Below, one piece after another: positions 1 through 64,000 of a stretch of DNA of 64,000 bases (positions within the stretch are counted from its first letter, which is position 1; each line of letters opens with the position of its first letter). This DNA comes from Mesorhizobium sp. WSM3626 (GTDB taxonomy: Bacteria > Pseudomonadota > Alphaproteobacteria > Rhizobiales > Rhizobiaceae). The notes under the pieces are model-generated. The model ran no database searches and was not told where the DNA came from. It worked only from the letters and a program-made list of their open reading frames with translations. The stretch covers positions 109,754 to 173,753 of the forward strand of contig NZ_AZUY01000008.1 of NCBI RefSeq assembly GCF_000513935.1, in the 5' to 3' direction. The translations under genes and the position numbers were made by a program.

Positions 1-2
1 GC

Positions 3-632
3 CTATGCGAATTTATGGATCAATGACGGCTTCGCTATTCGTGAAAACGCCTGCTGAAACATGGATTCGCTAACGCCTGGCATTAGAGACGACAGTTTGC
101 CAAATAGGTATTGGGGATCCGTTGCGCTACGTGGGAAGGAGATTAGCGTCGTTGGAATGTCGTTTCTTGACAATGATTCAATCAGATTTGCGAACTTGCG
201 ATACAAAACGTCAATCTGTTCATCCGCATGGTCCGTCTCCCACAGTCCTCCCGCAACCGGGGAGCCGTCTGGCGAGCCAGTTGTTATTTCCTGCACGTAA
301 GCTCGACTGGCCGCGGCATCCTCAAACCGTCGGACCGGAATGACGACGTGATCTATCTTAATGCCAGCAGCCAAGACCGCGTCCACATTCTCACATAGAA
401 ATGGACTCTTGATTATTCTCGGGCCACACGGATCAAAGATCCCTCTTTCCAGGCCGGCTCGGGCTTTCGGAGAATAATCTGTCGCCGACCATTCGCCGGT
501 ATCCAGACCAAGCTCTGTTAGCAGCTCGACAAGATAAGTGGTTCCAGCCCTCCCCGTCCCACTGATGAAGATCCGCCTTGTGTCTTTCGTGGGGCGCCTT
601 AATCGAGGCAAGAATCCGAGTATGGGTAACAT
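3..632 (-). CDS. sulfotransferase-like P-loop protein
   Basis: 209 aa. Residues 21-38 hold a P-loop, RIFISGTGRAGTTYLVEL, the form of the 5'-phosphosulfate-binding loop seen in PAPS-dependent sulfotransferases. No transmembrane segment follows. The stop codon lies at the very edge of the window and the gene is complete. The substrate cannot be read from the sequence; in rhizobia such enzymes often modify surface polysaccharides, which is only an inference here. Its bases look less GC-rich than the neighbours, so it may be accessory. It could also be a kinase-like P-loop NTPase. Confidence 0.65.
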   Translation of the reverse strand: MLPILGFLPRLRRPTKDTRRIFISGTGRAGTTYLVELLTELGLDTGEWSATDYSPKARAGLERGIFDPCGPRIIKSPFLCENVDAVLAAGIKIDHVVIPVRRFEDAAASRAYVQEITTGSPDGSPVAGGLWETDHADEQIDVLYRKFANLIESLSRNDIPTTLISFPRSATDPQYLFGKLSSLMPGVSESMFQQAFSRIAKPSLIHKFA

Positions 633-715
633 GACGAAAATACCTGGAGGCCAGAAAACTACTGCTCAATTCGCCGGTACGGGGACGTTCTATAGACCTA
701 AGACGATCAGACAGT

Positions 716-1345
716 CTATTTCGTCCCGTACATGCGGTCGCCGGCGTCGCCGAGGCCAGGCATGATGTAGCCCTTCTCGTTGAGTTGGCGATCGATGGAC
801 GCGGTGAAGACCGGAACATCCGGGTGCGCCTTGGTAAAGCGCTCGATGCCTTCGGGCGCCGCCAGCAGGCACAGGAACCGGATATTGGTGGCGCCGCGCT
901 CCTTCAACTTGTCGATCGCCGCGATCGCCGAATTGGCTGTCGCCAGCATCGGGTCGACGACGATGACCAGCCGGTCGCCGAGGTCGCTCGGCGCCTTGAA
1001 GAAATACTCGACAGCCTCCAGCGTCTCGTGATCGCGGTAGAGGCCGACATGGGCGACGCGGGCCGCCGGCACCAGGTCAAGCAGGCCTTCGAGCAGGCCG
1101 TTGCCGGCGCGCAGCACCGAGGCGAAGACCAGTTTCTTGCCCTCCAGCGTCGGAGCTTCCATTGTCTCCATGGGCGTTTCGATCGTGGTCGTCGTCAGTT
1201 CGAGATTGCGGGTGACCTCATAGCCGAGCAGCAGCGAAATCTCGCGCAGCAGCCGCCGGAAGCCGGCCGTCGAGGTCTCCTTCTTGCGCATGATGGTCAG
1301 CTTGTGCTGGACAAGCGGATGGTCGACGACGGTGACGCCCTTCAT
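716..1345 (-). CDS. upp: uracil phosphoribosyltransferase
   Basis: 209 aa, the usual length. Converts uracil plus PRPP to UMP in the cytoplasmic pyrimidine salvage pathway. The N-terminus ([20 protein letters not shown]) and the PRPP-binding segment [18 protein letters not shown] (about residues 127-144) are typical of UPRTases, as is the C-terminal [13 protein letters not shown]. The neighbouring adenosine deaminase on the same strand fits a nucleobase/nucleoside salvage pair. About 150 bp separate the two genes, so co-transcription is possible but unproven. Confidence 0.96.
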
Positions 1346-1494
1346 GATGTTCTCCTGATGCGGTGTCGCCCGAAACCGCGCGCATGGACCCTTTCGGACG
1401 TGTCGCGCTTCAAGCTGCTTGGGCGAACCCTAGCGGTATTGGACCGGCCAAGGAACCGCTTGGCCCGCATCGACCACAGCTTTGTCGGAAGAAA

Positions 1495-2469
1495 TCAGCG
1501 AGCGGCGCTGTTCAGCCGGGCAAGAAGCGCCGCTTTGGTCTTGCGGTCGACGAAAGCCGCCTCGATGGCCGTCCTGGTGACCGCGGCGAGCGCTTTCTCA
1601 TTCATCGCGAAATGCTCCGCCGCAATGTCGTATTCGCGCTTCAGCGAGGTCCAGAAATAGGGTGGGTCGTCGGAGTTGAGCGTCACCTTGCAGCCCGCCG
1701 CCTGCAGGGCCGGAAACGGATGGTCGGCGAAACTGTCGAAGACCTTGAGCGCGATGTTGGAACCGGGGCAGCACTCCAGCACGACGCCCTCGTCAGCGAT
1801 TCGCCGGACAAGGTCGGGATTTTCGATGGCGCGCACGCCATGGCCGATGCGCGACGGGCGGATATGGTCGAGTGCCGCCTGGACAGTCTCCCAGCCCGTC
1901 AGTTCGCCGGCATGGACGGTGATGCCGAGCCCGGCCTCCCGCGCGATCTCGAAAGCCCTGACATAGTCTTCCATGTCGCCCGTGCGCTCGTCGCCGGCGA
2001 CGCCGAAACCGGTGACCAGCGGATGGCCGCAGCGCGCCGCGAAGCGTGCCGCCCGCTCGATCGATTCGACGCCGACATGGCGCACGCCGGTGACGATCAT
2101 GCGGCCCTCTATGCCGGTCTTGGCCTTGGCGCGCAGCATGCCTTCGCCGAGCGCATCGGTGTAGGCCTTGGGCGACAGCCCGGCTTTCGTCGCGTGGTCC
2201 GGCGAGGTGAACACCTCGGAGTAGATTGCCCCGTCGCGGGCCAGGCTGGTCAGATAATGGTCGGCCAGCCGCGCGTAATCCTCCTCGGTCCGGAACAGGT
2301 CGGCGGAAAAATCGTAAGCCGCGAGAAAGGAGGTGAAATCCTGCCAGACGAAGGACCCGTTCTGGATATAGGGCGAGGTATCCTTGCCGTATTTCTGCGC
2401 CTGGCGGATGACGAGATCTGGCGCCGCTGCCCCTTCGATGTGGCAGTGCAGTTCCGCTTTCAAAGGCAT
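1495..2469 (-). CDS. add: adenosine deaminase
   Basis: 324 aa. Deaminates adenosine to inosine in purine salvage. Metal-binding and catalytic motifs are visible: ELHCHIEGA at the N-terminus (zinc His pair), ITVHAGE near the middle (His and catalytic Glu) and LNSDDPPYF near the C-terminus (zinc Asp pair). The family usually shows HCHLEGA; the Leu to Ile change is conservative. It lies upstream of upp on the same strand. Adenine deaminase is the alternative reading within the superfamily, but the length and motif spacing favour adenosine deaminase. Confidence 0.9.
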
Positions 2470-2603
2470 TCAAACATCCCGTCGGTCAGTCCAGGTCTTG
2501 AAAACCCACCACCTGGAAGCGCGGCTGAACACCGCGCCTTAAACAATAGCGCCCGCATCATCGATCGGCTATGGTCCCGCCGGTTTTATGACGGATCAAA
2601 AAA

Positions 2604-3380
2604 ATGTCAGTTGAGAGAACCACGGCCGCCGGCGGCATGGAAACCTCCTATGGTTTCAAGCGTGTAGGGGAAGGCGAGAAGCAGTCCTTGGTCAATGAGG
2701 TTTTCCGCAAGGTCGCCAATCGCTACGACCTGATGAACGACCTGATGTCAGGCGGCCTGCACCGGCTGTGGAAGGATGCCATGGTCGCCTGGCTCAATCC
2801 GCCCAAGCGCTCGGGCTGGCGTGTGCTCGATGTTGCCGGTGGCACCGGCGACATCGCCTTCCGCATCGTCGATGCCAGCCATGGCCATGCCCATGCCACC
2901 GTGCTCGACATCAACGGCTCGATGCTCGCTGTCGGCCGTGACAGGGCCGAAAAGAAGGGCCTGTCCGGCAACACCGATTTCGTCGAGGCCAACGCCGAGG
3001 AACTCCCCTTCCCTGATGCCAGTTTCGACGCCTACACCATCGCGTTCGGCATTCGCAACGTCCCGCATATCGACGTGGCCCTGGACGAGGCGTTCCGCGT
3101 GCTGAAGCCCGGCGGCCGCTTCCTGTGCCTGGAGTTTTCCGAGGTCGAGATGCCGTTGCTCGACAAGGTCTACGAAGCCTGGTCGTTCAATGCCATTCCC
3201 AGGATCGGCAAGTTGGTCACCGGCGACGGCGAGCCCTATTCCTATCTGGTCGAATCGATCGCGAAATTCCCCAATCAGCAAAACTTCGCGGCGATGATTT
3301 CCCGCGCCGGCTTCGATCGCGTTTCCTTCCGCAACTATTCAGGCGGCATAGCGGCCCTGCATTCGGGCTGGAAGCTTTGA
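2604..3380 (+). CDS. ubiE: demethylmenaquinone/2-methoxy-6-polyprenyl-1,4-benzoquinol methyltransferase
   Basis: 258 aa. C-methylates the ring in ubiquinone synthesis using SAM. The UbiE signature [18 protein letters not shown] lies at about residues 41-58 and the SAM-binding motif [10 protein letters not shown] at 74-83. The C-terminal [15 protein letters not shown] is characteristic. It is first in the run ubiE-ubiB-coaBC on the plus strand, with 70 bp before ubiB. The start at 2604 follows an A-rich stretch rather than a strong ribosome-binding site; Met12 is an alternative start. Confidence 0.96.
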
Positions 3381-3450
3381 CGCCGTCGCCCATCTCCAAC
3401 ACGCGACGTGCCTTGCGCCAGTTCAATGAACCGGTGGGGCGGACGCGGCC

Positions 3451-5025
3451 ATGAGCACCGTCAGCGCGGGGTTCCGGCTCGTACGGGCCGGTTGGGTGCT
3501 GGTGCGCGAGGGCGTCGTCGCTGCCTTGCCCGGCGAGGAACTGTCCGGCCTGCCGAAATTCGGCTGGCGGCTGGCGCGGCTGTTCACCCGCCGCCGCGCG
3601 CTTGCCTATGAGCGCAGCGACCGGCTGGCCAAGGCAGTGGTCCGGCTCGGCCCATCCTATGTCAAGCTTGGCCAGTTCCTGGCGACGCGGCCCGATGTCG
3701 TCGGCAACGACATGGCGCTCGATCTCGCCATGCTGCAGGACAAGATGCACACCTTCCCGACGGCCGAGGCGGTCGCGGCGATCGAAGCCTCGCTCGGACG
3801 CAAGCTCGGCGATCTCTACAAGCAATTCGGCGACCCGGTCGCCGCCGCCTCCATCGCTCAGGTCCATGCCGCTGAAACCGTCGATGGCGGCGTCGCCAGG
3901 AAGGTAGCGGTCAAGGTCATCCGGCCAGGCGTGCGCCGCCGCTTCTTCCACGACCTCGAAAGCTATTTCCTCGCCGCCCGCCTGCAGGAAAAATACATAC
4001 GGTCGTCGCGCCGGCTGAGGCCGGTCGAAGTAACCGAGACGCTGGCGCAGACCACCAGGATCGAGATGGACCTGCGCCTCGAAGCGGCCGCGCTCTCGGA
4101 ACTTGGCCAAAGCACCAGGGAAGACCCTGGCTTTCGCGTCCCTTCGGTGGACTGGGAACGCACCGGTCGCGACGTGCTGACCATGGAATGGGTCGACGGC
4201 GTCAAGATGAACGACCTCGCCGGCCTCGAAGCCGCCGGCCATGACCTGAAGGCGATCGCCGCCAATCTCATCCAGTCCTTCCTGCGCCATACGCTGCGCG
4301 ACGGCTTCTTCCATGCCGACATGCATCCGGGCAATTTGTTCGTCGAGGCAAACGGCACCATCGTCGCCGTCGATCTCGGTATTGCCGGACGCCTCGGCAA
4401 GAAGGAGCGCCGCTTCCTCGCCGAGATCCTCTACGGCTTCATCACACGCGACTATCTGCGCGTCGCCGAGGTGCATTTCGAAGCCGGCTATGTGCCGCGC
4501 CAGCACAACGTCTCCGCCTTCGCGCAGGCGATCCGTGCGATCGGCGAGCCGATCCACGGCCAGCCGGCCGAAACCATTTCTATGGCCAAGCTTTTGACGC
4601 TGCTGTTCGAGGTGACCGAACTCTTCGACATGGCGACACGGCCTGAATTGATCCTGCTGCAGAAAACGATGGTGGTGGTCGAGGGCGTGGCGCGTACGCT
4701 CGATCCGGCTTTCAACATGTGGAGGACCGCCGAGCCGGTAGTCAGTGGCTGGATAGCCGGTAACCTCGGGCCGCGCGGCTTGCTGACCGACGCGCGCGAC
4801 GGCGGCAAGGCGATGCTGGCGCTGATCCGCCAGGCGCCGGAACTCGCGGCCCGTACGGAACGGCTGTCGAGAGAGATCGACCTGATGGCCGAGCACGGCC
4901 TGCGCTTCGATGAGGCGACCGCCCGCGCCATCGGCAAGGCCGAGGCACGCTACAGCCGTTCTGGCCGTGTGGCGCTGTGGGTGATCGCGCTGACGCTGGT
5001 CTATATCGCCTGGAAGCTTCTTTAG
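3451..5025 (+). CDS. ubiB: UbiB-family atypical kinase for ubiquinone synthesis
   Basis: 524 aa. UbiB (ABC1/ADCK family) is a kinase-like ATPase that supports the membrane steps of ubiquinone synthesis. The family KxGQ motif is seen as VKLGQFLATRPD at about residues 71-82. The A-rich loop equivalent is AAASIAQVHAA, and the catalytic/metal loop reads FHADMHPGNLFV followed by VDLGIAGRL. A C-terminal hydrophobic helix (VALWVIALTLVYIAWKLL) anchors the protein. It sits directly behind ubiE, which supports the assignment. Confidence 0.95.
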   Translation: MSTVSAGFRLVRAGWVLVREGVVAALPGEELSGLPKFGWRLARLFTRRRALAYERSDRLAKAVVRLGPSYVKLGQFLATRPDVVGNDMALDLAMLQDKMHTFPTAEAVAAIEASLGRKLGDLYKQFGDPVAAASIAQVHAAETVDGGVARKVAVKVIRPGVRRRFFHDLESYFLAARLQEKYIRSSRRLRPVEVTETLAQTTRIEMDLRLEAAALSELGQSTREDPGFRVPSVDWERTGRDVLTMEWVDGVKMNDLAGLEAAGHDLKAIAANLIQSFLRHTLRDGFFHADMHPGNLFVEANGTIVAVDLGIAGRLGKKERRFLAEILYGFITRDYLRVAEVHFEAGYVPRQHNVSAFAQAIRAIGEPIHGQPAETISMAKLLTLLFEVTELFDMATRPELILLQKTMVVVEGVARTLDPAFNMWRTAEPVVSGWIAGNLGPRGLLTDARDGGKAMLALIRQAPELAARTERLSREIDLMAEHGLRFDEATARAIGKAEARYSRSGRVALWVIALTLVYIAWKLL

Positions 5026-5063
5026 CCCCGCCGCCGCTTCGAGTCCTGCGGCTTGCGGCAACT

Positions 5064-5113
5064 TGATTGCATTGCTATCATCGCTATCAGGTAAGACGAG
5101 TAGAGTGCAATCA
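5064..5113 (+). promoter_or_regulatory. FitAB-like operator half-sites upstream of coaBC
   Basis: The octamer TGCTATCA occurs at 5073-5080 and, with one change, as CGCTATCA at 5082-5089, in direct orientation nine bases apart. They are enclosed by a perfect 8-bp inverted repeat, TGATTGCA at 5064-5071 and TGCAATCA at 5106-5113, one base before the start codon. From memory, TGCTATCA is the half-site reported for the gonococcal FitAB toxin-antitoxin repressor. The downstream gene encodes a FitA-type domain, so self-repression is a reasonable inference, not shown. Confidence 0.45.
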
Positions 5114-5114
5114 T

Positions 5115-6587
5115 ATGGCCAGCATCACGATCCGCAACCTTGATGATGAGGTCAAGGAACTGCTGCGCCAGTTGGCGGCGGAAAACGATCGCTCCATGGA
5201 AGAACAGGCGCGGGTGATGATCCGGGCCGCTGTCGACGGCCAGATCGGCCCGGTTGGCCGTCTCGATCAGATCGAGAAAGCCCTCCTTGAACTCGCCAGT
5301 TCGCAAGGCGCCCCGACCGTGGCGTCGGCCTTGGCAGTCAAGAGCTTGCCGCGAGGCACACTTTCCAACAAGCGCATCCTGCTCATCATCGGCGGCGGCA
5401 TCGCCGCCTACAAGGCGCTCGATCTGATCCGCCGGCTGCGCGAGCGTGGTGCGGCGGTGCGGGTGGTCATGACGTCGGCGGCGCAGGAATTCGTGACAAC
5501 GCTGTCGGTCGGGACGCTCTCCGCCGACCATGTCTTCACCGACATGTTCGACCGCAACGATGAACACGATGTCGGCCACATCAGGCTATCGCGCGAGGCG
5601 GACCTCCTGGTGGTGGCGCCCGCAACCGCCGACCTGATGGCCAAGCTCGCCAATGGCCATGCCAACGATCTGGCCTCGACCGTGCTCATCGCCACCGACA
5701 AGCCGGTGCTGATGGCCCCGGCCATGAACCCGAAGATGTGGTCGCATCCCGCCACCCGCCGCAACCGCGCGACCTTGGGCAAGGACGGCATCACCTTCGT
5801 CGGCCCCGCCAAGGGTGAGATGGCCGAGAGCAACGAGGCCGGCGAAGGCCGCATGTCCGAACCGTTGGAGATCATCGCCGCGGTCGAGGCGCTGCTCGAT
5901 GCCGGCCCCAAGCCGCTGGCGGGGCGCAGGATCATCGTCACCTCAGGCCCGACGCACGAGCCGATCGATCCCGTGCGCTATATCGCCAACCGGTCGTCCG
6001 GCAAGCAGGGCCACGCCATCGCCGCGGCATTGGCAAAGCTTGGCGCCGATGTCCGACTTGTCTCCGGTCCCGTAAGCATTGCCGATCCAGCCGGCGTGAA
6101 AACCATCCATGTCGAGCGAGCGCAGGAAATGCGCGACGCGGTGGAACAGCTTCTGCCTGCCGACGCCGCGGTATTCGTCGCCGCCGTTGCAGACTGGCGC
6201 ACCGAGAATTCGGCCGGTGAGAAGATCAAGAAGGTCGCGGGCGAAGGCCCGCCGGTGCTGCGCATGGTCGAGAACCCCGACATCCTGGCTGGTGTCGGTC
6301 ACCACGAGCAGCGACCCGGCCTGGTCGTCGGCTTTGCCGCCGAGACGCAGGATCTCTTGCGCAACGCCGAGGCCAAGCTCAGCAAGAAAGGTGCCGATCT
6401 CATCGTCGCCAACGATGTGTCGCAGACCAGCGGCATCGGTCCTTCAGGCGTGATGGGCGGCGATCGCAACCGGGTCCGGATCGTGTCTAGGACCGGCATC
6501 GAGGAATGGCCTGAAATGACCAAGGACGAGGTGGCGGCGCGGCTCGCCGCGCTCATCGCCGCGCGGTTGAAAACGATCGTCGTCTGA
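5115..6587 (+). CDS. coaBC: FitA-type ribbon-helix-helix domain fused to bifunctional CoaBC
   Basis: 490 aa from the ATG at 5115; an upstream in-frame extension of 16 residues falls in the presumed operator and is rejected. CoaBC makes 4'-phosphopantetheine for CoA: ligation of cysteine to phosphopantothenate, then decarboxylation. Residues 1-45 form a FitA-like ribbon-helix-helix (MASITIRNLDDEVKELLRQL). A linker follows, then the flavin-dependent decarboxylase from about 86 (GGGIAAYKALD, VGHIRLSREADL with the catalytic His, PAMNPKMW) and the ligase (SGPTHEPIDPVRYIANRSSG, GFAAET). The usual CoaC ACG motif reads ESN here. No FitB/VapC toxin gene is adjacent. It is third in ubiE-ubiB-coaBC. Confidence 0.93.
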   Translation: MASITIRNLDDEVKELLRQLAAENDRSMEEQARVMIRAAVDGQIGPVGRLDQIEKALLELASSQGAPTVASALAVKSLPRGTLSNKRILLIIGGGIAAYKALDLIRRLRERGAAVRVVMTSAAQEFVTTLSVGTLSADHVFTDMFDRNDEHDVGHIRLSREADLLVVAPATADLMAKLANGHANDLASTVLIATDKPVLMAPAMNPKMWSHPATRRNRATLGKDGITFVGPAKGEMAESNEAGEGRMSEPLEIIAAVEALLDAGPKPLAGRRIIVTSGPTHEPIDPVRYIANRSSGKQGHAIAAALAKLGADVRLVSGPVSIADPAGVKTIHVERAQEMRDAVEQLLPADAAVFVAAVADWRTENSAGEKIKKVAGEGPPVLRMVENPDILAGVGHHEQRPGLVVGFAAETQDLLRNAEAKLSKKGADLIVANDVSQTSGIGPSGVMGGDRNRVRIVSRTGIEEWPEMTKDEVAARLAALIAARLKTIVV

Positions 6588-6591
6588 CAAG

Positions 6592-6611
6592 TGTTGGCGG
6601 AGCCGCCAACA
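6592..6611. terminator. stem-loop between convergent coaBC and IalB genes
   Basis: The arms TGTTGGCGG and CCGCCAACA are perfectly complementary, separated by AG. The hairpin begins 5 bases after the coaBC stop and lies before the end of the opposing gene, so it could stop transcription from both sides. There is no T tract. Confidence 0.5.
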
Positions 6612-6638
6612 TCCTGTTGCGTGCTGTGCGCTAAGCCG

Positions 6639-7223
6639 TCAGTTGGCTAAAAGCTCAGCCGTGCGGGCAAGCGCCCCGCCGAAGCCATTGAGCGGAATTG
6701 AAAAGCTTACGACTTGCCCGGTATCGGCCGCGAACGCGTCGATCTTGAGCGTGGTGCCGTTCTTCAGCAGCGGCGTGACATTGGCATCGAACGCCACCGG
6801 CACAAGGCAGCCGACCACCTGGCAGGTGTTGAACGGCAGGCTGCCATCGAGCTTCTGGTCGTCTATGGTCAGCGCGACACCCTTGGCAAGCGCCAGGCCG
6901 AACGGCAGGGCAAGAGTTCCGGTCGCATCCTCGCCGGTCTTGCTCGACAGCTCGATCGCCAGCAGCCGCTGGTTGCTTTGCTTGTTGAACTGCTGATGCG
7001 ACAGGCTGCAGACCTTGTTCGTGCCCGATATCTGGCAATTGACCGTCCAGTCGCCGTGAGTTTCGGACAAGGCCAATGCACCGCCGGGCAGCTGCGGCGC
7101 GTCAACTGCGGCGGGCGGTGTTGCCGTCACCTTGTCGCTCTTGGTTTGCGCCGCCATCGCCGGCAGGCCGGCGATACAGGCGGCACCCAGCACTGCTGCG
7201 AAATACGCGTATTTCCTCATCAA
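6639..7223 (-). CDS. IalB (invasion-associated locus B) family exported protein
   Basis: 194 aa with an N-terminal signal peptide ending near GLPAMAAQ. After a Pro/Ala-rich linker the family core appears: HGDWTVNCQ, a second Cys in KVCSLSHQQF, then LPFGLALAKGVALTIDD and a Cys pair in FNTCQVVGCLVPVAFD. This pattern is that of IalB-type periplasmic/outer-membrane proteins first described in Bartonella and common in Rhizobiales. The biochemical role is unknown. It lies just downstream of the autotransporter remnant on the same strand. Confidence 0.88.
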   Translation of the reverse strand: MMRKYAYFAAVLGAACIAGLPAMAAQTKSDKVTATPPAAVDAPQLPGGALALSETHGDWTVNCQISGTNKVCSLSHQQFNKQSNQRLLAIELSSKTGEDATGTLALPFGLALAKGVALTIDDQKLDGSLPFNTCQVVGCLVPVAFDANVTPLLKNGTTLKIDAFAADTGQVVSFSIPLNGFGGALARTAELLAN

Positions 7224-7252
7224 GACCTCTCCCGGCTCCGCCTCGAGCCAGT

Positions 7253-7760
7253 CTAGAAACTGGCCTTGAGAGACGCGCTGACTGCATTCTGTTTGACCGT
7301 TTCCCCGAAGGCGCCATTATACCTGACGGACATGCCAACGCATTGACGCCTTTCGGCTCGAGGCCGGCGCCGACCCGATAGAGCGGCGAATCGATCGCTT
7401 CCGTCAAGTGCAATGCCGGATAGCCGGGCAGATTCTCCGCAGCCGCAAAGCGGCCACTGCGCCATCTGGAACACGCCCGGATCGGTGAGTGCCGGAACCC
7501 GGATCCTGCGCCAGTTCGAGGAAGGTCGGATCGTCGGCGTAGAGAACGAGATCGGTGCCGTTATCCACCTTGAACTGGACGTTGAAGTCCACTGCCGGAT
7601 GCAAGGTCTTCGCCTCGATGCCGGAATCGGCCATCGCCGAACCCTTGGCCACCACATATTCGGTGAACAGCTTGTCGATCGACAGGAAGTTCAGCGGAGC
7701 TTCGCCGTCGAGGTCGCCCGCACCTGATCAGCGCTGGGGCATCGGTGATCTGGTTGTTGA
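7253..7760 (-). pseudogene. decayed C-terminal end of an autotransporter outer-membrane protein
   Basis: Three different minus-strand frames each keep a coherent protein fragment: VVAKGSAMADSGIEA...DFNVQFKVDNGTDLVLY (about 7655-7460), EAIDSPLYRVGAGLEP (about 7400-7330) and SVRYNGAFGETVKQNAVSAS ending in Phe (about 7330-7253). The last looks like the final strands of an autotransporter beta-barrel. Reading them together needs at least two frameshifts, and no start or passenger domain is present. This is best explained as a remnant. Sequencing error is a weaker alternative because several breaks are needed. Confidence 0.6.
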
Positions 7761-7846
7761 GGTCCACGTCGCATTCCCGCCATGGCATCGCAGGACAAAC
7801 ACCCTATATATCTGGTGTGATGAGGTTTTTCTGCAGGAATGAGCGG

Positions 7847-8155
7847 ATGTACATGCGTCGTACAGCTATGAGTTTCGTACTGGCGGTGCTGGCCGGGGCG
7901 GCTTTCGTCGGCTTTGCATCGCCTGCTTCCGCGCAGGTGCTCGATCCTGCGGCCAGAAACAATGTGCTCATCCAGCAGAATGACCTGCAGGCCTTGCAGA
8001 GCCGGGTTCAGCGGCAGCAATTTCAGCAACAGCAACAGCAGTATCGTGCCCAGGATCGCGTCATCGTCCAGCAGCCGCCGCCTCTCGTTCCGCAGGTCAG
8101 GCCGAGCTGCCAGACGCAGATAATCGGCAACACCGCCGTCAGCACCTGCCGCTGA
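7847..8155 (+). CDS. small exported Gln-rich protein of unknown function
   Basis: 102 aa from the ATG at 7847, preceded by AGGA at a suitable distance. A signal peptide runs MYMRRTAMSFVLAVLAGAAF... to a likely cut at ASA|QV. The mature part has LIQQNDLQALQSRVQRQQ followed by a Gln run (QQFQQQQQQYRAQDR), then a Pro-rich segment and two Cys (PSCQTQIIGNTAVSTCR) that could pair. The Gln region could form a short amphipathic helix. No family recognised; similar small periplasmic proteins are common in rhizobia. Confidence 0.7.
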   Translation: MYMRRTAMSFVLAVLAGAAFVGFASPASAQVLDPAARNNVLIQQNDLQALQSRVQRQQFQQQQQQYRAQDRVIVQQPPPLVPQVRPSCQTQIIGNTAVSTCR

Positions 8156-8282
8156 TCGACGGGCATCTTCTTTTATTTAGCCGACTTACATGGTAGGGCA
8201 CTTTAGGTGCCCTTGCGGCAGTTTGGATTTTGCAGAGGCGTCGCATCACGCTAAGGGGCATTGGAGCGACTGGATTATCAAG

Positions 8283-8759
8283 ATGGCAGCCACCAAGAAA
8301 AAGGCCGTGCGCCAGGCCAAGAAAGGCGAAAGGATCCGCCAGGTGGCGGCCATTCCCTTTCGGCTGAACCCGCGCGGCGGCATCGAGGTGATGCTGGTCA
8401 CATCGAGAACGACGAGACGCTTCATCGTGCCCAAGGGGTGGCCGATGAAAGGCAAGAGCGGGCGCAAGGCAGCCACCATCGAGGCATTGGAGGAAGCCGG
8501 GGTGCTTGGCAAAACGCTGAAGCAGCCGGTGGGCACCTATTCCTACTGGAAACGCTTGGCCAACCGCTTTGTCCGCGTCGACGTCATCGTGTTTCTGCTG
8601 GAAGTGACGGAAGAGCTTGCCGACTGGCAGGAGGCCAAGCGGCGGCAGCGGGCCTGGCTGGCGCCGGCCGAGGCCGCGATGCTCATCGACGAGCCCGATC
8701 TCTCGACACTGGTGAACACCTTGGCGCTGCCCAAGCCTGCGCCGCTCGAGCAGGCATAA
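8283..8759 (+). CDS. NUDIX hydrolase
   Basis: 158 aa from the ATG at 8283; a longer in-frame reading lacks coding character. The N-terminus is Lys-rich. The segment FIVPKGWPMKGKS begins the Nudix box, which continues to ATIEALEEAGVLG. The EExG end is intact, but the usual first Glu is Lys and the Arg of RE is Ile. The PKGW start resembles the diphosphoinositol-polyphosphate/Ap4A branch. The likely role is hydrolysis of a nucleoside or inositol diphosphate; the substrate is unknown. The gene stands alone on the plus strand. Confidence 0.85.
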   Translation: MAATKKKAVRQAKKGERIRQVAAIPFRLNPRGGIEVMLVTSRTTRRFIVPKGWPMKGKSGRKAATIEALEEAGVLGKTLKQPVGTYSYWKRLANRFVRVDVIVFLLEVTEELADWQEAKRRQRAWLAPAEAAMLIDEPDLSTLVNTLALPKPAPLEQA

Positions 8760-8902
8760 GCCTCAATTATCCGTCCCCTCATCTGCAGGAAGCGGTCGTG
8801 CCGGCGGGCCGCTATAGGCCCACAGCCATTCGCGCGGAAAGGTGTGGGCGGTTTCCCGTCCATATTGCGTCGCAACAAAGAGTTTGAAGCGCTCGAAAGC
8901 GC

Positions 8903-10003
8903 TCAGTTCAACTTGACCAGAACCACCCGACGGTTCTTGGCGCGGCCGGTCTCCTCGTCATTGCTGGCGACGGGCGCCATCATGCCGGCTCCGGCCGCCG
9001 TAAGCCGCGACGCATCGATTCCGTATTTCGCCACGAGCGCCGCCTTGACCGCCTGCGCCCGCCGGGACGACAGATCGAGATTGTAAACGAAGGCACCCTG
9101 ATTGTCGGTATGGCCGACGACGATCACGGTCATCCCGGGCTCATTGGTCAAAAGCGTCGAAATCTCCTTCAGCGTCGGCTCGGACTCCGGCTTGATGTCA
9201 GCTTTGTCGGTGTCGAAGAAGATGCCGTAGAGGGAGATGCTGCCGGTGGCGGAGAGCGAGTCCGCCATCTTGGCAGCTTCGACGACCACCATTTTCCTGT
9301 CGCGCGCCTTGGGTTCCAGCACCTGCACTACGGCGACGGTGCGACCGTTGAGTTTCTTGCAGTAGAGATCGTCGGTCAACGAATAGGTCTGCACGGTGAC
9401 ATAGGCGTCGCCGCCGTCCTGCGGCACCTTGGCCGAGAAATAGCGCTGGTCGTTGATGCCGGTAGCCAACGCGCAAGCGCCATTGGAGAATGCCGCGTCC
9501 TTGAGATCGCTTTCATGGAAGGAATACATCGTCAGGCTCATGTCGCCGCCGCCGCCGCTCGACGAGCGGTCGGCAGCGCCGCCACATTCCTCCTTCTTGC
9601 ATTCGAACAGGACTTCGCCGCCTGCAGCCTTGATCACATCCTGATAATTGCGCAGCACCTCGAGCGGCGAGCGCTCGGCCGGCAGCACATAGGCGATACG
9701 GGTCAGGGCACCCTCCACCTCGGCCTTCTTGTCCGGCGCGAAAACGCGATTGTTCATGGCGTCGCGCGCGTTGGGATCTGCACTTGGCTTCAGGGGCGAC
9801 AGCGGTACGCTGAAGTCGGTAAAGGCAAGCTTTGCGTAGGACACGATGAAAGAGCCTTCGTAGCGCTTGGCCAGTTGATTGTCGGCGGCGCCCGCGATAT
9901 CGGCGGTCGGCACCGTCGCGTCGGCTGCCGCCAGCCGCATTACCAGCGCGAGAACAAGCCCCGCCCAGAAAAACCTCATGATTGTCGACTTTAATGCATG
10001 CAT
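8903..10003 (-). CDS. OmpA-family outer-membrane/peptidoglycan-binding protein
   Basis: 366 aa with an N-terminal signal sequence (IMRFFWAGLVLALVMRLAAADA). The C-terminal 110 residues form an OmpA domain: SLYGIFFDTDKADIKPES, VVGHTDNQG, NLDLSSRRAQAV and the closing KNRRVVLVKL, which bind peptidoglycan non-covalently. The central part contains a Gly/Ser loop (RSSSGGGGDMS) and two Cys (FECKKEECGG), and resembles other OmpA proteins without a recognised N-terminal barrel. The start could be 24 bases further in (MRFFW). Confidence 0.88.
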   Translation of the reverse strand: MHALKSTIMRFFWAGLVLALVMRLAAADATVPTADIAGAADNQLAKRYEGSFIVSYAKLAFTDFSVPLSPLKPSADPNARDAMNNRVFAPDKKAEVEGALTRIAYVLPAERSPLEVLRNYQDVIKAAGGEVLFECKKEECGGAADRSSSGGGGDMSLTMYSFHESDLKDAAFSNGACALATGINDQRYFSAKVPQDGGDAYVTVQTYSLTDDLYCKKLNGRTVAVVQVLEPKARDRKMVVVEAAKMADSLSATGSISLYGIFFDTDKADIKPESEPTLKEISTLLTNEPGMTVIVVGHTDNQGAFVYNLDLSSRRAQAVKAALVAKYGIDASRLTAAGAGMMAPVASNDEETGRAKNRRVVLVKLN

Positions 10004-10067
10004 CGATCGATCCCCTCGCTTGATGATCGATGCTAGCAGAGCGGCTATGTCCAGTCGATGACGCCGC

Positions 10068-10607
10068 TCAGGGCAGCCGCTCCAGCAGGATGGTTGGCGC
10101 GTCGTGATAGAGGGTCTGCGTCAGCTCGGTATAGCCGCACTTCCTGGCGACGTTCAACGAAGCCGTATTTTCGGGATCGATGATGCAGACGGTTCTGGCA
10201 CGTCCGAACGTCTCGTCGCCCCAGCCATGCACGCGGCTGACGATCTCCGTGGCAAGGCCGGCGCCGTGCGCGGCCGGAACGAGCGCCCACCCCGCCTCGG
10301 GGATACCTTCGATCGACGGCTCCATGTCGCGCTTCAGATCGTGGAACCCGGCCTCGCCGAAGAAGCGGCCAGTCGCTTTCTCCTCGATGGCCCAGAAGCC
10401 GTAGCCGAGCAGCGACCACAGGCCGGCGTGACGCAGGAAGCGCATCCAGCTTTCTTCACGTGTGCGCGGCTTGCCGCCGATGAAACGGGTGACGACGGGG
10501 TCGGCCCACATCGTGGCATAGGCATCGAAATCGCCGAGCCGGTGTGCCCGCAGGATGGTTCGCGGCGTCTCGATGACCGGAGCGATGGTCGCTTGCGTCG
10601 TGTTCAT
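10068..10607 (-). CDS. GNAT N-acetyltransferase, RimJ/RimL type
   Basis: 179 aa. Starts with the common ETPRTILRAHRLGDFDAY of GNAT proteins that resemble ribosomal-protein alanine acetyltransferases. The acetyl-CoA-binding part corresponds to GWALVPAAHGAGLATEIV, followed by CIIDPENTASLNVARKCGY (the xxN.ASxxVxEKxGF signature). It acts in the cytoplasm on an unknown amine. It has its own unit, convergent with nothing nearby. Confidence 0.9.
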   Translation of the reverse strand: MNTTQATIAPVIETPRTILRAHRLGDFDAYATMWADPVVTRFIGGKPRTREESWMRFLRHAGLWSLLGYGFWAIEEKATGRFFGEAGFHDLKRDMEPSIEGIPEAGWALVPAAHGAGLATEIVSRVHGWGDETFGRARTVCIIDPENTASLNVARKCGYTELTQTLYHDAPTILLERLP

Positions 10608-10827
10608 TGGATTTGCCTCGCGTTACGGCCTGCGGTTAGCAAATCGCCGGCGCGGTGCAAGAGCCAGGAAACCAGGAACCATCATCCAAGGCGCAACGTC
10701 CGGCAGCCTTCACGACATCCGGGCGCTATGGGATTTTCGCGCGGCGGTGTTATTTTCGACGCAGGCTGATTCAGCGCGTCCCAATTTTTCAGGCGCCGGC
10801 CACTGCCGCCGATCCAAGGAAACCCGC

Positions 10828-11283
10828 ATGGACACCACCGACCTCGTGCTCGCCATCATCCACCATCTGCTGGTGTTCTCGCTAGCCGGGATCATCGGCG
10901 CCGAATTCGTGCTGATCCGTGGAGACCTGCCCGCCGCGACGCTCAAGCGGCTCGCCGGCATCGACCGCCACTACGGCATCATCGCCGCGCTCATCATCAT
11001 CGTCGGCATCGGCCGTGTCGCCTGGGGGCTCAAGGGTTGGGAGTTCTACGTCTACAACTGGGTGTTCTGGGCCAAGATGGCGGCATTCGGCACCGTCGGC
11101 CTGCTGTCGATCATCCCGACCGTGCGTTTCATGTCCTGGAGCCGGCAGGCGAGCGCCAATCCTGCCTTCGCCGTACCTGTCGGCGAACTGGCCTCGGTGA
11201 AGACCTATATCCGCGCCGAGGCGTTCGTCTTCCTGCTGATCCCGGTTTTCGCCGCGGCGATGGCGCGTGGCTACGGCTACTGA
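10828..11283 (+). CDS. DUF2214 family membrane protein
   Basis: 151 aa from the ATG at 10828, preceded by AAGGA. Four hydrophobic segments are visible: VLAIIHHLLVFSLAGIIGAE, YGIIAALIIIVGIGRVAWG, WVFWAKMAAFGTVGLLSIIP and AFVFLLIPVFAAAMARGYGY. The order and the EFVLIRGDL motif match the DUF2214 family. It is an inner-membrane protein of unknown function. Its 3' end overlaps the end of the convergent nth gene by seven bases. Confidence 0.85.
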   Translation: MDTTDLVLAIIHHLLVFSLAGIIGAEFVLIRGDLPAATLKRLAGIDRHYGIIAALIIIVGIGRVAWGLKGWEFYVYNWVFWAKMAAFGTVGLLSIIPTVRFMSWSRQASANPAFAVPVGELASVKTYIRAEAFVFLLIPVFAAAMARGYGY

Positions 11284-12083
11284 TCGTCGGCGGCAATCGT
11301 TTCAAGCGGAGCGGTCGGCACCAGCGGTGCCGGAATGCTGGTCGTCTTCACCTCCGCCTTGCAGATATCGGCGATAATGCAGGCCGGACAATCCGGCTTG
11401 CGCGCCTTGCAGACATAGCGGCCATGCAAGATCAGCCAGTGATGCGCATGGCGCATATATTCGTCCGGGATGATCTTCAGAAGTCCCTGCTCGACCTGTT
11501 CCGGGGTCTTGCCGGGCGCCAGGCCAAGCCGGTTGCCGATGCGCAAGATGTGGGTGTCGACCGCCATCGTATGCTGACCGAAGGCCATGTTGAGCACGAC
11601 ATTGGCGGTCTTGCGCCCGACACCGGGCAGCTTGACCAGCTCATCGCGGTCATTGGGCACCTCGCCGCCATGGTCGCGGATCAACGCCTCCGATAGTGCG
11701 ATGACGTTCTTGGCCTTGTTGCGCCAGAGCCCGATGGTCCTGACATAGTCGCCGACCTTGGCTTCACCCAGCGCCAGCATCTTTTGCGGCGTATCGGCGG
11801 CCTTGAACAAAGCCCGCGTCGCCTTGTTGACGCCGGCATCGGTCGCTTGCGCCGACAGCACCACCGCCACCAGCAGCGTGAAGGGGTTGACGTGTTCGAG
11901 CTCGCCCTTCGGCTCTGGCCGCTGCACCGAAAAGCGCCGGAATATCTCGTGCACTTCGGCCGGGCTGTAGCGCGAAATCCACCGCGCGGGCCGTGGACGC
12001 GGCTTGGCATTGGAGCCGTCGCGCCGTCCGGACGGCGGCTCTTTTTCGGGCATGGAAGATTCTTTGGACTTGGGACTCGCCAT
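11277..12083 (-). CDS. nth: endonuclease III
   Basis: 268 aa from the ATG at 12083, which has GGAGG directly upstream; a longer start at 12116 would run into the divergent gene. A DNA glycosylase/AP lyase that removes oxidised pyrimidines. The helix-hairpin-helix reads LPGVGRKTANVVLNMAFG with the catalytic Lys, followed by VDTHILRIGNRLGL carrying the catalytic Asp. The C-terminal iron-sulfur motif CKARKPDCPACIIADIC has the expected Cys spacing (C-x6-C-x2-C-x5-C). The first 45 residues are a low-complexity Lys/Arg/Pro extension. Confidence 0.95.
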   Translation of the reverse strand: MASPKSKESSMPEKEPPSGRRDGSNAKPRPRPARWISRYSPAEVHEIFRRFSVQRPEPKGELEHVNPFTLLVAVVLSAQATDAGVNKATRALFKAADTPQKMLALGEAKVGDYVRTIGLWRNKAKNVIALSEALIRDHGGEVPNDRDELVKLPGVGRKTANVVLNMAFGQHTMAVDTHILRIGNRLGLAPGKTPEQVEQGLLKIIPDEYMRHAHHWLILHGRYVCKARKPDCPACIIADICKAEVKTTSIPAPLVPTAPLETIAADDQ

Positions 12084-12105
12084 TTCCCTCCTATAATATC
12101 CTGCC

Positions 12106-12600
12106 ATGAGCGACACAAACGCCTCGTTTCAGGCTGATGAGCCCTTCTTTCACGCATTGCTGACCCCACACCGGTCGCTGGGCCGGACGGGCTTCCTGAT
12201 CCTGATGGGCGCACTGATGTTCGGCTGGCTGGTCACGGGTGCGTTTTTCCTGTCGCGCGGGGCCTGGCCGGTGTTCGGCTTCTTCGGCCTCGACGTGATT
12301 GCCGTCTATATCGCCTTCCGCGTCAATTATCGGGCCGCACGCGCCCGCGAGGAAGTGTCGGTGTCACGCACCAGCCTCGATATCCGCAAGACGGCCCCCT
12401 CGGGAAAATCGGAAGCGCATCGCTTCAACCCTTTCTGGGCGCGGTTTTCGGTCGCCCGTCACGCCGAGATCGGCATCACCAGAATGATCGTGGAAGCACA
12501 GGGCCAGAACGTGCCGATCGGCGGCTTCCTCGACCCCGATTCCCGCGAGAGCTTCGCCACCGCCTTCGCGCGCGCGCTGGCGACCGCCAAGGCGCGCTAA
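12106..12600 (+). CDS. DUF2244 family membrane protein
   Basis: 164 aa. The N-terminal ADEPFFHALLTPHRSLGRTG is followed by two closely spaced transmembrane segments (GFLILMGALMFGWLVTGAFF and WPVFGFFGLDVIAVYIAF), then a soluble domain with REEVSVSRTSLDIRKTAPSG. This is the DUF2244 layout. Function is unknown; in alphaproteobacteria it is often close to nth. It starts 22 bp from the divergent nth gene, and TATAAT lies between them. Confidence 0.88.
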   Translation: MSDTNASFQADEPFFHALLTPHRSLGRTGFLILMGALMFGWLVTGAFFLSRGAWPVFGFFGLDVIAVYIAFRVNYRAARAREEVSVSRTSLDIRKTAPSGKSEAHRFNPFWARFSVARHAEIGITRMIVEAQGQNVPIGGFLDPDSRESFATAFARALATAKAR

Positions 12601-12640
12601 AGCAATTCCAGGAAAAGAAGCGGTTTTCCGGCCGGGCTCG
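12600..12640. repeat. partial RIME-like intergenic element
   Basis: The segment beginning AGCAATTCCAGGAAAAG and continuing AGCGGTTTTCCGG matches the first third of the element at 60482, and the family is widespread between rhizobial genes. Only the left arm is present here. Confidence 0.55.
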
Positions 12641-12737
12641 AACCCGGAGTCTATCTGGGCAAGAGCTGCAAGAAGGCAAGTTTCGGGTGGCGATCGGCGC
12701 CCCAAGAGGCGATATTCCGGCCCAAGGAGACAGGTCC

Positions 12738-13616
12738 ATGAGCACACACACGGCAGTCCTCAAGAAGGACATCACGCCCGAGGGCAGCGACTACGAGATC
12801 GTGCGCCGCGCCATCGAGAAGATCAGCCTCGACTATCGCGACCAGCCATCGCTGGAAGAACTGGCCGAGGAAGTCGGCGAGACGCCGACCGGCTTGCAGA
12901 AACTCTTCACCCGCTGGGCCGGCCTGTCACCCAAGGCTTTCCTGCAGGCGGTGACGCTGGACCATGCGCGCAAGCTGCTCGATTCCGGCATGCCGCTGCT
13001 CGAAACCTCATTCGAACTGGGCATGTCCGGTCCCGGCCGGCTGCACGACCTGTTCGTCACCCATGAAGCGATGTCGCCGGGCGACTACAAGACGCGCGGC
13101 GCTGGCCTCACCATCCGCTACGGCTATCACCCCTCCCCGTTCGGCACTGCCCTGATCATGGCCACGGATCGCGGGCTTGCCGGCCTCGCCTTCTGCGACG
13201 TCGGCGAGGAGCGCGCCGCCTTCGCCGACATGTCCGGCCGCTGGCCCAACGCCCTCTATGTCGAGGACAGGGAAGCGACAGGCCCTTATGCCGCGCGAAT
13301 CTTCGAGCCGACGCTGTGGCGCGCCGACCAGCCGCTGCACGTCGTCATGATCGGCACCGACTTTCAGGTCCGCGTCTGGGAAGCCTTGCTGCGGATCCCG
13401 ATGGGCAAGGCCCGCACCTATTCCTCGATCGCGGCCAGCATCGGCGCGCCGAGCGCCAGCCGCGCGGTCGGCGCCGCCAACGGCGCCAACCCGCTCTCTT
13501 TCGTGGTGCCTTGCCACCGCGCTATCGGCAAATCAGGCGATCTCACCGGCTATCACTGGGGCCTGACCCGCAAGCGCGCCATCCTCGGCTGGGAGGCGGG
13601 GCAGATTTCGTCCTGA
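12738..13616 (+). CDS. AraC-type HTH fused to O6-methylguanine-DNA methyltransferase (Ada-like, no N-terminal Ada domain)
   Basis: 292 aa from the ATG at 12738, preceded by AAGGAGA. Residues about 25-115 form an AraC HTH domain (LEELAEEVGETPTGLQKLF, MSGPGRLHDLFVTHEAMSPG). The second half is an alkyltransferase with the active-site PCHR (LSFVVPCHRAIGKSGDLTGY) and the IPMGKARTYSSIAASIG helix. It directly repairs alkylated guanine. The Cys-rich N-terminal domain of E. coli Ada that senses methylphosphotriesters is missing, so methylation-triggered activation as in Ada is not expected. Confidence 0.93.
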   Translation: MSTHTAVLKKDITPEGSDYEIVRRAIEKISLDYRDQPSLEELAEEVGETPTGLQKLFTRWAGLSPKAFLQAVTLDHARKLLDSGMPLLETSFELGMSGPGRLHDLFVTHEAMSPGDYKTRGAGLTIRYGYHPSPFGTALIMATDRGLAGLAFCDVGEERAAFADMSGRWPNALYVEDREATGPYAARIFEPTLWRADQPLHVVMIGTDFQVRVWEALLRIPMGKARTYSSIAASIGAPSASRAVGAANGANPLSFVVPCHRAIGKSGDLTGYHWGLTRKRAILGWEAGQISS

Positions 13617-13838
13617 AATGTCGATTTTTAATTCGGGCTCCAAGGAATATATGAATATTCGCATTTTGAAGTATTAGTGGGAATTATTTCGAGAATTTCT
13701 GGATACAACCGGCGACAACCATCGGTTTCTTCACAGCCGTTGTTTTGACGGTTTATTTAGGTTTACGCTAAATTAACCATGCTAACGCGATGATGACCCG
13801 TATTAATTCGGACATTCCGACTTAATAGGAGGGTTTCG

Positions 13839-14309
13839 ATGACGTTTTTTCGCGCCGCTTTCGGCGCAACTCTGCTGGTCGCGTGCCTGGACCAGGCTGC
13901 GATGGCCACACAGCAGAATGTCATTTTCAACGGCACGGTCACCGCGACCTGCACGCTTGTCGTCGCCACCAACGGCACGATGACGGTAAGCCCCGACCTT
14001 CAGTCGCTGAGCTCGCACAACAGCGGCGGTTCGGCTGGAACAGTCACGCTCACCACCACCGGGGGTGTTTCGCTGAGCGTCGATCCGGTGACCCTCACCA
14101 CCGTGCCGGCCGCCGACAGCACGGCCATCACCTGGACACCGACCTATTCTGCCAGCGGCGCCCACACGATCGCGGAAACTGGTTCCTCCACCGCTCTGAC
14201 TGTCCCCGGCGCCGATCTTGTCTCGGTCCATCTCGCCGGCACCAAGGGCGGCAGCAATCGCTTCGCGAACGGCAACTATCAGGCAACGGTAACGCTGCGT
14301 TGCGAATGA
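13839..14309 (+). CDS. exported pilin-like beta-sandwich protein (DUF4402-like), paralogue 1
   Basis: 156 aa, preceded by GGAGG. A signal peptide (FFRAAFGATLLVACLDQAAMA) is followed by VTATCTLVVATNGTMTVSP, a Thr/Ser/Gly-rich body of alternating residues suggesting beta strands, and the end ANGNYQATVTLRCE. The first and last Cys of the mature protein could form the disulfide of pilin-like folds. The gene at 15186 shares CT(L/I)xVxxxGTMTxxP and the GxYxxxVTxxCE ending, so the two are paralogues. It heads a four-gene exported-protein cluster. The DUF4402 link is by pattern only. Confidence 0.7.
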   Translation: MTFFRAAFGATLLVACLDQAAMATQQNVIFNGTVTATCTLVVATNGTMTVSPDLQSLSSHNSGGSAGTVTLTTTGGVSLSVDPVTLTTVPAADSTAITWTPTYSASGAHTIAETGSSTALTVPGADLVSVHLAGTKGGSNRFANGNYQATVTLRCE

Positions 14310-14333
14310 CGTCCCCGCGAAGGAAAGGGGTCC

Positions 14334-14726
14334 TTGAAACATGTTCTGAACCTGGCGACGGCGCTGGCCGTCGGATTGATGCCCATTGTCGCGGGCGCCC
14401 AGTCGATGTCGCCGATGCGGGGTGAGGTCAACAGTTTCACCGACGCCTTCGCGGTCCGCGTGTTCCCCGCCAATCCCTACGGCCAGAAGATAAAGGTCGA
14501 AATCCACGTCTACGATCAGAATTTTCAGCCAGTGGACGCCAAGATCTCTCCGAACGTCTTCCAACTGGGCTCTCAGGCTTCCCGACCCGTCCTTGTGGTC
14601 GTGCCCTTCGGCGGCGCTGCCGAGCGTAAAGTGCGTATCTGTACCGAGAGCATCCCCTTTCCCAATCAGCAGACGCAGATAAAGGCACAGATATGCGGAA
14701 AGTTTTTTGGGCACCGCAAGTCCTGA
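14334..14726 (+). CDS. single-domain PapD-like periplasmic chaperone
   Basis: 130 aa from a TTG start at 14334 with AAGGAAAGGGG upstream. A signal peptide (LNLATALAVGLMPIVAGAQ) precedes SPMRGEVNSFTDAFAVRVF, KIKVEIHVYDQNFQPVDAKI, SPNVFQLGSQASRPVLVVV and PFGGAAERKVRICTESIP. The succession matches the first immunoglobulin-like domain of pilus chaperones, including the SPxxFxL and Arg-x-Cys-Thr strands. The second domain of FimC/PapD is absent. Placed between two pilin-like genes, it probably folds or caps them; no usher gene is in the window. Confidence 0.65.
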   Translation: MKHVLNLATALAVGLMPIVAGAQSMSPMRGEVNSFTDAFAVRVFPANPYGQKIKVEIHVYDQNFQPVDAKISPNVFQLGSQASRPVLVVVPFGGAAERKVRICTESIPFPNQQTQIKAQICGKFFGHRKS

Positions 14727-15211
14727 CACTCGCGTTTGCGGCAATGTGGGCGGGGATCTCGCCGGCGCTGGCCGAGGATGTCTACAACCTCAATCAGAAC
14801 GAGAGCGGCTTCAATTTGCCGGGCGTGACGTTGCCTCAGGGCCAGGACGAGGTCCACGCTTCCGACGGCACCACCTGCCGTTCGGCGGTGTCGGGCACCG
14901 GCGCCTATTTCGACCTCGGCGTTATCAGAGGCAACAGCCAGTCGAACAACGACGTCGCCACCTACAGCCGCGTGGTGATCCCGATCGGTCGCACGCCGAA
15001 ACGTGTCGATTGCAGCCGCCTCTATGAACTCGAGGTCGAGCGCCTGCAACTGGAGCTGAAACTGCTCAAGATGGGCCTCGGCGGCGACGGCCCGACGGCG
15101 AGCGTGGCCGCCAGCGCTCCCACGCCCGTGGCCGCATCACCCGGATGGGACAACGAAGGCTGGAGCATCAGGACCGGAAGCGGTGATGGCAAGAAAAAGA
15201 AGAAGAAATAA
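14693..15211 (+). CDS. exported protein of unknown family in pilin/chaperone cluster
   Basis: 172 aa. The start overlaps the end of the chaperone-like gene by 34 bases, indicating coupled translation. A signal peptide ends near ISPALAED. The mature part has NLNQNESGFNLPGVTLPQ, DGTTCRSAVSGTGAYFDLG and VVIPIGRTPKRVDCSRLYEL, with two Cys, then a short helix (LEVERLQLELKLLKMG), an Ala/Pro linker and a tail of six Lys. I do not recognise the family. The helix near the C-terminus could mediate oligomerisation. Context suggests an accessory or anchoring part of a surface structure. Confidence 0.65.
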   Translation: MRKVFWAPQVLTLAFAAMWAGISPALAEDVYNLNQNESGFNLPGVTLPQGQDEVHASDGTTCRSAVSGTGAYFDLGVIRGNSQSNNDVATYSRVVIPIGRTPKRVDCSRLYELEVERLQLELKLLKMGLGGDGPTASVAASAPTPVAASPGWDNEGWSIRTGSGDGKKKKKK

Positions 15212-15668
15212 CCGGGCGCTGCTTGCGATGGCCGCGCTCGCCGGCTTCTGCCTTCCGGCGCAGGCGGCGATCATCGGCACCTGCACCATCATGGTCGGGG
15301 CATCGGGAACGATGACCGCAAATCCGGCCATCGGCATACTCGGATCCAAGCAGGCAGGCGGATCGAGCGCCAGTGCCACCGTGGTAGCAAGCTCCACGCT
15401 GTGCTCGCTATTCAACCTGCTGGACTGTTATTCGGTTTCAGCGCCGGCGCCTGTGGTATTCTCGTCCGCGCCGAGCGGCGGCGGCACCAACGTGACCTTC
15501 GTCTCGGTCTTCCGCCTCGATGGCTCGGGCGTCGACAACAATGGGGGCGTGCCGCAAAGGGTCGTCAACGGCACCCACGCCATGCAGGTCGACCTCACCG
15601 CCACCAAATCGAGCGGCATCTTCCCGGCCGGCAGCTATCAGGGCATCGTCACAGTGCTGTGTGAGTGA
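15186..15668 (+). CDS. exported pilin-like beta-sandwich protein (DUF4402-like), paralogue 2
   Basis: 160 aa from the ATG at 15186 (a GTG lies one codon upstream). The N-terminus is very basic (MARKRRRNNR) before a hydrophobic signal core (ALLAMAALAGFCLPAQAA). The mature start IIGTCTIMVGASGTMTANP and the ending AGSYQGIVTVLCE mirror the protein at 13839. An extra Cys pair (STLCSLFNLLDCYSV) is inserted. The start overlaps the preceding gene by 26 bases, so the same bases encode that protein's Lys tail and this one's basic leader. Last gene of the cluster. Confidence 0.7.
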   Translation: MARKRRRNNRALLAMAALAGFCLPAQAAIIGTCTIMVGASGTMTANPAIGILGSKQAGGSSASATVVASSTLCSLFNLLDCYSVSAPAPVVFSSAPSGGGTNVTFVSVFRLDGSGVDNNGGVPQRVVNGTHAMQVDLTATKSSGIFPAGSYQGIVTVLCE

Positions 15669-15756
15669 GGCGGCAAATCGCGCTGGACCATTCGCGTGGT
15701 CTGGCATCGAGCGGCCTGGCAGGATAGCTTCCCCTGCATTCAGCAGGAGGCATTTC

Positions 15757-16662
15757 TTGATTATCGTAGTCGGCTCGATCAACCTCGACCTTATCGCCAA
15801 TGTCGACCGCTTGCCGAGCCCCGGTGAGACGGTGAGCGGTTCCGGTTTCACAACGGCGCCCGGCGGCAAGGGCGCCAACCAGGCGCTCGCCGCCGCACGT
15901 GCCGGTGCTCAGGTGCGCATGGTCGGCGCCGTCGGCAAGGACAATTTCGCACCAGAAGCTCTGGCGTTGCTGCGCGAGGCCAAGGTCGACCTGTCGGGCG
16001 TGGGAGAGACCTTTGCCTCGACCGGCACGGCGCTGATCATGGTCGGTGACGACGGCGAGAACATCATCGCCGTGGTTGCCGGCGCCAATGCTTCCGTGGT
16101 GCCCGGCGACCTCTCCAAAGCCTTTCTGAAAGAGGGCGACGTCGTGCTGCTGCAGCATGAAATTCCGCTCGCGACGATCGATGCGGCACTCGACCAGGCA
16201 AGGGCGGCCGGCGCGGTCACCGTGCTCAACACGGCTCCGTTCCACGCCAAGGCGGCAGGCTTCCTCGGCAAGGCTGATTACGTCGTCGCCAACGAAACCG
16301 AGTTCGACCTCTATGGCGAGGCGCTGGCGCTCAGCGGCCGCGATCGGAAGGCGCGCATGCGCGATTTTGCCGGGAAAACCGGACGCGCCATCGTCGTCAC
16401 GCTTGGCGGCGAAGGCGTGATGGCGGCGACGCCGAGCGATTTCCTGACCGTTCCCGCGTTGAAGATCACGCCGGTCGACACGGTCGGGGCCGGCGACACA
16501 TTCTGCGGCTATTTCGCGGCCGGCCTGGCGTCGGGCCTCACGCTCGAACAGGCATTGGCGCGTGCCGGCGCCGCCGGCTCGCTGGCTTGCCTCAAGCCCG
16601 GCGCCCAGCCGGCAATCCCGCTGGCGAAAGACGTCGACCAGGCCTTGCAGGAAACCCGTTGA
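15757..16662 (+). CDS. rbsK: ribokinase (PfkB family)
   Basis: 301 aa from a TTG start at 15757 with CAGGAGG six bases upstream. Phosphorylates ribose at O5. The N-terminal VVGSINLDLIANVDRLPSPGE and GGKGANQALAAARAGA are the first PfkB signature; the second reads DTVGAGDTFCGYFAAGL with the catalytic Asp in GAGD. The neighbouring nucleoside hydrolase (about 3 kb on) could supply ribose. The amidase gene starts one base after its stop, indicating co-transcription. Confidence 0.93.
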   Translation: MIIVVGSINLDLIANVDRLPSPGETVSGSGFTTAPGGKGANQALAAARAGAQVRMVGAVGKDNFAPEALALLREAKVDLSGVGETFASTGTALIMVGDDGENIIAVVAGANASVVPGDLSKAFLKEGDVVLLQHEIPLATIDAALDQARAAGAVTVLNTAPFHAKAAGFLGKADYVVANETEFDLYGEALALSGRDRKARMRDFAGKTGRAIVVTLGGEGVMAATPSDFLTVPALKITPVDTVGAGDTFCGYFAAGLASGLTLEQALARAGAAGSLACLKPGAQPAIPLAKDVDQALQETR

Positions 16663-16663
16663 G

Positions 16664-18109
16664 ATGATGCGCCCGCGCACCAGACATGCCGTACCCGCGG
16701 CCAGCGACATCTGCCGCCTGTCGGCTGTCGAACTCGCCGACGCGATCCGCCGAAAGAAACTCTCCGTGCGCGAGGTGGTGACGGCGTTCCTCGATCGCAT
16801 CGATGCGGTCAACCCGCTGGTCAACGCCATTGTCTCGTTGCGCGACCGCGCCGACATCCTGCGCGAGGCCGACGCCGCCGATATCAGGCGGACGGATGGA
16901 AGCGGCTCCCTCTTTGGCCTTCCCATTGCCATCAAGGACCTTGCCTCCACAACGGGCCTCAGAACTTCGTTCGGCTCGCCGATCTTCGCCGATTTCGTGC
17001 CGCAGGAAGACGACTTCTTCGTCGAACGCATCCGCGACGCCGGCGCCATCATCATCGGCAAGACCAATGTTCCCGAATTCGGGCTCGGCTCCAACACCTA
17101 TAACAACGTGTTCGGTCCGACGCTGAATGCTTTCGATCCATCGCTCACCGCCGGCGGCTCGAGCGGCGGTGCGGCGGTGGCGCTGGCACTGGACATGGTG
17201 CCCGTCGCCGACGGCAGCGATTTCGGCGGCTCACTACGCAACCCGGCAGCCTGGAACAATGTCTACGGTTTTCGGCCGTCGCAGGGGCTCGTGCCCGGCG
17301 GTCCCGACTTCGAGGTTTTTCAGGCGCAGATGGGCGTCGAGGGGCCGATGGGCCGCAACGTCGCCGACATGGCGCTGTTGCTCGACGTGCAGGCCGGCTA
17401 TCACCCGCAGGCGCCCCTCTCCTATGAGAAGCAAGGCTCCTTCCTTGAAGGGCTCGCGATGGCGGCGACCGGCGGCCGCATCGCCTGGCTGGGCGATCTC
17501 GGCGGCCATCTGCCGATCGAGCCCGGCATCCTCGACCTTTGCGAGGCAGCACTCGCACGGTTCACGGATGTATCCTTCCTGGCCGAGCCCTTGCGACCGG
17601 ATTTCGATTTCGAAGCACTCTGGCTGGCCTTCGTGACGCTGCGCCAGGCCAGCAGCGGCTGCGCCCTGAAAGTGCATTATGACGATCCCGCCAGGCGCGG
17701 CCTGCTGAAACCGGAAGCCGTCTGGGAAGTGGAGAACGCCATGAGGCTGACGGGGCCGCAAATCCGCGCGGCTTCGGTCGTGCGCACCTCCTGGCACCGG
17801 ATGCTGTTGTCGATCTTTGACCGCTTCGACCTCATCGCGCTGCCAACCGCGCAGGTCTTTCCCTTCGACGTCGGCACCCATTGGCCCCGCGAGGTCGCCG
17901 GGCGGGCGATGGACAGCTACCATCGCTGGATGCAGGTTTCAGCCTTCGCCACCTTGGGCGGTTGCCCGGCGGTCAATGTGCCGGTCGGCTTCGACCACAG
18001 GGGCCGGCCCATGGGCATGCAGCTGATCGGCCGGCCACGCGGCGATCTCGCCGTGCTGAAGGCCGCGGCCGCCTATGAGACGACGTTGCCCTGGCCGATC
18101 GGCGCCTGA
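16664..18109 (+). CDS. amidase (amidase signature family)
   Basis: 481 aa. The Ser-cisSer-Lys triad is visible: Lys in GLPIAIKDLAS, and the Ser-rich loop TAGGSSGGAAVALALDMVPV followed by DGSDFGGSLRNPAAW. It hydrolyses an amide of unknown identity in the cytoplasm, as there is no signal sequence. The first 20 residues are variable. The gene begins one base after the ribokinase stop. GatA is unlikely because gatB/gatC are absent and the family details differ. Confidence 0.9.
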   Translation: MMRPRTRHAVPAASDICRLSAVELADAIRRKKLSVREVVTAFLDRIDAVNPLVNAIVSLRDRADILREADAADIRRTDGSGSLFGLPIAIKDLASTTGLRTSFGSPIFADFVPQEDDFFVERIRDAGAIIIGKTNVPEFGLGSNTYNNVFGPTLNAFDPSLTAGGSSGGAAVALALDMVPVADGSDFGGSLRNPAAWNNVYGFRPSQGLVPGGPDFEVFQAQMGVEGPMGRNVADMALLLDVQAGYHPQAPLSYEKQGSFLEGLAMAATGGRIAWLGDLGGHLPIEPGILDLCEAALARFTDVSFLAEPLRPDFDFEALWLAFVTLRQASSGCALKVHYDDPARRGLLKPEAVWEVENAMRLTGPQIRAASVVRTSWHRMLLSIFDRFDLIALPTAQVFPFDVGTHWPREVAGRAMDSYHRWMQVSAFATLGGCPAVNVPVGFDHRGRPMGMQLIGRPRGDLAVLKAAAAYETTLPWPIGA

Positions 18110-18203
18110 GCCAGGCACGGCGCGCACCGGCTTGCGTCGTTATCGCCGCCATGCATTGATTGTCGCCTGACAGGCCGCGGTAGCGGCATTGCGAGGAAAA
18201 ATC

Positions 18204-18818
18204 ATGTCGCTGGAACTCTACGCCGCCTATGTTCTTGCCTGCATCGTCATTATCCTGGTCCCCGGGCCGACGGTCACCTTGATCATCGCCAACAGCATCC
18301 GCCACGGAACTCGTGCCGGTCTCGCCAATGTCGCCGGCACACAGGCGGGTCTCGCCGTCATGATTGCCATCGTCGGCATCGGCCTCAACACGCTGATCTC
18401 GGGCATGGGCCACTGGTTCGAGTGGGTGCGTCTGATCGGCGCCGCCTACCTGATCTGGATGGGCGTGCAGATGTTCCGCTCGAAGGGCACGCTGAACGCC
18501 GACGGAACCGCCCGGAAACCACGCGGCGGCTTCTTCCTGCAGGGCCTGCTGGTGGCGCTGAGCAATCCCAAGACGCTGATTTTCTTCGGCGCCTTCTTCC
18601 CGCAGTTCATCGCGCCGCAGGGCAATTATTCGCTGCAGATCGTCGTCATGGGCCTAACCGCCATGATCTTCGCCGCCATGTCGGATTCGACCTATGCGCT
18701 CGCCGCCGGCCGCGCCGGCCGCATGCTCTCGGCCAGCCGCGTCAAGCTCCTGTCCAGGATCAGCGGCAGCTTCATGGTCGGCGGCGGCCTGTGGCTGGCG
18801 TTTTCGCGGTCGAAGTAA
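18204..18818 (+). CDS. LysE/RhtB family amino-acid exporter
   Basis: 204 aa from the ATG at 18204, preceded by GAGG; a start 15 bases earlier is possible. Six hydrophobic segments, starting with YAAYVLACIVIILVPGPTVT, which carries the family's PGP motif, then GTRAGLANVAGTQAGLAVMI. FLQGLLVALSNPKTLIFFGAFFPQF is the conserved fourth segment. It is an inner-membrane efflux protein for amino acids such as homoserine, threonine or lysine; the substrate is not predictable. Confidence 0.92.
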   Translation: MSLELYAAYVLACIVIILVPGPTVTLIIANSIRHGTRAGLANVAGTQAGLAVMIAIVGIGLNTLISGMGHWFEWVRLIGAAYLIWMGVQMFRSKGTLNADGTARKPRGGFFLQGLLVALSNPKTLIFFGAFFPQFIAPQGNYSLQIVVMGLTAMIFAAMSDSTYALAAGRAGRMLSASRVKLLSRISGSFMVGGGLWLAFSRSK

Positions 18819-18860
18819 CCACGAAAGCGCCTTCTTCATATATTTTCGCAGAGACATATT

Positions 18861-18890
18861 GAAGAATTGTACGCCGCTGCACAATTCTTC
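18861..18890. repeat. perfect 10-bp inverted repeat before a small membrane-protein gene
   Basis: GAAGAATTGT at 18861-18870 and ACAATTCTTC at 18881-18890 are exact reverse complements with a 10-base spacer. It lies 42 bases after the LysE-family stop and three bases before the next ATG. It could be a terminator, a translation-controlling hairpin or an operator; no T tract follows. Confidence 0.6.
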
Positions 18891-18893
18891 ACT

Positions 18894-19274
18894 ATGCGCA
18901 AATCAAACGTTTCCTTTCGGGATCGCTTGCTTATTTGGCAATACGAGTACAGCGACGCAGTGGTCGGCATCGCTTTCTTTTGCGCCTTTGCGCTGATGAA
19001 ATCCGTCGCGATTGTAGAGCTTCAGGCCAATCCGGTCGTCGCCACCCAACGCGTGATGGCCGTGGGCGAATACATTAGAGTGAAGCCTATCAGCCCGTAT
19101 GCTATGGTAGGTCACAATTTATACTATACCTACGATGTACGCCTTGATGACGACAACACGCGGATATCGATCGACGACGACGTCGAGCGACCGCATCTTC
19201 TTGGCTCCCTCGTTCCTATTGAACGGCAGCACCACAAGCACGGCGTCGACACCTATCGATTGCTCAATGGGTGA
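18894..19274 (+). CDS. small single-pass membrane protein, unknown function
   Basis: 126 aa from the ATG at 18894; a TTG at 18867 would start inside the inverted repeat. The N-terminus MRKSNVSFRDRLLIWQYEYS is followed by one hydrophobic helix (VVGIAFFCAFALMKSVAIV), then a soluble part with many charged residues (YDVRLDDDNTRISIDDDVE) and His-rich RQHHKHGVDTY. No family recognised. The composition is less GC-rich than the flanks. It may be accessory. No clear ribosome-binding site is visible. Confidence 0.5.
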   Translation: MRKSNVSFRDRLLIWQYEYSDAVVGIAFFCAFALMKSVAIVELQANPVVATQRVMAVGEYIRVKPISPYAMVGHNLYYTYDVRLDDDNTRISIDDDVERPHLLGSLVPIERQHHKHGVDTYRLLNG

Positions 19275-19313
19275 CAACGCGCGCTGGTGCCAACGCGCGC
19301 TGTCCAAAAAACG

Positions 19314-20258
19314 TCAGTTAAGCCGCCTCAGCCTCTCCACCAGCAGCGCAAAAAACCCGTCATGGTCGATGTCGCGCATCACCATGGCGTTCTTTTCCCG
19401 CTTGGTCACGCCCCACCAGTCGATCACGGTCATGCCCATGGTCAGTTCCGAGGCGGTTTCCACGCTGACGTTGCAATGGCGGCCCTTGAACAGGTCCGGC
19501 TTCAGCAGGTAAGCGATAACGCAGGGGTCGTGCAGCGGCCCGCCGTCGGTGCCGTACTTCTCCTCGTCGTAACGCTCGAAGAATTCGAGCATGTCTGCCG
19601 TGGCGATGCCGACCTTGCTGCCAAGCTTGCGGAAAGCGTCGATGCGCTTGGACGTGGTCAGCGCCTTGTGGGTGACGTCGAGCGGCATCATAACGATCGG
19701 GATGCCGGACTTGAACACCAGATCGGCGGCCTGTGGATCGACATAGATGTTGAATTCGGCGGCCGGCGTGACATTGCCGCCTTCGAAGAAGCCGCCGCCC
19801 ATCAGCACGATTTCCTTGATGCGCGGTGCAATGCGCGGTTCGCGGATTAGTGCCAGCGCTATGTTGGTGAGCGGCCCGAGCGGGCAAAGGGTGATGGTGC
19901 CGCTCTCTTCCTTCATCAGCGTCTCGACGATGAAATCGACGGCATACTGCTCCTGCAGCCTCATCGTCGGTTCGGGCAGTTGCGGCCCGTTGAGACCGGT
20001 CTTGCCATGCACTTCCTCGGCGGTGACCAGTTCGCGCGCCAACGGACGGATGGCGCCGGCATAGACCTTGATATCTGGCCGGCCGGCCAGTTCGCAGATC
20101 TTGCGGGCGTTCTTTTCGGTCAGTTTCAACGGCACGTTGCCGGCAACGGCAGTAATGCCGATGATGTCCAGTTCGCTACTGCCGAGCGCCAGCAGAATGG
20201 CGACGGCATCGTCCTGGCCGGGATCGGTGTCGATGATGATCTTGCGTGGTTGGGGCAT
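19314..20258 (-). CDS. nucleoside hydrolase (IUNH family)
   Basis: 314 aa. Cleaves the N-glycosidic bond of ribonucleosides. The calcium-binding signature DTDPGQDDAVAILLALGS is at residues 10-27, and the distal Asp/His region is seen in GGPLHDPCVIAYLL. GITAVAGNVPLKLTEKNARK and EFNIYVDPQAADLVF are also characteristic. Specificity (purine or pyrimidine) cannot be decided. It is convergent with the small gene before it. A ribokinase 3 kb away fits a ribose-salvage use. Confidence 0.93.
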   Translation of the reverse strand: MPQPRKIIIDTDPGQDDAVAILLALGSSELDIIGITAVAGNVPLKLTEKNARKICELAGRPDIKVYAGAIRPLARELVTAEEVHGKTGLNGPQLPEPTMRLQEQYAVDFIVETLMKEESGTITLCPLGPLTNIALALIREPRIAPRIKEIVLMGGGFFEGGNVTPAAEFNIYVDPQAADLVFKSGIPIVMMPLDVTHKALTTSKRIDAFRKLGSKVGIATADMLEFFERYDEEKYGTDGGPLHDPCVIAYLLKPDLFKGRHCNVSVETASELTMGMTVIDWWGVTKREKNAMVMRDIDHDGFFALLVERLRRLN

Positions 20259-20469
20259 TTCAATTCCTTGTTTGGCTAGCCATCAGCTCACCGGACCGAT
20301 CGTGCGCCCGAAAAACGCCAACCGGCTGCAAGCTGCCGAACCGCTCGACGGGGAACGGTCCCGGCCTGCGCGCTTCTCCTTGCATCCGCGCGTCGTTTCA
20401 AGCGCCATGTCGATTATTCCTGTGAGTCCACGGCTTGGTCTTTTTGGGCGGGTCTTTTGGTGGCTTGAA

Positions 20470-20560
20470 CTTGGTCGTGGGGCGGACCATATCAAGGCCA
20501 TCGGGAAAAATGCCATTTGGGTTTTTCCAGTTTATGTCGCTCTTGAGAGGACAGTGTAAC
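20470..20560 (+). promoter_or_regulatory. ROSE-like RNA thermometer in the hsp20 leader
   Basis: Immediately before hsp20, GTC (20536-20538) pairs with GAC (20550-20552), and CTCT (20540-20543) pairs with AGAG (20546-20549), leaving G20539 bulged. The hairpin covers the ribosome-binding GAGAGGA. A short hairpin with YGCU opposite the Shine-Dalgarno and a bulged G is the hallmark of ROSE elements, which open on heating in rhizobial small heat-shock genes. The 5' part of the leader (about 20470-20530) may add further hairpins; its limit is approximate. Confidence 0.65.
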
Positions 20561-20986
20561 ATGAGCCGAATGACGCCTTTCTCCAGCCCGCTTCTCCTGG
20601 GTTTCGACGCCATGGAAAAGACCCTGGAGCGTCTGGCGAAGTCCGGTGACAGCTACCCTCCCTACAACATCGAGCGTCTCAGCGGTGCCGACGGCAAGGC
20701 CGAAAGGCTACGCATTACGCTCGCTGTCGCCGGTTTCGCCGAAAGCGAGCTCGATGTGACAACGGAGGAAAACCAGTTGGTCGTGCGCGGCCGTCAGACC
20801 GACGATACCGAGCGCGAATTCCTTCATCGCGGCATTGCCGCACGCCAGTTCCAGCGCTGCTTCGTGCTGGCCGACGGCATGCGCGTGATCGCGGCGGAGC
20901 TGAAGAACGGCCTTTTGTCGATCGACCTCGATCGGCCGGAGTCTGAACGGCTGGTACGGAAAATAAATATATCGGTGAAAGACTGA
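20561..20986 (+). CDS. small heat-shock protein, Hsp20/IbpA type
   Basis: 141 aa from the ATG at 20561. An ATP-independent holdase chaperone. The N-terminus MSRMTPFSSPLLLGFDAMEK precedes YPPYNIERLSGADGKAERLR, which opens the alpha-crystallin domain. LVVRGRQTDDTEREFLHRGI and ARQFQRCFVLADGMRVI are typical of rhizobial class A Hsp20 proteins. ELKNGLLSIDLDRPE closes the domain. DUF1150 follows, as in other rhizobia. Translation is probably temperature-controlled by the preceding hairpin. Confidence 0.95.
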   Translation: MSRMTPFSSPLLLGFDAMEKTLERLAKSGDSYPPYNIERLSGADGKAERLRITLAVAGFAESELDVTTEENQLVVRGRQTDDTEREFLHRGIAARQFQRCFVLADGMRVIAAELKNGLLSIDLDRPESERLVRKINISVKD

Positions 20987-21050
20987 TCTTCACTGATGGC
21001 TCTCATGCGGGATGGCCTTAAGCGGCGTCCTCGCGCCAAGGAGGCTTGAA

Positions 21051-21308
21051 ATGACCAGAACTGACGAAACCATAACCATGACCAGCGGCGAGTTCGCCCA
21101 TCTCGGCGAAGGCTCGGTCGCCTATCTGCGCAAGGTCTCGAGCGATGAACTGCTCGGCCGCTTCCCCAACATCGGCGAAATCGCGCCCGGTATGGAGCTG
21201 TGGGCCCTGTTTGGCGCCAACGGCCAGCCGATCCTGCTTTCCGATGCGCGTGACCGTGCCTTGGCCGGTGCCATGGAAAACGACCTGACCACCGTCGCCA
21301 TTCATTAA
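21051..21308 (+). CDS. DUF1150 family protein
   Basis: 85 aa from the ATG at 21051, preceded by AAGGAGG. Contains FAHLGEGSVAYLRKVSSDEL and LWALFGANGQPILLSDARD, the DUF1150 signature. This small alphaproteobacterial protein of unknown function commonly follows hsp20. It lies 64 bp behind hsp20 here, probably in the same transcript. Confidence 0.88.
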   Translation: MTRTDETITMTSGEFAHLGEGSVAYLRKVSSDELLGRFPNIGEIAPGMELWALFGANGQPILLSDARDRALAGAMENDLTTVAIH

Positions 21309-21330
21309 AGTCGGCCAGTGGGTAACTGAA

Positions 21331-21353
21331 AAGGGCCGCTCACAGCGGCCCTT
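21331..21353. terminator. strong stem-loop between convergent DUF1150 and ptsN
   Basis: AAGGGCCGCT (21331-21340) and AGCGGCCCTT (21344-21353) form a perfect 10-bp stem with the loop CAC. It lies between the two gene ends and can act in both directions. Confidence 0.7.
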
Positions 21354-21379
21354 GGGGTGATATCTTAAAAAAGATGGCT

Positions 21380-21844
21380 TCAGGCCGCGTGCGAGGCCTG
21401 CGTGTCCGACAAAAGCGCGTGGATCGCCGCGGCGTCGCGCGTCCCCCTGACCTTGGCCACCGTGTCGGCGTCGCGCAGCACGCGCGCGATGCGCGACAGC
21501 GCCTTAAGGTGATCGGCACCCGCCCCTTCAGGCGCCAGCAGCAGAAACACCAGATCAACCGGTTGGTCATCCAGCGATTCGAAATCGACCGGGGTTTCCA
21601 GCCGGGCGAAAACGCCGGCGATGCGCTTCACGCCGGCGAGCTTGCCGTGCGGGATGGCGATGCCGTTGCCGACGCCGGTCGAACCCAGGCGTTCGCGCTG
21701 CAGGATGGTGTCGAACACCTCCCGTTCCGGGATGCCCGAAATCGCCGCGGCCCGCTCGGACAGCAATTGCAGAAGCTGCTTCTTGGAGTTCGCCTTCAAC
21801 GCCGGCAAGATCGCCGGAACGCTGATAAGATCGCTCAGATCCAT
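21380..21844 (-). CDS. ptsN: nitrogen-PTS enzyme IIA (PtsN)
   Basis: 154 aa, standard length. A phosphocarrier of the regulatory PTS-Ntr chain that links nitrogen and potassium status to regulation. The phosphorylated His is seen in GNGIAIPHGKLAGV, with the FARLETPVDFESLDDQPVDL segment typical of EIIA-Ntr. Located downstream of rpoN and hpf on the same strand, the usual arrangement. Confidence 0.96.
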   Translation of the reverse strand: MDLSDLISVPAILPALKANSKKQLLQLLSERAAAISGIPEREVFDTILQRERLGSTGVGNGIAIPHGKLAGVKRIAGVFARLETPVDFESLDDQPVDLVFLLLAPEGAGADHLKALSRIARVLRDADTVAKVRGTRDAAAIHALLSDTQASHAA

Positions 21845-21900
21845 GCTTGAAATCCTTGTTCGCCTGCCGCGCCAGTCCCCACCCCTCGTGCGGCCGGCTT

Positions 21901-22485
21901 TTATCCCTGTGCGACTTTGGTCGTGGACGGATCGATCCAGCCGATGTTTCCGTCGGGCCGGCGATAGACGATGTTGAGATGGTCGGTTCCGGCATTGCGG
22001 AAAACAACCACCGGACTGTCCTTGGTATCGAGCTCGATGACGGCTGAGGCCACCGACATGGTCTTCAGCGTCATGGTTGATTCGGCGACGATGGCCGGTG
22101 CGAAATCCTCCGGGATTTCCTCATCGTCGTCGGCAAGCGGTGCCATCACGGTATAGGCAATGTCGGTCAACTCGCCATTGGCATTGCCCGAATTGTGCGA
22201 TTTCAAACGGCGCTTGTAGCGCCGAAGCCGGGTCTCCAGCCGATCGGCGGCCGCCTCGAAGGCGAGCGTCGGATCCTGGGCATCGCCGGTGGCCTGCAGC
22301 GAGGCGCCGGAATCCAGCCTGATCATGCAATCCGCCGAATAGCGCGAGCCCGATTTGATGACGGTGACGTGCCCCGCGAAGCCGCGATCGAAATATTTGC
22401 CGATCGCTTCACCGACACGATCGTTGATGCGTGTGCGGAACGCATCGCCGATATCCATGTGCTTTCCCGAAATGCGCAGATTCAT
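21901..22485 (-). CDS. hpf: long-form ribosome hibernation promoting factor
   Basis: 194 aa: an N-terminal S30AE domain (residues 1-100, MNLRISGKHMDIGDAFRTRI ... FEAAADRLETRLRRYKRRLK), a variable linker and a C-terminal dimerisation domain (about 135-190, VASAVIELDTKDSPVVVFRN ... YRRPDGNIGWIDP). The long form drives 100S ribosome dimers in stationary phase. It is between rpoN and ptsN, the expected rhizobial order. Confidence 0.95.
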   Translation of the reverse strand: MNLRISGKHMDIGDAFRTRINDRVGEAIGKYFDRGFAGHVTVIKSGSRYSADCMIRLDSGASLQATGDAQDPTLAFEAAADRLETRLRRYKRRLKSHNSGNANGELTDIAYTVMAPLADDDEEIPEDFAPAIVAESTMTLKTMSVASAVIELDTKDSPVVVFRNAGTDHLNIVYRRPDGNIGWIDPSTTKVAQG

Positions 22486-22667
22486 CTGAAAACTGACCTT
22501 CCTTGCTCAGGCTTCAAACTGGCCCGAGTTTATACTCGTGATCCGTGCGCACAAGCTTTGCGGCGTCACTCGCGCCGATTTAAATCCGAACTTTCCGGTT
22601 GATCACAAGCCGCCTTCTTGACCGTCCCGGGTCATTGTCGTGACGGACCATCCGCTAGCGGGCATCA

Positions 22668-22711
22668 AGCCCGTCTCATGCGGGCGGGCTTCTAGCCACT
22701 TCACCGTGGCT
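22668..22711 (-). terminator. paired hairpins downstream of rpoN
   Basis: On the minus strand, AGCCAC/GTGGCT (22694-22711, 6-base loop) is followed by AGCCCG/CGGGCT (22668-22690). They lie 39 bases after the rpoN stop in a 264-base gap before hpf. No T tract is seen, so they may equally shape the hpf leader. Confidence 0.35.
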
Positions 22712-22749
22712 TGTCAATGAAACTCGAAAACTGTGAAAATCGCGAGCGC

Positions 22750-24276
22750 CTAACGGCCGGCGCTGGCGAGCGCCCGCTTCTCGCGCCGGCGCTGCACCGA
22801 TGAGGGAATATTCATGCCTTCCCGGTACTTGGCGACCGTGCGACGGGCGATATCGACGCCGCTTTCCCTCAGCATGTCGACGATAGCATCGTCCGACAGC
22901 ACATCGACGGGCTTCTCTTCGTCGATCATTTGCTTGATGCGATCACGCACCGCTTCGGAGGAATGCGCATCGCCACCACCCGATGCCGCGATCGAGGCGG
23001 TGAAGAAATACCGCAGTTCGAACACGCCGCGCGGGGTGAGCATGTATTTGTTCGCGGTGACCCGGCTGACCGTCGATTCGTGCATGCCGATGGCGTCCGC
23101 CACCGTGCGCAGGTTGAGCGGCTTCAGGTGGCGCACGCCATGCACGAGGAAGGCGTCCTGCTGGCGTACGATTTCCGAGGCCACTTTGAGGATCGTCTTG
23201 GCCCGCTGGTCGAGGCTGCGTGTCAGCCAGTTGGCGTTCTGCAGGCACTCGGCCAGGAAGTCCTTCTCGGCCTGGTTCTTCGCGTGCGGCGACACCTGGG
23301 CGAAATAGATATGGTCGACCAGCACGCGCGGCAGCGTTTCGGCGTTGAGTTCGACGGTCCAGCTGCCGTCATTGGCCGCCCGCACCTCGACATCGGCGAC
23401 GATCGAGTTACTGGCGCCGCCCGAAAACGCCATGCCCGGCCGCGGGTCGAGCGCCCGGATTTCGGCCAGCATGTCGAGCAAATCCTCCTCATCGACGCCG
23501 CAGAGCCGCTTAAGCGTCTGGAAATCGCGGCGCGCCAGCAATTCGAGATTGGCGATCAGGACCTTCATGGCCGGATCGAGCCGGTCACGCACGGCAAGCT
23601 GCAGGGAAAGGCATTCCGCGAGATCGCGGGCAAACAGGCCGGCCGGCTCGAAGGTCTGGCATACGGCCAGCACCTTGCCCACCGCCACGCCGTCGGTGCC
23701 AAGCCGCCCAGCGATCTCCGCCAGATCGGCCCTGACATAGCCGGTCTCGTCGAGCCCATCGGCAAGTTCTCCGGCGATCAGCCGCGCTACGGGATCGGTG
23801 AAGGCGAGCGCGATCTGCTCGCCGACATGGTCGCGCAGCGTGATCGCGCTCGCCGCCATGTCGCCGGCATCGAGCCCCTCGGAAGAGGAGCCGCCGCCAC
23901 TGCCCGAAGCCGATTTCCATTGCGCCGTCAGGTCGGGCCCGAGCCGTTCGCTGGTGCCGGGATCATCGGGAAACAGGTTTTCCAGGGACGTATCGAGCTT
24001 TTCCGAGATCGCCTCGGCGCTCCATGCCGTCTCGTTCTCGAACCAGTCGCCATCGGGCGCCGCTTGCGGCTCAGCCTCGAGCTTCTGCGCCTGATCGCTC
24101 GCGGCATCGTCCTGCGGCTCGGCGCGCTCCAGGAGCGGGTTGCGCTCGATCTCCTCGTCGATGAAATGCTCGAGCTCTGCATGGGTAAACTGCAGCAGCC
24201 GAATCGACTGCATCAGCTGCGGCGTCATCACCAGCGACTGCGACTGTCGGAGCTGTAGTTTCGCCGCCAATGCCAT
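22750..24276 (-). CDS. rpoN: RNA polymerase sigma-54 factor
   Basis: 508 aa. Region I begins at the N-terminus (KLQLRQSQSLVMTPQLMQSI), followed by an acidic, Gln/Ala-rich region II (about 60-125). The core-binding part and the HTH (LRTVADAIGMHESTVSRVTA) follow. The RpoN box ARRTVAKYREGMNIPSSVQR is near the C-terminus and binds the -24 element. It directs transcription that depends on enhancer-binding ATPases such as NtrC, NifA and DctD. The neighbours hpf, ptsN and lptB agree. Confidence 0.98.
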   Translation of the reverse strand: MALAAKLQLRQSQSLVMTPQLMQSIRLLQFTHAELEHFIDEEIERNPLLERAEPQDDAASDQAQKLEAEPQAAPDGDWFENETAWSAEAISEKLDTSLENLFPDDPGTSERLGPDLTAQWKSASGSGGGSSSEGLDAGDMAASAITLRDHVGEQIALAFTDPVARLIAGELADGLDETGYVRADLAEIAGRLGTDGVAVGKVLAVCQTFEPAGLFARDLAECLSLQLAVRDRLDPAMKVLIANLELLARRDFQTLKRLCGVDEEDLLDMLAEIRALDPRPGMAFSGGASNSIVADVEVRAANDGSWTVELNAETLPRVLVDHIYFAQVSPHAKNQAEKDFLAECLQNANWLTRSLDQRAKTILKVASEIVRQQDAFLVHGVRHLKPLNLRTVADAIGMHESTVSRVTANKYMLTPRGVFELRYFFTASIAASGGGDAHSSEAVRDRIKQMIDEEKPVDVLSDDAIVDMLRESGVDIARRTVAKYREGMNIPSSVQRRREKRALASAGR

Positions 24277-24476
24277 GGTTCGGTTTCAAACGCCTCCTCT
24301 ACGCGTCCGGACTTCCGGAATGAATTTCTCGGCCGGCCATAGAAACTGGCCCGGCTTTTGCTTGTCAAGGCAAAGCCTAGCAAAACTCGCTTACCGGAGC
24401 GTTATTGCGGATCAAAATCGCGGAAAACAGGTCGTCGGCGCGAAAAAAATCGTATCAGGAAACAAATTTCACGCTG

Positions 24477-24568
24477 AGAGCGATTCCGGGAGCCGGGGAA
24501 AAATGGCTTTCCGATCGGAATTCCGTGAAAAAGAGCCGGGGCGGTTCGCTGTTTCAGACAGCGAACGT
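24477..24568. repeat. RIME-like mosaic element behind lptB
   Basis: GAGCGATTCCGGGAG...AAAAATGGCTTTCCG...GGAATTCCGTGAAAAA and a terminal hairpin follow the same plan as the element at 60482. The last part, GTTCGCTGT (24544-24552) with ACAGCGAAC (24558-24566), is a 9-bp stem just after the lptB stop and may serve as its terminator. Confidence 0.55.
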
Positions 24569-24569
24569 C

Positions 24570-25388
24570 TCAGAGCGTGAAGCCCTCGCCGAGATAAAGC
24601 CGCCGCACGTCGGGATTTGCCACCACTTCGTCGGCGCGGCCATGGGTCAGCACCTGGCCGGCATGAATGATATAGGCACGGTCGATGAGGCCGAGCGTCT
24701 CACGCACATTGTGGTCGGTGATGAGGACACCGATGCCGCGCGCCGTCAGGTGACGCACCAGTTGCTGGATGTCGGCGACGGCGATCGGATCGATGCCGGC
24801 GAAGGGTTCGTCGAGCAGCATATAGGCCGGGCGCGTCGCCAGCGCACGCGCGATTTCCAGGCGCCGCCTTTCGCCGCCCGAGAGCGACATGGACGGCGCC
24901 TTGCGCAGATGGCTGATGTGAAATTCCTCGAGCAGTTCGTCGAGGCTGCGCTCGCGAACCTTGCGGTCCTTTTCGACCACTTCGAGCACGGCGCGGATGT
25001 TCTGTTCGACATTGAGGCCGCGGAAGATCGAGGCCTCCTGTGGCAGATAGCCGATGCCGAGGCGCGCGCGGCGATACATTGGCATCGAGGTGACGTCGAA
25101 GCCGTCGATCTCGATCGTGCCTTCATCCACCGGCACCAGGCCGGTGACCATGTAGAAACAGGTCGTCTTGCCGGCGCCGTTGGGGCCGAGCAGCCCGACG
25201 GCTTCGCCAGCGCGCACGCCCAGCGTGACGCCGCTGACGACCTTGCGGCCCTTGTAGCTCTTGGTCAGGCCCTTGGCGATCAAGGTTCCCTTGAACTTCG
25301 CCTTGTCGACAGTGATCGCGGCCGGAGCCGAAAGCTTGCCTGCGGCCCGTCCCGGAAGACGCGCCGTCAGCGACGACAGGCTGGCCAT
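24570..25388 (-). CDS. lptB: lipopolysaccharide export ABC ATPase
   Basis: 272 aa from the ATG at 25388, which overlaps the lptA stop as TGATG. Powers extraction of LPS by LptFG. Walker A is [19 protein letters not shown], the signature is [17 protein letters not shown], and Walker B is [18 protein letters not shown]. The H-loop is [12 protein letters not shown] 30-residue N-terminal extension rich in Ala/Arg precedes the domain. It is translationally coupled to lptA. Confidence 0.97.
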
Positions 25389-25984
25389 CAGGGGTTCGTC
25401 GCTCCCGATTTCGACGCATCCGATTTCGGCGGTGGTGTGATCGACATCACGACGCGTTTGCCAGCGCATGGATCAACCTGGGCCAGCCCGGTTTTCATCT
25501 GCACGACGAGTTTGCAGCCGACCAGGACATTGTCGTTTTGCGAGAGCACCACCTTCTGACCCGAAAGCACCAGAACCTGGGTCTTCATGTCGAAGCTGCC
25601 TTGATCGGCGGTGGCGACCTGCGCATCCGACTTGATGTAGACCTTGTCGGAGATCTCCAGGTGATCGATGTTGGCGGAGCCGGTCATCGCCGCACCTGCC
25701 GCTTCCGACCCCTTGGCAGCGGCATTGGGATCCTTCACGTAATAGACCGTCATCTTGCCGGCCTTCATCAACGTCGGCCCCTGGACGACGCTGACATTGC
25801 CTGTGAAGATGGCGACACTCTCGGCCTGACGAACCTCCAGCTTGTCGCTTTCGATCTGGATCGGCTTGTCGCCGGACAGTTTGAGACCTGATTGGGTGGT
25901 GGACTGCGCCAGTGACGGCACCAGTCCGAGCAGCAGCAACGCCGAAGTTGCAGCCGCGAGCCGCGTCGAACTACTGAGCCGCAT
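25388..25984 (-). CDS. lptA: LPS transport periplasmic protein LptA
   Basis: 198 aa, signal peptide ([19 protein letters not shown]). The OstA/LptA beta-jellyroll is seen in [40 protein letters not shown] and [19 protein letters not shown]. It forms the periplasmic bridge that carries LPS between LptC and LptD. It overlaps lptC by 14 bases and lptB by one. A short Pro/Ser/Lys tail ends the protein. Confidence 0.95.
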
Positions 25985-26684
25985 TGGTTTCTCCGCTGTT
26001 TCCCTCTGCCGTCTTCATGGCGGCGGAATCGATGTTGACGCGCACTTTATTCTCAAAAACCAGAACCTTGCCATTGTCCTGGACCGACATCGTATTCGCC
26101 GTGATCCGCGACCCGTCATGGCTGACGTCGACCGGATCGCCCGTCTTCATAGTGCCTTTGCCCATGTCGAGGAAGACCGATTTGAACTTGGCTTGCATGC
26201 CGTCGGTCGTGGTGATGATAACGTCGCTGGTCAGGTTCATCGTGTTGCCGTCGCGATCGTAGGTACCGTGCGAGGCTTTTACCGCGGCGACATTGTCTGG
26301 CGCGATCGGCACCTTGGCGTCGATGCCTTCGAGTTCGATGATGCCTTGCGTGCTCACATCCTGTATCGCCCGCAGCGCCGTCATCGAATAAGGCTGCTTC
26401 TGCTTGGTGAAACCGTTGAGTTTGGGATTGGCCATCACCAGCTTGCCGTTGGAGAAGGCGGTGCCTTCGGCCTGCACCGCGACGGAGACGGGCGCGGCGA
26501 AATAGGAATAGACCGGGAAGGCCACGGCGATCAACGCCGCGGCCAAGGGCACGGCGAATTTGAGCACGCGCACGCGGCGCGAATGACGCTGGGCGCGGTC
26601 GAAAGCTTCGCCCCGCGTCCAGCCATCCGCCGGGGGAGCCAACTCCGTCTCCGGGCTGGTCGGTTCATTCGGTCGCGCTAACAT
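25971..26684 (-). CDS. lptC: LPS export system protein LptC
   Basis: 237 aa. An N-terminal cytoplasmic segment with RAQRHSRRVRVLK precedes one membrane helix (FAVPLAAALIAVAFPVYSYF). The periplasmic domain contains MANPKLNGFTKQKQPYSMTA, the conserved LptC motif. LptC joins LptBFG to LptA. First gene of lptC-lptA-lptB; the 352-base gap upstream holds its promoter. Confidence 0.93.
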   Translation of the reverse strand: MLARPNEPTSPETELAPPADGWTRGEAFDRAQRHSRRVRVLKFAVPLAAALIAVAFPVYSYFAAPVSVAVQAEGTAFSNGKLVMANPKLNGFTKQKQPYSMTALRAIQDVSTQGIIELEGIDAKVPIAPDNVAAVKASHGTYDRDGNTMNLTSDVIITTTDGMQAKFKSVFLDMGKGTMKTGDPVDVSHDGSRITANTMSVQDNGKVLVFENKVRVNIDSAAMKTAEGNSGETNAAQ

Positions 26685-27037
26685 GACTGCTTTCTTCCAA
26701 AACCCTGCCCAGGAGCCCCGCCTATAGGTGGGACGCCAGCGCCCTCACGCAAGCACAAGCCGACGAAAACCGCAAAAATGTGCCAGCTGCCGTGCACAAA
26801 CAAAACCGGGTCAGCGCAACAGCCAGTGCTTCATAGCAGAAATAGACGCCCTTGCGTCTTTTTTCATCACTGAAGTTCTTCGCACCTACCTTGCATCGCT
26901 CGCATAGGCCAGTCACAAAAAAGACAGCATATGGACCGTCGCGCGCAGATCGCCGTGCCATGTGCGGGACGGAACTGCTTCCCGATGAAGACATCATGGT
27001 CTAAAAGCGTCTGTTCCCGCTGACTGTGAGGCTGACG
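26685..27037. other. 353-base divergent intergenic region (lptC / sppA)
   Basis: Contains the promoters of the diverging lptC and sppA genes. I see no open reading frame with coding character, no hairpin terminator and no repeat. A stretch near 26860-26885 is less GC-rich (TTTTTTCATCACTGAAG). Confidence 0.4.
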
Positions 27038-27994
27038 ATGGCATTGAGAGCCGACGACCTGATCGACCGCCGCCGCTTGCGGCGCAAACTGACTTTCTGG
27101 CGTGTTGCGGCCTTTGGCATCGTGGCGCTCGGCGTGATTGCGCTGTCGACCTGGTTCTATGGCGACGATTTCGGGGGCTCTGCCGTCGACCACATCGCCA
27201 AGGTCAGGGTCGAAGGCACCATCACCGAGGACGACGAACTGATCAAGCGGCTGGAGACCATCCGCCAGTCGCCGAAAGTAAAAGGCGTGATCCTGGTGGT
27301 CGATTCTCCTGGCGGCACGACCGTCGGCGGGGAGTCGATCTACGAGGAGGTGCGCAAGCTCGCCGCCGACAAGCCTGTCGTGGCCGAGGTCGGCACGCTC
27401 GCCGCGTCGGCGGGCTACATGATCGCCAGTGCCGCCGACCATATCGTCGCCCGCAAAACCTCGATCGTCGGCTCGATCGGCGTGCTGATCCAGTATCCCG
27501 ACGTCAGCGGTCTGATGGACAAGCTCGGCGTCAAGCTGGAGGAGGTGAAATCCTCGCCGCTGAAAGCCTCACCCTCGCCCTTCAAGCCGACCAATGACGA
27601 CGAACGCGCCATGGTCCGCAAGCTCATCCTCGACAGCTACGACTGGTTCGTCGGCATCGTCGCGGAACGCCGCAAGATGACCCACGAACAGGCGCTGGCG
27701 CTCGCCGACGGTTCGATCTTCACCGGCCGCCAGGGTGTTGCCAACGGGCTGATCGACGCCGTCGGCGGCGAGTCCGTGGCGATCGACTGGCTGGCGACCA
27801 AGGGTGTCGATGCCAAACTCAAGGTGGTCGAGTGGAAGGACACGGAACGGCGCGGCGGTTTCCTGTGGTCGAAGGCGATGGCACGCACGGTCGCCGGCGC
27901 GCTCGGCCTGCCGGACTCCGGCGGCGACGTCATCCATGAACTTGGCGCCGACCGCTTGTTTCTTGACGGTCTCGTTTCCGTCTGGCACCCTTGA
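27038..27994 (+). CDS. sppA: signal peptide peptidase SppA (S49)
   Basis: 318 aa from the ATG at 27038 (a GTG 12 bases earlier is possible). One N-terminal membrane helix (VAAFGIVALGVIALSTWFY). The S49 core: VKGVILVVDSPGGTTVGGES, then the nucleophile region GTLAASAGYMIASAAD and SIVGSIGVLIQYPDV. It digests signal peptides left in the membrane. Single-domain form, as in alphaproteobacteria. Followed by ihfB, the standard order. Confidence 0.95.
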   Translation: MALRADDLIDRRRLRRKLTFWRVAAFGIVALGVIALSTWFYGDDFGGSAVDHIAKVRVEGTITEDDELIKRLETIRQSPKVKGVILVVDSPGGTTVGGESIYEEVRKLAADKPVVAEVGTLAASAGYMIASAADHIVARKTSIVGSIGVLIQYPDVSGLMDKLGVKLEEVKSSPLKASPSPFKPTNDDERAMVRKLILDSYDWFVGIVAERRKMTHEQALALADGSIFTGRQGVANGLIDAVGGESVAIDWLATKGVDAKLKVVEWKDTERRGGFLWSKAMARTVAGALGLPDSGGDVIHELGADRLFLDGLVSVWHP

Positions 27995-28073
27995 GACGCG
28001 TTGGGACAGCTGAAAAAGCAAATAAAATCATCCTGATAATTTTGGCCGAACTGCTTTCACGGGGACCCGTCTG

Positions 28074-28358
28074 ATGATCAAGTCCGAGCTTGTGCAGATT
28101 ATTGCCACGCGCAATCCGCATCTTTTCCTGCGCGACGTCGAAAACATCGTCGGCGCGATCTTCGATGAAATCACTGACGCGCTTGCCGAGGGCAACCGGG
28201 TCGAATTGCGCGGTTTCGGCGCTTTTTCGGTGAAGAACCGACCTGCCCGCACCGGCCGCAACCCGCGCACCGGCGAATCCGTCGAGGTCGAGGAGAAATG
28301 GGTGCCGTTCTTCAAGACCGGCAAGGAACTGCGTGAAAGGCTGAACGGCGGCAAGTAG
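28074..28358 (+). CDS. ihfB: integration host factor beta subunit
   Basis: 94 aa. The N-terminal [20 protein letters not shown], the central [20 protein letters not shown] and the DNA-intercalating arm [20 protein letters not shown] identify IHF-beta. It bends DNA at promoters, including many sigma-54-dependent ones. Sits in sppA-ihfB-lapA, conserved in alphaproteobacteria. Confidence 0.97.
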
Positions 28359-28398
28359 CCGGACGGCTTGTCCCGGCCCGCTTGCGACGGAAAATATC

Positions 28399-28788
28399 AT
28401 GCTCAACCGCTTCCTACTTATCGTGATCTTCGTGCCCCTGGCGATCATCCTGATCGCTTTGGCCGTCGCCAACCGCGAACTCGTCGCCTTCACGCTGGAC
28501 CCGTTCAATCCCGGCAATCCGAAGCTGACGCTGACCTTGCCGCTGTTTATTTTCCTGTTCCTGGCGCTCGCCGTCGGCATGGTCGTCGGCAGCCTGGCGA
28601 CATGGGTCAAGCAGGGCCGCTACCGCAAGCTGGCGCGCCAGCGCGCCGTCGAGGCGGAAAACCTGCGCCAGGCGGTCCGCGCGCCTTCAGTGCCGCAAGC
28701 CCCGGTCCAAGGGTCGGCCCCAGGGTCAGCCCCAGGGTCAGCCCCAGGGTCAGCCCCAGGGTCAGCATTGCCGAAGCCCACCAATTGA
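28399..28788 (+). CDS. LapA-domain (DUF1049) membrane protein
   Basis: 129 aa. Two membrane helices (FLLIVIFVPLAIILIALAVA and LPLFIFLFLALAVGMVVGSL) with NRELVAFTLDPFNP between them, then the basic WVKQGRYRKLARQRAVEAE helix: the LapA (lipopolysaccharide assembly A) layout. The C-terminus carries a run of Gly-Ser-Ala-Pro units made by a 12-base tandem repeat. It lies 40 bp behind ihfB. Confidence 0.85.
   Translation: MLNRFLLIVIFVPLAIILIALAVANRELVAFTLDPFNPGNPKLTLTLPLFIFLFLALAVGMVVGSLATWVKQGRYRKLARQRAVEAENLRQAVRAPSVPQAPVQGSAPGSAPGSAPGSAPGSALPKPTN
28707..28766 (+). repeat. 12-base tandem repeat inside the lapA-like gene
   Basis: Four identical units CCCAGGGTCAGC run from 28719 to 28766, preceded by a degenerate unit CCAAGGGTCGGC. 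Each adds Gly-Ser-Ala-Pro to the cytoplasmic tail without breaking the frame. Unit number may vary between strains. Confidence 0.9.
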
Positions 28789-28824
28789 AGCGTGGGCCGG
28801 CGCATTTTTTTTCACGGAGCCTTT

Positions 28825-29790
28825 ATGCTGACCATTTCGGCCGCGGAGGTCGATCGTGCGCTGACCTTTCCTGGACTGGTCGAGACGCTGCGCACGGCAT
28901 TTCGCGAGGGCGCGGTGCAGCCGGTCAGGCATCATCACGCGGTCGAAAGGCCTGACGGTGCGGCGTCGACCCTGCTGCTGATGCCGGCCTGGACCGACTT
29001 TCAAGCCGCGGGCGGTTCCGCCGGCGGCCATATCGGAGTCAAGATCGTCACCGTCTCGCCCGACAACAACACCATCGGCAAGCCCGCCGTGATGGGGCTC
29101 TACCTCCTGCTCGACGGCGGCACCGGCGAACCGGAAGCCCTGATCGACGGCCAGCGGCTGACGCAGTGGCGCACGGCCTGCGCCTCGGCGCTCGCGGCGT
29201 CCTATCTCGCCCGTGACGATGCCTCGCGGCTGCTGGTGGTCGGCGCCGGCGCGCTGTCACCCTTCCTGGCCAAGGCGCACAGCGCCGTGCGGCCAATCAA
29301 GACCATCCGCATCTGGAATCGCACCTCGGCCAACGCCGAGAAAGTCGCGGCCGATCTGTGCGCCGAGGGCTTCGCGGCCAGCGCGGCGACCGATCTCGAT
29401 GCCGAGCTTGGCCAGGCCGACATAGTCTCCTCGGCGACAATCACCACCACGCCGCTGATCAAGGGTGCGCTTCTGCGGCCGGGAACCCATGTCGATCTGG
29501 TTGGCGGCTTCACCCCGACGATGCGCGAAAGCGATGACGATGCGATCATGCGCGCCCGCGTCTATGTCGACACACGCGCCGGCGCCACCAAGGAGGCCGG
29601 CGACATCGTCCAGCCACTGGCCTCCGGCGTGCTGAAGCCGGAAGCCATCGTCGCCGACCTGCACGAACTGGCGCGCGGCCAAAGGGAAGGCCGCGGCAGC
29701 CCTGACGAGATCACGCTGTTCAAGTCGGTTGGCGCGGCACTCGAGGACTTGGCCGCCGGCATTGCCGTCTACAAGGCGCTCAGGGGCTAA
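28825..29790 (+). CDS. ornithine cyclodeaminase / mu-crystallin family protein
   Basis: 321 aa from the ATG at 28825, preceded by CGGAG. Family features: VQPVRHHHAVERPDG (substrate side), GGHIGVKIVTVSPDN with the conserved Lys, then a Rossmann nucleotide-binding region LLVVGAGALSPFLAKAHSAV and IRIWNRTSANAEKVA. TATTTPLIKG-like and VGGFTPTMRESDDD segments follow. It may be an ornithine cyclodeaminase or a related imine/amino-acid reductase; the substrate is undecided. Confidence 0.9.
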   Translation: MLTISAAEVDRALTFPGLVETLRTAFREGAVQPVRHHHAVERPDGAASTLLLMPAWTDFQAAGGSAGGHIGVKIVTVSPDNNTIGKPAVMGLYLLLDGGTGEPEALIDGQRLTQWRTACASALAASYLARDDASRLLVVGAGALSPFLAKAHSAVRPIKTIRIWNRTSANAEKVAADLCAEGFAASAATDLDAELGQADIVSSATITTTPLIKGALLRPGTHVDLVGGFTPTMRESDDDAIMRARVYVDTRAGATKEAGDIVQPLASGVLKPEAIVADLHELARGQREGRGSPDEITLFKSVGAALEDLAAGIAVYKALRG

Positions 29791-29792
29791 TC

Positions 29793-30104
29793 ATCATTGG
29801 CGCGCCGCTGGATGTCGCGGCGGTCGCCTGCCCGGGACTGCTCGCATGGTTGCTGCGCGAGGATCGGCCGGCGTTCTGGTTCGCACTCGGCGCCACCTTG
29901 CTCTATGCGCTATCCCTGGTGCTTTGGTTCGTTCTCGTCAAACCGGCCAATAACGTTCTCGCCACCTGGGTGCCGGGCCCGATTCCGGACAATTTCGAAG
30001 CCATACGGCTGCGCTGGGAGACCGGCCACATGGCCGTCACGGCGGCCAAGGCTGTCGGCTTCGTTTCGCTGGTTGTCGCCCTGCTTTCGATCGTGCGTGG
30101 CTGA
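29793..30104 (+). pseudogene. N-terminally truncated DUF1772-like membrane protein
   Basis: An open frame directly behind the cyclodeaminase gene encodes GLLAWLLREDRPAFWFALG, a membrane helix, and the coherent C-terminal half PANNVLATWVPGPIPDNFEA...LRWETGHMAVTAAKAVGFVS. This resembles the second half of DUF1772 proteins. No ATG or GTG lies in frame upstream, only a TTG at 29850, and the first two helices are missing. Likely a remnant; a short functional product from the TTG is possible. Confidence 0.5.
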
Positions 30105-30194
30105 GCCATCCGCAACCGCAATGTCGCGCGGGTTTGTTGCGCCGATGGGCATAGCTGTGGCAGAAGCGGGCCGAACCGCCGGAGAAGCTGCCTC

Positions 30195-31283
30195 TTGAAG
30201 TCTTTTCGCGACAAACGCCGCGACGGCCGACCGCACCCAGCGAAGAGCGGGACCGTACAGCCGCGCCAGGCCGAGAACCGTTCCGCGGTCAAGCCAGATG
30301 CCAGGCCGCGCGAACAACACAATGTGAAACCGGAAAACCAGTTCGAGCCGAAATCCGCGCCGCGCATCCTCGCCCGCCGCGAAGGCGCCCTGCCCGCTGA
30401 GCACCTTCCGGTAATCCTCGAAGTAGCTCCCAACGCAGATTACGCGCTGCTCGACAGCGGTGCCGGCCAAAAGCTTGAACAATACGGTCCCTACCGCATC
30501 GTGCGGCCCGAGGGCCAGGCGATCTGGCAGAAGGCTCTGCCGGCAAGGGACTGGGAGCGGGCCGACGCGATCTTCACCGGAGACACCGACGAGGAGGGCA
30601 TCGGCCGCTGGCGTTTTCCCAAGACACCGCTCGGCGAAACCTGGCCGATGAAGCATGACGGCATTGACTATCTCGGCCGTTTCACCTCGTTTCGCCATGT
30701 CGGCGTCTTTCCCGAGCAGGCCTCGCACTGGGACCATATGGCGGACCTGATCGCTGCGGCCAGGCGCCCCGTCAAGGTGCTCAACTTGTTCGGCTATACC
30801 GGCCTTGCCTCGCTGGTGGCGGCGCGCGCGGGTGCGGAGGTCACCCATGTCGACGCCTCGAAGAAGGCGATCGGCTGGGCGCGGGAGAACCAGGAGATGG
30901 CCGGTCTTGGCGCCAAGCCGATCCGCTGGATCGTCGACGACGCGGTGAAGTTCGCCGAACGCGAGGAGCGTCGCGGCAGCCGCTACGACATCATCCTCTT
31001 CGACCCGCCGGCCTATGGCCGCGGCCCCAAGGGCGAAGTGTGGCAGTTGTTCGAGGACCTGCCTGATTTGACGGACCTCTGTCGCTCGATCCTGACCCCA
31101 AAACCGCTTGCCGTGGTTCTGACCGCCTATTCGATCCGTGCCTCCTTCTTCGCCATCCACGCTCTGATGCGCGACACCTTTGCCGGCATGGGCGGCAAGG
31201 TTGAATCGGGCGAGCTGATCATCCGTGAAAAGTCCGTCGGCCGGGCGCTTTCGACTTCACTGTTTTCGCGCTGGGTGGCCTGA
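30195..31283 (+). CDS. class I SAM-dependent methyltransferase, RlmI/RlmK-like
   Basis: 362 aa from a TTG start with GGAGAAG upstream. The first 65 residues are basic and disordered (RDKRRDGRPHPAKSG...), suited to RNA binding. The methyltransferase fold shows VLNLFGYTGLASLVAARAGA (SAM motif I), THVDASKKAIGWARENQE (motif II) and YDIILFDPPAYGRGPKGEVW (motif IV). This resembles 23S rRNA methyltransferases of the RlmI/RlmK type. The TrmH-type gene follows after one base, so the two are probably one operon. Confidence 0.88.
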   Translation: MKSFRDKRRDGRPHPAKSGTVQPRQAENRSAVKPDARPREQHNVKPENQFEPKSAPRILARREGALPAEHLPVILEVAPNADYALLDSGAGQKLEQYGPYRIVRPEGQAIWQKALPARDWERADAIFTGDTDEEGIGRWRFPKTPLGETWPMKHDGIDYLGRFTSFRHVGVFPEQASHWDHMADLIAAARRPVKVLNLFGYTGLASLVAARAGAEVTHVDASKKAIGWARENQEMAGLGAKPIRWIVDDAVKFAEREERRGSRYDIILFDPPAYGRGPKGEVWQLFEDLPDLTDLCRSILTPKPLAVVLTAYSIRASFFAIHALMRDTFAGMGGKVESGELIIREKSVGRALSTSLFSRWVA

Positions 31284-31284
31284 C

Positions 31285-32142
31285 ATGAACGAACGGCATG
31301 TCGGCGCACCAGGCCAGGTGAAGGAAGTCACCAGCCTTGCCAATCCGCTGGTCAAGGACATCAAGGCACTTGCCTTGAAGAAATTCCGCGACCAGCAGAA
31401 CGCCTTCATGGCCGAGGGGCTGAAGCTGGTCATCGATGCGCTCGATTTGGGCTGGCAGATCAGGACGCTTGTTTTCGCCAAGGCCGGACGCGGCAACGCG
31501 GCCGTGGAAAAGGTCGCGGCGCGCACGGTTGCCGCCGGCGGCACCGTGCTCGAAGTGTCGGAAAAGGTGCTTGTCGCCATCACCCGCCGCGACAATCCGC
31601 AAATGGTGGTCGGCGTCTTCTCGCAAAAATTCCTGGCCCTGAAGGACATCCGTGCCGACAATGGCGATGTCTGGGTGGCGCTCGACCGGGTGCGCGATCC
31701 AGGCAATCTCGGCACCGTCATCCGCACCGTCGATGCCGTCGGCGCCAGGGGCGTCATTCTGGTCGGCGATACCACCGATCCGTTTTCTGTGGAAACTGTA
31801 CGCGCCACCATGGGTTCCATTTTCGCCGTGCCAGTGGCGAAGGCAACGACCGAGGCATTCCTGGCCTGGCGCGGCGGCTTTTCGGGTCTCGTTGCCGGCA
31901 CGCATCTGAAAGGCGCGGTCGACTACCGCTCGGTCGATTTCTCCCGCGGGCCGGTGCTGCTGATGATGGGCAACGAGCAGCAGGGCTTGCCCGAAAGCCT
32001 GGCGGCAAGCTGTGACAGGCTGCTCAGGATTCCGCAGGCGGGCCGCGCCGATTCGCTCAATCTCGCGGTCGCCACCGGCATCATGCTGTTCGAGATCAGG
32101 CGCGGTGCGTTGAAACTCGAACCAATCCCGGACCAGCAATGA
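31285..32142 (+). CDS. TrmH/SpoU-family RNA 2'-O-methyltransferase
   Basis: 285 aa from the ATG at 31285. An N-terminal substrate-binding part (SLANPLVKDIKALALKKFRD) precedes the SPOUT domain: VWVALDRVRDPGNLGTVIRT, PVLLMMGNEQQGLPESLAAS and LRIPQAGRADSLNLAVATGI, the three knot motifs. It methylates a ribose of rRNA or tRNA; the site is unknown. lspA follows 13 bases later. Confidence 0.93.
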   Translation: MNERHVGAPGQVKEVTSLANPLVKDIKALALKKFRDQQNAFMAEGLKLVIDALDLGWQIRTLVFAKAGRGNAAVEKVAARTVAAGGTVLEVSEKVLVAITRRDNPQMVVGVFSQKFLALKDIRADNGDVWVALDRVRDPGNLGTVIRTVDAVGARGVILVGDTTDPFSVETVRATMGSIFAVPVAKATTEAFLAWRGGFSGLVAGTHLKGAVDYRSVDFSRGPVLLMMGNEQQGLPESLAASCDRLLRIPQAGRADSLNLAVATGIMLFEIRRGALKLEPIPDQQ

Positions 32143-32155
32143 GGGTTGCCCAATC

Positions 32156-32638
32156 GTGAAATCATGGTCTCCTTACGCGCTGCTCGTCATCGTGGCCATC
32201 GCGCTCGACCAATGGATAAAGGCACTGGTCGAGGCCGGCCTGCCCTTCCAGGAAAAGCTAGACCTCCTGCCCTTCCTGGCGCTGTTTCGCACCTATAATA
32301 CGGGCATCGCCTTCTCGATGTTCTCCTCCTTCGGCGATACCGGTCTCGTGGTCATCGCCGTGCTGGTCGTCGCCTTCGTGCTTTACCTCGCCACGCGCAC
32401 GCCATCGGGCCATGTCATCGCCCGCATCGGCTTTGCCCTGATCATCGGCGGCGCGCTGGGCAATCTGATCGATCGTGCCGTCTACGGCCATGTCATTGAT
32501 TACATCCTGTTTCACACGCCGGTCTGGTCCTTCGCCGTCTTCAACCTTGCGGACGCCTTCATTTCCGTGGGCGCGGCGCTGGTCGTCTTCGACGAACTCA
32601 TCGGCTGGCGGCGTGAACCCACGCCTTCGAACGATTGA
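32156..32638 (+). CDS. lspA: lipoprotein signal peptidase II
   Basis: 160 aa from a GTG start. Four membrane helices. The catalytic Asp residues are in IGGALGNLIDRAVYG and AVFNLADAFISVGAALV. Cleaves the signal peptide of prolipoproteins in the inner membrane. Downstream of the TrmH-type gene and probably co-transcribed with it. Confidence 0.97.
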   Translation: MKSWSPYALLVIVAIALDQWIKALVEAGLPFQEKLDLLPFLALFRTYNTGIAFSMFSSFGDTGLVVIAVLVVAFVLYLATRTPSGHVIARIGFALIIGGALGNLIDRAVYGHVIDYILFHTPVWSFAVFNLADAFISVGAALVVFDELIGWRREPTPSND

Positions 32639-32693
32639 CCCCACGCTGCCATCGCCGCACAGTCACACGCCAAGCAAGTTCGCGGAGAAAAAG

Positions 32694-33683
32694 ATGACCG
32701 AAACCTTCAAAGCCATCCTCGTTTCGCGCGATGCCGAGAAAAAACAGTCGGTCGCCGTGACCGATCTCACCGATGCCGATCTGATGGAGGGCGACGTTAC
32801 CATCGCGGTCGAGGCGACGACGGTGAACTACAAGGATGGACTGGCCATCTCGGGCAAGGCTCCGGTGATCCGCCGATGGCCGCTGGTGCCGGGCATCGAC
32901 CTTGCCGGCACCGTCATCTCCTCTTCCAATCCCGACTGGCGCAAGGGCGACAAGGTCATCCTGAATGGCTGGGGCGTTGGCGAAACCCATTTCGGCGCCT
33001 ATGCCGGGCGCGCCCGCGTGAAGGGCGACTGGCTGGTGCCTCTGCCGGAAGGCATGAGCGCGCATGATGCCATGGCGGTCGGCACCGCCGGCTACACGGC
33101 CATGCTCTGCGTCATGGCCCTGGAGCGGCACGGCATCCTGCCCGATCGCGGCCCTGTCGTGGTTACGGGCGCCGCCGGCGGCGTCGGTTCCGTCGCTGTC
33201 TCGATCCTGTCCAGCCTCGGCTACCATGTCATCGCCTCGACCGGCCGCAATGCCGAAAGCCCTTATCTGATCAACCTCGGCGCCGCCGAGGTGATATCGC
33301 GTGACGAGCTCAACCAGCCCGCCAAGCCGCTGGCCAAGGAGCGTTGGGCCGGCGGCATCGATTCGGTCGGCAGTCACACGCTGGCCAACGTCCTGTCGAT
33401 GACCTCCTATGGCGGCGCGGTCGCCGCCTGCGGCCTGGCCGGCGGCATGGATCTGCCGTCGAGCGTGGCACCCTTCATCCTGCGTGGCGTCTCCCTGCTC
33501 GGCATCGATTCAGTGATGGCACCGAAGGCCGTACGCCTCGAGGCGTGGCGGCGCATCGGTGCCGATCTCGATGTCGACAAGCTCGCCAGCCTGTCCACGA
33601 CCATCGGCTTCGACGGCATCATCGATGCGGCACACGACATCGTCGATGGCAAGATCCGCGGCCGTGTCGTCGTCGACATGTGA
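32694..33683 (+). CDS. acuI: acryloyl-CoA reductase / YhdH-type quinone oxidoreductase
   Basis: 329 aa from the ATG at 32694. A zinc-free MDR enzyme: TVNYKDGLAISGKAPVIRRW and PLVPGIDLAGTVISSSNPDW are typical of the YhdH/AcuI subgroup, and VVTGAAGGVGSVAVSILSSL is the NADPH-binding loop. AcuI reduces acryloyl-CoA to propionyl-CoA. The exact substrate here is inferred from subgroup membership. Confidence 0.88.
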   Translation: MTETFKAILVSRDAEKKQSVAVTDLTDADLMEGDVTIAVEATTVNYKDGLAISGKAPVIRRWPLVPGIDLAGTVISSSNPDWRKGDKVILNGWGVGETHFGAYAGRARVKGDWLVPLPEGMSAHDAMAVGTAGYTAMLCVMALERHGILPDRGPVVVTGAAGGVGSVAVSILSSLGYHVIASTGRNAESPYLINLGAAEVISRDELNQPAKPLAKERWAGGIDSVGSHTLANVLSMTSYGGAVAACGLAGGMDLPSSVAPFILRGVSLLGIDSVMAPKAVRLEAWRRIGADLDVDKLASLSTTIGFDGIIDAAHDIVDGKIRGRVVVDM

Positions 33684-33823
33684 CCCGTCGGGGTCGCGAC
33701 GCCGGACGGAATTGCCACATCAGCTGGCAAATCCGTCGCCGCCGAGGCAAAAACACCCAATCCGCTAAAATTCGAACGATCCCCCGCAATTTTCCATAAT
33801 CTCTGTCTGGCAAAGGATTTCGC

Positions 33824-36133
33824 ATGATCGCGGAATCCGACAGCCAACCGGTCGACGCAGGCGACGGTATCGGTGCAGGTGACGACATCGATGCGGCACC
33901 GGCGCAAGCGCCGGCGTCTGCGCGGCGGTTTATCGCCGCGCCGCCGCTGGTGCCCGATCAGCAACCGGTCAAGCGGGAAGGCCTGCCGATCCTGACCTTC
34001 GTTGTCATGGCGCTGGCAGGCCTCTCCTACCTCACCGGGGCGCCGGCCTTCATCGGCGTGGCGTTGCTGGCAACCGGCCTTGCCGGCCTGGCCATGCATC
34101 TGCACGCCAGACGCAGCGTGCGCCGCAATACGGTCATGCTTGACGAAACCACCGCCCGCAACCGCGCCGAGATCGAGACGCTGGCCGACCGCATGTGGGA
34201 GATGCAGGAAAGCGAGGAGCGCTTTCGCGGTCTCATCGATGCGCTTGGCGACCTCGTTATCCATCGCGACCGCGACGGTTACATCGTCTATGCCAACAAG
34301 GTGTTCGCCGACCTTGTCGAAACCGATCAGCGCGACCTTGCCGGCAAGACGCTGGCCGAGCTCGGCATCGAGGTCGGTATCGTTCCCGATGCCGCTTTCT
34401 CGGACCATGAATGCCTGAGTTCCACCGACGTTGAAATCCGCACGCCGACCGGCCCGCGCTGGTTCTCGTGGATCGAGCTGTCGGTGCGCGACAAGGACAG
34501 CAATGCCGTCTCGCATCGCGCCATCGCCCGCGACATCACCGCACGCAAGCGCGCCGAATCATCCATGATCACCGCGCGCGAGCGCGCTGAGTTCGCAAGC
34601 CAGGCCAAGTCGCGCTTCCTCGCCACGGTCAGCCATGAGATCCGCACGCCGATGAACGGCATCATGGGCATGGCCAGACTGCTCGCCGACACCAGGCTGT
34701 CGCCGGAGCAGCAGACCTATGTCGGGGCCATCTCAACTTCGGCCAGCGCCTTGCTTGCCCTGATCGAGGATCTGCTCGACTATTCCAAGATCGAGGCCGG
34801 ACGCTTCGATCCCGAACCGCAGCCGATGTCCGTGCGCGAGATCGCCGACAACATCATCGAATTGATGGCCGCACGCGCCTTCGCCAAGAATATTGGCCTC
34901 GGCTGCCATGTCGAACCGGATGTGCCGCAATTGATCACAGCCGATCCGGGCCGGGTCAGGCAGGTGCTGCTCAACCTCATCGGCAACGCCATCAAGTTCA
35001 CCGACAGCGGCGGCGTTCTGGTCAGCGTCGCGCGCGCCCGCGCAGAGACCACCGACCGCATCTGCTTCACCATCGCCGATACCGGTCCCGGCCTGCGCGA
35101 CGAGGACATGGAGCGCATCTTCGAGGAATTCGAGCAGGCCGACGGCACCTCGACGCGCCCGCATGGCGGTGCCGGACTGGGACTTGCCATCTCCAAGCGC
35201 CTGGTGGCCGCCATGGGCGGCGCGATTTCGGTTTCCAGCCGGCTTGGCCAGGGATCGGAATTCGTCTTCGAAATTCCCGCCATATCAGCCACCGAGCCGC
35301 CGCAGGGCCGGTTGAACGCGCTTGCCGGGCGACGCGCCGTGATCCTGTCCAAGAACACCGTCGAGGCCGACGCCATCGCCCGCACCATCCGCGCCAATGG
35401 CGGCGCGGCCGGCATGGCCACCACCGTGGCTCAGGCCGCTTCCTTTGCCGACGGCTGCGACGTGCTTCTGGTCGACGCGGCCCTGGAAGAGAGTGACGGA
35501 AGACTGCTCAAGCGGCTTCGTCAACATGGGTTCGCCAATTGCGAAGCCATCACGCTGATTGCCCCCACCGATCGCGGCATGCTTGGCGAGTTTCGCGGCA
35601 GCGGCTACGCGACATTCCTTGCCCGGCCAGTGCGCGGAGGAACACTCTTGCGTGTCCTTTTGAGCAGCCACGCACCGGTCCTTGCCCCGCCGCAGCCGGA
35701 AAAACGACGCGCACCGGCGCTTCGTGCGTCAGGCGAACGCCAGCAGGGCCTGTCCGTGCTGATCGCCGAGGACAACGACATCAATGCGATGCTGGCCCGT
35801 GCAACGCTGCTGAAGGCCGGGCATCGCGTCAAGGTGGTCGGCAATGGCAAGGCCGCCGTCGAGGCGGTCACTGGCGCCGGCCACAACCGCCGTTTCGACG
35901 TGGTGCTGATGGATCTGCATATGCCGGTCATGGACGGGCTGGACGCCATCGCCGCGATTCGTCGCCATGAGGAGGAGACATCCGTGCCGCCCGTGCCGAT
36001 CATGGTGCTGTCGGCCGATAGCCAGGAAAAGACCCGCCATGCGGTGCTTGCCCACGGCGCCAGCGGCTTCGTCACCAAGCCGCTTGACCCCGAGGCGCTG
36101 GTCAGCGCCGTCGAAGGCCAGGTCGCCGCTTGA
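33824..36133 (+). CDS. hybrid sensor histidine kinase/response regulator
   Basis: 769 aa. An N-terminal membrane hairpin (about residues 45-90), then a PAS domain (about 125-240, [20 protein letters not shown]), HisKA with the phospho-His in [20 protein letters not shown], and HATPase_c ([45 protein letters not shown]). A degenerate receiver follows (about 500-625: Asp kept in [13 protein letters not shown], acidic pocket lost, Lys replaced by Arg). The C-terminal receiver is intact ([38 protein letters not shown]). No partner gene is adjacent. The signal is unknown. Confidence 0.93.
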
Positions 36134-36360
36134 GCCGTCTTTTCCCGTGCGTGGCTGACGAAGGCCACCAAAAAAGCAGCCCGGTTTCGGCGCCCGCGAA
36201 CACGACGCACCTGGGGCCTTGTGACGCAACATAGCCGGTTGACCGCTTTCGCCAGCCGACGAAGTATTGCCCGCGACGCCGTATCACGGTACTGTCACAA
36301 TCCTGTTGCACCTACACCGTATCCCCGTGCCAAGAGGGATGGCTCGAAGGAGAATCACTC

Positions 36361-37248
36361 GTGCATACAGTTATGCCGGAATGTGACACTCGGCCGAACG
36401 CCAGCAGCGCCTTGCTCGCCGGACGTAATGTCGATTCCGTCATAAAAGGCGCAGCGCTCGGCCGTATCGGCAACCTCGAAGTGCGGCTTGCCCGCAACGA
36501 GGCCGAGATCGCGGCCGCGCAGGAAGTGCGTTACCGTGTATTTTATGATGAGCTTGGCGCCAGGAAGGATTTGTTCCAGGCGCAGGACCGCCGCGACGCC
36601 GACCGTTTCGACCCGCTCTGCGACCATCTGCTCGTCCTCGATACCACGCTTTCCGGCCCTGAGCACCGCCGCATCGTCGGCACCTATCGCTTGCTGCGGC
36701 AAGAAATCGCGGCAACCGCCGGCGGCTTCTATTCCGAAGGCGAATTCGAGCTGACCAAGCTCATCGCCCGTCATCCCGGCCAGCGTTTCCTCGAACTCGG
36801 CCGCTCCTGTGTTTTACCCGAATACCGTTCGAAGCGCACCATCGAGGCGCTGTGGCAAGGCATCTGGGCCTATATCAATCATTACGAAATCGGCGTGATG
36901 ACCGGTTGTGCCTCATTCCACGGCACCGTGCCTGCGGCGCATGCCGAGGCGCTCACCTATCTCGCCCATCATTGCCGCACAAACTCGGCCTGGGACGTGC
37001 GTGCTGTGTCCGAACGTTATTGCTCCATGGACCTGATGCCGATCGAGGCGGTCAACACCAAGGCGGCGATCGCGGCGATGCCGCCTCTGGTCAAGGGCTA
37101 TCTGCGGGTAGGCGCTCGCATCGGCGATGGTTGCGTCATCGACCGCGAATTCTCCACGGTCGACATTTTCGTCGTGATGCCGGTCAAGGAGATCGGCGCA
37201 CGCTACGTCAATTATTATGGCGGGGAAGCGCAGCGCTTCGCCGCGTGA
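36361..37248 (+). CDS. olsB: L-ornithine N(alpha)-acyltransferase (ornithine lipid synthesis)
   Basis: 295 aa from a GTG start with AAGGAGA seven bases upstream. Makes lyso-ornithine lipid from ornithine and 3-hydroxyacyl-ACP. The GNAT-like fold shows LARNEAEIAAAQEVRYRVFY, FDPLCDHLLVLD, RFLELGRSCVLPEYRSKRTI and TGCASFHGTVPAAHAEALTY, as in rhizobial OlsB. The partner olsA is not next to it. Ornithine lipids replace phospholipids under phosphate limitation. Confidence 0.93.
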   Translation: MHTVMPECDTRPNASSALLAGRNVDSVIKGAALGRIGNLEVRLARNEAEIAAAQEVRYRVFYDELGARKDLFQAQDRRDADRFDPLCDHLLVLDTTLSGPEHRRIVGTYRLLRQEIAATAGGFYSEGEFELTKLIARHPGQRFLELGRSCVLPEYRSKRTIEALWQGIWAYINHYEIGVMTGCASFHGTVPAAHAEALTYLAHHCRTNSAWDVRAVSERYCSMDLMPIEAVNTKAAIAAMPPLVKGYLRVGARIGDGCVIDREFSTVDIFVVMPVKEIGARYVNYYGGEAQRFAA

Positions 37249-37251
37249 CGA

Positions 37252-37380
37252 TAGCGAATAGCGAATAGCGAATAGCGAATAGCGAATAGCGAATAGCGAA
37301 TAGCGAATAGCGAATAGCGAGAGTTATGCCGCAGCCGTGTAGGCTGCCAACCCTATTCGCTACTCACTACTCGCTATTCC
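37252..37380. repeat. heptamer array (TAGCGAA) with complementary arm
   Basis: Ten TAGCGAA-type units (the last TAGCGAG) run from 37252 to 37321. A small hairpin follows (GCAGCC/GGCTGC, 37331-37347). Then four near-complementary units CTATTCG, CTACTCA, CTACTCG, CTATTCC occupy 37353-37380. The whole can fold as a long branched stem between the ends of the convergent olsB and channel genes and may act as a two-way terminator. Confidence 0.85.
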
Positions 37381-37387
37381 CTTCTTT

Positions 37388-38020
37388 TCACGGAATGTCT
37401 TCCGGCCGCCGGCCGGGCCGGCTCTTGTAGGATGGAAAGGTCCAGCCGAAACGGAGCGCACCGCCGCGCACCGCGAATGCCGCGGCGAAGCCGGCCAGCT
37501 CAGAAACGATCGGCGGCAATCCTGTGACATCGCCAGCCGTGAAGATTGCAGCGCCCGCGAGAGCGGCCGTAACATAGATCTCCGGCCTCAGCAGCACCGA
37601 GGGTTCGCCCGCCAACAGATCGCGCAAGATGCCGCCCGACGTGGCGGTGAGCACGCCGGTGATGACGGAAACGACCGGCGAACCGGTAATGGCCAGGCCC
37701 TTGGCCGCACCCATAACCGAAAAAGCGGCCAATCCGATAGCGTCGAGCCAGAGCAGCCACTTCCAGCGTGATTCGACACGGTGCGCACCAAAGAACACCA
37801 GCACCGCGACCGCCGCGCAGATCAGCACGTAGCTGGAGTTGGCGACCCAGAAAACCGGCAGATTGAGGATGACGTCGCGAAGCGTGCCGCCGCCGATACC
37901 GGTGACGCTGGCCAGGAACAGGAAACCGATGATGTCGAGCTGTTTGCGCGACGCCGCCAACGCCCCTGTCGCCGCGAAGACGGCAACGCCGGCATAGTCG
38001 AGAAGGGCGATGGGGTTCAT
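37388..38020 (-). CDS. trimeric intracellular cation channel family protein (UPF0126/YicG)
   Basis: 210 aa, seven hydrophobic segments in two homologous halves, each starting with a Gly-rich loop: LDYAGVAVFAATGALAASRK, and later LDAIGLAAFSVMGAAKGLAI. GIGGGTLRDVILNLPVFWV and SGGILRDLLAGEPSVLL are the paired GGxxRD motifs of this family. Bacterial TRIC homologues form potassium-permeable channels. The region before the start codon consists of heptamer repeats and lacks a visible ribosome-binding site. Confidence 0.9.
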   Translation of the reverse strand: MNPIALLDYAGVAVFAATGALAASRKQLDIIGFLFLASVTGIGGGTLRDVILNLPVFWVANSSYVLICAAVAVLVFFGAHRVESRWKWLLWLDAIGLAAFSVMGAAKGLAITGSPVVSVITGVLTATSGGILRDLLAGEPSVLLRPEIYVTAALAGAAIFTAGDVTGLPPIVSELAGFAAAFAVRGGALRFGWTFPSYKSRPGRRPEDIP

Positions 38021-38025
38021 GGGCC

Positions 38026-38146
38026 GAGCGAGTAGCGAGTAGCGAGTAGCGAGTAGCGAGTAGCGAGTAGCGGAATATCACGAAGCCGCAGCTTAGTGTC
38101 AGCCCCTATTCCCTATTCCCCATTCGCTACTCACTACTCACTATCC
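38026..38146. repeat. second heptamer array (TAGCGAG) with complementary arm
   Basis: Five perfect TAGCGAG units (38033-38067) with degenerate units at both ends. About 30 bases later, complementary units CTATTCC, CTATTCC, CCATTCG, CTACTCA, CTACTCA fill 38106-38146. It lies between the end of grpE and the start of the channel gene and mirrors the array at 37252. Confidence 0.85.
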
Positions 38147-38779
38147 TCACGCATCTTTCTCGGCCTGCTCATTGACCGGCCCTGGCTCGACCGGCGCGTC
38201 GGCCGCGATTTTCGGGCCGCCCTTGGCGACGCCGACCATGGCTGGGCGCAGCACTCGCTCGCCGATCGAATAGCCCGGCTGCACGACCTGGACCACGGTG
38301 TTGGCCGGGACATCGGGATTGGGAACTTCGAACATCGCCTGGTGGAAATTAGGATCGAACTTCTCGCCTTCCGGAGCGAGTTTCTTGACTCCATGCCGTT
38401 CCAGCGCCGACAGCATGGCGCGCTCGGTCAGATCGACGCCTTCGATCAGTGCCTTGAAGCCGGCATCCCCCGACGCCTTGGCCTCGGCGGGAATGGCATC
38501 CAGCGCGCGGCGCAGATTGTCTGACACCGACAGCATGTCACGGGCAAAATTCGCCACCGCGTAGGTGCGCGCGTCGTGCACGTCGCGCGCGGTGCGGCGG
38601 CGCAGGTTCTCCATCTCGGCCGCGACGCGCAGTGCGCGGTCCTTCAGCTCTTCGTTTTCCTTCAGCAGCCGCACAAGCGCTTCATAGTCGCCATCGATGC
38701 TGCCTTCCGTGCGCTCGACATTGGCCTCGGCCGCCTCGGCTTCACTGGGCGCGCGTTCGTCTTTTGCCTGGTCGCTCAT
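38147..38779 (-). CDS. grpE: nucleotide exchange factor GrpE
   Basis: 210 aa. The acidic, disordered N-terminus precedes a long helix ([40 protein letters not shown]). The C-terminal beta domain shows LEPEGEKF-type [20 protein letters not shown] and [20 protein letters not shown], the GrpE signature. Releases ADP from DnaK. A sigma-32-like promoter precedes it. dnaK and hrcA are not in this window. Confidence 0.96.
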
Positions 38780-38820
38780 CGCCGTTTCCCGTCATCTCGA
38801 ATGGTATGGATTTGTGCCCG

Positions 38821-38852
38821 ATATCGAGGTTCGCAGGCCAAAAATCAAGGGG
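38821..38852 (-). promoter_or_regulatory. candidate heat-shock promoter of grpE
   Basis: On the minus strand, CCCCTTGAT (-35, 38852-38844) and CGATAT (-10, 38826-38821) are separated by 17 bases. This is close to the rhizobial RpoH pattern (CNCTTGAA, then CCATAT) and fits a heat-shock gene 41 bases downstream. Confidence 0.4.
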
Positions 38853-39017
38853 AAAGCGACCGTAACGACCTTTCACCGGACCTGGAAGGCGCCAAGGCGG
38901 TAGTCCGATTTTAATTCAAATTTTACCGTGCTTGCCGGCTTTGCTTGCCACAAGGCCGTGATGCGGGAACCATTCCGTCGCTGGAGGAGTTTGGGACCCG
39001 ACGCAGGACTTGAACCG

Positions 39018-39227
39018 ATGACCCGCAACAAGCTCGAAAAAACAGAAAGGCTCGCTGCGGAGGTTCGGCGCCAGATCGGCGCCGAGGCGATGAAGCGCTT
39101 TCTGCGCACCTTGCCAGCCTTCCGCACCGAAACCGACATCCCGGACCGCTTCGGGCAATTGCTCGACCACCTCGACAGGGTCGAGGATGGCGACGTCGGC
39201 TGGCGACGGGCAGTGAGGATCGACTAG
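39018..39227 (+). CDS. NepR-like small protein (possible anti-sigma factor)
   Basis: 69 aa from the ATG at 39018. After a basic helix (RNKLEKTERLAAEVRRQIG) comes TDIPDRFGQLLDHLDRVEDG, which closely resembles the conserved second helix of NepR (VPDRFxxLLxxLDxxE), the anti-sigma factor that holds EcfG in the general stress response. The usual neighbours ecfG and phyR are absent. The spacing between the two helices is longer than in typical NepR, so it may be a diverged paralogue or unrelated. Confidence 0.45.
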   Translation: MTRNKLEKTERLAAEVRRQIGAEAMKRFLRTLPAFRTETDIPDRFGQLLDHLDRVEDGDVGWRRAVRID

Positions 39228-39306
39228 GCCTTACGCGACAATTACGCACAGTAACTTTACGTGATCATCGGCTTGCGGTGGCGGCGCACCCCGCCTATGC
39301 TTCCTG

Positions 39307-40329
39307 ATGAACATGATTTCCCCCGAAGCGGCGGCCAATAGCAAGCGCGCCTGGCTCAAGATCCTGGCGCGCTACAAGAAGCCTGACAGGCGGCGCAGCG
39401 CACTCGAACTTGCCATCACCCTCATTCCCTTCGCCACTCTGTGGGCTCTGTCGTCCGCGGCCTATGCCTATGGTCATTGGTGGGGACTGATCCTCATCTT
39501 GCCCGCGGCCGGATTCCTGGTGCGGATTTTCATGATCCAGCACGATTGCGGCCATGGCTCCTTCTTTGCCAATCGCCATGCCGATGACTGGATCGGTCGT
39601 GCGCTGGGCATCCTGACGCTGACGCCTTACGACTGCTGGCGGCGCGCCCATGCCACGCATCATGCCAGCGCCGGCAATCTCGACGAGCGCGGCATGGGAG
39701 ACATCAGGACGTTGACCGTCGCCGAATACCGGCGGATGTCCTGGCGGGGCCGTCTGGCCTACCGTCTCTACCGCCATCCCCTGGTGATGTTCGGCCTGGG
39801 GCCGGTCTGGCTGTTCATCTTCTCGCAAAGGCTGCCCGTCGGCATGATGCGCGGCGGCCTGACGCCCTGGGTTTCGTCAATGACCACCAATCTTGGCATC
39901 GCGCTTGCCGCGGCCATCCTCATCTGGGTCATCGGTCCCGGCGCGTTCCTGATTGTCCATCTGCCGATCGTCATTCTCGCCGGTTCGGCCGGCATCTGGC
40001 TGTTCTATGTCCAGCACCAGTTCGAGGAGACCGAGTGGGCGAAGGATGGGGAATGGGAGTTCCAGCACGCCGCCCTGCATGGCTCGTCCTATTACGACCT
40101 GCCGCCGGTGCTGAACTGGCTCACCGGCAATATCGGCGTTCATCACGTCCACCACCTCTCCGCCAGGGTGCCCGGCTACCGGCTGCAGGAAGTGCTGCGG
40201 GACTATCCCGAGTTGCGCGGTATCGGCCGCGTCACGCTGATCGAGAGCCTGCGCTGCGTCAAACTGGCCTTGTGGGACGAAAGCCGCAGCAAGCTGATAT
40301 CGTTCCGCGAGGCACACGCGGCGCTATAG
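39307..40329 (+). CDS. fatty acid desaturase
   Basis: 340 aa integral-membrane di-iron enzyme. Three His boxes are in place: HDCGHGSFF, RRAHATHHASAG and IGVHHVHHLSARVPGY. Hydrophobic helices lie between (ELAITLIPFATLWALSSAAY, LGIALAAAILIWVIGPGAFL). The second box begins with Arg-Arg-Ala-His. It introduces double bonds into membrane lipids; position and substrate are unknown. A hydroxylase of the same family is an alternative. Confidence 0.92.
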   Translation: MNMISPEAAANSKRAWLKILARYKKPDRRRSALELAITLIPFATLWALSSAAYAYGHWWGLILILPAAGFLVRIFMIQHDCGHGSFFANRHADDWIGRALGILTLTPYDCWRRAHATHHASAGNLDERGMGDIRTLTVAEYRRMSWRGRLAYRLYRHPLVMFGLGPVWLFIFSQRLPVGMMRGGLTPWVSSMTTNLGIALAAAILIWVIGPGAFLIVHLPIVILAGSAGIWLFYVQHQFEETEWAKDGEWEFQHAALHGSSYYDLPPVLNWLTGNIGVHHVHHLSARVPGYRLQEVLRDYPELRGIGRVTLIESLRCVKLALWDESRSKLISFREAHAAL

Positions 40330-40342
40330 GCGGTCCACGCAG

Positions 40343-40376
40343 CGGACGAAACGCCAATTGCTTGGCTTTTCGTCCG
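40343..40376. terminator. stem-loop between convergent desaturase and PfpI genes
   Basis: CGGACGAAA (40343-40351) pairs with TTTCGTCCG (40368-40376), with an inner stem GCCAA/TTGGC around TTGC. A second stem, GGCCGGA/TCCGGCC (40386-40427), follows. Both lie between two gene ends. Confidence 0.65.
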
Positions 40377-40440
40377 ATGACCAAGGGCCGGATGAGAGGC
40401 AGCGCAAAGCTTCTCAACCGTCCGGCCAGCCCTCAAAGCC

Positions 40441-41061
40441 TCAGGCCGCCTGCCGCTCGTCGCGCATCAGGATCTCGCCATGGCGGATCTCAGTACCCAG
40501 CACCTTCAGGCATTCGCGGATGAAATTGGACAGGCCCGGCCAGCCCTTGGCCGAAACAAGATTGCCGTCGACATGGGCTCCGTTCGGCGCGACGTCGATA
40601 TAGATGCCGCCCGCCAGCGTCACCTCCGGCTCGCAATAGTGAAGCGCAGCCACTTCCCTGCCCCGCACCACGCCGTCGACCGCGATCAGGATCTGCACGC
40701 CATGGCAGATGGTGAAGATCGGCTTGCCTGTCTCATGGAAGTGCCGCACCAGCGCCTGCACGCGCTTGTCGATGCGGATGTATTCGGGACCGCGGCCGCC
40801 CGCCGCGTAAACGGCATCGTACTGGGCCGGATCCACCTCGGAAAACGTCTTGTTGAGGATGTAATCGTGGCCGGGCTTTTCGGTGTAGGTCTGGTGGCCT
40901 TCGAAATCGTGCAGCGATGTCTTCAGCACGTCGCCGGCCTTCTTGTCCGGGCAGACGACATGCACGGTGTGGCCGACGGCATGCATGGCTTGCTCAAAGA
41001 CGAAAATTTCATATTCCTCGCTGAACTCGCCAACGAGCATCAATATCTTCTTGCCAGCCAT
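40441..41061 (-). CDS. DJ-1/PfpI family protein
   Basis: 206 aa. The nucleophile elbow is KPIFTICHGVQILIAVDGVV with the reactive Cys, and the family's YDAVYAAGGRGPEYIRIDKR precedes it. The class I glutamine-amidotransferase-like fold acts as a protease, deglycase or hydratase in different members; no choice can be made here. The palindrome at 41086-41106 sits 24 bases upstream of the start. Confidence 0.9.
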   Translation of the reverse strand: MAGKKILMLVGEFSEEYEIFVFEQAMHAVGHTVHVVCPDKKAGDVLKTSLHDFEGHQTYTEKPGHDYILNKTFSEVDPAQYDAVYAAGGRGPEYIRIDKRVQALVRHFHETGKPIFTICHGVQILIAVDGVVRGREVAALHYCEPEVTLAGGIYIDVAPNGAHVDGNLVSAKGWPGLSNFIRECLKVLGTEIRHGEILMRDERQAA

Positions 41062-41085
41062 TCCCGGTTCCTCCCTTGGTGGCCA

Positions 41086-41106
41086 TTATTTCGCGTCGCG
41101 AAATAA
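41086..41106. promoter_or_regulatory. 10-1-10 palindrome upstream of the PfpI gene
   Basis: TTATTTCGCG (41086-41095) and CGCGAAATAA (41097-41106) are perfect reverse complements around one T. The length and position suit a dimeric repressor operator. The regulator is not identified. Confidence 0.6.
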
Positions 41107-41220
41107 CAGCATCATCCTAAGGGCAGGATCACGTAAGGAAAAGCGCAAATCGCACAATGGTAAGACCAGTTTGCGTCGTCCTCGCCCTCCTAGAAACGAA
41201 AATAGTCCCGGTGCGCTGTG

Positions 41221-41757
41221 TCAGCTGCTGCGAAGGCGCCGCCAGGAATATTTCGAACCCTTGGGCTCCGCTATAGCGGCCGGCTGGTAGTAAAGCCCCA
41301 ACCCGCCGGTACGGCCCTCTTCCAGGCGCTTCAAGAGCACTGGATTCGAGATCTCGAACTCGTCGAAGCCAAGCCGCAGCATATGCGGCAACGGGTCGAC
41401 CAGAACCTGCCCGGTAGCACGCAGCGCGCCCGTGAAATGATAGCGGCTGCGTAGCAGTTCGCCTTTGGAGAAGGAGCGGCCATCACCGAAGGCCGGGAAG
41501 GCCAGCGCCACCAGCGACAGCTGGTCGAGCAGGTCGGCGATCTTCTCGAGCTGATCGCCGGGCTGCAGCAAGACGCCGAGCCGCTCCTTCGCCGAGCGGC
41601 GCACCTCCGGGTCGAGGTCGAGGAACGCCTGCAGCGGCAGGATGAAGCGGCCATTACCGGAAAGCGCATCGGCGCTTTCGGCATGGGTCCACTCATCCTC
41701 GCGAAAACCCTCCGGGGTCCAGAGCCGGGTCTCCGGTGTCGTCGGTTCAGTCATCAA
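41221..41757 (-). CDS. DUF934 sulfur-assimilation protein
   Basis: 178 aa. GDQLEKIADLLDQLSLVALA, FPAFGDGRSFSKGELLRSRY and GALRATGQVLVDPLPHMLRL are the DUF934 core. The family is always found near sulfite reductase and APS reductase, and may assist CysH or CysI. It is the last gene of the cys run, behind a 161-base gap. Confidence 0.9.
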   Translation of the reverse strand: MMTEPTTPETRLWTPEGFREDEWTHAESADALSGNGRFILPLQAFLDLDPEVRRSAKERLGVLLQPGDQLEKIADLLDQLSLVALAFPAFGDGRSFSKGELLRSRYHFTGALRATGQVLVDPLPHMLRLGFDEFEISNPVLLKRLEEGRTGGLGLYYQPAAIAEPKGSKYSWRRLRSS

Positions 41758-41846
41758 AATTCCTAAAAATTCGAAGCGCTCAAGGGTGTGTTGAAATTCA
41801 GGTCAGGCCGCGTCGAAAACGGCTGCTTCCGAGAACCGGAGCGGAG

Positions 41847-41866
41847 CGTACTTGAAGTACGTGAGC
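41847..41866. repeat. short palindrome between cysH and DUF934
   Basis: GCGTACTTGAAGTACGTGAG contains GTACTT/AAGTAC arms around G. The motif in this form occurs between genes of several rhizobia, from memory. Its role is unknown; it may be a transcript-processing or stability hairpin. Confidence 0.35.
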
Positions 41867-41918
41867 ACCGGAAGCTCAAGAAGTGGCGGTTTGCAGGCCG
41901 GCCGAATTGCGACATACC

Positions 41919-42683
41919 CTATAGTGATGCGTCGGTCAGCGACACTTCCAGTCCCGACAGGTGAATGCCGCACTCGGTCTTGGCATGACCGGCCCAGCGG
42001 CCGCTGCGCGCGTCCTCGCCCGGCTGCACCGGCTGCGTGCAGGGAAAGCAGCCGATCGACAGATAACCATAGGCGACCAGTGGATTTTCGCGCAGCGCAT
42101 GCGCGCGCATGTAGCCGGCCTGATCCGACGTCGTCCAGCGCGCCAGTGGATTGATGCGGATGCGCGGGCCGACCGCCTCGAACACCGGAAGTGCGGCCCG
42201 TGTCGAGGCCTGGAAGCGCTTGCGGCCTGTGAACCAGGCGCGGAAGGGTGCGATGCCACGTGCCAGCGGCTCGACCTTGCGCACGTCGCAGCAGGCATCG
42301 GTGTTGTTCTGGTGCAGATTGCCGGTCGGATCGATCCGTTCGAGCGCCGCTTCGTCAGGCTTGATGACCCGGATGTTGGTCAGCCCGAAATCGGCGACCA
42401 GCGCGTCGCGATAGCCGAGCGTCTCCTCGAAATGCTTTCCGGTATCGAGGAAGACGACCGGCAGCGTGCGGTCGATCTTGGCGATCATGTGCAGCAGCAC
42501 CGCCGAATCCGCGCCGAACGAAGACACGGCGGCGATCTCGTCGTGAAACAGCTCATTGGCCGATCGTTCGATGATCTCGATCGGGCTGAGATGACCGTAG
42601 AGCGCGTCAAACCCCGCCGCCTTGGCGGCGGCGCCGTCCTCGACGTCGACAATATGGTCAAGCGGCCTTGGCTTCGCCAGCAT
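41919..42683 (-). CDS. cysH: adenylyl-sulfate (APS) reductase
   Basis: 254 aa from the ATG at 42683, which overlaps the end of cysI. Reduces APS to sulfite. SSFGADSAVLLHMIAKIDRT is the pyrophosphatase-like loop; the iron-sulfur cysteines are NTDACCDVRKVEPL and YLSIGCFPCT. The C-terminal KTECGIHL carries the catalytic Cys. The four cluster Cys favour APS over PAPS as substrate. Confidence 0.95.
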   Translation of the reverse strand: MLAKPRPLDHIVDVEDGAAAKAAGFDALYGHLSPIEIIERSANELFHDEIAAVSSFGADSAVLLHMIAKIDRTLPVVFLDTGKHFEETLGYRDALVADFGLTNIRVIKPDEAALERIDPTGNLHQNNTDACCDVRKVEPLARGIAPFRAWFTGRKRFQASTRAALPVFEAVGPRIRINPLARWTTSDQAGYMRAHALRENPLVAYGYLSIGCFPCTQPVQPGEDARSGRWAGHAKTECGIHLSGLEVSLTDASL

Positions 42684-44328
42684 AGAGCGCCTCCTTGAAC
42701 GGCGCGGGACCGACACGGCGGTAGGCGTCGATGAATATTTCGTGTGGGTTGAGCCGAAGGCCGAGATAGGTATCGACGATCGTCTCGATGGCGTCGGTGA
42801 TCTCTTCCGACGAGAAGCCGCGGCCGATGATTTCGCCGACGGAGGTGTTCTCGTCGGCCGAACCGCCGAGCGTCACCTGATAAAGTTCGGAGCCCTTCTT
42901 CTCGACACCCAGGATGCCGATATGACCGACATGATGGTGGCCGCAGGCATTGATGCAGCCGGAGATCTTCAGCTTCAGCTCTCCGATCTCGCGCTGCCGC
43001 TCCAGCGAAGCAAAACGTTGCGAGATTTCCTGCGCGATCGGGATCGAGCGCGCGGTCGCCAGCGCGCAATAGTCAAGGCCCGGGCACGAGATGATGTCCG
43101 AGATCAGGTTGGAATTGGCCGTCGCCAGCCCGATGTCGACCAGCGCGTCATAGACTGTCTTGAGGTCGGCGCGCGCCACATGCGGCAGGATCAGGTTCTG
43201 CTCGTGGCTGACGCGAAGCTCGTCGAAAGCGTATTTTTCGGCGATGTCGGCGACTGCTTCCATTTGGCTGTCGGTCGCATCGCCCGGCACCTCGCCGATA
43301 CCCTTGAGTGTGATCGTCACCGCCGCGTAGTCGGGGTGGCGGTGCGTCACCACGTTCTGGTCGAGCCAGTCAGAGAAGCCCTTGGAATCCAGGCGCGCCA
43401 CCTTGACCGCCGTGTCGCCGTCCGGCCGCCCGGTCAGCGCCGGCGGGGCGAAATAGGCTTCGATGGCGCGAATGTCGGCCTCCGGCAGCTTCTGCTCCGC
43501 GTCCTTCAACTCCTGCCACTCGGCATCGACCTGGCGGGTGATTTCCTCGGCGCCGGTCTCGTGGACCAGGATCTTGATGCGCGCCTTGTACTTGTTGTCG
43601 CGGCGGCCATAGAGATTGTAAACGCGCAGGATCGCCGTGCAGTAGGACAGAAGGTCGGCTTCCGGCAGGAAGTCGCGGATCTTCCTCGCCACCATCGGCG
43701 TGCGACCCTGGCCGCCACCGACATAGACGGCGAAGCCGAGCTCGCCGGCGGCGTTCTTCTTCAGGTGCAGGCCGATGTCATGCGTCTGGATGGCGGCTCG
43801 GTCGCGCTCGGCTCCCGTCACGGCGATCTTGAACTTGCGCGGCAGGAACGAGAATTCCGGATGCACCGACGACCATTGCCGCAGGATTTCCGCATAGGGG
43901 CGCGGATCGGCGACCTCGTCGGCGGCCGCCCCGGCAAAATGGTCGGCGGTCACATTGCGGATGCAATTGCCGCTGGTCTGGATGGCGTGCATCTCCACGC
44001 TGGCCAGGTCCGCCAGGATCGCCGGAATGTCCGACAACGCCGGCCAGTTGAACTGGATATTCTGGCGCGTGGTGAAGTGACCATAGCCCTTGTCGTATTT
44101 GCGGGCGATGTGGCCGAGCATGCGCAGTTGCTTGCCGTTCAGTGTGCCATAGGGCACGGCGATGCGCAGCATATAAGCGTGCAGTTGCAGATAGACGCCG
44201 TTCATCAGCCGGAGTGGCCGGAACTGGTCCTCGGTGATCTCGCCGGACAGCCGGCGCTCAACCTGGTCGCTGAACTCGGCGACGCGGGCCTGGACAAAAT
44301 CGTGGTCGAACTCATCGTAACGGTACAT
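42658..44328 (-). CDS. cysI: sulfite reductase, ferredoxin-type siroheme hemoprotein
   Basis: 556 aa. Reduces sulfite to sulfide. ISCPGLDYCALATARSIPIA and LKISGCINACGHHHVGHIGI provide the four Cys that bind the siroheme-coupled 4Fe-4S cluster. TTRQNIQFNWPALSDIPAIL and QTSGNCIRNVTADHFAGAAA bind siroheme. Nitrite reductase is possible from sequence alone, but the cysG/cysH context favours sulfite. Confidence 0.93.
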   Translation of the reverse strand: MYRYDEFDHDFVQARVAEFSDQVERRLSGEITEDQFRPLRLMNGVYLQLHAYMLRIAVPYGTLNGKQLRMLGHIARKYDKGYGHFTTRQNIQFNWPALSDIPAILADLASVEMHAIQTSGNCIRNVTADHFAGAAADEVADPRPYAEILRQWSSVHPEFSFLPRKFKIAVTGAERDRAAIQTHDIGLHLKKNAAGELGFAVYVGGGQGRTPMVARKIRDFLPEADLLSYCTAILRVYNLYGRRDNKYKARIKILVHETGAEEITRQVDAEWQELKDAEQKLPEADIRAIEAYFAPPALTGRPDGDTAVKVARLDSKGFSDWLDQNVVTHRHPDYAAVTITLKGIGEVPGDATDSQMEAVADIAEKYAFDELRVSHEQNLILPHVARADLKTVYDALVDIGLATANSNLISDIISCPGLDYCALATARSIPIAQEISQRFASLERQREIGELKLKISGCINACGHHHVGHIGILGVEKKGSELYQVTLGGSADENTSVGEIIGRGFSSEEITDAIETIVDTYLGLRLNPHEIFIDAYRRVGPAPFKEALYAGEAKAA

Positions 44329-44363
44329 GCTTCGTCTTTCAGGGCGCGTCCGCCCGTGGCTGG

Positions 44364-44657
44364 TTAGGCTGCCCGCGCAGCCTGCTTGCCGAGATCGTTG
44401 CGGATGGTGGGACCGGCGGCGCGGATCTTCTCGCGCAGCCGCACCGGCTCGACAATGCCGTCGACGACTTCCGCGTCGATCAGATTGACGTCGACCACTT
44501 CATTGTCGGCGTGGGCCTTGGCGCCGATCGCCTCCAGCCGATCCTCTGCCGCTTTGTCCTGGGCAAGGTCTGCATGGTCCACCGTCTCGGCCCAGCCGCC
44601 ATGGGCGTACCAGACGGCAATGCCGTCGCCGAGGCGATTGGCGGTCAGTATCTTCAT
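44364..44657 (-). CDS. DUF2849 small protein
   Basis: 97 aa. MKILTANRLGDGIAVWYAHG and WAETVDHADLAQD are the DUF2849 hallmark, a family encoded beside cysI in alphaproteobacteria. Function unknown; possibly an electron-transfer or assembly partner of the reductase. It overlaps the cysG stop by four bases (ATGA). Confidence 0.88.
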   Translation of the reverse strand: MKILTANRLGDGIAVWYAHGGWAETVDHADLAQDKAAEDRLEAIGAKAHADNEVVDVNLIDAEVVDGIVEPVRLREKIRAAGPTIRNDLGKQAARAA

Positions 44658-46102
44658 GGCTGAACTCCCTCGGCGGCCGCTACGGGCGCACTCTCATGCC
44701 TGTGCGCCGCGAGCGGCTCGGACCGCTCGAAATTGGCGCCGGCGACAGCGTCGCCGATGATGGTCATGACCGGGCCCGACAGATCGGCGCGCGCCTCCAG
44801 CGACGGCAGGTCGGCAAGCGTGCCGTGGAAGCGTCGGCGATTGGTCAGGCTGGCATTCTCGACCACCGCGACCGCCGTGTCCGGCGACAGGCCGGCCTCG
44901 ATCAGCCGGCCGGCAACTTCCGCGGCGACCGAGCGGCCCATGTAGACGGCGACGGTAGCGCCGGAAATGGCGAGCTTGGCCCAGTCCGGCAACGAATTGC
45001 CCTTGAGGTCGTGGCCGGTGGTGAACACCATCGACGACGACACACCGCGTAGCGTCAGCGGCAGTTCGAAATCGGCGGCAGCGGCGAAGGCCGCGGTGAC
45101 GCCCGGAACCACCTCATAGGCGATGCCGGCATCGCGAAGTGCTGCCATCTCCTCGCCGGCGCGGCCGAACACCAGCGGATCGCCCGATTTCAGCCGCACG
45201 ACGCGCTTGCCCTCACGGCCAAGCTCCACCAGCAACGCATTGATTTCGGCTTGGCTCTTGGTATGGCAGCCCTTGCGCTTCCCGACCGGCAGGCGCTCGG
45301 CATCGCGGCGGCCCATGGCGACGACCGCCTCCGGCACCAGCGCGTCATGGACGATGACGTCGGCCTCCATCAGCAGGCGATGCGCCCGCAGGGTGAGGAG
45401 GTCCTCGGCGCCGGGACCGGCGCCCACCAGGGCGATGTGCCCGCAAACGGGCGCGTCGGACAACAGCAGATCGGTGGCGGCTTCGTGCGCCCGCGAAAAA
45501 TCGCCGGCCTCGACGGCGCGGGCCGGCGCTCCGCCGAAGAAGTCACTCCAGAAACGGCGGCGCATATTGCCCCGGGGTAATCTCTCGGCGGCATTGCGGA
45601 ACGACATTGCAAGCGCCGCCAGCGCGCCAAGCGACGGCGACAGCATGCGGTCGATGCGGCCGCGCAGCATCTGCGCCAGCACCGGACCTGCACCTTCGGT
45701 GCCGATGGCAATGGCGACCGGTGCGCGGTTGACCAGCGCCGGAGTGAAGAAATCGCAGAGATCCGGCCGGTCGACGGCATTGACGGGAATGCCCAGCCGG
45801 CGCGCGTCGGCGGCTACGCGACGATCGAGCGCTTCGTCGCCGCTGGCGGCAAATACCATCACGGCGCCTTCGAGCTGCGAGGCATCATACGCGGCGGTCG
45901 CATGCTTCGCGCCGGCTTCGGCGATGAAGGTCAACAGCTCCGGCTCGGCATCTCTGGCGATGATGTGCAGAACGGCACTCGACTGGGCAATCAGCCGCGC
46001 CTTGGCCAGAGCCTCCTCGCCGCCGCCGACTATGGCCACGGCTTCGCCCTCGACCCGCATGAAGACGGGAAAGGCGTTGAGCTTGGTGGTGGCTTGCGGC
46101 AT
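44654..46102 (-). CDS. cysG: siroheme synthase CysG
   Basis: 482 aa from the ATG at 46102; a longer start lacks coding character. N-terminal precorrin-2 dehydrogenase/ferrochelatase domain (GEAVAIVGGGEEALAKARLI, residues 15-35) and C-terminal uroporphyrinogen-III methyltransferase (GHIALVGAGPGAEDLLTLRA, VVRLKSGDPLVFGRAGEEMA). It makes siroheme for CysI. First gene of the operon cysG-DUF2849-cysI-cysH-DUF934. Confidence 0.96.
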   Translation of the reverse strand: MPQATTKLNAFPVFMRVEGEAVAIVGGGEEALAKARLIAQSSAVLHIIARDAEPELLTFIAEAGAKHATAAYDASQLEGAVMVFAASGDEALDRRVAADARRLGIPVNAVDRPDLCDFFTPALVNRAPVAIAIGTEGAGPVLAQMLRGRIDRMLSPSLGALAALAMSFRNAAERLPRGNMRRRFWSDFFGGAPARAVEAGDFSRAHEAATDLLLSDAPVCGHIALVGAGPGAEDLLTLRAHRLLMEADVIVHDALVPEAVVAMGRRDAERLPVGKRKGCHTKSQAEINALLVELGREGKRVVRLKSGDPLVFGRAGEEMAALRDAGIAYEVVPGVTAAFAAAADFELPLTLRGVSSSMVFTTGHDLKGNSLPDWAKLAISGATVAVYMGRSVAAEVAGRLIEAGLSPDTAVAVVENASLTNRRRFHGTLADLPSLEARADLSGPVMTIIGDAVAGANFERSEPLAAHRHESAPVAAAEGVQP

Positions 46103-46131
46103 GATAATAGCGATCCAGGACAGTTTCGCAG

Positions 46132-46151
46132 TTTTACGCCGAGGCGTAAAA
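46132..46151. promoter_or_regulatory. 9-2-9 palindrome in the cysG leader
   Basis: TTTTACGCC (46132-46140) and GGCGTAAAA (46143-46151) are perfect reverse complements separated by GA. It starts 30 bases upstream of the cysG ATG. It may be an operator for sulfur or iron control, or a leader hairpin. Confidence 0.5.
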
Positions 46152-46335
46152 AAGCAGAAGCAAAGCACTCGCGCATCCGGTGATGGCAGGCAATCGCTTT
46201 TTCGCAACCGCGAAGGGCAGGAGAAAAATATTCCACGCCCATGCCCATGGGCACGCCGGGTCGCCGAAATCGGCCCTGATTTCAGGCGCTTTTAGCTGCC
46301 GGCGACCTGTCTCGCAAAACAGTTTTTTTCTAATT

Positions 46336-46352
46336 TCTATCAATTTAGTAGA
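46336..46352. promoter_or_regulatory. AT-rich imperfect palindrome between cysG and host-attachment gene
   Basis: TCTATCAATTTAGTAGA matches its reverse complement at six of eight pairs and lies in the most AT-rich stretch of the 382-base divergent gap (46103-46484). On the minus strand the TTTAATCTACTAAATTG part could overlap a cysG promoter. A candidate repressor site; nothing else is visible in the gap except the palindrome at 46132. Confidence 0.35.
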
Positions 46353-46484
46353 TTAAAGCCGTCCGGTGGCGATTTCATGTTCAGCGCCCGGCCTGCACGG
46401 CTGTTCGGTCCGCCGCGTGGGTTGGAACGTTGACGGGCTGAAACGCGTTCCCGGTATAGCCACAACTCAACAAGGAGCGTCCTC

Positions 46485-46934
46485 ATGAACACGATCAAAC
46501 TGAAGCATGGCATTTGGGTTCTGGTGGCAGACGGTGAAAAGGCGCTCCTGCTCAAGAACGTCGGCGACACCAAGTTTCCCAACCTTGAAGTCGTTCATCT
46601 GATGGAACAGGAAAACCCGCCCACACGCGAACAGGGAAGCGACAGCCCCGGCCGGTACAATGACGGCCCATCCGTGCACCGCAGCGCGGTCGAGGAGACC
46701 GACTGGCACCGTATCGGCAAGGAACGCTTCGCCGAGGAGATTGCCGCCCGGCTCTACAAGCTTGCCCATGACGGCGAGTTCGACAGCATCGTGCTTGTCG
46801 CCCCACCAGTGGTGCTCGGCGCCATGCGCAAGAAGCTGCATAAGGAGGTTGGTGACAAGGTGACGGCCGAAATCCCGAAGACCATGACCAACCACGGCAT
46901 CCCCGAGATCGAGGCCCTGTTGCAGGCAGCCTGA
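46485..46934 (+). CDS. host attachment family protein
   Basis: 149 aa, with AAGGAG upstream. LKHGIWVLVADGEKALLLKN at the N-terminus, RSAVEETDWHRIGKERFAEE in the middle, and FDSIVLVAPPVVLGAMRKKL and EIPKTMTNHGIPEIEALLQA at the end. This matches the family annotated as required for attachment to host cells in Agrobacterium; it is related to the release-factor-like baeRF fold and has no signal sequence. Its actual function is uncertain. Confidence 0.85.
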   Translation: MNTIKLKHGIWVLVADGEKALLLKNVGDTKFPNLEVVHLMEQENPPTREQGSDSPGRYNDGPSVHRSAVEETDWHRIGKERFAEEIAARLYKLAHDGEFDSIVLVAPPVVLGAMRKKLHKEVGDKVTAEIPKTMTNHGIPEIEALLQAA

Positions 46935-47140
46935 TCGCCGGCAACAAGGCGAATGCCATCGCGAGCTCAAACAGATCGGCGGCATCACGGCCGCCGGTCC
47001 GGCATTTTGTCGCCGCGCCGTCGCTTTTCGCACCTTGCGGGTTGCATCACCGTTGCCCCTTCCACCATATTGCGAAACAGGCGACGGCTCTCGGGCGCCG
47101 CATATCCGACATCGCTAGCTTGAAAGGCGCTCCATAGACA

Positions 47141-48925
47141 ATGCCGCATGACACGCCCCTTATCGCCACCATCGTCGCCGGTCTGGGGCTGGCTTTTGTC
47201 TTCGGCGCTCTCGCCAATCGCTTCCGTATTCCCCCATTGGTCGGCTATCTCGTAGCCGGCGTTCTGGTCGGTCCGAACACGCCCGGTTTCGTCGCCGATG
47301 CAGGGCTTGCCAACGAATTGGCCGAAATCGGCGTCATTCTCCTGATGTTCGGTGTCGGCCTGCATTTCTCGCTCAAGGACCTTCTGTCGGTGCGCGCTAT
47401 AGCCGTGCCTGGCGCCATCGTTCAGATTGGCTTTGCCACCGCGCTCGGCGCCGGGCTGTCCTGGATGCTCGGCTGGTCGATGGGCGCGGGCGTGGTGTTC
47501 GGCCTGGCGCTGTCGGTCGCCTCGACCGTTGTGCTGCTGCGCGCGCTTCAGGAACGCCGCCTGATCGAGACCGAGCGCGGCCGCATCGCCGTCGGCTGGC
47601 TGATCGTCGAGGACCTGGCCATGGTGCTGGCGCTGGTGTTGCTGCCGGCGCTTGCCGGTGTACTCGGCGGCCAGGAACACGCCAATGCCCATTCAGGCGA
47701 CCTGCTGTCGCTGCCGGCCAGCTACGGCATATGGGGTGTCGTGGGCATCACGCTGGCCAAGGTCGCCGCCTTCGTGGTGCTCATGCTGGTGGTCGGCCGA
47801 CGGGTCATTCCCTGGATCCTGCACTACGTTGCCCATACTGGGTCGCGCGAACTGTTCCGTCTCTCGGTGCTCGCCATTGCGCTCGGCGTCGCCTTCGGCG
47901 CGGCAAAACTGTTCGGCGTCTCGCTGGCGCTGGGCGCGTTCTTCGCCGGCATGATCATGAGGGAATCCGAGCTCAGCCACCGCGCGGCCGAAGAATCGCT
48001 GCCGCTGCGCGATGCCTTCTCGGTGCTGTTCTTCGTCTCCGTCGGCATGCTGTTCGATCCGTTCAGCCTGATCAGCAACGGCCTGCCGATCCTGGCGACG
48101 CTGGCCATCATTGTCATCGGCAAGTCGCTGGCGGCGTTCGTGATCGTCGTAGCCTTCGGCTATCCCCTGGCCACGGCCTTGATGATTTCGGCCAGCCTTG
48201 CCCAGATCGGCGAGTTCTCCTTCATCCTGGCCGAACTCGGCGTCGGGCTGAAACTTCTGCCCGAGCAAGGCCGCGATCTGATCCTGGCCGGCGCCATCCT
48301 GTCGATCGTGCTCAACCCGTTGATGTTTCTGGTTATCGACTGGATGAAGCCGTGGCTGGAGGCCCGCGCCATCAGGACGGCGCCACCAGCGGGCACCAAG
48401 CCGGTCGGCCCGGCGACGGAACCGGGCCAGGTGGCCTCGGTCGCCGGGACGTCGAGCAAGGAAGACGGCCCGCCGCCGACGACGACGCTTGCCGGTCATG
48501 CCATCCTGATCGGCTATGGCCAGGTCGGTGGCCTCGTCGGTGCCGCGCTGAAGGAAGCGGCACAGCCTTTCCTCGTCATCGAGGATGCCGATAAGACGCT
48601 GGCGAGGCTGAAAGCAGACGGCATCGAAACCATCGCCGGTAATGCCGCCAATGCCGAAGTGTTCGCCGCGGCCAATCCTGAAGGCGCAAAGCGGCTGATC
48701 CTTGCCATCCCCAACGCCTTCGAGGCCGGCCAGATCATGCTGCGGGCACGCGCCGCCAATCCCAACATCAATGTCATCGCCCGCGCCCATTCCGACGCCG
48801 AGGTCGAGCATCTGAAGGGACTCGGCGCCGATACCGTGATCATGGGCGAACGCGAGATCGCGCGCGGCATTGTCGAAGAGGTGCTTGGCCACGAGCCGCG
48901 GGTTTCTGAACCGTCCGCTGCCTGA
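47141..48925 (+). CDS. CPA2 cation/proton antiporter with TrkA-N domain (YbaL/KefB type)
   Basis: 594 aa. About twelve membrane helices (residues 1-410), starting with PLIATIVAGLGLAFVFGALA and RIPPLVGYLVAGVLVGPNTP. LALGAFFAGMIMRESELSHR is the conserved CPA2 motif. A Pro/Thr linker leads to a regulatory nucleotide-binding domain (about 455-575, HAILIGYGQVGGLVGAALKE). It exchanges potassium or sodium for protons. The domain order and length fit YbaL better than KefB/C. Confidence 0.92.
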   Translation: MPHDTPLIATIVAGLGLAFVFGALANRFRIPPLVGYLVAGVLVGPNTPGFVADAGLANELAEIGVILLMFGVGLHFSLKDLLSVRAIAVPGAIVQIGFATALGAGLSWMLGWSMGAGVVFGLALSVASTVVLLRALQERRLIETERGRIAVGWLIVEDLAMVLALVLLPALAGVLGGQEHANAHSGDLLSLPASYGIWGVVGITLAKVAAFVVLMLVVGRRVIPWILHYVAHTGSRELFRLSVLAIALGVAFGAAKLFGVSLALGAFFAGMIMRESELSHRAAEESLPLRDAFSVLFFVSVGMLFDPFSLISNGLPILATLAIIVIGKSLAAFVIVVAFGYPLATALMISASLAQIGEFSFILAELGVGLKLLPEQGRDLILAGAILSIVLNPLMFLVIDWMKPWLEARAIRTAPPAGTKPVGPATEPGQVASVAGTSSKEDGPPPTTTLAGHAILIGYGQVGGLVGAALKEAAQPFLVIEDADKTLARLKADGIETIAGNAANAEVFAAANPEGAKRLILAIPNAFEAGQIMLRARAANPNINVIARAHSDAEVEHLKGLGADTVIMGEREIARGIVEEVLGHEPRVSEPSAA

Positions 48926-48952
48926 GTCGACGCTACCCACAGGCGCGTTCAA

Positions 48953-49762
48953 TCATGCCACGAATGCCGAGCCGCCATTTTGCGCGACACCGCCGAGATA
49001 TTTTGCTGGGGGCTTGCCAAGCGCCTTCTTGAACATGGTGATGAAGGCGGTAACCGAGCTATAGCCGAGGTCGCCCGAGACTTGCTGCACGCTGGCACCT
49101 GACGCCAGCTCCCGAATGGCGACGATCAGGTGCAATTGCTGGCGCCAGCGCCCGAAGCTCAAGCCAGTCTCCTTGACGACGAGACGCGCCAGACTGCTTT
49201 CGCTGAGCGCGACGCGGTTGGCCCATTGTGCCAACGTACTGCGATCGGCAGGGTCTTGCGCCAGCGCCTCGGCGATCCGCCTCAAGCGCGGCTCGGATGA
49301 AATCGGCAGATGCAGCTGCTGGACAGGCATGCGCGGTAGTTCTGCAAGCAGGGTCCTGGTCAGGAGCTCATCCCTTGCCTGGTCGTCCTGCACGCTGTCG
49401 GACAGCTCGACGATCAATTCGCGCAGCAGCGGCGAGATCGAAAGCGTGCAGCACCGGTCCGGCAATTCGGCGGCTCCCGGCTCGATATAGACGAAGAAGA
49501 TCCGCGCGTTGGCAGTCACGATGTTGCTGTGCTCCATGCCAGCCGAGATCCATACGCCGCAATGCGGCGGCACCATCCAAAGGCCGCTCGGAACGCGGCA
49601 TGTGACGCCGCCTCCGAGCGCAAAGACGAGCTGGCCTTTGCGGTGCCAATGGGCGGGCACCTCCGCTCTGGTCTCGGTGACGTCGACACGCACGGCGATG
49701 GCTGGCGCCAGCACGTCATCGACATCGAAATTGACCCATGGGTAGCGAAGAGGCTGTCTCAT
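48953..49762 (-). CDS. AraC family regulator with N-terminal cupin
   Basis: 269 aa. The N-terminal cupin (RAEVPAHWHRKGQLVFALGG, VPPHCGVWISAGMEHS) is followed by two HTH motifs (LAQWANRVALSESSLARLVV, VQQVSGDLGYSSVTAFITMF) and GKPPAKYLGG. Divergent from the oxidoreductase at 49858, with 95 bp between them, so it probably controls that gene. Confidence 0.92.
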   Translation of the reverse strand: MRQPLRYPWVNFDVDDVLAPAIAVRVDVTETRAEVPAHWHRKGQLVFALGGGVTCRVPSGLWMVPPHCGVWISAGMEHSNIVTANARIFFVYIEPGAAELPDRCCTLSISPLLRELIVELSDSVQDDQARDELLTRTLLAELPRMPVQQLHLPISSEPRLRRIAEALAQDPADRSTLAQWANRVALSESSLARLVVKETGLSFGRWRQQLHLIVAIRELASGASVQQVSGDLGYSSVTAFITMFKKALGKPPAKYLGGVAQNGGSAFVA

Positions 49763-49773
49763 GATTGACTGCT

Positions 49774-49802
49774 TTTAGCGATTAAATGCCATGATAGCTA
49801 AA
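49774..49802. promoter_or_regulatory. inverted repeat in the AraC/oxidoreductase divergent promoter
   Basis: TTTAGC (49774-49779) and GCTAAA (49797-49802) are 17 bases apart in the 95-base gap between the regulator and its likely target. Confidence 0.3.
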
Positions 49803-49857
49803 TTCCTCAAGCAGGGAAGTCGATAAGTTCCGGCCTCCAGCAAGAAGGTACGCACCC

Positions 49858-50778
49858 ATGCTCGCCTTAGTCATATCTTCCGACAGCGCCACGGGATTGA
49901 GGTTAGCCGAGGTCGAAGAACCTCGGCCCCTCGCGGACGAGGCGCTCGTCTCGGTCCACGCAACCTCGTTGAACCGGGGTGAACTGCGCTTGCTCACCAT
50001 CCGTCCGAACGGCTGGACACCCGGCCAGGACATCGTCGGAATTGTCGAACGCGCGGCCGCCGATGGCTCCGGGCCGATCACGGGCACCAGGGTCGCGGCT
50101 TTGGTCGACCAGGCCGGCTGGGCTGAACGGGTCGCCGTTTCAACAGACCGTCTCGCCGTCCTGCCGGATGAGGTCAGCTTCGCCTCGGCAGCCACGCTGC
50201 CGGTCGCCGGCACGACGGCGCTCAGGACTTTGCGCCACGGCGGTGACCTGGCCGGCCTAAAGGTCCTGATCACCGGTGCAAGCGGCGCCGTCGGTCGCTT
50301 CCAGATCCAGATCGCCCGCGAGCAGGGTGCGTCGGTGACCGCCATCGCCGCCGCCAGGCACCACGAGGATTTGCGTGAACTCGGAGCCGAGCAGATCGTG
50401 GAGTCGATCGAGCAGGCCGAGGGGCCGTTTTCGCTGATCACCGAGTCGGTCGGCGGCGAAAGCCTCGCACGCGCGATCGAACGCATCGCCCCTGGCGGCA
50501 CAATCGTCATGTTCGGCTCGAGCAGCGGTGAACTCACGCCGGTGGGGTTCCGTCAGTTCGTTCCGGGTCACGAAGGGGCGAGGCTCCAGACGTTCGCCTA
50601 CTACACGTCCGGTTCAGCCATCGGCGCCGACATCGCCGCGCTGCTCGCCCTGGTCGCAGCTGGTCGGCTGGACACCCGCATTGCCTTGACCGTGCCATGG
50701 ACGAACATCGGCCAAGCCCTGGACGCACTGCGACAGCGCAGCTTCAGCGGCAAGGCTGTCGTCACCATAGGCGGATGA
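49858..50778 (+). CDS. zinc-binding-dehydrogenase-like quinone oxidoreductase
   Basis: 306 aa. An MDR fold without structural zinc: TSLNRGELRLLTIRPNGWTP, GQDIVGIVERAAADGSGPIT, PVAGTTALRTLRHGGDLAGL and LITGASGAVGRFQIQIAREQ (NADPH loop). It likely reduces a quinone or enone. The AraC gene on the opposite strand shares its promoter region. Confidence 0.9.
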   Translation: MLALVISSDSATGLRLAEVEEPRPLADEALVSVHATSLNRGELRLLTIRPNGWTPGQDIVGIVERAAADGSGPITGTRVAALVDQAGWAERVAVSTDRLAVLPDEVSFASAATLPVAGTTALRTLRHGGDLAGLKVLITGASGAVGRFQIQIAREQGASVTAIAAARHHEDLRELGAEQIVESIEQAEGPFSLITESVGGESLARAIERIAPGGTIVMFGSSSGELTPVGFRQFVPGHEGARLQTFAYYTSGSAIGADIAALLALVAAGRLDTRIALTVPWTNIGQALDALRQRSFSGKAVVTIGG

Positions 50779-50805
50779 GCCGGCCTTAGCCCGAAGTCGA
50801 CCAGT

Positions 50806-51558
50806 TCATACGTGCTGGCCGCCATTGATGTGGATTTCCGAGCCGGTCACATAGGACGCCTGCCCGGAGCACAGGAAAAAAATGATGTCGGCGACCTCCG
50901 CCGTGGTGCCCAGGCGCCGAAGCGGAATGGTCTCGACGATCTTTTCCGTGCCCGGCGACAGGATCGCGGTGTCGATCTCGCCCGGCGCGATGGCGTTGAC
51001 ACGGATGCCGTGCGGGCCGAAATCATGCGCCATCTCGCGCGTCAGCGAGCCGAGCGCCGCCTTCGACGTCGCATAGGCGGTGCCGGCGAAGGGATGCACG
51101 CGGGTGCCGGCGATCGACGTCACATTGACGATCGAGCCTCTGGCAGCCGCCAATTCCTTGAACAGGCCGCGCCCCAGCATGATAGGCGCGAAGAAATTGA
51201 CCTGGAACACGTCGCGCCAGACATGCATCGGCGTGTCGATCGAGTCCATCCGGCTGTTGCCATCCTTGAGCTTGGGCGAAATGCCGGCATTGTTGACCAG
51301 CGCGTGCAACTGCCCGCCATGCGCTTCGAGCCGATGACGGATCTCGGATACCGCAATACCGACATCTTCCTGATCGGCGAGGTCGACCTTGATGTGGTCC
51401 TCTGGACCGGCCGGCCACGGGCAGTCCTCGGCAAAGGCCTGGCGCGAGCAGGTGATGACGCGCCAGCCCTCGCGCGAAAAGCGCTTCACCGTGGCATGGC
51501 CGATACCGCGGCTGGCGCCGGTCAGCACGATGGTTTTTCTGGTGTCTGTCTCGGTCAT
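50806..51558 (-). CDS. short-chain dehydrogenase/reductase
   Basis: 250 aa. NAD(P)-binding TGASRGIGHATVKRFSREGW, NNAGISPKLKD, catalytic Ser in VNVTSIAGTRVHPFAGTAYA and the YATSK motif (Tyr/Lys). HFGPHGIRVNAIAPGEIDTA-type AHDFGPHGIRVNAIAPGEID follows. Substrate unknown. It converges with the preceding oxidoreductase gene. Confidence 0.92.
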   Translation of the reverse strand: MTETDTRKTIVLTGASRGIGHATVKRFSREGWRVITCSRQAFAEDCPWPAGPEDHIKVDLADQEDVGIAVSEIRHRLEAHGGQLHALVNNAGISPKLKDGNSRMDSIDTPMHVWRDVFQVNFFAPIMLGRGLFKELAAARGSIVNVTSIAGTRVHPFAGTAYATSKAALGSLTREMAHDFGPHGIRVNAIAPGEIDTAILSPGTEKIVETIPLRRLGTTAEVADIIFFLCSGQASYVTGSEIHINGGQHV

Positions 51559-51636
51559 GTCGCGGTCTCCAGCCAGGACATGTAGCCGAACGCCGCCGGG
51601 GTGGCGAGAGGCGGATTGACGCCGCTAGCCGGCTGC

Positions 51637-53904
51637 TCAGCCGCCGCCAAGAATATCCAGGATCGAGGTCTGCCGCTTCTTGAGCCGACCGCCGACGCTG
51701 CCTGGCGGCACCGGGTGCCCGACCGAAGCCGTGGTGCCGCCATCCGCTGGCATGTTGAAGCCATCGGCATCGACGGTCTGGGCAGGCCGCGCCGCACGGA
51801 CCGGCGCCGGCGGTGCCGCCGCCTGCGCGGCCGGCGCCTGCTGTCCAACCGAAGCCGAGGGAACCGGTGCCGGTTGGTTGTTGTCGGCCGAGGGAATGTC
51901 GTCAGGCACGATGGTGTCCGCCGGTGTCGACTTCCAGGTGCCGGGCAGCGGCCGCACCGGCACGCCCTCATGCGCGGCGACCATGAATTCGTGCCAGGCC
52001 TGCGCCGGCAGCGCGCCGCCGGTAACCTTCTTCATCGCCGTGCCGTCATCATTGCCGAACCAAACGCCGGTGGTCAGATTGGCGGTGTAGCCGACGAACC
52101 AGGCGTCGCGCGAATTCTGGCTGGTGCCGGTCTTGCCGGCCGACGGCCAGGCGAAGGCCGCCTTCTTGGCGGTGCCGACCTCGACCGTCCCGGTCATCAT
52201 CGAATTCATCATGCCAACGATCTCGGGCTTGATCACGCGCGGTGCGCTGCCGCCAGCGCTGTCATAGAGCACCTTGCCGTCGGATGTCGTGACGCGGCGG
52301 ATGAAATGAATGTCGGGCTTGTAGCCGCCATTGGCGAAGGGCACATAGGCCGAGGTCAGTTCCAGCGGCGTCACTTCCGAGGTGCCGAGCGCGATCGAGG
52401 TGTTGGCCAGCAGGTCGGACTGGATGCCCATGCGGTGCGCGGCTTCCACCACCGCGTTCGGCCCGACTTCCATGGTCAACTGCGCGGCAACCGAGTTGAG
52501 CGACTTGGCCAGCGCCGTCGCCAAGGTGACCTTGCCAAAGTACTTGCCGCCGTAATTGTCGGGTGTCCAGTTGCCGATCTTGATCGGTGCGTCGTTGCGG
52601 ATGCTGTCGGGCGTGCGGCCGGCCTCGAGCGCAGCCATGTAGACGAACGGCTTGAACGCCGAGCCCGGCTGCCGGCGCGCCTCGGAGGCGCGGTCGAACT
52701 GGCTGGTCGAATAGTCATAGCCGCCGACCATGGCCCGCACCGCGCCGGAATCGTCGATCGACACCAGCGCGCCCTGGGTGACGTTGAGCTTCTTGCCGCT
52801 GTCGTCGATCAGCCGGCGGATCGACTGTTCGGCGAGTTTCTGCAGGTTCAGGTCTACGGTAGAATCGATGACGATATCGCCGCGCACATCGCCGATCAGG
52901 TCGGGCAACTCTTCCATGATTGTATCGGCGACGTAATTTTCCGAGCCGGTCCAGTAGGATGGCGAGCGCGTCGCCGGTGCGCTCAGCGCCGTCTTCAGCT
53001 CTTTCTCGCTGATCTTGCCCTCCTCGCGCATGGCGGCGAGCACCAGCTGCGAGCGCTCCTCGGCGGCCTTGGGATCACGCGCCGGCGATAGCCGCGACGG
53101 CGCCTTCAGCAGGCCCGCCAGGAGTGCCGCTTCCGACAAGGTGACATCGCGCGCGCTCTTGCCGAAATAACGGCGCGAGGCCGCCTCGACACCATAGGCA
53201 CCCGAGCCGAAATAGACCCGGTTGAGGTACATTTCGAGGATCTGGTCCTTGGTGTGCTTGTGCTCCAGCCACAGCGCCAGCAGCACCTCCTGCACCTTGC
53301 GTTCCAGCGTGCGGTCGGGCTTCAGGAAAAGGTTCTTGGCCAATTGCTGCGTCAGCGTCGAACCACCTTGCGAGAAGTGCCCGCCGATGAGGTTGGTCAC
53401 CATGGCGCGCGACAGGCCGATCGGATCGACACCGAAATGCGAATAGAAGCGGCGGTCCTCGATGGCGATCACCGCCTCGGGAATATAGGGCGACATTTCG
53501 TGCAGGCCGACCGCTTCGCCGCCGCTCATGCCGCGATTGGCCAGCAGCTGCCCGTCGGCCGAGACGATCTTGATGTTGGGCGCACGGTCGGGGATCGACC
53601 AGGTCGTGGCCGCGGGCATCTTGGCGCCGTAGTAGATAACGACGCCCGCCACCGCGATGCCGCCCCATATGGCGAGCACGAAACACCAGTAGACCAGCCG
53701 GCCGAGCACGCCGAACAGGCCGCGTCCACTCCCGCCGCGCCTCCCCCGCGACGATTTCCCCTTCGATGATTTGCGTTTGGCGGAGGCTTTGCGATTGCTC
53801 GGCACGACGCGGTCCTCCTCGCTCACCGAAAGACCCGTCTGGGATTTCGCCCGTGGCGGTCCCTCGAAGCTGGGCTCGATGCGACTGTCTCTGCGGTTCG
53901 CCAT
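51637..53904 (-). CDS. bifunctional class A penicillin-binding protein (PBP1A family)
   Basis: 755 aa. A basic cytoplasmic N-terminus and one membrane helix (GRLVYWCFVLAIWGGIAVAG, about 70-90). The glycosyltransferase domain shows AIEDRRFYSHFGVDPIGLSR and GGSTLTQQLAKNLFLKPDRT. The transpeptidase motifs are RQPGSAFKPFVYM (SxxK), AKSLNSVAAQL (SxN) and PSAGKTGTSQNSRDAWF (KTG). A Pro/Ala-rich tail of about 90 residues ends the protein. Polymerises and crosslinks peptidoglycan. Confidence 0.95.
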   Translation of the reverse strand: MANRRDSRIEPSFEGPPRAKSQTGLSVSEEDRVVPSNRKASAKRKSSKGKSSRGRRGGSGRGLFGVLGRLVYWCFVLAIWGGIAVAGVVIYYGAKMPAATTWSIPDRAPNIKIVSADGQLLANRGMSGGEAVGLHEMSPYIPEAVIAIEDRRFYSHFGVDPIGLSRAMVTNLIGGHFSQGGSTLTQQLAKNLFLKPDRTLERKVQEVLLALWLEHKHTKDQILEMYLNRVYFGSGAYGVEAASRRYFGKSARDVTLSEAALLAGLLKAPSRLSPARDPKAAEERSQLVLAAMREEGKISEKELKTALSAPATRSPSYWTGSENYVADTIMEELPDLIGDVRGDIVIDSTVDLNLQKLAEQSIRRLIDDSGKKLNVTQGALVSIDDSGAVRAMVGGYDYSTSQFDRASEARRQPGSAFKPFVYMAALEAGRTPDSIRNDAPIKIGNWTPDNYGGKYFGKVTLATALAKSLNSVAAQLTMEVGPNAVVEAAHRMGIQSDLLANTSIALGTSEVTPLELTSAYVPFANGGYKPDIHFIRRVTTSDGKVLYDSAGGSAPRVIKPEIVGMMNSMMTGTVEVGTAKKAAFAWPSAGKTGTSQNSRDAWFVGYTANLTTGVWFGNDDGTAMKKVTGGALPAQAWHEFMVAAHEGVPVRPLPGTWKSTPADTIVPDDIPSADNNQPAPVPSASVGQQAPAAQAAAPPAPVRAARPAQTVDADGFNMPADGGTTASVGHPVPPGSVGGRLKKRQTSILDILGGG

Positions 53905-54042
53905 GCGCTGCGCTTGATGTCCCCGGTGCCAATGGCGCTCCGGTTGAAGAGTAGATGCGGCGATTTAAGGGCGGGTTAAGCAGAGGTTCGGGCAACCGTC
54001 TGAATTCCGTTAGGAATTTGTTAATCTGTTGTCCATTGCCAG

Positions 54043-54059
54043 CGTCGCGCAGCGCGACG
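54043..54059. terminator. 8-1-8 palindrome after a small membrane-protein gene
   Basis: CGTCGCGC and GCGCGACG around one A. It lies 61 bases beyond the stop of the gene at 54120 on the minus strand. No T tract, so its terminator role is tentative. Confidence 0.35.
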
Positions 54060-54119
54060 GATGTGACAGGCTCCGCGCACCCGAAGCACCGTCGGCGTCC
54101 GAACGCTCGTGGCGAGCCC

Positions 54120-54329
54120 TCATTTGTGGCCTTGGCGTTTTTCTATCTCGTAGCTCAGCCACCGGCAGAACATACCCATGACCGACGCGGCGGCGCCGAC
54201 AAGCAGGCAGACCACCAGCAGCGGGCTTTTTGAAGCGCTCGACCAACTCACTATGGCCAGCAGGACGACACTGGCGGTGGAAATCAGATAACCCACCCCC
54301 TTGAGCAAGTGCAGAGAAGCTGTCGTCAT
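54120..54329 (-). CDS. small two-helix membrane protein, unknown
   Basis: 69 aa from the ATG at 54329. Two hydrophobic helices (GYLISTASVVLLAIVSWSSA and LLVVCLLVGAAASVMGMFCR) joined by a short SKSP loop, then a basic end EIEKRQGHK. No family recognised. An upstream start (54407) adds 26 residues without membrane or family features and is less likely. Confidence 0.5.
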   Translation of the reverse strand: MTTASLHLLKGVGYLISTASVVLLAIVSWSSASKSPLLVVCLLVGAAASVMGMFCRWLSYEIEKRQGHK

Positions 54330-54679
54330 GCCTGAAACATCCTCCGCCTGTCCTATGGAACATTCATTTCGCCTTGGAGTTCCATTCAGAGCAAACCCGG
54401 ACCCCACGACGCCGATGAAGCGCGCAGGGTGATCAATAAGGGTATGAAGGCCTTTGCCGCCAGGATGCGGATGCAGGCTAGCGGCCCAACCCGGGTCTCT
54501 TCATAATCCGCTCGAATTTCACATCCGGTTAGCCGGGATCACCAGCCTGCCGTAGCAAGGCGACGAGACACTCGCGCTTGATTCTTCGAGCAGGCGCACG
54601 GTTGCGGAGCGGAAGGCTCCGACTCGGCCCCGATTTCAATGGCGTCAGGCTATGCGAAAGCGCCCGGCCAGCGGCGCGC
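54330..54679. other. 350-base gap between two small minus-strand genes
   Basis: No reading frame with coding character, no clear hairpin with a T tract and no recognisable repeat. It presumably holds the promoter of the small membrane-protein gene. Confidence 0.35.
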
Positions 54680-54883
54680 TCATTGGTCGTCGTCGTCGCC
54701 GGCGGCGGGCCGCCAGCTGGTCGGCTCGACCTTCTTTTGCGTGTGGCTGTCGATGTAGACCCACCAACCTTCGTCGCGGTATTGCGCGATGGATTCATTG
54801 AGGACGCCGTCGCTGTCCTTCCAGGTGACGGTGACCTTGGAGCCGTCGGTCGGCGCGGTCGATATCGGCTTTCTGTCCGCCAT
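54680..54883 (-). CDS. small acidic-tailed protein, unknown
   Basis: 67 aa from the ATG at 54883. RKPISTAPTDGSKVTVTWKD and WWVYIDSHTQKKVEPTSWRP, followed by a tail of four Asp. The PISTAPxDG opening recurs in small rhizobial and phage-related proteins of unknown function. It begins 41 bases after the RNase D stop, probably in the same transcript. Confidence 0.6.
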   Translation of the reverse strand: MADRKPISTAPTDGSKVTVTWKDSDGVLNESIAQYRDEGWWVYIDSHTQKKVEPTSWRPAAGDDDDQ

Positions 54884-54924
54884 CTCATCCCCTTCTTCCA
54901 GCCGGTTGATCGCCACGAGGGCCA

Positions 54925-55545
54925 TCAGCTGTGAGCGAAGATATCCTCTTCGTCCCAGCCCATCAGGTCAAGCTTGGCCCGCGTCGGGAGAAAGCGGAAA
55001 CAGGCGTCCGCCTCCTTCGTGCGCCCCTCGCGCGCCAGCCGCCCGGCCAGCACATCGCGCAACCGATGCAGATAGAGCACGTCCGAGGCCGCGTATTCAA
55101 GCTGCTCGGGCGACAACGTTTCGGCCGCCCAATCCGACGATTGCTGCGCCTTGGACAGGCCGACGCCGAGAAGCTCGAAACAGATGTCCTTCAGCCCGTG
55201 CCGGTCGGTGTAGGTGCGCGTCAGCCGCGACGCGATCTTGGTGCAGAACACCGGTTCGGCCATCACGCCAAACGCATGGTAGAGCACAGCGAGGTCGAAG
55301 CGACCGTAGTGGAACAGCTTGGTCACGCTGTCGTTTCCCAGCAGCTTGACCAGGTTCGGTGCTTCCTTCTGCCCCGGCGCGATCTGGATGACATCGGCAC
55401 TGCCGTCGCCAGGCGAAATCTGCACCACGCAGAGCCGGTCACGGTGGGGATTGAGGCCGAGCGTTTCCGTATCGATGGCCACCGCGGCGACATCGTAGCG
55501 GGAGAGGTCAGGCAGATCGTTTTTATGGAAGCGGATGTCGCTCAT
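54925..55545 (-). CDS. rnd: ribonuclease D (short, single-domain)
   Basis: 206 aa from the ATG at 55545. The DEDD 3'-5' exonuclease motifs are VAIDTETLGLNPHRDRLCVV, FHYGRFDLAVLYHAFGVMAE and LEYAASDVLYLHRLRDVLAG. The HRDC domains of E. coli RNase D are missing, which is usual for this alphaproteobacterial form. Processes tRNA 3' ends. In many relatives it lies beside lptC; here it is 28 kb away. Confidence 0.9.
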   Translation of the reverse strand: MSDIRFHKNDLPDLSRYDVAAVAIDTETLGLNPHRDRLCVVQISPGDGSADVIQIAPGQKEAPNLVKLLGNDSVTKLFHYGRFDLAVLYHAFGVMAEPVFCTKIASRLTRTYTDRHGLKDICFELLGVGLSKAQQSSDWAAETLSPEQLEYAASDVLYLHRLRDVLAGRLAREGRTKEADACFRFLPTRAKLDLMGWDEEDIFAHS

Positions 55546-55643
55546 CGTCTTCTCCGGGTCGCGGCCTTCGGCGTCGCGCATCCATCGAAGAAGCGCACAC
55601 GCGCTCCAACAAATTGCGCTGTCGACCCGTCCTCGCCGTGATC

Positions 55644-55677
55644 GGCGGAAAAATCAACAGAAAGTTGATTTTCCGCC
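55644..55677 (-). terminator. stem-loop downstream of the M20 peptidase gene
   Basis: On the minus strand, GGCGGAAAATCAAC pairs with GTTGATTTTTCCGCC (one extra T) around TTTCT. It starts 17 bases after the peptidase stop. Confidence 0.6.
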
Positions 55678-55694
55678 GTCCAGGGTTGTCCGCC

Positions 55695-57080
55695 TTACCG
55701 TGTCAGCGCGTCCAGAATGCGCGCCCAGGAGCGCTGGCCCTTGTGGAAGGAGCTGAGTTCGTATTTCTCGTTGGGCGAGTGGATGCGGTCGTCGTCGAGG
55801 CCGAAGCCGACCAGCAGCGATTCCATGCCGAGATAGGTCTGGAAGTCGCCCACCACCGGAATGGAACCGCCGCTGCCGGTCGTCACCGCGGGCTTTGGCC
55901 ATTCGTCCGAAAGCGCGGTCTTGGCCTTGGCCAGGAACGGCGAGTCGTAGGAAAGCTGGATTGCCGGTGAACCGCCATGAGCGTGGAATTCGACCGAGCA
56001 ATCGGCCGGGATGCGCTCCTTGACGAATTTCTGGAAAGCCGCGCGGATTTTCTTCGGATCCTGCTTATGGACGAGGCGGAAAGACACCTTTGCCGAGGCT
56101 TCCGCGGCGATCACCGTCTTGAAACCCTTGCCGGTATAGCCGCCGATGATGCCGTTGAACTCGGCGGTGGGCCGCGCCCAGGTCAGTTCCAGTACCGAGC
56201 GGCCTTTTTCGCCCGACGGGATCGACAGGCCGACAGGTCCGAGGAAGGTCTCGGCCGTCTCGCCCAGCGTCTCCCATGATTTCAGCACCTGCGAAGGCGT
56301 TTCCTCGACACCGTCATAGAAGCCCGGAATGGTGATATGGCCGTCCTTGTCGTGGATGTCGGCCAGCACCTTGGCCAGGATGCGGATCGGGTTCGCGGCA
56401 GCGCCGCCATAGAGGCCCGAATGCAGGTCGCGGTCGGCGGCCTTAACCGTGATTTCCTCGCCGACCAGACCGCGCAGCCCGACGCAGATCGACGGCGTGT
56501 CGCGGTCCCACATGCTGGTATCGCAGACCAGCGCGAAGTCGGCCTTGAGCTCCTCGGCATTGGTCTCGAGGAACGGCTTCAGCGAGGGCGACCCCGATTC
56601 CTCCTCGCCTTCGAACAGGATGGTGACGCGGCACGGCAGACCACCATGCACTTGTTTCCAGGCACGGCATGCCTCGACGAACGTCATCAGCTGACCCTTG
56701 TCGTCGGCCGAGCCGCGCCCGGTGATGATTTTGTGACCAGGTGCAATCTCCTTGATCGCCGGGGCGAAGGGATCGTTTTCCCACAGCTCGATCGGGTCGA
56801 CCGGCTGCACGTCATAATGGCCGTAGAACAGTACATGCGGCGCGCCCGCCGGCCCGTCGTGATGCGCAACCACCATTGGGTGCCCGCGCGTGTCGCGCAC
56901 GCTGGCGTCGAAGCCGATCAGCTTGAGTTCCGCCGCCAGCCATTCCGCCGCCTTGCGGCAGTCGGTGGCATAGGCTGGATCAGTGGAGATCGACTTGATC
57001 CCGAGCAGGCCGAAGAGCCGTTCTAGGCTGTGGTCGAGGTTCTGGTCGAGACGGTCGAGGACAGGGAAAACTGCGGACAT
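55695..57080 (-). CDS. M20 family dipeptidase
   Basis: 461 aa from the ATG at 57080, which has AAAGG at the best spacing; an ATG six bases upstream and longer starts are less likely. Zinc ligands and catalysts: VLFYGHYDVQPVDPIELW (His-x-Asp), IITGRGSADDKGQLMTFVEA, TILFEGEEESGSPSLKPFLE (Glu-Glu). VTTGSGGSIPVVGDFQTYLG is the conserved C-terminal motif. Cleaves dipeptides or N-acyl/carbamoyl substrates in the cytoplasm. Confidence 0.93.
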   Translation of the reverse strand: MSAVFPVLDRLDQNLDHSLERLFGLLGIKSISTDPAYATDCRKAAEWLAAELKLIGFDASVRDTRGHPMVVAHHDGPAGAPHVLFYGHYDVQPVDPIELWENDPFAPAIKEIAPGHKIITGRGSADDKGQLMTFVEACRAWKQVHGGLPCRVTILFEGEEESGSPSLKPFLETNAEELKADFALVCDTSMWDRDTPSICVGLRGLVGEEITVKAADRDLHSGLYGGAAANPIRILAKVLADIHDKDGHITIPGFYDGVEETPSQVLKSWETLGETAETFLGPVGLSIPSGEKGRSVLELTWARPTAEFNGIIGGYTGKGFKTVIAAEASAKVSFRLVHKQDPKKIRAAFQKFVKERIPADCSVEFHAHGGSPAIQLSYDSPFLAKAKTALSDEWPKPAVTTGSGGSIPVVGDFQTYLGMESLLVGFGLDDDRIHSPNEKYELSSFHKGQRSWARILDALTR

Positions 57081-57180
57081 TTGCATAGCCTTTCGATTCA
57101 GTGCCGGAACCGTAAAGGCAGAGCGGCGAAACGAAAAGCCCGGGACGATTGGACCACGGCCCGGGACGGTCGCCGCGGGC

Positions 57181-57327
57181 AAAAAAATGCCGCCGTGGTG
57201 GAGGGGGAACCACGGCGGCCTTTTACTCGAAACGATGCGGCAGCCCGGAGAGGGGGGATAGGCTGCCGCAATTGTCCGGTATAGGCGGGGGACGGGCCTT
57301 GCTCCGGACTTCGGCGAAAACTGCCGA
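57181..57327 (-). ncRNA. candidate alpha-r14/NfeR1-like small RNA with C-rich hairpin loops
   Basis: Read on the minus strand from about 57327: a small leader, then hairpin 1 (GTCCGG/CCGGAC, 57309-57274, loop containing GTCCCCCGCC), hairpin 2 (GCGGCAGCC/GGCTGCCGC, 57269-57237, loop containing CCCCCCTCTCC), and hairpin 3 (an 11-bp stem GCCGCCGTGGT, 57219-57189, loop TCCCCCTCC) followed by seven T: a textbook intrinsic terminator. Loops rich in CCTCC-like sequence can pair with Shine-Dalgarno sites. This is the design of the alphaproteobacterial alpha-r14 family (NfeR1 of Sinorhizobium meliloti), which I recall also lies near polA. No open reading frame fits the segment. The 5' end is inferred from the promoter. 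Confidence 0.65.
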
Positions 57328-57334
57328 TGAACTG

Positions 57335-57364
57335 TATTTGGGTCCCTGAACGTGGCGATTCAAG
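57335..57364 (-). promoter_or_regulatory. candidate promoter of the small RNA
   Basis: On the minus strand CTTGAA (57364-57359) and CAAATA (57340-57335) are 18 bases apart, close to the rhizobial housekeeping pattern CTTGAC-17-CTATAT. The predicted start is about 57327. Confidence 0.4.
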
Positions 57365-57371
57365 GGCACCA

Positions 57372-57391
57372 ACGTTACACTTTTGTAACGT
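57372..57391. promoter_or_regulatory. 8-4-8 palindrome upstream of the small RNA promoter
   Basis: ACGTTACA (57372-57379) and TGTAACGT (57384-57391) are perfect reverse complements around CTTT. They lie just upstream of the presumed -35 element, the place of an activator site. The pair GGGCAC (57364) and GTGCCC (57390) extends the symmetry. Confidence 0.55.
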
Positions 57392-57518
57392 GCCCGTGAG
57401 CGGACTTGTATAACCCCCGATCTGTCGGGGTCCCGATCTGTCAGGGTGTTGACGGAACCTATATCTGGCGATGTCTTTGGCATGGACCAAGCCATCGCGC
57501 CGCGCTATCCCTGCCGGC

Positions 57519-60476
57519 ATGAAACACGGCGATCATCTCTTCCTCATTGACGGCTCTGGCTACATCTTCCGGGCCTATCACGCACTGCCGCCGCTGACCC
57601 GCAAGTCCGACGGCCTGCCGGTCGGTGCCGTTTCCGGCTTCTGCAACATGCTTTGGAAGCTGATGCAGGATGCCCGCAACACCGATGTGGGCATTGTGCC
57701 GACGCATTTTGCCGTCATTTTCGACTATTCCTCGAAAACCTTCCGCAACGACCTCTATCCCGAATACAAGGCGAACCGTTCGGCGCCGCCCGAGGATCTG
57801 ATCCCGCAATTCGGCCTGATCCGCCAGGCAACCAGGGCGTTCAACCTGCCTTGCGTCGAGATGGAAGGCTTCGAGGCCGACGATCTCATAGCCACTTACT
57901 GCCGGCTGGCCTGCGAGGCCGGTGGCGACACCACCATCATCTCCTCCGACAAGGATCTGATGCAGCTGGTTGGCGACACGGTCGGCATGTACGACCCGAT
58001 GAAGGATCGCCAGATCGGCATCCCCGAAGTCGTCGAGAAATGGGGCGTGCCGCCGGAAAAGATGATCGACCTGCAGGCGCTGACCGGCGACTCCGTCGAC
58101 AATGTGCCTGGAGTGCCCGGCATCGGGCCAAAGACCGCGGCGCAACTGCTCGAGCAGTTCGGCGATCTCGACGGATTGCTCGCCCGCGCCGGCGAGATCA
58201 AGCAGGAGAAAAGGCGGGAATCGATCATCGCCAACGCCGACAAGGCGCGCATCTCGCGCCAGTTGGTGACGCTGAAGAACGACGTGCCGGTGGCCGAGGG
58301 ACTGGACGATTTCCTGCTGCATGCGCCCGACGGGCCGAAGCTGATCGGCTTCCTCAAGACCATGGAATTCACCTCGCTGACCCGCCGCGTCGCGGAAGCG
58401 ACCGGCACCGAGGCCGGCGACGTCCAGGCCGTCGCTGTGACCGTCGAACGCGCCGATAACGCACATGGCCCCGACGTCGGTGCCGGAACACCGCCCGCTG
58501 CCCGAAACGGGGTGGGCTCCGAACCTGGCCAGGCTGCTGAAGCCGAGACGACGGAGAGGCCAAAACAGGGTGACACCCCTTCCCTCCTGGCCGCATTGCG
58601 GCTGGAGGGCGCGGCGACACGCAAGATCGATACCTCGGCCTATCAGTGCATCCGCGATATCGCGACGCTGAAAGCCTGGGTCGCCGAGGCGCGGGAGGCC
58701 GGTATCGCTGCCTTCGACGTCAGGGCGACGTCGACCGATCCGATGCAGGCCGAACTGATCGGCATGGCAATGGCCACGGCGCCCGGTCGCGCCGGCTACA
58801 TTCCCTTCGCCCACAAGAGCGGCAATGGTGACTTGCTCGGCGGCGGCGCGCTCGAAAACCAGATACCGCTTCGCGAGGCACTGGCGGCGCTGAAACCTCT
58901 GCTTGAGGACAGGTCGGTGCTGAAGATCGCGCAGAACCTGAAATATGACCTGGTCATCATGAGCCGCTATGGCATCGATGTCGCGCCCTTCGACGACACC
59001 ATGCTGATCTCCTACGTGCTCGACGCCGGCACTCCGCACGGCCACGGCATGGATGCCCTTGCCGACAAATGGCTTGGCCATAGGCCCCTTCAGCTCAAGG
59101 ACGTGACCGGTTCCGGCAAAAGCTCTGTCGGTTTCGATCAGGTCGACATCGACAGGGCGACCGCTCACGCCGCCGAGGATGCCGACGTGACGTTGCGGCT
59201 GTGGCTGGTGCTGAAGCCCCGCCTTGCCGCCAAGGGCCTGGTCTCGGTCTATGAACGCCTGGAGCGGCCGCTGGTGCCGGTGCTGGCGCGCATGGAACAG
59301 CGCGGCATTTCGGTCGACCGGCAGATCCTGTCGCGGCTTTCGGGCGAGCTGGCGCAAGGTGCAGCCCGGCTCGAAGAGGAAATCTACCTGCTCATCGGCG
59401 AGCGCATCAACATCGGCTCGCCCAAGCAGCTCGGGGATATCCTGTTTGGCCGCATGGGCCTGCCCGGCGGCTCCAAGACCAAGACCGGCCAGTGGTCCAC
59501 CTCGGCGCAGCTGCTCGAAGACCTTGCCGCCGAAGGTCACGAACTGCCGCGCAAAATCGTCGACTGGCGCCAGCTGACCAAGCTGAAATCGACCTACACC
59601 GATGCGCTGCCGGGCTTCGTCAATCCCGAAACCAAGCGCGTCCACACCTCCTACGCGCTGGCCGCGACGACGACCGGCCGGCTGTCGTCTTCCGACCCGA
59701 ACCTGCAGAACATTCCGGTGCGCACGGCTGAAGGGCGCAAGATCAGGACCGCCTTCATCACCGACAAGAGCCACCGGCTGGTGTCAGCCGACTACAGCCA
59801 GATCGAACTGCGCGTGCTCGCCCATGTCGCCGAAATCCCGCAACTGCGGCAGGCCTTTGCGGATGGCGCTGACATCCACGCCATCACCGCGTCTGAAATG
59901 TTCAATGTGCCCGTGGAGGGCATGCCGTCGGAAGTGCGCCGCCGTGCCAAGGCGATCAATTTCGGCATCATCTATGGCATCTCGGCTTTCGGCCTCGCCA
60001 ACCAGCTGTCGATCCCGCGCGAGGAGGCGAGCGCCTACATCAAGAAGTACTTCGAGCGCTTTCCCGGCATCCGCGACTATATCGAGGAGACCAAGGCCTA
60101 TGCCCGCGAGCACGGCTTTGTCGAAACAATCTTCGGCCGCCGCATCCACTATCCCGACATCAGGTCGTCGAACCCGTCGCTACGGGCGTTCAACGAGCGC
60201 GCCTCGATCAACGCCCGCCTGCAAGGCACCGCCGCCGACATCATCCGCCGCGCCATGATCCGCATGGAGGAAGCCTTGGACAAGGCCAAGCTGTCCGCCC
60301 GCATGCTCCTGCAGGTGCATGACGAACTTATCTTCGAGACGGTCGAGGCGGAAGTCGAGGCGACGATCCCGGTCGTGCGTCATGTCATGGAAAACGCGGC
60401 GATGCCGGCGGTATCGATGTCGGTGCCGCTGCATGTCGACGCGCGGGCCGCCAACAATTGGGACGAGGCGCACTGA
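57519..60476 (+). CDS. polA: DNA polymerase I
   Basis: 985 aa from the ATG at 57519. Gap repair and Okazaki processing. The 5'-3' exonuclease occupies residues 1-300 (HLFLIDGSGYIFRAYHALPP, MEGFEADDLIATYCRLACEA). A 3'-5' exonuclease-like domain is at about 375-580, and the polymerase at about 600-985 (YALAATTTGRLSSSDPNLQN, VSADYSQIELRVLAHVAEIP, LLQVHDELIFETVEAE). In the proofreading domain the usual Asp-x-Glu reads DVR (400-402) and the Tyr of YAAED is His550, while Asp554 is kept. Proofreading is therefore probably weak or lost. Confidence 0.97.
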   Translation: MKHGDHLFLIDGSGYIFRAYHALPPLTRKSDGLPVGAVSGFCNMLWKLMQDARNTDVGIVPTHFAVIFDYSSKTFRNDLYPEYKANRSAPPEDLIPQFGLIRQATRAFNLPCVEMEGFEADDLIATYCRLACEAGGDTTIISSDKDLMQLVGDTVGMYDPMKDRQIGIPEVVEKWGVPPEKMIDLQALTGDSVDNVPGVPGIGPKTAAQLLEQFGDLDGLLARAGEIKQEKRRESIIANADKARISRQLVTLKNDVPVAEGLDDFLLHAPDGPKLIGFLKTMEFTSLTRRVAEATGTEAGDVQAVAVTVERADNAHGPDVGAGTPPAARNGVGSEPGQAAEAETTERPKQGDTPSLLAALRLEGAATRKIDTSAYQCIRDIATLKAWVAEAREAGIAAFDVRATSTDPMQAELIGMAMATAPGRAGYIPFAHKSGNGDLLGGGALENQIPLREALAALKPLLEDRSVLKIAQNLKYDLVIMSRYGIDVAPFDDTMLISYVLDAGTPHGHGMDALADKWLGHRPLQLKDVTGSGKSSVGFDQVDIDRATAHAAEDADVTLRLWLVLKPRLAAKGLVSVYERLERPLVPVLARMEQRGISVDRQILSRLSGELAQGAARLEEEIYLLIGERINIGSPKQLGDILFGRMGLPGGSKTKTGQWSTSAQLLEDLAAEGHELPRKIVDWRQLTKLKSTYTDALPGFVNPETKRVHTSYALAATTTGRLSSSDPNLQNIPVRTAEGRKIRTAFITDKSHRLVSADYSQIELRVLAHVAEIPQLRQAFADGADIHAITASEMFNVPVEGMPSEVRRRAKAINFGIIYGISAFGLANQLSIPREEASAYIKKYFERFPGIRDYIEETKAYAREHGFVETIFGRRIHYPDIRSSNPSLRAFNERASINARLQGTAADIIRRAMIRMEEALDKAKLSARMLLQVHDELIFETVEAEVEATIPVVRHVMENAAMPAVSMSVPLHVDARAANNWDEAH

Positions 60477-60481
60477 CGCGC

Positions 60482-60608
60482 TAGAGCAATTTCAGGAAAA
60501 GTGTGTAGCGGTTTTCCCGGGAAAAGCGCTTAGAGCTTTCCCTTGGAAATTGCGTGAAAACAAAGAGTTAGAGCGGTTCAGCGATTCTATCAAACGCCGA
60601 ACCGCTCT
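60482..60608. repeat. full-length RIME-like intergenic element
   Basis: Begins TAGAGCAATTTCAGGAAAAG, continues AGCGGTTTTCCCGGGAAAAG, GAAATTGCGTGAAAACAAAG, and ends in a hairpin GAGCGGTTC (60571-60579) with GAACCGCTC (60599-60607). This is the widespread rhizobial mosaic repeat. Between convergent polA and the Zur-like gene it may also stop transcription. Confidence 0.75.
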
Positions 60609-60619
60609 GGCGAATGCCC

Positions 60620-61024
60620 TCAGGCCGCTTGCGCCAAACACTTCGCGCACGTCCCGCGAAATTCGATCACCGCCTTCTTGGCGGCGAAGCCGGTCGAGTT
60701 GACCCATTCGTTCAGCCGGTGGTCGACGTCGTGGTCGGACATTTCGGTCACCTGCCCGCAGCTGTCGCAAATAGCGAAAGCGGTCATCGAGTGGCTGTGG
60801 TCGTGCGGCTCGGCGCAGGCGACGAAGGAGTTGATGCTTTCCAGCCGGTGCACGAAGCCCGACTTCACCAGCGTGTCGAGCGCGCGATAGACCTGTAGCG
60901 GCGCGCGAAAACCGCGCTCGCGCAGCTGGTCGAGCAAGGTGTAGGCGCTGAGCGGCCCGCTGGCGGTCTCGAGTTTCTCGAGCACGCACAACTGGTTTTT
61001 CGTCAGCACATCCCTTGCCGCCAT
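60620..61024 (-). CDS. zur: Fur family regulator, Zur-like
   Basis: 134 aa from the ATG at 61024. LTKNQLCVLEKLETASGPLS, AYTLLDQLRERGFRAPLQVY and RALDTLVKSGFVHRLESINS form the winged helix of rhizobial Zur. Zinc sites: ACAEPHDHSHSMTAFAICDS with CDSCGQ, and the second Cys pair in CAKCLAQ. Represses zinc-uptake genes when zinc is present. Fur and Mur are less likely because of the AYTLLDQLRE helix. No znu genes are adjacent. Confidence 0.85.
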   Translation of the reverse strand: MAARDVLTKNQLCVLEKLETASGPLSAYTLLDQLRERGFRAPLQVYRALDTLVKSGFVHRLESINSFVACAEPHDHSHSMTAFAICDSCGQVTEMSDHDVDHRLNEWVNSTGFAAKKAVIEFRGTCAKCLAQAA

Positions 61025-61268
61025 GGTTCTGTTCCAACCTGCCCTGCGCCATCCATAGGCGGTTTGCTCGTGCAAACGGCCTGATCCCATTCAGATAGCG
61101 ACGAACCGCCTTCTTTGCTACTCTTCTGTTGCTGTCCCGAGCCGATCGATGACGTGCCGGCACATTGGTGATGACAGGCTTTATGACGGAGCGACATTCA
61201 AAATACTGACAAAATCCTCGACGAGGATGGTCTCGCTTGGGAAATTCGATCGGGGCTTGGGGAGCAAT

Positions 61269-63470
61269 ATGATCAAATTGACACGCCGGACGCTGCTTGT
61301 CGGCGCGTCCGCGTTGATGACCGCCGGCACGGTTTCGTTCCGGGCACTTGCCGCGTCGCGCACCTACCATGCGCTGCTCGTCGCCTGCACCGAATATCCT
61401 GCCTTGCCGCAGAGAAACTGGCTGATCGGGCCGAAGAACGATGCCGGCCTGGTCCACGAATACCTGCTGAAAAACGTGCCCGATCCGGTGCGTTTCGCGC
61501 CGGAGAACGTCACGCTGCTGGCCAAGGATGTGCCCGGTGCCCAAGGCTTGCCGACCGATGCGGCGATCAAGACGGCACTGGCCGATCTCGCCGCCAAGGT
61601 TCAGCGTGACGACTTCGTCTACCTGCATCTGTCCGGCCACGGCGCCCAGCAGCCTGAGAGAGTAAAGGGCGACGAGACTGACGGTCTCGACGAGATTTTC
61701 CTGCCCGTCGATATCGAGAGGTGGATCAACAGGGATGCCGGCGTGCCGAACGCGCTGGTCGACAATGAAATCCGCGACGCGCTCGATTCCATCCGCGACA
61801 AGGGCGCCTTCGTCTGGGCGGTGTTCGACTGCTGCCATTCCGGCACCGCGACCCGCGCCGTCGATGTCGACGACGAGTTGGATCGCAAGGTCGAGTTCGC
61901 CGACCTGGTCGGTGGCGACGAGGCCACCAGGGCGGCGGCTATCAAGACCTATGAGGACACCGTCGCGAGCACCTCGCGCGGCCTTGACGAGAATGGCCAG
62001 CGCAAACCTGCCTTCAACCTGACACCGACTGGCGGCGAACCGATCACCAGGGGCAAACTGGTCGCCTTCTATGCCGCGCAGACGGTGGAGACGACACCGG
62101 AGATGCCGCTGCCCAAGGGCACGGTCGATGCGCCGCGCTTCGGCCTGTTCACCTTCACCATCCTGTCGAAGCTCGCCGAAAACCCCAACGTCACCTATCG
62201 GCAACTCGGCCAGGCCGTGCTTCAGCAATATTCGGCCGACAGCCGCACCCGGCCGACGCCGCTGTTCGAAGGCGAACTCGACGCGCGCGTGTTCGGCACC
62301 GACAGGACGGATGCGGTCATGCAGTGGCCCGTTATCGTCAAGAACGGCGAGGCGTCGATCGGCGCCGGCCTGCTGCATCGTCTCACCCCCGGCAGCAAGC
62401 TCGCCATCCTGCCGTCGGCGCTGTCGTCGCTGTCCCACGCGGTCGGCTATCTCGAAGTGGAATCGGCGAAGAACCTGGAGAGCCGCGTCAAGCCGGTCGA
62501 GTTCGACAAGAAGCCCGCGCTCGAGATGGCCGATATTCCCGTCAATGCCTATGCCCGCGTGGCGGAGATCGCCGTCGACTACAAGCTCGCCGTCGCACGG
62601 CCGGCCGCGACCAAGGGATTGGAGACCGAAACAGCACTCGTCAATTCGGTTCTCGACGACCTGTCCGCGGCCAGGGAGACCGGCTTCACCATCGAACTCG
62701 TCGATCCGGGCAAGAGCGCCGAGCTGCGCTTCGCGGTGATGCGCGAGAATGCCATTGCCAGCGCTGACAAGAACGCAACCGACAAGCCGGCCCTATGGTT
62801 CCTGCCGGCCTCGGGCGACGTGACCTTGAAGGATGGCGGCAGGCCGCCGCTGATCATCATCCACCCCGACGACCGACAGAAGCTCGTCGATGCGACGGCC
62901 AGGAATTTGCGTACCATCTTCCGCGCCACCGGGCTTTCCAGGCTGGCGGCGGCCTCCGACTACAAGCCCGAGGACGTCGACGTACAATTCCAGGTCAAGC
63001 GTCGCGACAAGGACGGGCTGGAGCCGCTGCAGGCCTCGGTGGTGCCGCGCGTTTCGCCTGGCGACGAGGTGCATGTGCTGGCCAAGAACAGCTCGGACCA
63101 GCTGGTCGACATCAATGTGCTCTATGTCGGCAGCGACTATTCGATCACCCACATCGTTGCCGAGCGGCTGGCGCCGCAGGCCACGCTCGAGGAGGGATTG
63201 CTTGCCTTCACCGACACCAGCTTCGGAATGGAGCGGATGATCGCGGTGCTGACCGAGGCGCCGCCGGAAAGCGAAAAGGAGGATCTGAGCTTCCTAGCGC
63301 AGGACGGTGTCGCGTCGATGACACGCGGAATAGGCCCCGCCAGCTTCTCCGACATGCTCGCCGATATCGGCATGGCGCCGTCGACCCGATCGGTGATGCG
63401 GCTTGCCGACAAAAGCGGCCCGAAGGGAGCGGTGATGATTTTCCCGATGGAGACGGTGCCGCGCGCCTGA
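61269..63470 (+). CDS. exported caspase-family (C14, metacaspase) protein
   Basis: 733 aa from the ATG at 61269 with GGGAG upstream. A Tat-like signal (KLTRRTLLVGASALMTAGTV) ends near ALAAS. Peptidase C14 domain about residues 32-290: catalytic His124 in YLHLSGHGAQQ and Cys189 in AVFDCCHSGTATRA. A long C-terminal part contains VSPGDEVHVLAKNSSDQLVD and INVLYVGSDYSITHIVAERL, resembling DUF4384 of other bacterial caspases. It probably cleaves after Arg/Lys in the periplasm. Two more genes follow in the same direction. Confidence 0.9.
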   Translation: MIKLTRRTLLVGASALMTAGTVSFRALAASRTYHALLVACTEYPALPQRNWLIGPKNDAGLVHEYLLKNVPDPVRFAPENVTLLAKDVPGAQGLPTDAAIKTALADLAAKVQRDDFVYLHLSGHGAQQPERVKGDETDGLDEIFLPVDIERWINRDAGVPNALVDNEIRDALDSIRDKGAFVWAVFDCCHSGTATRAVDVDDELDRKVEFADLVGGDEATRAAAIKTYEDTVASTSRGLDENGQRKPAFNLTPTGGEPITRGKLVAFYAAQTVETTPEMPLPKGTVDAPRFGLFTFTILSKLAENPNVTYRQLGQAVLQQYSADSRTRPTPLFEGELDARVFGTDRTDAVMQWPVIVKNGEASIGAGLLHRLTPGSKLAILPSALSSLSHAVGYLEVESAKNLESRVKPVEFDKKPALEMADIPVNAYARVAEIAVDYKLAVARPAATKGLETETALVNSVLDDLSAARETGFTIELVDPGKSAELRFAVMRENAIASADKNATDKPALWFLPASGDVTLKDGGRPPLIIIHPDDRQKLVDATARNLRTIFRATGLSRLAAASDYKPEDVDVQFQVKRRDKDGLEPLQASVVPRVSPGDEVHVLAKNSSDQLVDINVLYVGSDYSITHIVAERLAPQATLEEGLLAFTDTSFGMERMIAVLTEAPPESEKEDLSFLAQDGVASMTRGIGPASFSDMLADIGMAPSTRSVMRLADKSGPKGAVMIFPMETVPRA

Positions 63471-63571
63471 GAATCCAGGCGCGGGTGTTCATTGCCGGGC
63501 CTTGCACTGCCGGCACGATGGGTGAAAACTTTGGCCGCCGCGTCGGGAGACGACACGGCCGGACGGAATGG

Positions 63572-63964
63572 ATGGGGTGGTTCGTGAGCTATAGCGTATT
63601 TTCCTGGAGTGCCACGGCTGGCGGCATCGCCGCCAGCCTGCTGCTGGTTGCCGACGCGTCAGCGCAGGACGCCTGCGGCCTCTGCGCCAAGCAGGTGGTC
63701 ATCAATTCGGAACTGGCGACCTGCTTTCTCGACCAGTACGACCAGATCGCCAAAGCCAAAAGCGACGCGATCGTCGTCGATCTCTCAGGCTGCGCCTCGC
63801 GAGGCATCGTCGAGGCCTTGCCGTCGCCGACCAAGGCGCCGGCGGAGCCGGACGTGCAGTTCATTGTTTCGCGCCCGCAGCTGGCGTGCCTGAAGAAGCA
63901 GCTTGAAGCGCCCGGCATCGTGCTCGATCCCTCCGCCATCATCGAACTGGACGGCTGCAAATGA
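63572..63964 (+). CDS. small exported Cys-containing protein, unknown
   Basis: 130 aa from the ATG at 63572 (a GTG at 63584 is an alternative). Signal peptide (VFSWSATAGGIAASLLLVAD) with a likely cut at ASAQ|D. The mature protein has six Cys: ACGLCAKQ, ATCFLD, SGCASRG, LACLKKQ and DGCK. A Pro-rich linker lies in the middle. No family recognised. It lies 101 bases behind the metacaspase and overlaps the next gene by four bases (ATGA), so the three form one operon. Confidence 0.7.
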   Translation: MGWFVSYSVFSWSATAGGIAASLLLVADASAQDACGLCAKQVVINSELATCFLDQYDQIAKAKSDAIVVDLSGCASRGIVEALPSPTKAPAEPDVQFIVSRPQLACLKKQLEAPGIVLDPSAIIELDGCK

Positions 63965-64000
63965 AGAAGCCGGCGGGCACAACAAGGCAAACGGCACCTG
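63961..64000 (+). CDS. start of a third gene in the metacaspase operon (partial)
   Basis: An ATG at 63961 overlaps the previous stop. Only the first 13 residues, MKKPAGTTRQTAP, lie in the window. Family unknown. Confidence 0.5.
   Translation, partial: MKKPAGTTRQTAP

Follow-up and report, generated by a model that had tools for sequence, protein, structure and literature searches.

Why does an enzyme of coenzyme A synthesis begin with the DNA-binding domain of an antitoxin, and is that domain still at work? The question is raised by a coaBC gene in the window (the whole stretch of DNA analysed here, 64,000 nucleotides from Mesorhizobium sp. WSM3626), in which a FitA-like ribbon-helix-helix (RHH) precedes both enzyme domains. 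Judging from sequence comparisons, the protein is likely (probability roughly 0.75) to be a self-regulating trigger enzyme that arose from a domesticated antitoxin, in which the RHH would bind octamers upstream of the gene and CoaBC would repress its own gene.

The fused gene (5115–6587, + strand) is an unbroken frame that runs from an ATG at 5115 to a stop codon at 6585–6587 and encodes 490 amino acids, arranged as RHH, linker, CoaC and CoaB. The RHH (residues 1–41; 5115–5237, +) is matched by the Pfam family FitA-like_RHH (PF22513) over residues 2–40, with an E value of 2.2e-14 and 53.6 bits against a cut-off of 27. It is followed by a fast-evolving linker (residues 42–82; 5238–5360, +), by the FMN-dependent phosphopantothenoylcysteine decarboxylase CoaC (residues 86–257; 5370–5885, +; Flavoprotein, PF02441), and then by the phosphopantothenate-cysteine ligase CoaB (residues 268–456; 5916–6482, +; DFP, PF04127), with both Pfam matches above their cut-offs. 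The NCBIfam coaBC model TIGR00521 spans residues 83–479 (407.5 bits against a cut-off of 219.7). An in-frame fusion of a FitA RHH to complete CoaC and CoaB had been proposed in an earlier sequence-only reading of the window; Pfam, TIGR00521 and the open frame agree on it, and it is well supported across genomes. The protein carries HIRLSR at 155 and PAMN at 202 in CoaC, IANRSSG, and KIKK at 370 in CoaB, and we take all four, with KIKK being of the form KXKK, to be conserved catalytic motifs of CoaBC. Cysteine is absent from all 490 residues. The place of what is presumably the catalytic cysteine of E. coli CoaC seems to be held by the serine of AESNEAGEGRM, and the consensus there in a 49-row alignment is ESGEAG. 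On its left the locus is bordered by a ubiB-like gene (3451–5025, +), an open reading frame (ORF) named by sequence recognition rather than by family search. Elsewhere in the window, an ORF at 12687–13616 (+) looks by eye like an Ada-like fusion of an alkyltransferase to an AraC-type DNA-binding domain, another candidate regulator-enzyme.

An AlphaFold model of the monomer, built on a 49-row alignment (mean pLDDT 79.6, pTM 0.49), places helices at residues 11–23 and 28–40, followed by a linker of mostly low pLDDT, with a predicted helix at 49–61 and low confidence at 61–77, and then by the enzyme. Residues 2–7, where the ribbon is expected, came out helical rather than as a strand in this model, and a 61-residue RHH modelled without an alignment gave one long helix and a second helix. 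A single-chain search with the RHH against solved structures returned weak matches only. A profile built from eight such RHHs likewise picks up FitA chains of the PDB weakly (2h1o_E, E 0.0081; 2bsq_E, E 0.017) and scores higher against one designed repeat protein and one other antitoxin; the FitA-type assignment therefore rests on Pfam.

The interval upstream of coaBC is informative in relatives. Among 146 genomes of the genus, one (G024) lacks a coaBC match, and the interval was read in all 145 others. RHH-CoaBC fusions are present in 103, an unfused RHH gene with a toxin-sized gene in 34, and neither in 8, counts that are not independent events because the genomes are related. An RHH gene thus stands at the locus in 137/145 genomes, and RHH control must be dispensable, given the eight genomes without one. 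A ubiB match lies upstream in 143/145. The 103 fusions comprise 90 of the window's class, without a clear antitoxin tail, and 13 that keep antitoxin-like tails. The sequence-only reading could not reveal the whole antitoxin-toxin modules that occupy this place in relatives, or the repeated rise of new fusions there. In each of 52 modules, from within and outside the genus, an ORF of 123–144 residues lies between the antitoxin and coaBC and ends 3–35 bp before the CoaBC core. Pfam identifies a PIN domain in 5/5 of the toxins checked and a FitA-like RHH in 3/3 antitoxins, and a profile built from the five PIN toxins matches all 52 module ORFs (worst E 1.4e-10). One module type (L025, L027, L028, L030, L034 and others) is preceded by a second, short RHH gene of about 69 residues (MARITVRN...), which occupies the promoter-proximal place and looks like an orphan antitoxin with its tail cut. 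Additionally, in L159 and L161 an additional RHH gene lies some way upstream of the fused RHH-CoaBC gene, where a module may be entering beside the fusion.

Against these module antitoxins, the best matches of the window protein's N-terminus cover residues 1–40 to 1–65 at 42–60% identity, and no clear C-terminal toxin-binding tail was recognised in the comparison. Tail-keeping fusions match module antitoxins up to, or close to, the antitoxin ends. Within the window's class, L112 weakly matches a tail-bearing antitoxin (38% over residues 1–79), possibly a trace of the tail. The earlier claim that no toxin partner is near was borne out, in that none of the eight PIN matches in the genome lies on the window's contig. 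On another contig of the same genome (L283; G000 contig C35, ~52310–52935), a separate FitA-like antitoxin has a PIN gene just downstream, and a FitAB-like module therefore coexists with the fused CoaBC in this genome.

The fusion begins with ATG in 89 of the 90 loci of the window's class and with GTG in the other, and in 51/90 there is no other in-frame start upstream. In the window, position 5064, given by the sequence-only reading as the left end of the feature, opens both an in-frame stop codon and the predicted operator described below. An in-frame TTG at 5067 was considered and dropped as a start, being inside that operator, with ATG 5115 kept in relatives. The sequence-only reading held that no separate CoaBC start lies at the join. 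No such start is conserved: the linker has no in-frame ATG in 75/90, and the ATG of the remaining 15 falls anywhere from 20 codons before the core to the core's first codon. With GTG and TTG counted as well as ATG, 62/90 have an in-frame start codon in the linker, but a Shine-Dalgarno-like motif lies 5–15 bases upstream of such a start in just 6/90, each at a different place, and a conserved start at the join was dropped as a candidate. As a statement about the window itself the claim did not hold entirely, since the window is one of these six, with a GTG at 5319 (+) behind a Shine-Dalgarno-like motif, not conserved, from which an additional short product is possible.

The region before the start codon carries a predicted –35 box (TTGCGG, 5053–5058, +) and a predicted –10 box (TATCAT, 5076–5081, +). 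CTTG together with a –10 box TATCAT or TATCGT is found in 85/90 loci of the window's class, with a spacer of 17 in 83 and 16 in 2. Overlapping the –10 box is the predicted operator (5064–5080), an 8-1-8 inverted repeat TGATTGCA-T-TGCTATCA whose second arm, TGCTATCA, occupies 5073–5080. A third conserved octamer, TGCAATCA (5106–5113), ends 1 nt before the ATG and forms an inverted repeat with TGATTGCA at 5064–5071; 79/90 loci have it exact at that distance. In an upstream alignment of 88 loci (the 90 without L018 and L081), the conserved footprint reads CTTG, TGATTGCATTGCTATCATTGC and then GTGCAATCA adjoining the ATG, and exact copies of TGCTATCA, TGATTGCA and TGCAATCA are present in 80, 77 and 77 loci, respectively. 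Of the octamers singled out earlier, TGCTATCA and the inverted repeat TGATTGCA/TGCAATCA are thus conserved, but CGCTATCA (5082–5089) is poorly so, being exact in only 3 loci, and was ruled out as a conserved half-site. The sequence-only reading had also treated loss of the octamers from fusion-bearing relatives as grounds for rejecting it; this loss was not observed. TGCTATCA had been taken to be the half-site of gonococcal FitAB, and a literature search found no support for this identity.

The paired operator is rare in the genome and common at the locus. With up to one mismatch, TGATWGCANTGCWATCA has a single site in the 6.28-Mb genome, at 5064–5080 and without mismatch; chance, with equal bases, would give 0.006 exact sites, or 0.26 if one mismatch is allowed. 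Repeats of the 8-1-8 form (at least 7/8 arm positions matching, no more than 100 bases ahead of the RHH gene) were counted against shuffled sequences; L131, with fewer than 90 bases upstream, is missing from the upstream tests. They are found in 81/90 loci of the window's class (shuffle mean 5.1), 5/13 tail-keeping fusions of the genus (0.4), 12/19 fusions of other genera (0.9) and 12/17 loci of families f35 and f16 (0.9). Modules have them in 33/33 cases in the genus (2.2; one further module was too short) and in 11/12 in other genera (0.6). None was found in ten loci without an RHH (0.6); two of the ten, L040 and L167, lie outside the genus, and L037–L039 were left out. A gap of 1 is the commonest inverted-repeat spacing in fusions and modules alike, and 12/16 f35 loci have two separate 8-1-8 repeats with at least 6 arm matches (for example, TGATTGCA-N-TGCAATCA and TGATAGCA-N-CGCTATCA). 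A predicted operator in the fusion's own promoter is well supported by these counts, and the –10 box accounts for part of the footprint.

Across 191 loci, the octamer class tracks residues 2 and 3 of the RHH, with counts that relatedness inflates. Loci with 'AS' at these residues have TGCAATCA or its complement TGATTGCA in 121/123 cases, and those with 'GT', 'ST' or 'AT' in 4/39; loci with 'AR' have TGCTGTCA or TGACAGCA in 13/14. The window's class contains two 'AN' loci, which carry TGCTATCA or TGATAGCA and lack TGCAATCA. The remaining 13 loci fall into nine small, mixed classes, with TGCAATCA or its complement in 2/3 'GA', 1/2 'GS', 1/1 'AL' and none of the rest. This link between octamer class and RHH residues offers a ready test of RHH recognition.

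Selective constraint was estimated as pooled omega in the window's class (90 loci; 1437 pairs whose cores are moderately diverged, and 958 equal-length pairs for the linker). RHH codons 2–41 have a value of 0.053 and the CoaBC core one of 0.094, against 0.41 in the linker. Over nine stretches of the core, each 40 codons long, omega ranges from 0.044 to 0.154, and the RHH value lies inside this range rather than below it; constraint on the RHH therefore equals that on the best-preserved segments of the enzyme. RHH residues A2 and I4–L9 are invariant in 90/90 loci, and S3 is kept in 88/90. Such constraint would not be expected of a dead RHH remnant.

How the fusions arose can be read in part from those that keep a tail. 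They align with modules on both sides of a gap that takes out the toxin gene completely or almost completely, and the edges of the gap differ. In module positions, with the antitoxin start at 121, the gap runs from 362 to 801 in L025, 326 to 791 in L026, about 349 to 782 in L121 and L122, 373 to 805 in L120 and L124, and 369 to 818 in L033; L159, from outside the genus, aligns with modules in part only. The 13 tail-keeping genus fusions thus resemble modules that have lost their toxins at different edges, and fusion has therefore recurred. By antitoxin type and RHH tree, at least five separate fusions can be counted in the genus (L025; L026, L104, L105 and L107; L033; L109, L120 and L124; L117 and L121–L123), and L150 is a further fusion in another genus. 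In the genus fusions, the DNA before the gap is 67–86% identical to the nearest module, and none of them is therefore recent. No unfused antitoxin without a toxin was found among the loci read, which hints that in-frame fusion, beyond toxin loss, is favoured.

On a tree of CoaBC cores (211 rows), the fused, module and empty states need at least 41 changes, with 95 of 207 inner branches weak; recombination at the locus would raise this number. A tree of 154 RHHs splits in two, with weak support (76, from 41 columns). One side holds every tail-less fusion but L151, plus the module antitoxin L143 and the tail-bearing fusion L159; the other holds the modules and the remaining tail-bearing fusions. 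This arrangement fits an old tail-less fusion that may have been locally replaced by modules and then re-made from them, a direction that we infer. In L104 and L107, judged by eye, the linker seems to consist of pieces of the tails of two antitoxin types in series, which two rounds of replacement and fusion would explain.

Outside the genus, fusions are present in other genera and in two more families of the order. Residues 1–82 have 214 database relatives, in a search that used whole-protein length, such that its length limits exclude plain antitoxins; among the 120 listed, 117 have a flavoprotein domain together with PF22513. Full-length matches were listed in at least 13 further genera among 394 genomes of the family. 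At the level of the order, the first 130 residues were searched against 397 genomes, 18 of them from f35, giving at least 24 matches through the RHH: 7 in the gene's own family (f1), 16 in f35 and 1 in f16. The 16 f35 loci were confirmed as fused, with [MV]ASLT[IV]RK, and a locus chosen as unfused (L278) has no RHH. Another f16 genome (G593) matches from residue 12, and the profile found no RHH in its locus, L280. Among the matches listed from 385 genomes at the level of the class, none outside the order starts before residue 45, in a search that diverged RHHs would escape. Loci outside the genus were mostly chosen as fused or as having extra RHH matches and form a biased sample. A FitA-type RHH also opens two other large proteins, P0068 and P0096 (PF27151; amidohydrolase PF01979/PF07969), and RHH fusion of this type is therefore not confined to CoaBC.

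Some of these observations could be explained without autoregulation. Deletion of the toxin from a module whose promoter coaBC had come to use might have left a fusion that merely keeps coaBC translated, with the RHH idle. The closeness of the toxin ORF to the CoaBC core in all 52 modules means that coaBC may need the module promoter and be translationally coupled, and a native-looking ATG remains at the join in some fusions. However, an idle RHH accords poorly with an omega of 0.053 across 90 genomes and with octamers that are retained together with the RHH and matched to its class, and we consider this account improbable. The fused antitoxin might instead still neutralise PIN toxins encoded elsewhere in the genome or on mobile DNA. 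Most or all of the antitoxin tail is present in several fusions, the window's genome has its eight PIN matches, and L112 retains its weak 79-residue match to a tail-bearing antitoxin. In the window's class, however, the linker is weakly constrained (omega 0.41) and the DNA-binding half is what stays, which makes such a role very unlikely there.

A DNA-binding RHH need not act on its own gene. RHH domains commonly act in trans, and this one might control other genes or tether CoaBC to DNA for another purpose; yet the paired operator (counted as the pair, not as single octamers) occurs once in the genome, at coaBC, and we give this possibility little credence. Finally, the conserved upstream bases might consist of promoter and ribosome-binding signals only, with the gene not autoregulated. 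TATCAT does fit a –10 box, and the third octamer sits at the start codon. Such signals leave unexplained, however, the TGATTGCA arm outside the –10 box and the way in which octamer class follows RHH class, and this explanation appears remote.

The preferred reading, a self-regulating enzyme derived from an antitoxin, would operate as follows. The catalytic part would be an ordinary CoaBC, and its N-terminal FitA-type RHH would pair with that of another subunit to bind octamers in its own promoter. The octamers overlap the –10 box and the start codon, and binding should block transcription, such that rising CoaBC would lower its own transcription. The sequence-only reading had likewise proposed an enzyme that might repress its own gene, perhaps under the influence of flavin, CTP or a CoA intermediate. 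In the excerpts consulted, antitoxin complexes block transcription at their own promoters (PMC5086665; PMC3384007). Starting from the computed fusion, constraint and operator, we infer DNA binding, repression, assembly on the CoaBC dodecamer, and control by substrates or coenzyme A. As for a trigger enzyme, the sequence has a DNA-binding domain in the enzyme's own chain and a predicted operator in its own promoter. The gene would have originated from a FitAB/VapBC-like module between ubiB and coaBC by loss of the toxin gene, which brought the antitoxin in frame with coaBC; operator and repression would then have been kept as the toxin-binding tail decayed. More tentatively, and with doubt prevailing, the coaBC promoter in this order may be a standing slot for an antitoxin-type repressor, supplied by a whole module or a fused antitoxin, and the fused dodecamer, with up to six RHH pairs, could be a coenzyme A homeostat whose grip on the operator varies with CoA thioesters or pathway intermediates. 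The locus offers a concrete, testable transcriptional control for coaBC and makes the steps towards a self-regulating enzyme traceable in living relatives, from a module next to an essential gene, through loss of the toxin and fusion in frame, to tail loss and a kept operator. It also suggests a lasting use for antitoxins once their toxins are gone.

The RHH-CoaBC architecture is already present in protein databases, where source names, if given, mention the enzyme only. A literature search, outside which most subscription journals lie, found no paper on CoaBC or phosphopantothenoylcysteine enzymes with an antitoxin or ribbon-helix-helix fusion. The bat/bto module of Bradyrhizobium japonicum was reportedly first described by Miclea in 2010. 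It was considered for a possible link on the basis of partial texts (PMC8436566; PMC6902015). The top structural match of the AlphaFold model is the same bifunctional enzyme, CoaBC of Mycobacterium smegmatis (6TGV); its match, which starts at residue 84 of the query, includes no RHH, and the portions of its literature that were available do not mention a transcriptional role. FitAB of Neisseria gonorrhoeae shares the Pfam RHH family and, according to the available part of one report, binds its own promoter through the RHH of FitA (PMC5086665); unlike FitA, the window protein lacks both a toxin partner and a clear toxin-binding tail, and is fused to an enzyme. The nearest parallel in kind is PutA, as far as the consulted extract describes it, which bears an N-terminal RHH on a bifunctional enzyme and represses its own gene (PMC5879082). 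Fused CoaBC has the same N-terminal arrangement and is predicted to repress itself likewise, although PutA is a different enzyme in a different pathway. In contrast to PutA, the RHH of fused CoaBC belongs to the antitoxin type, and its locus also houses unfused modules.
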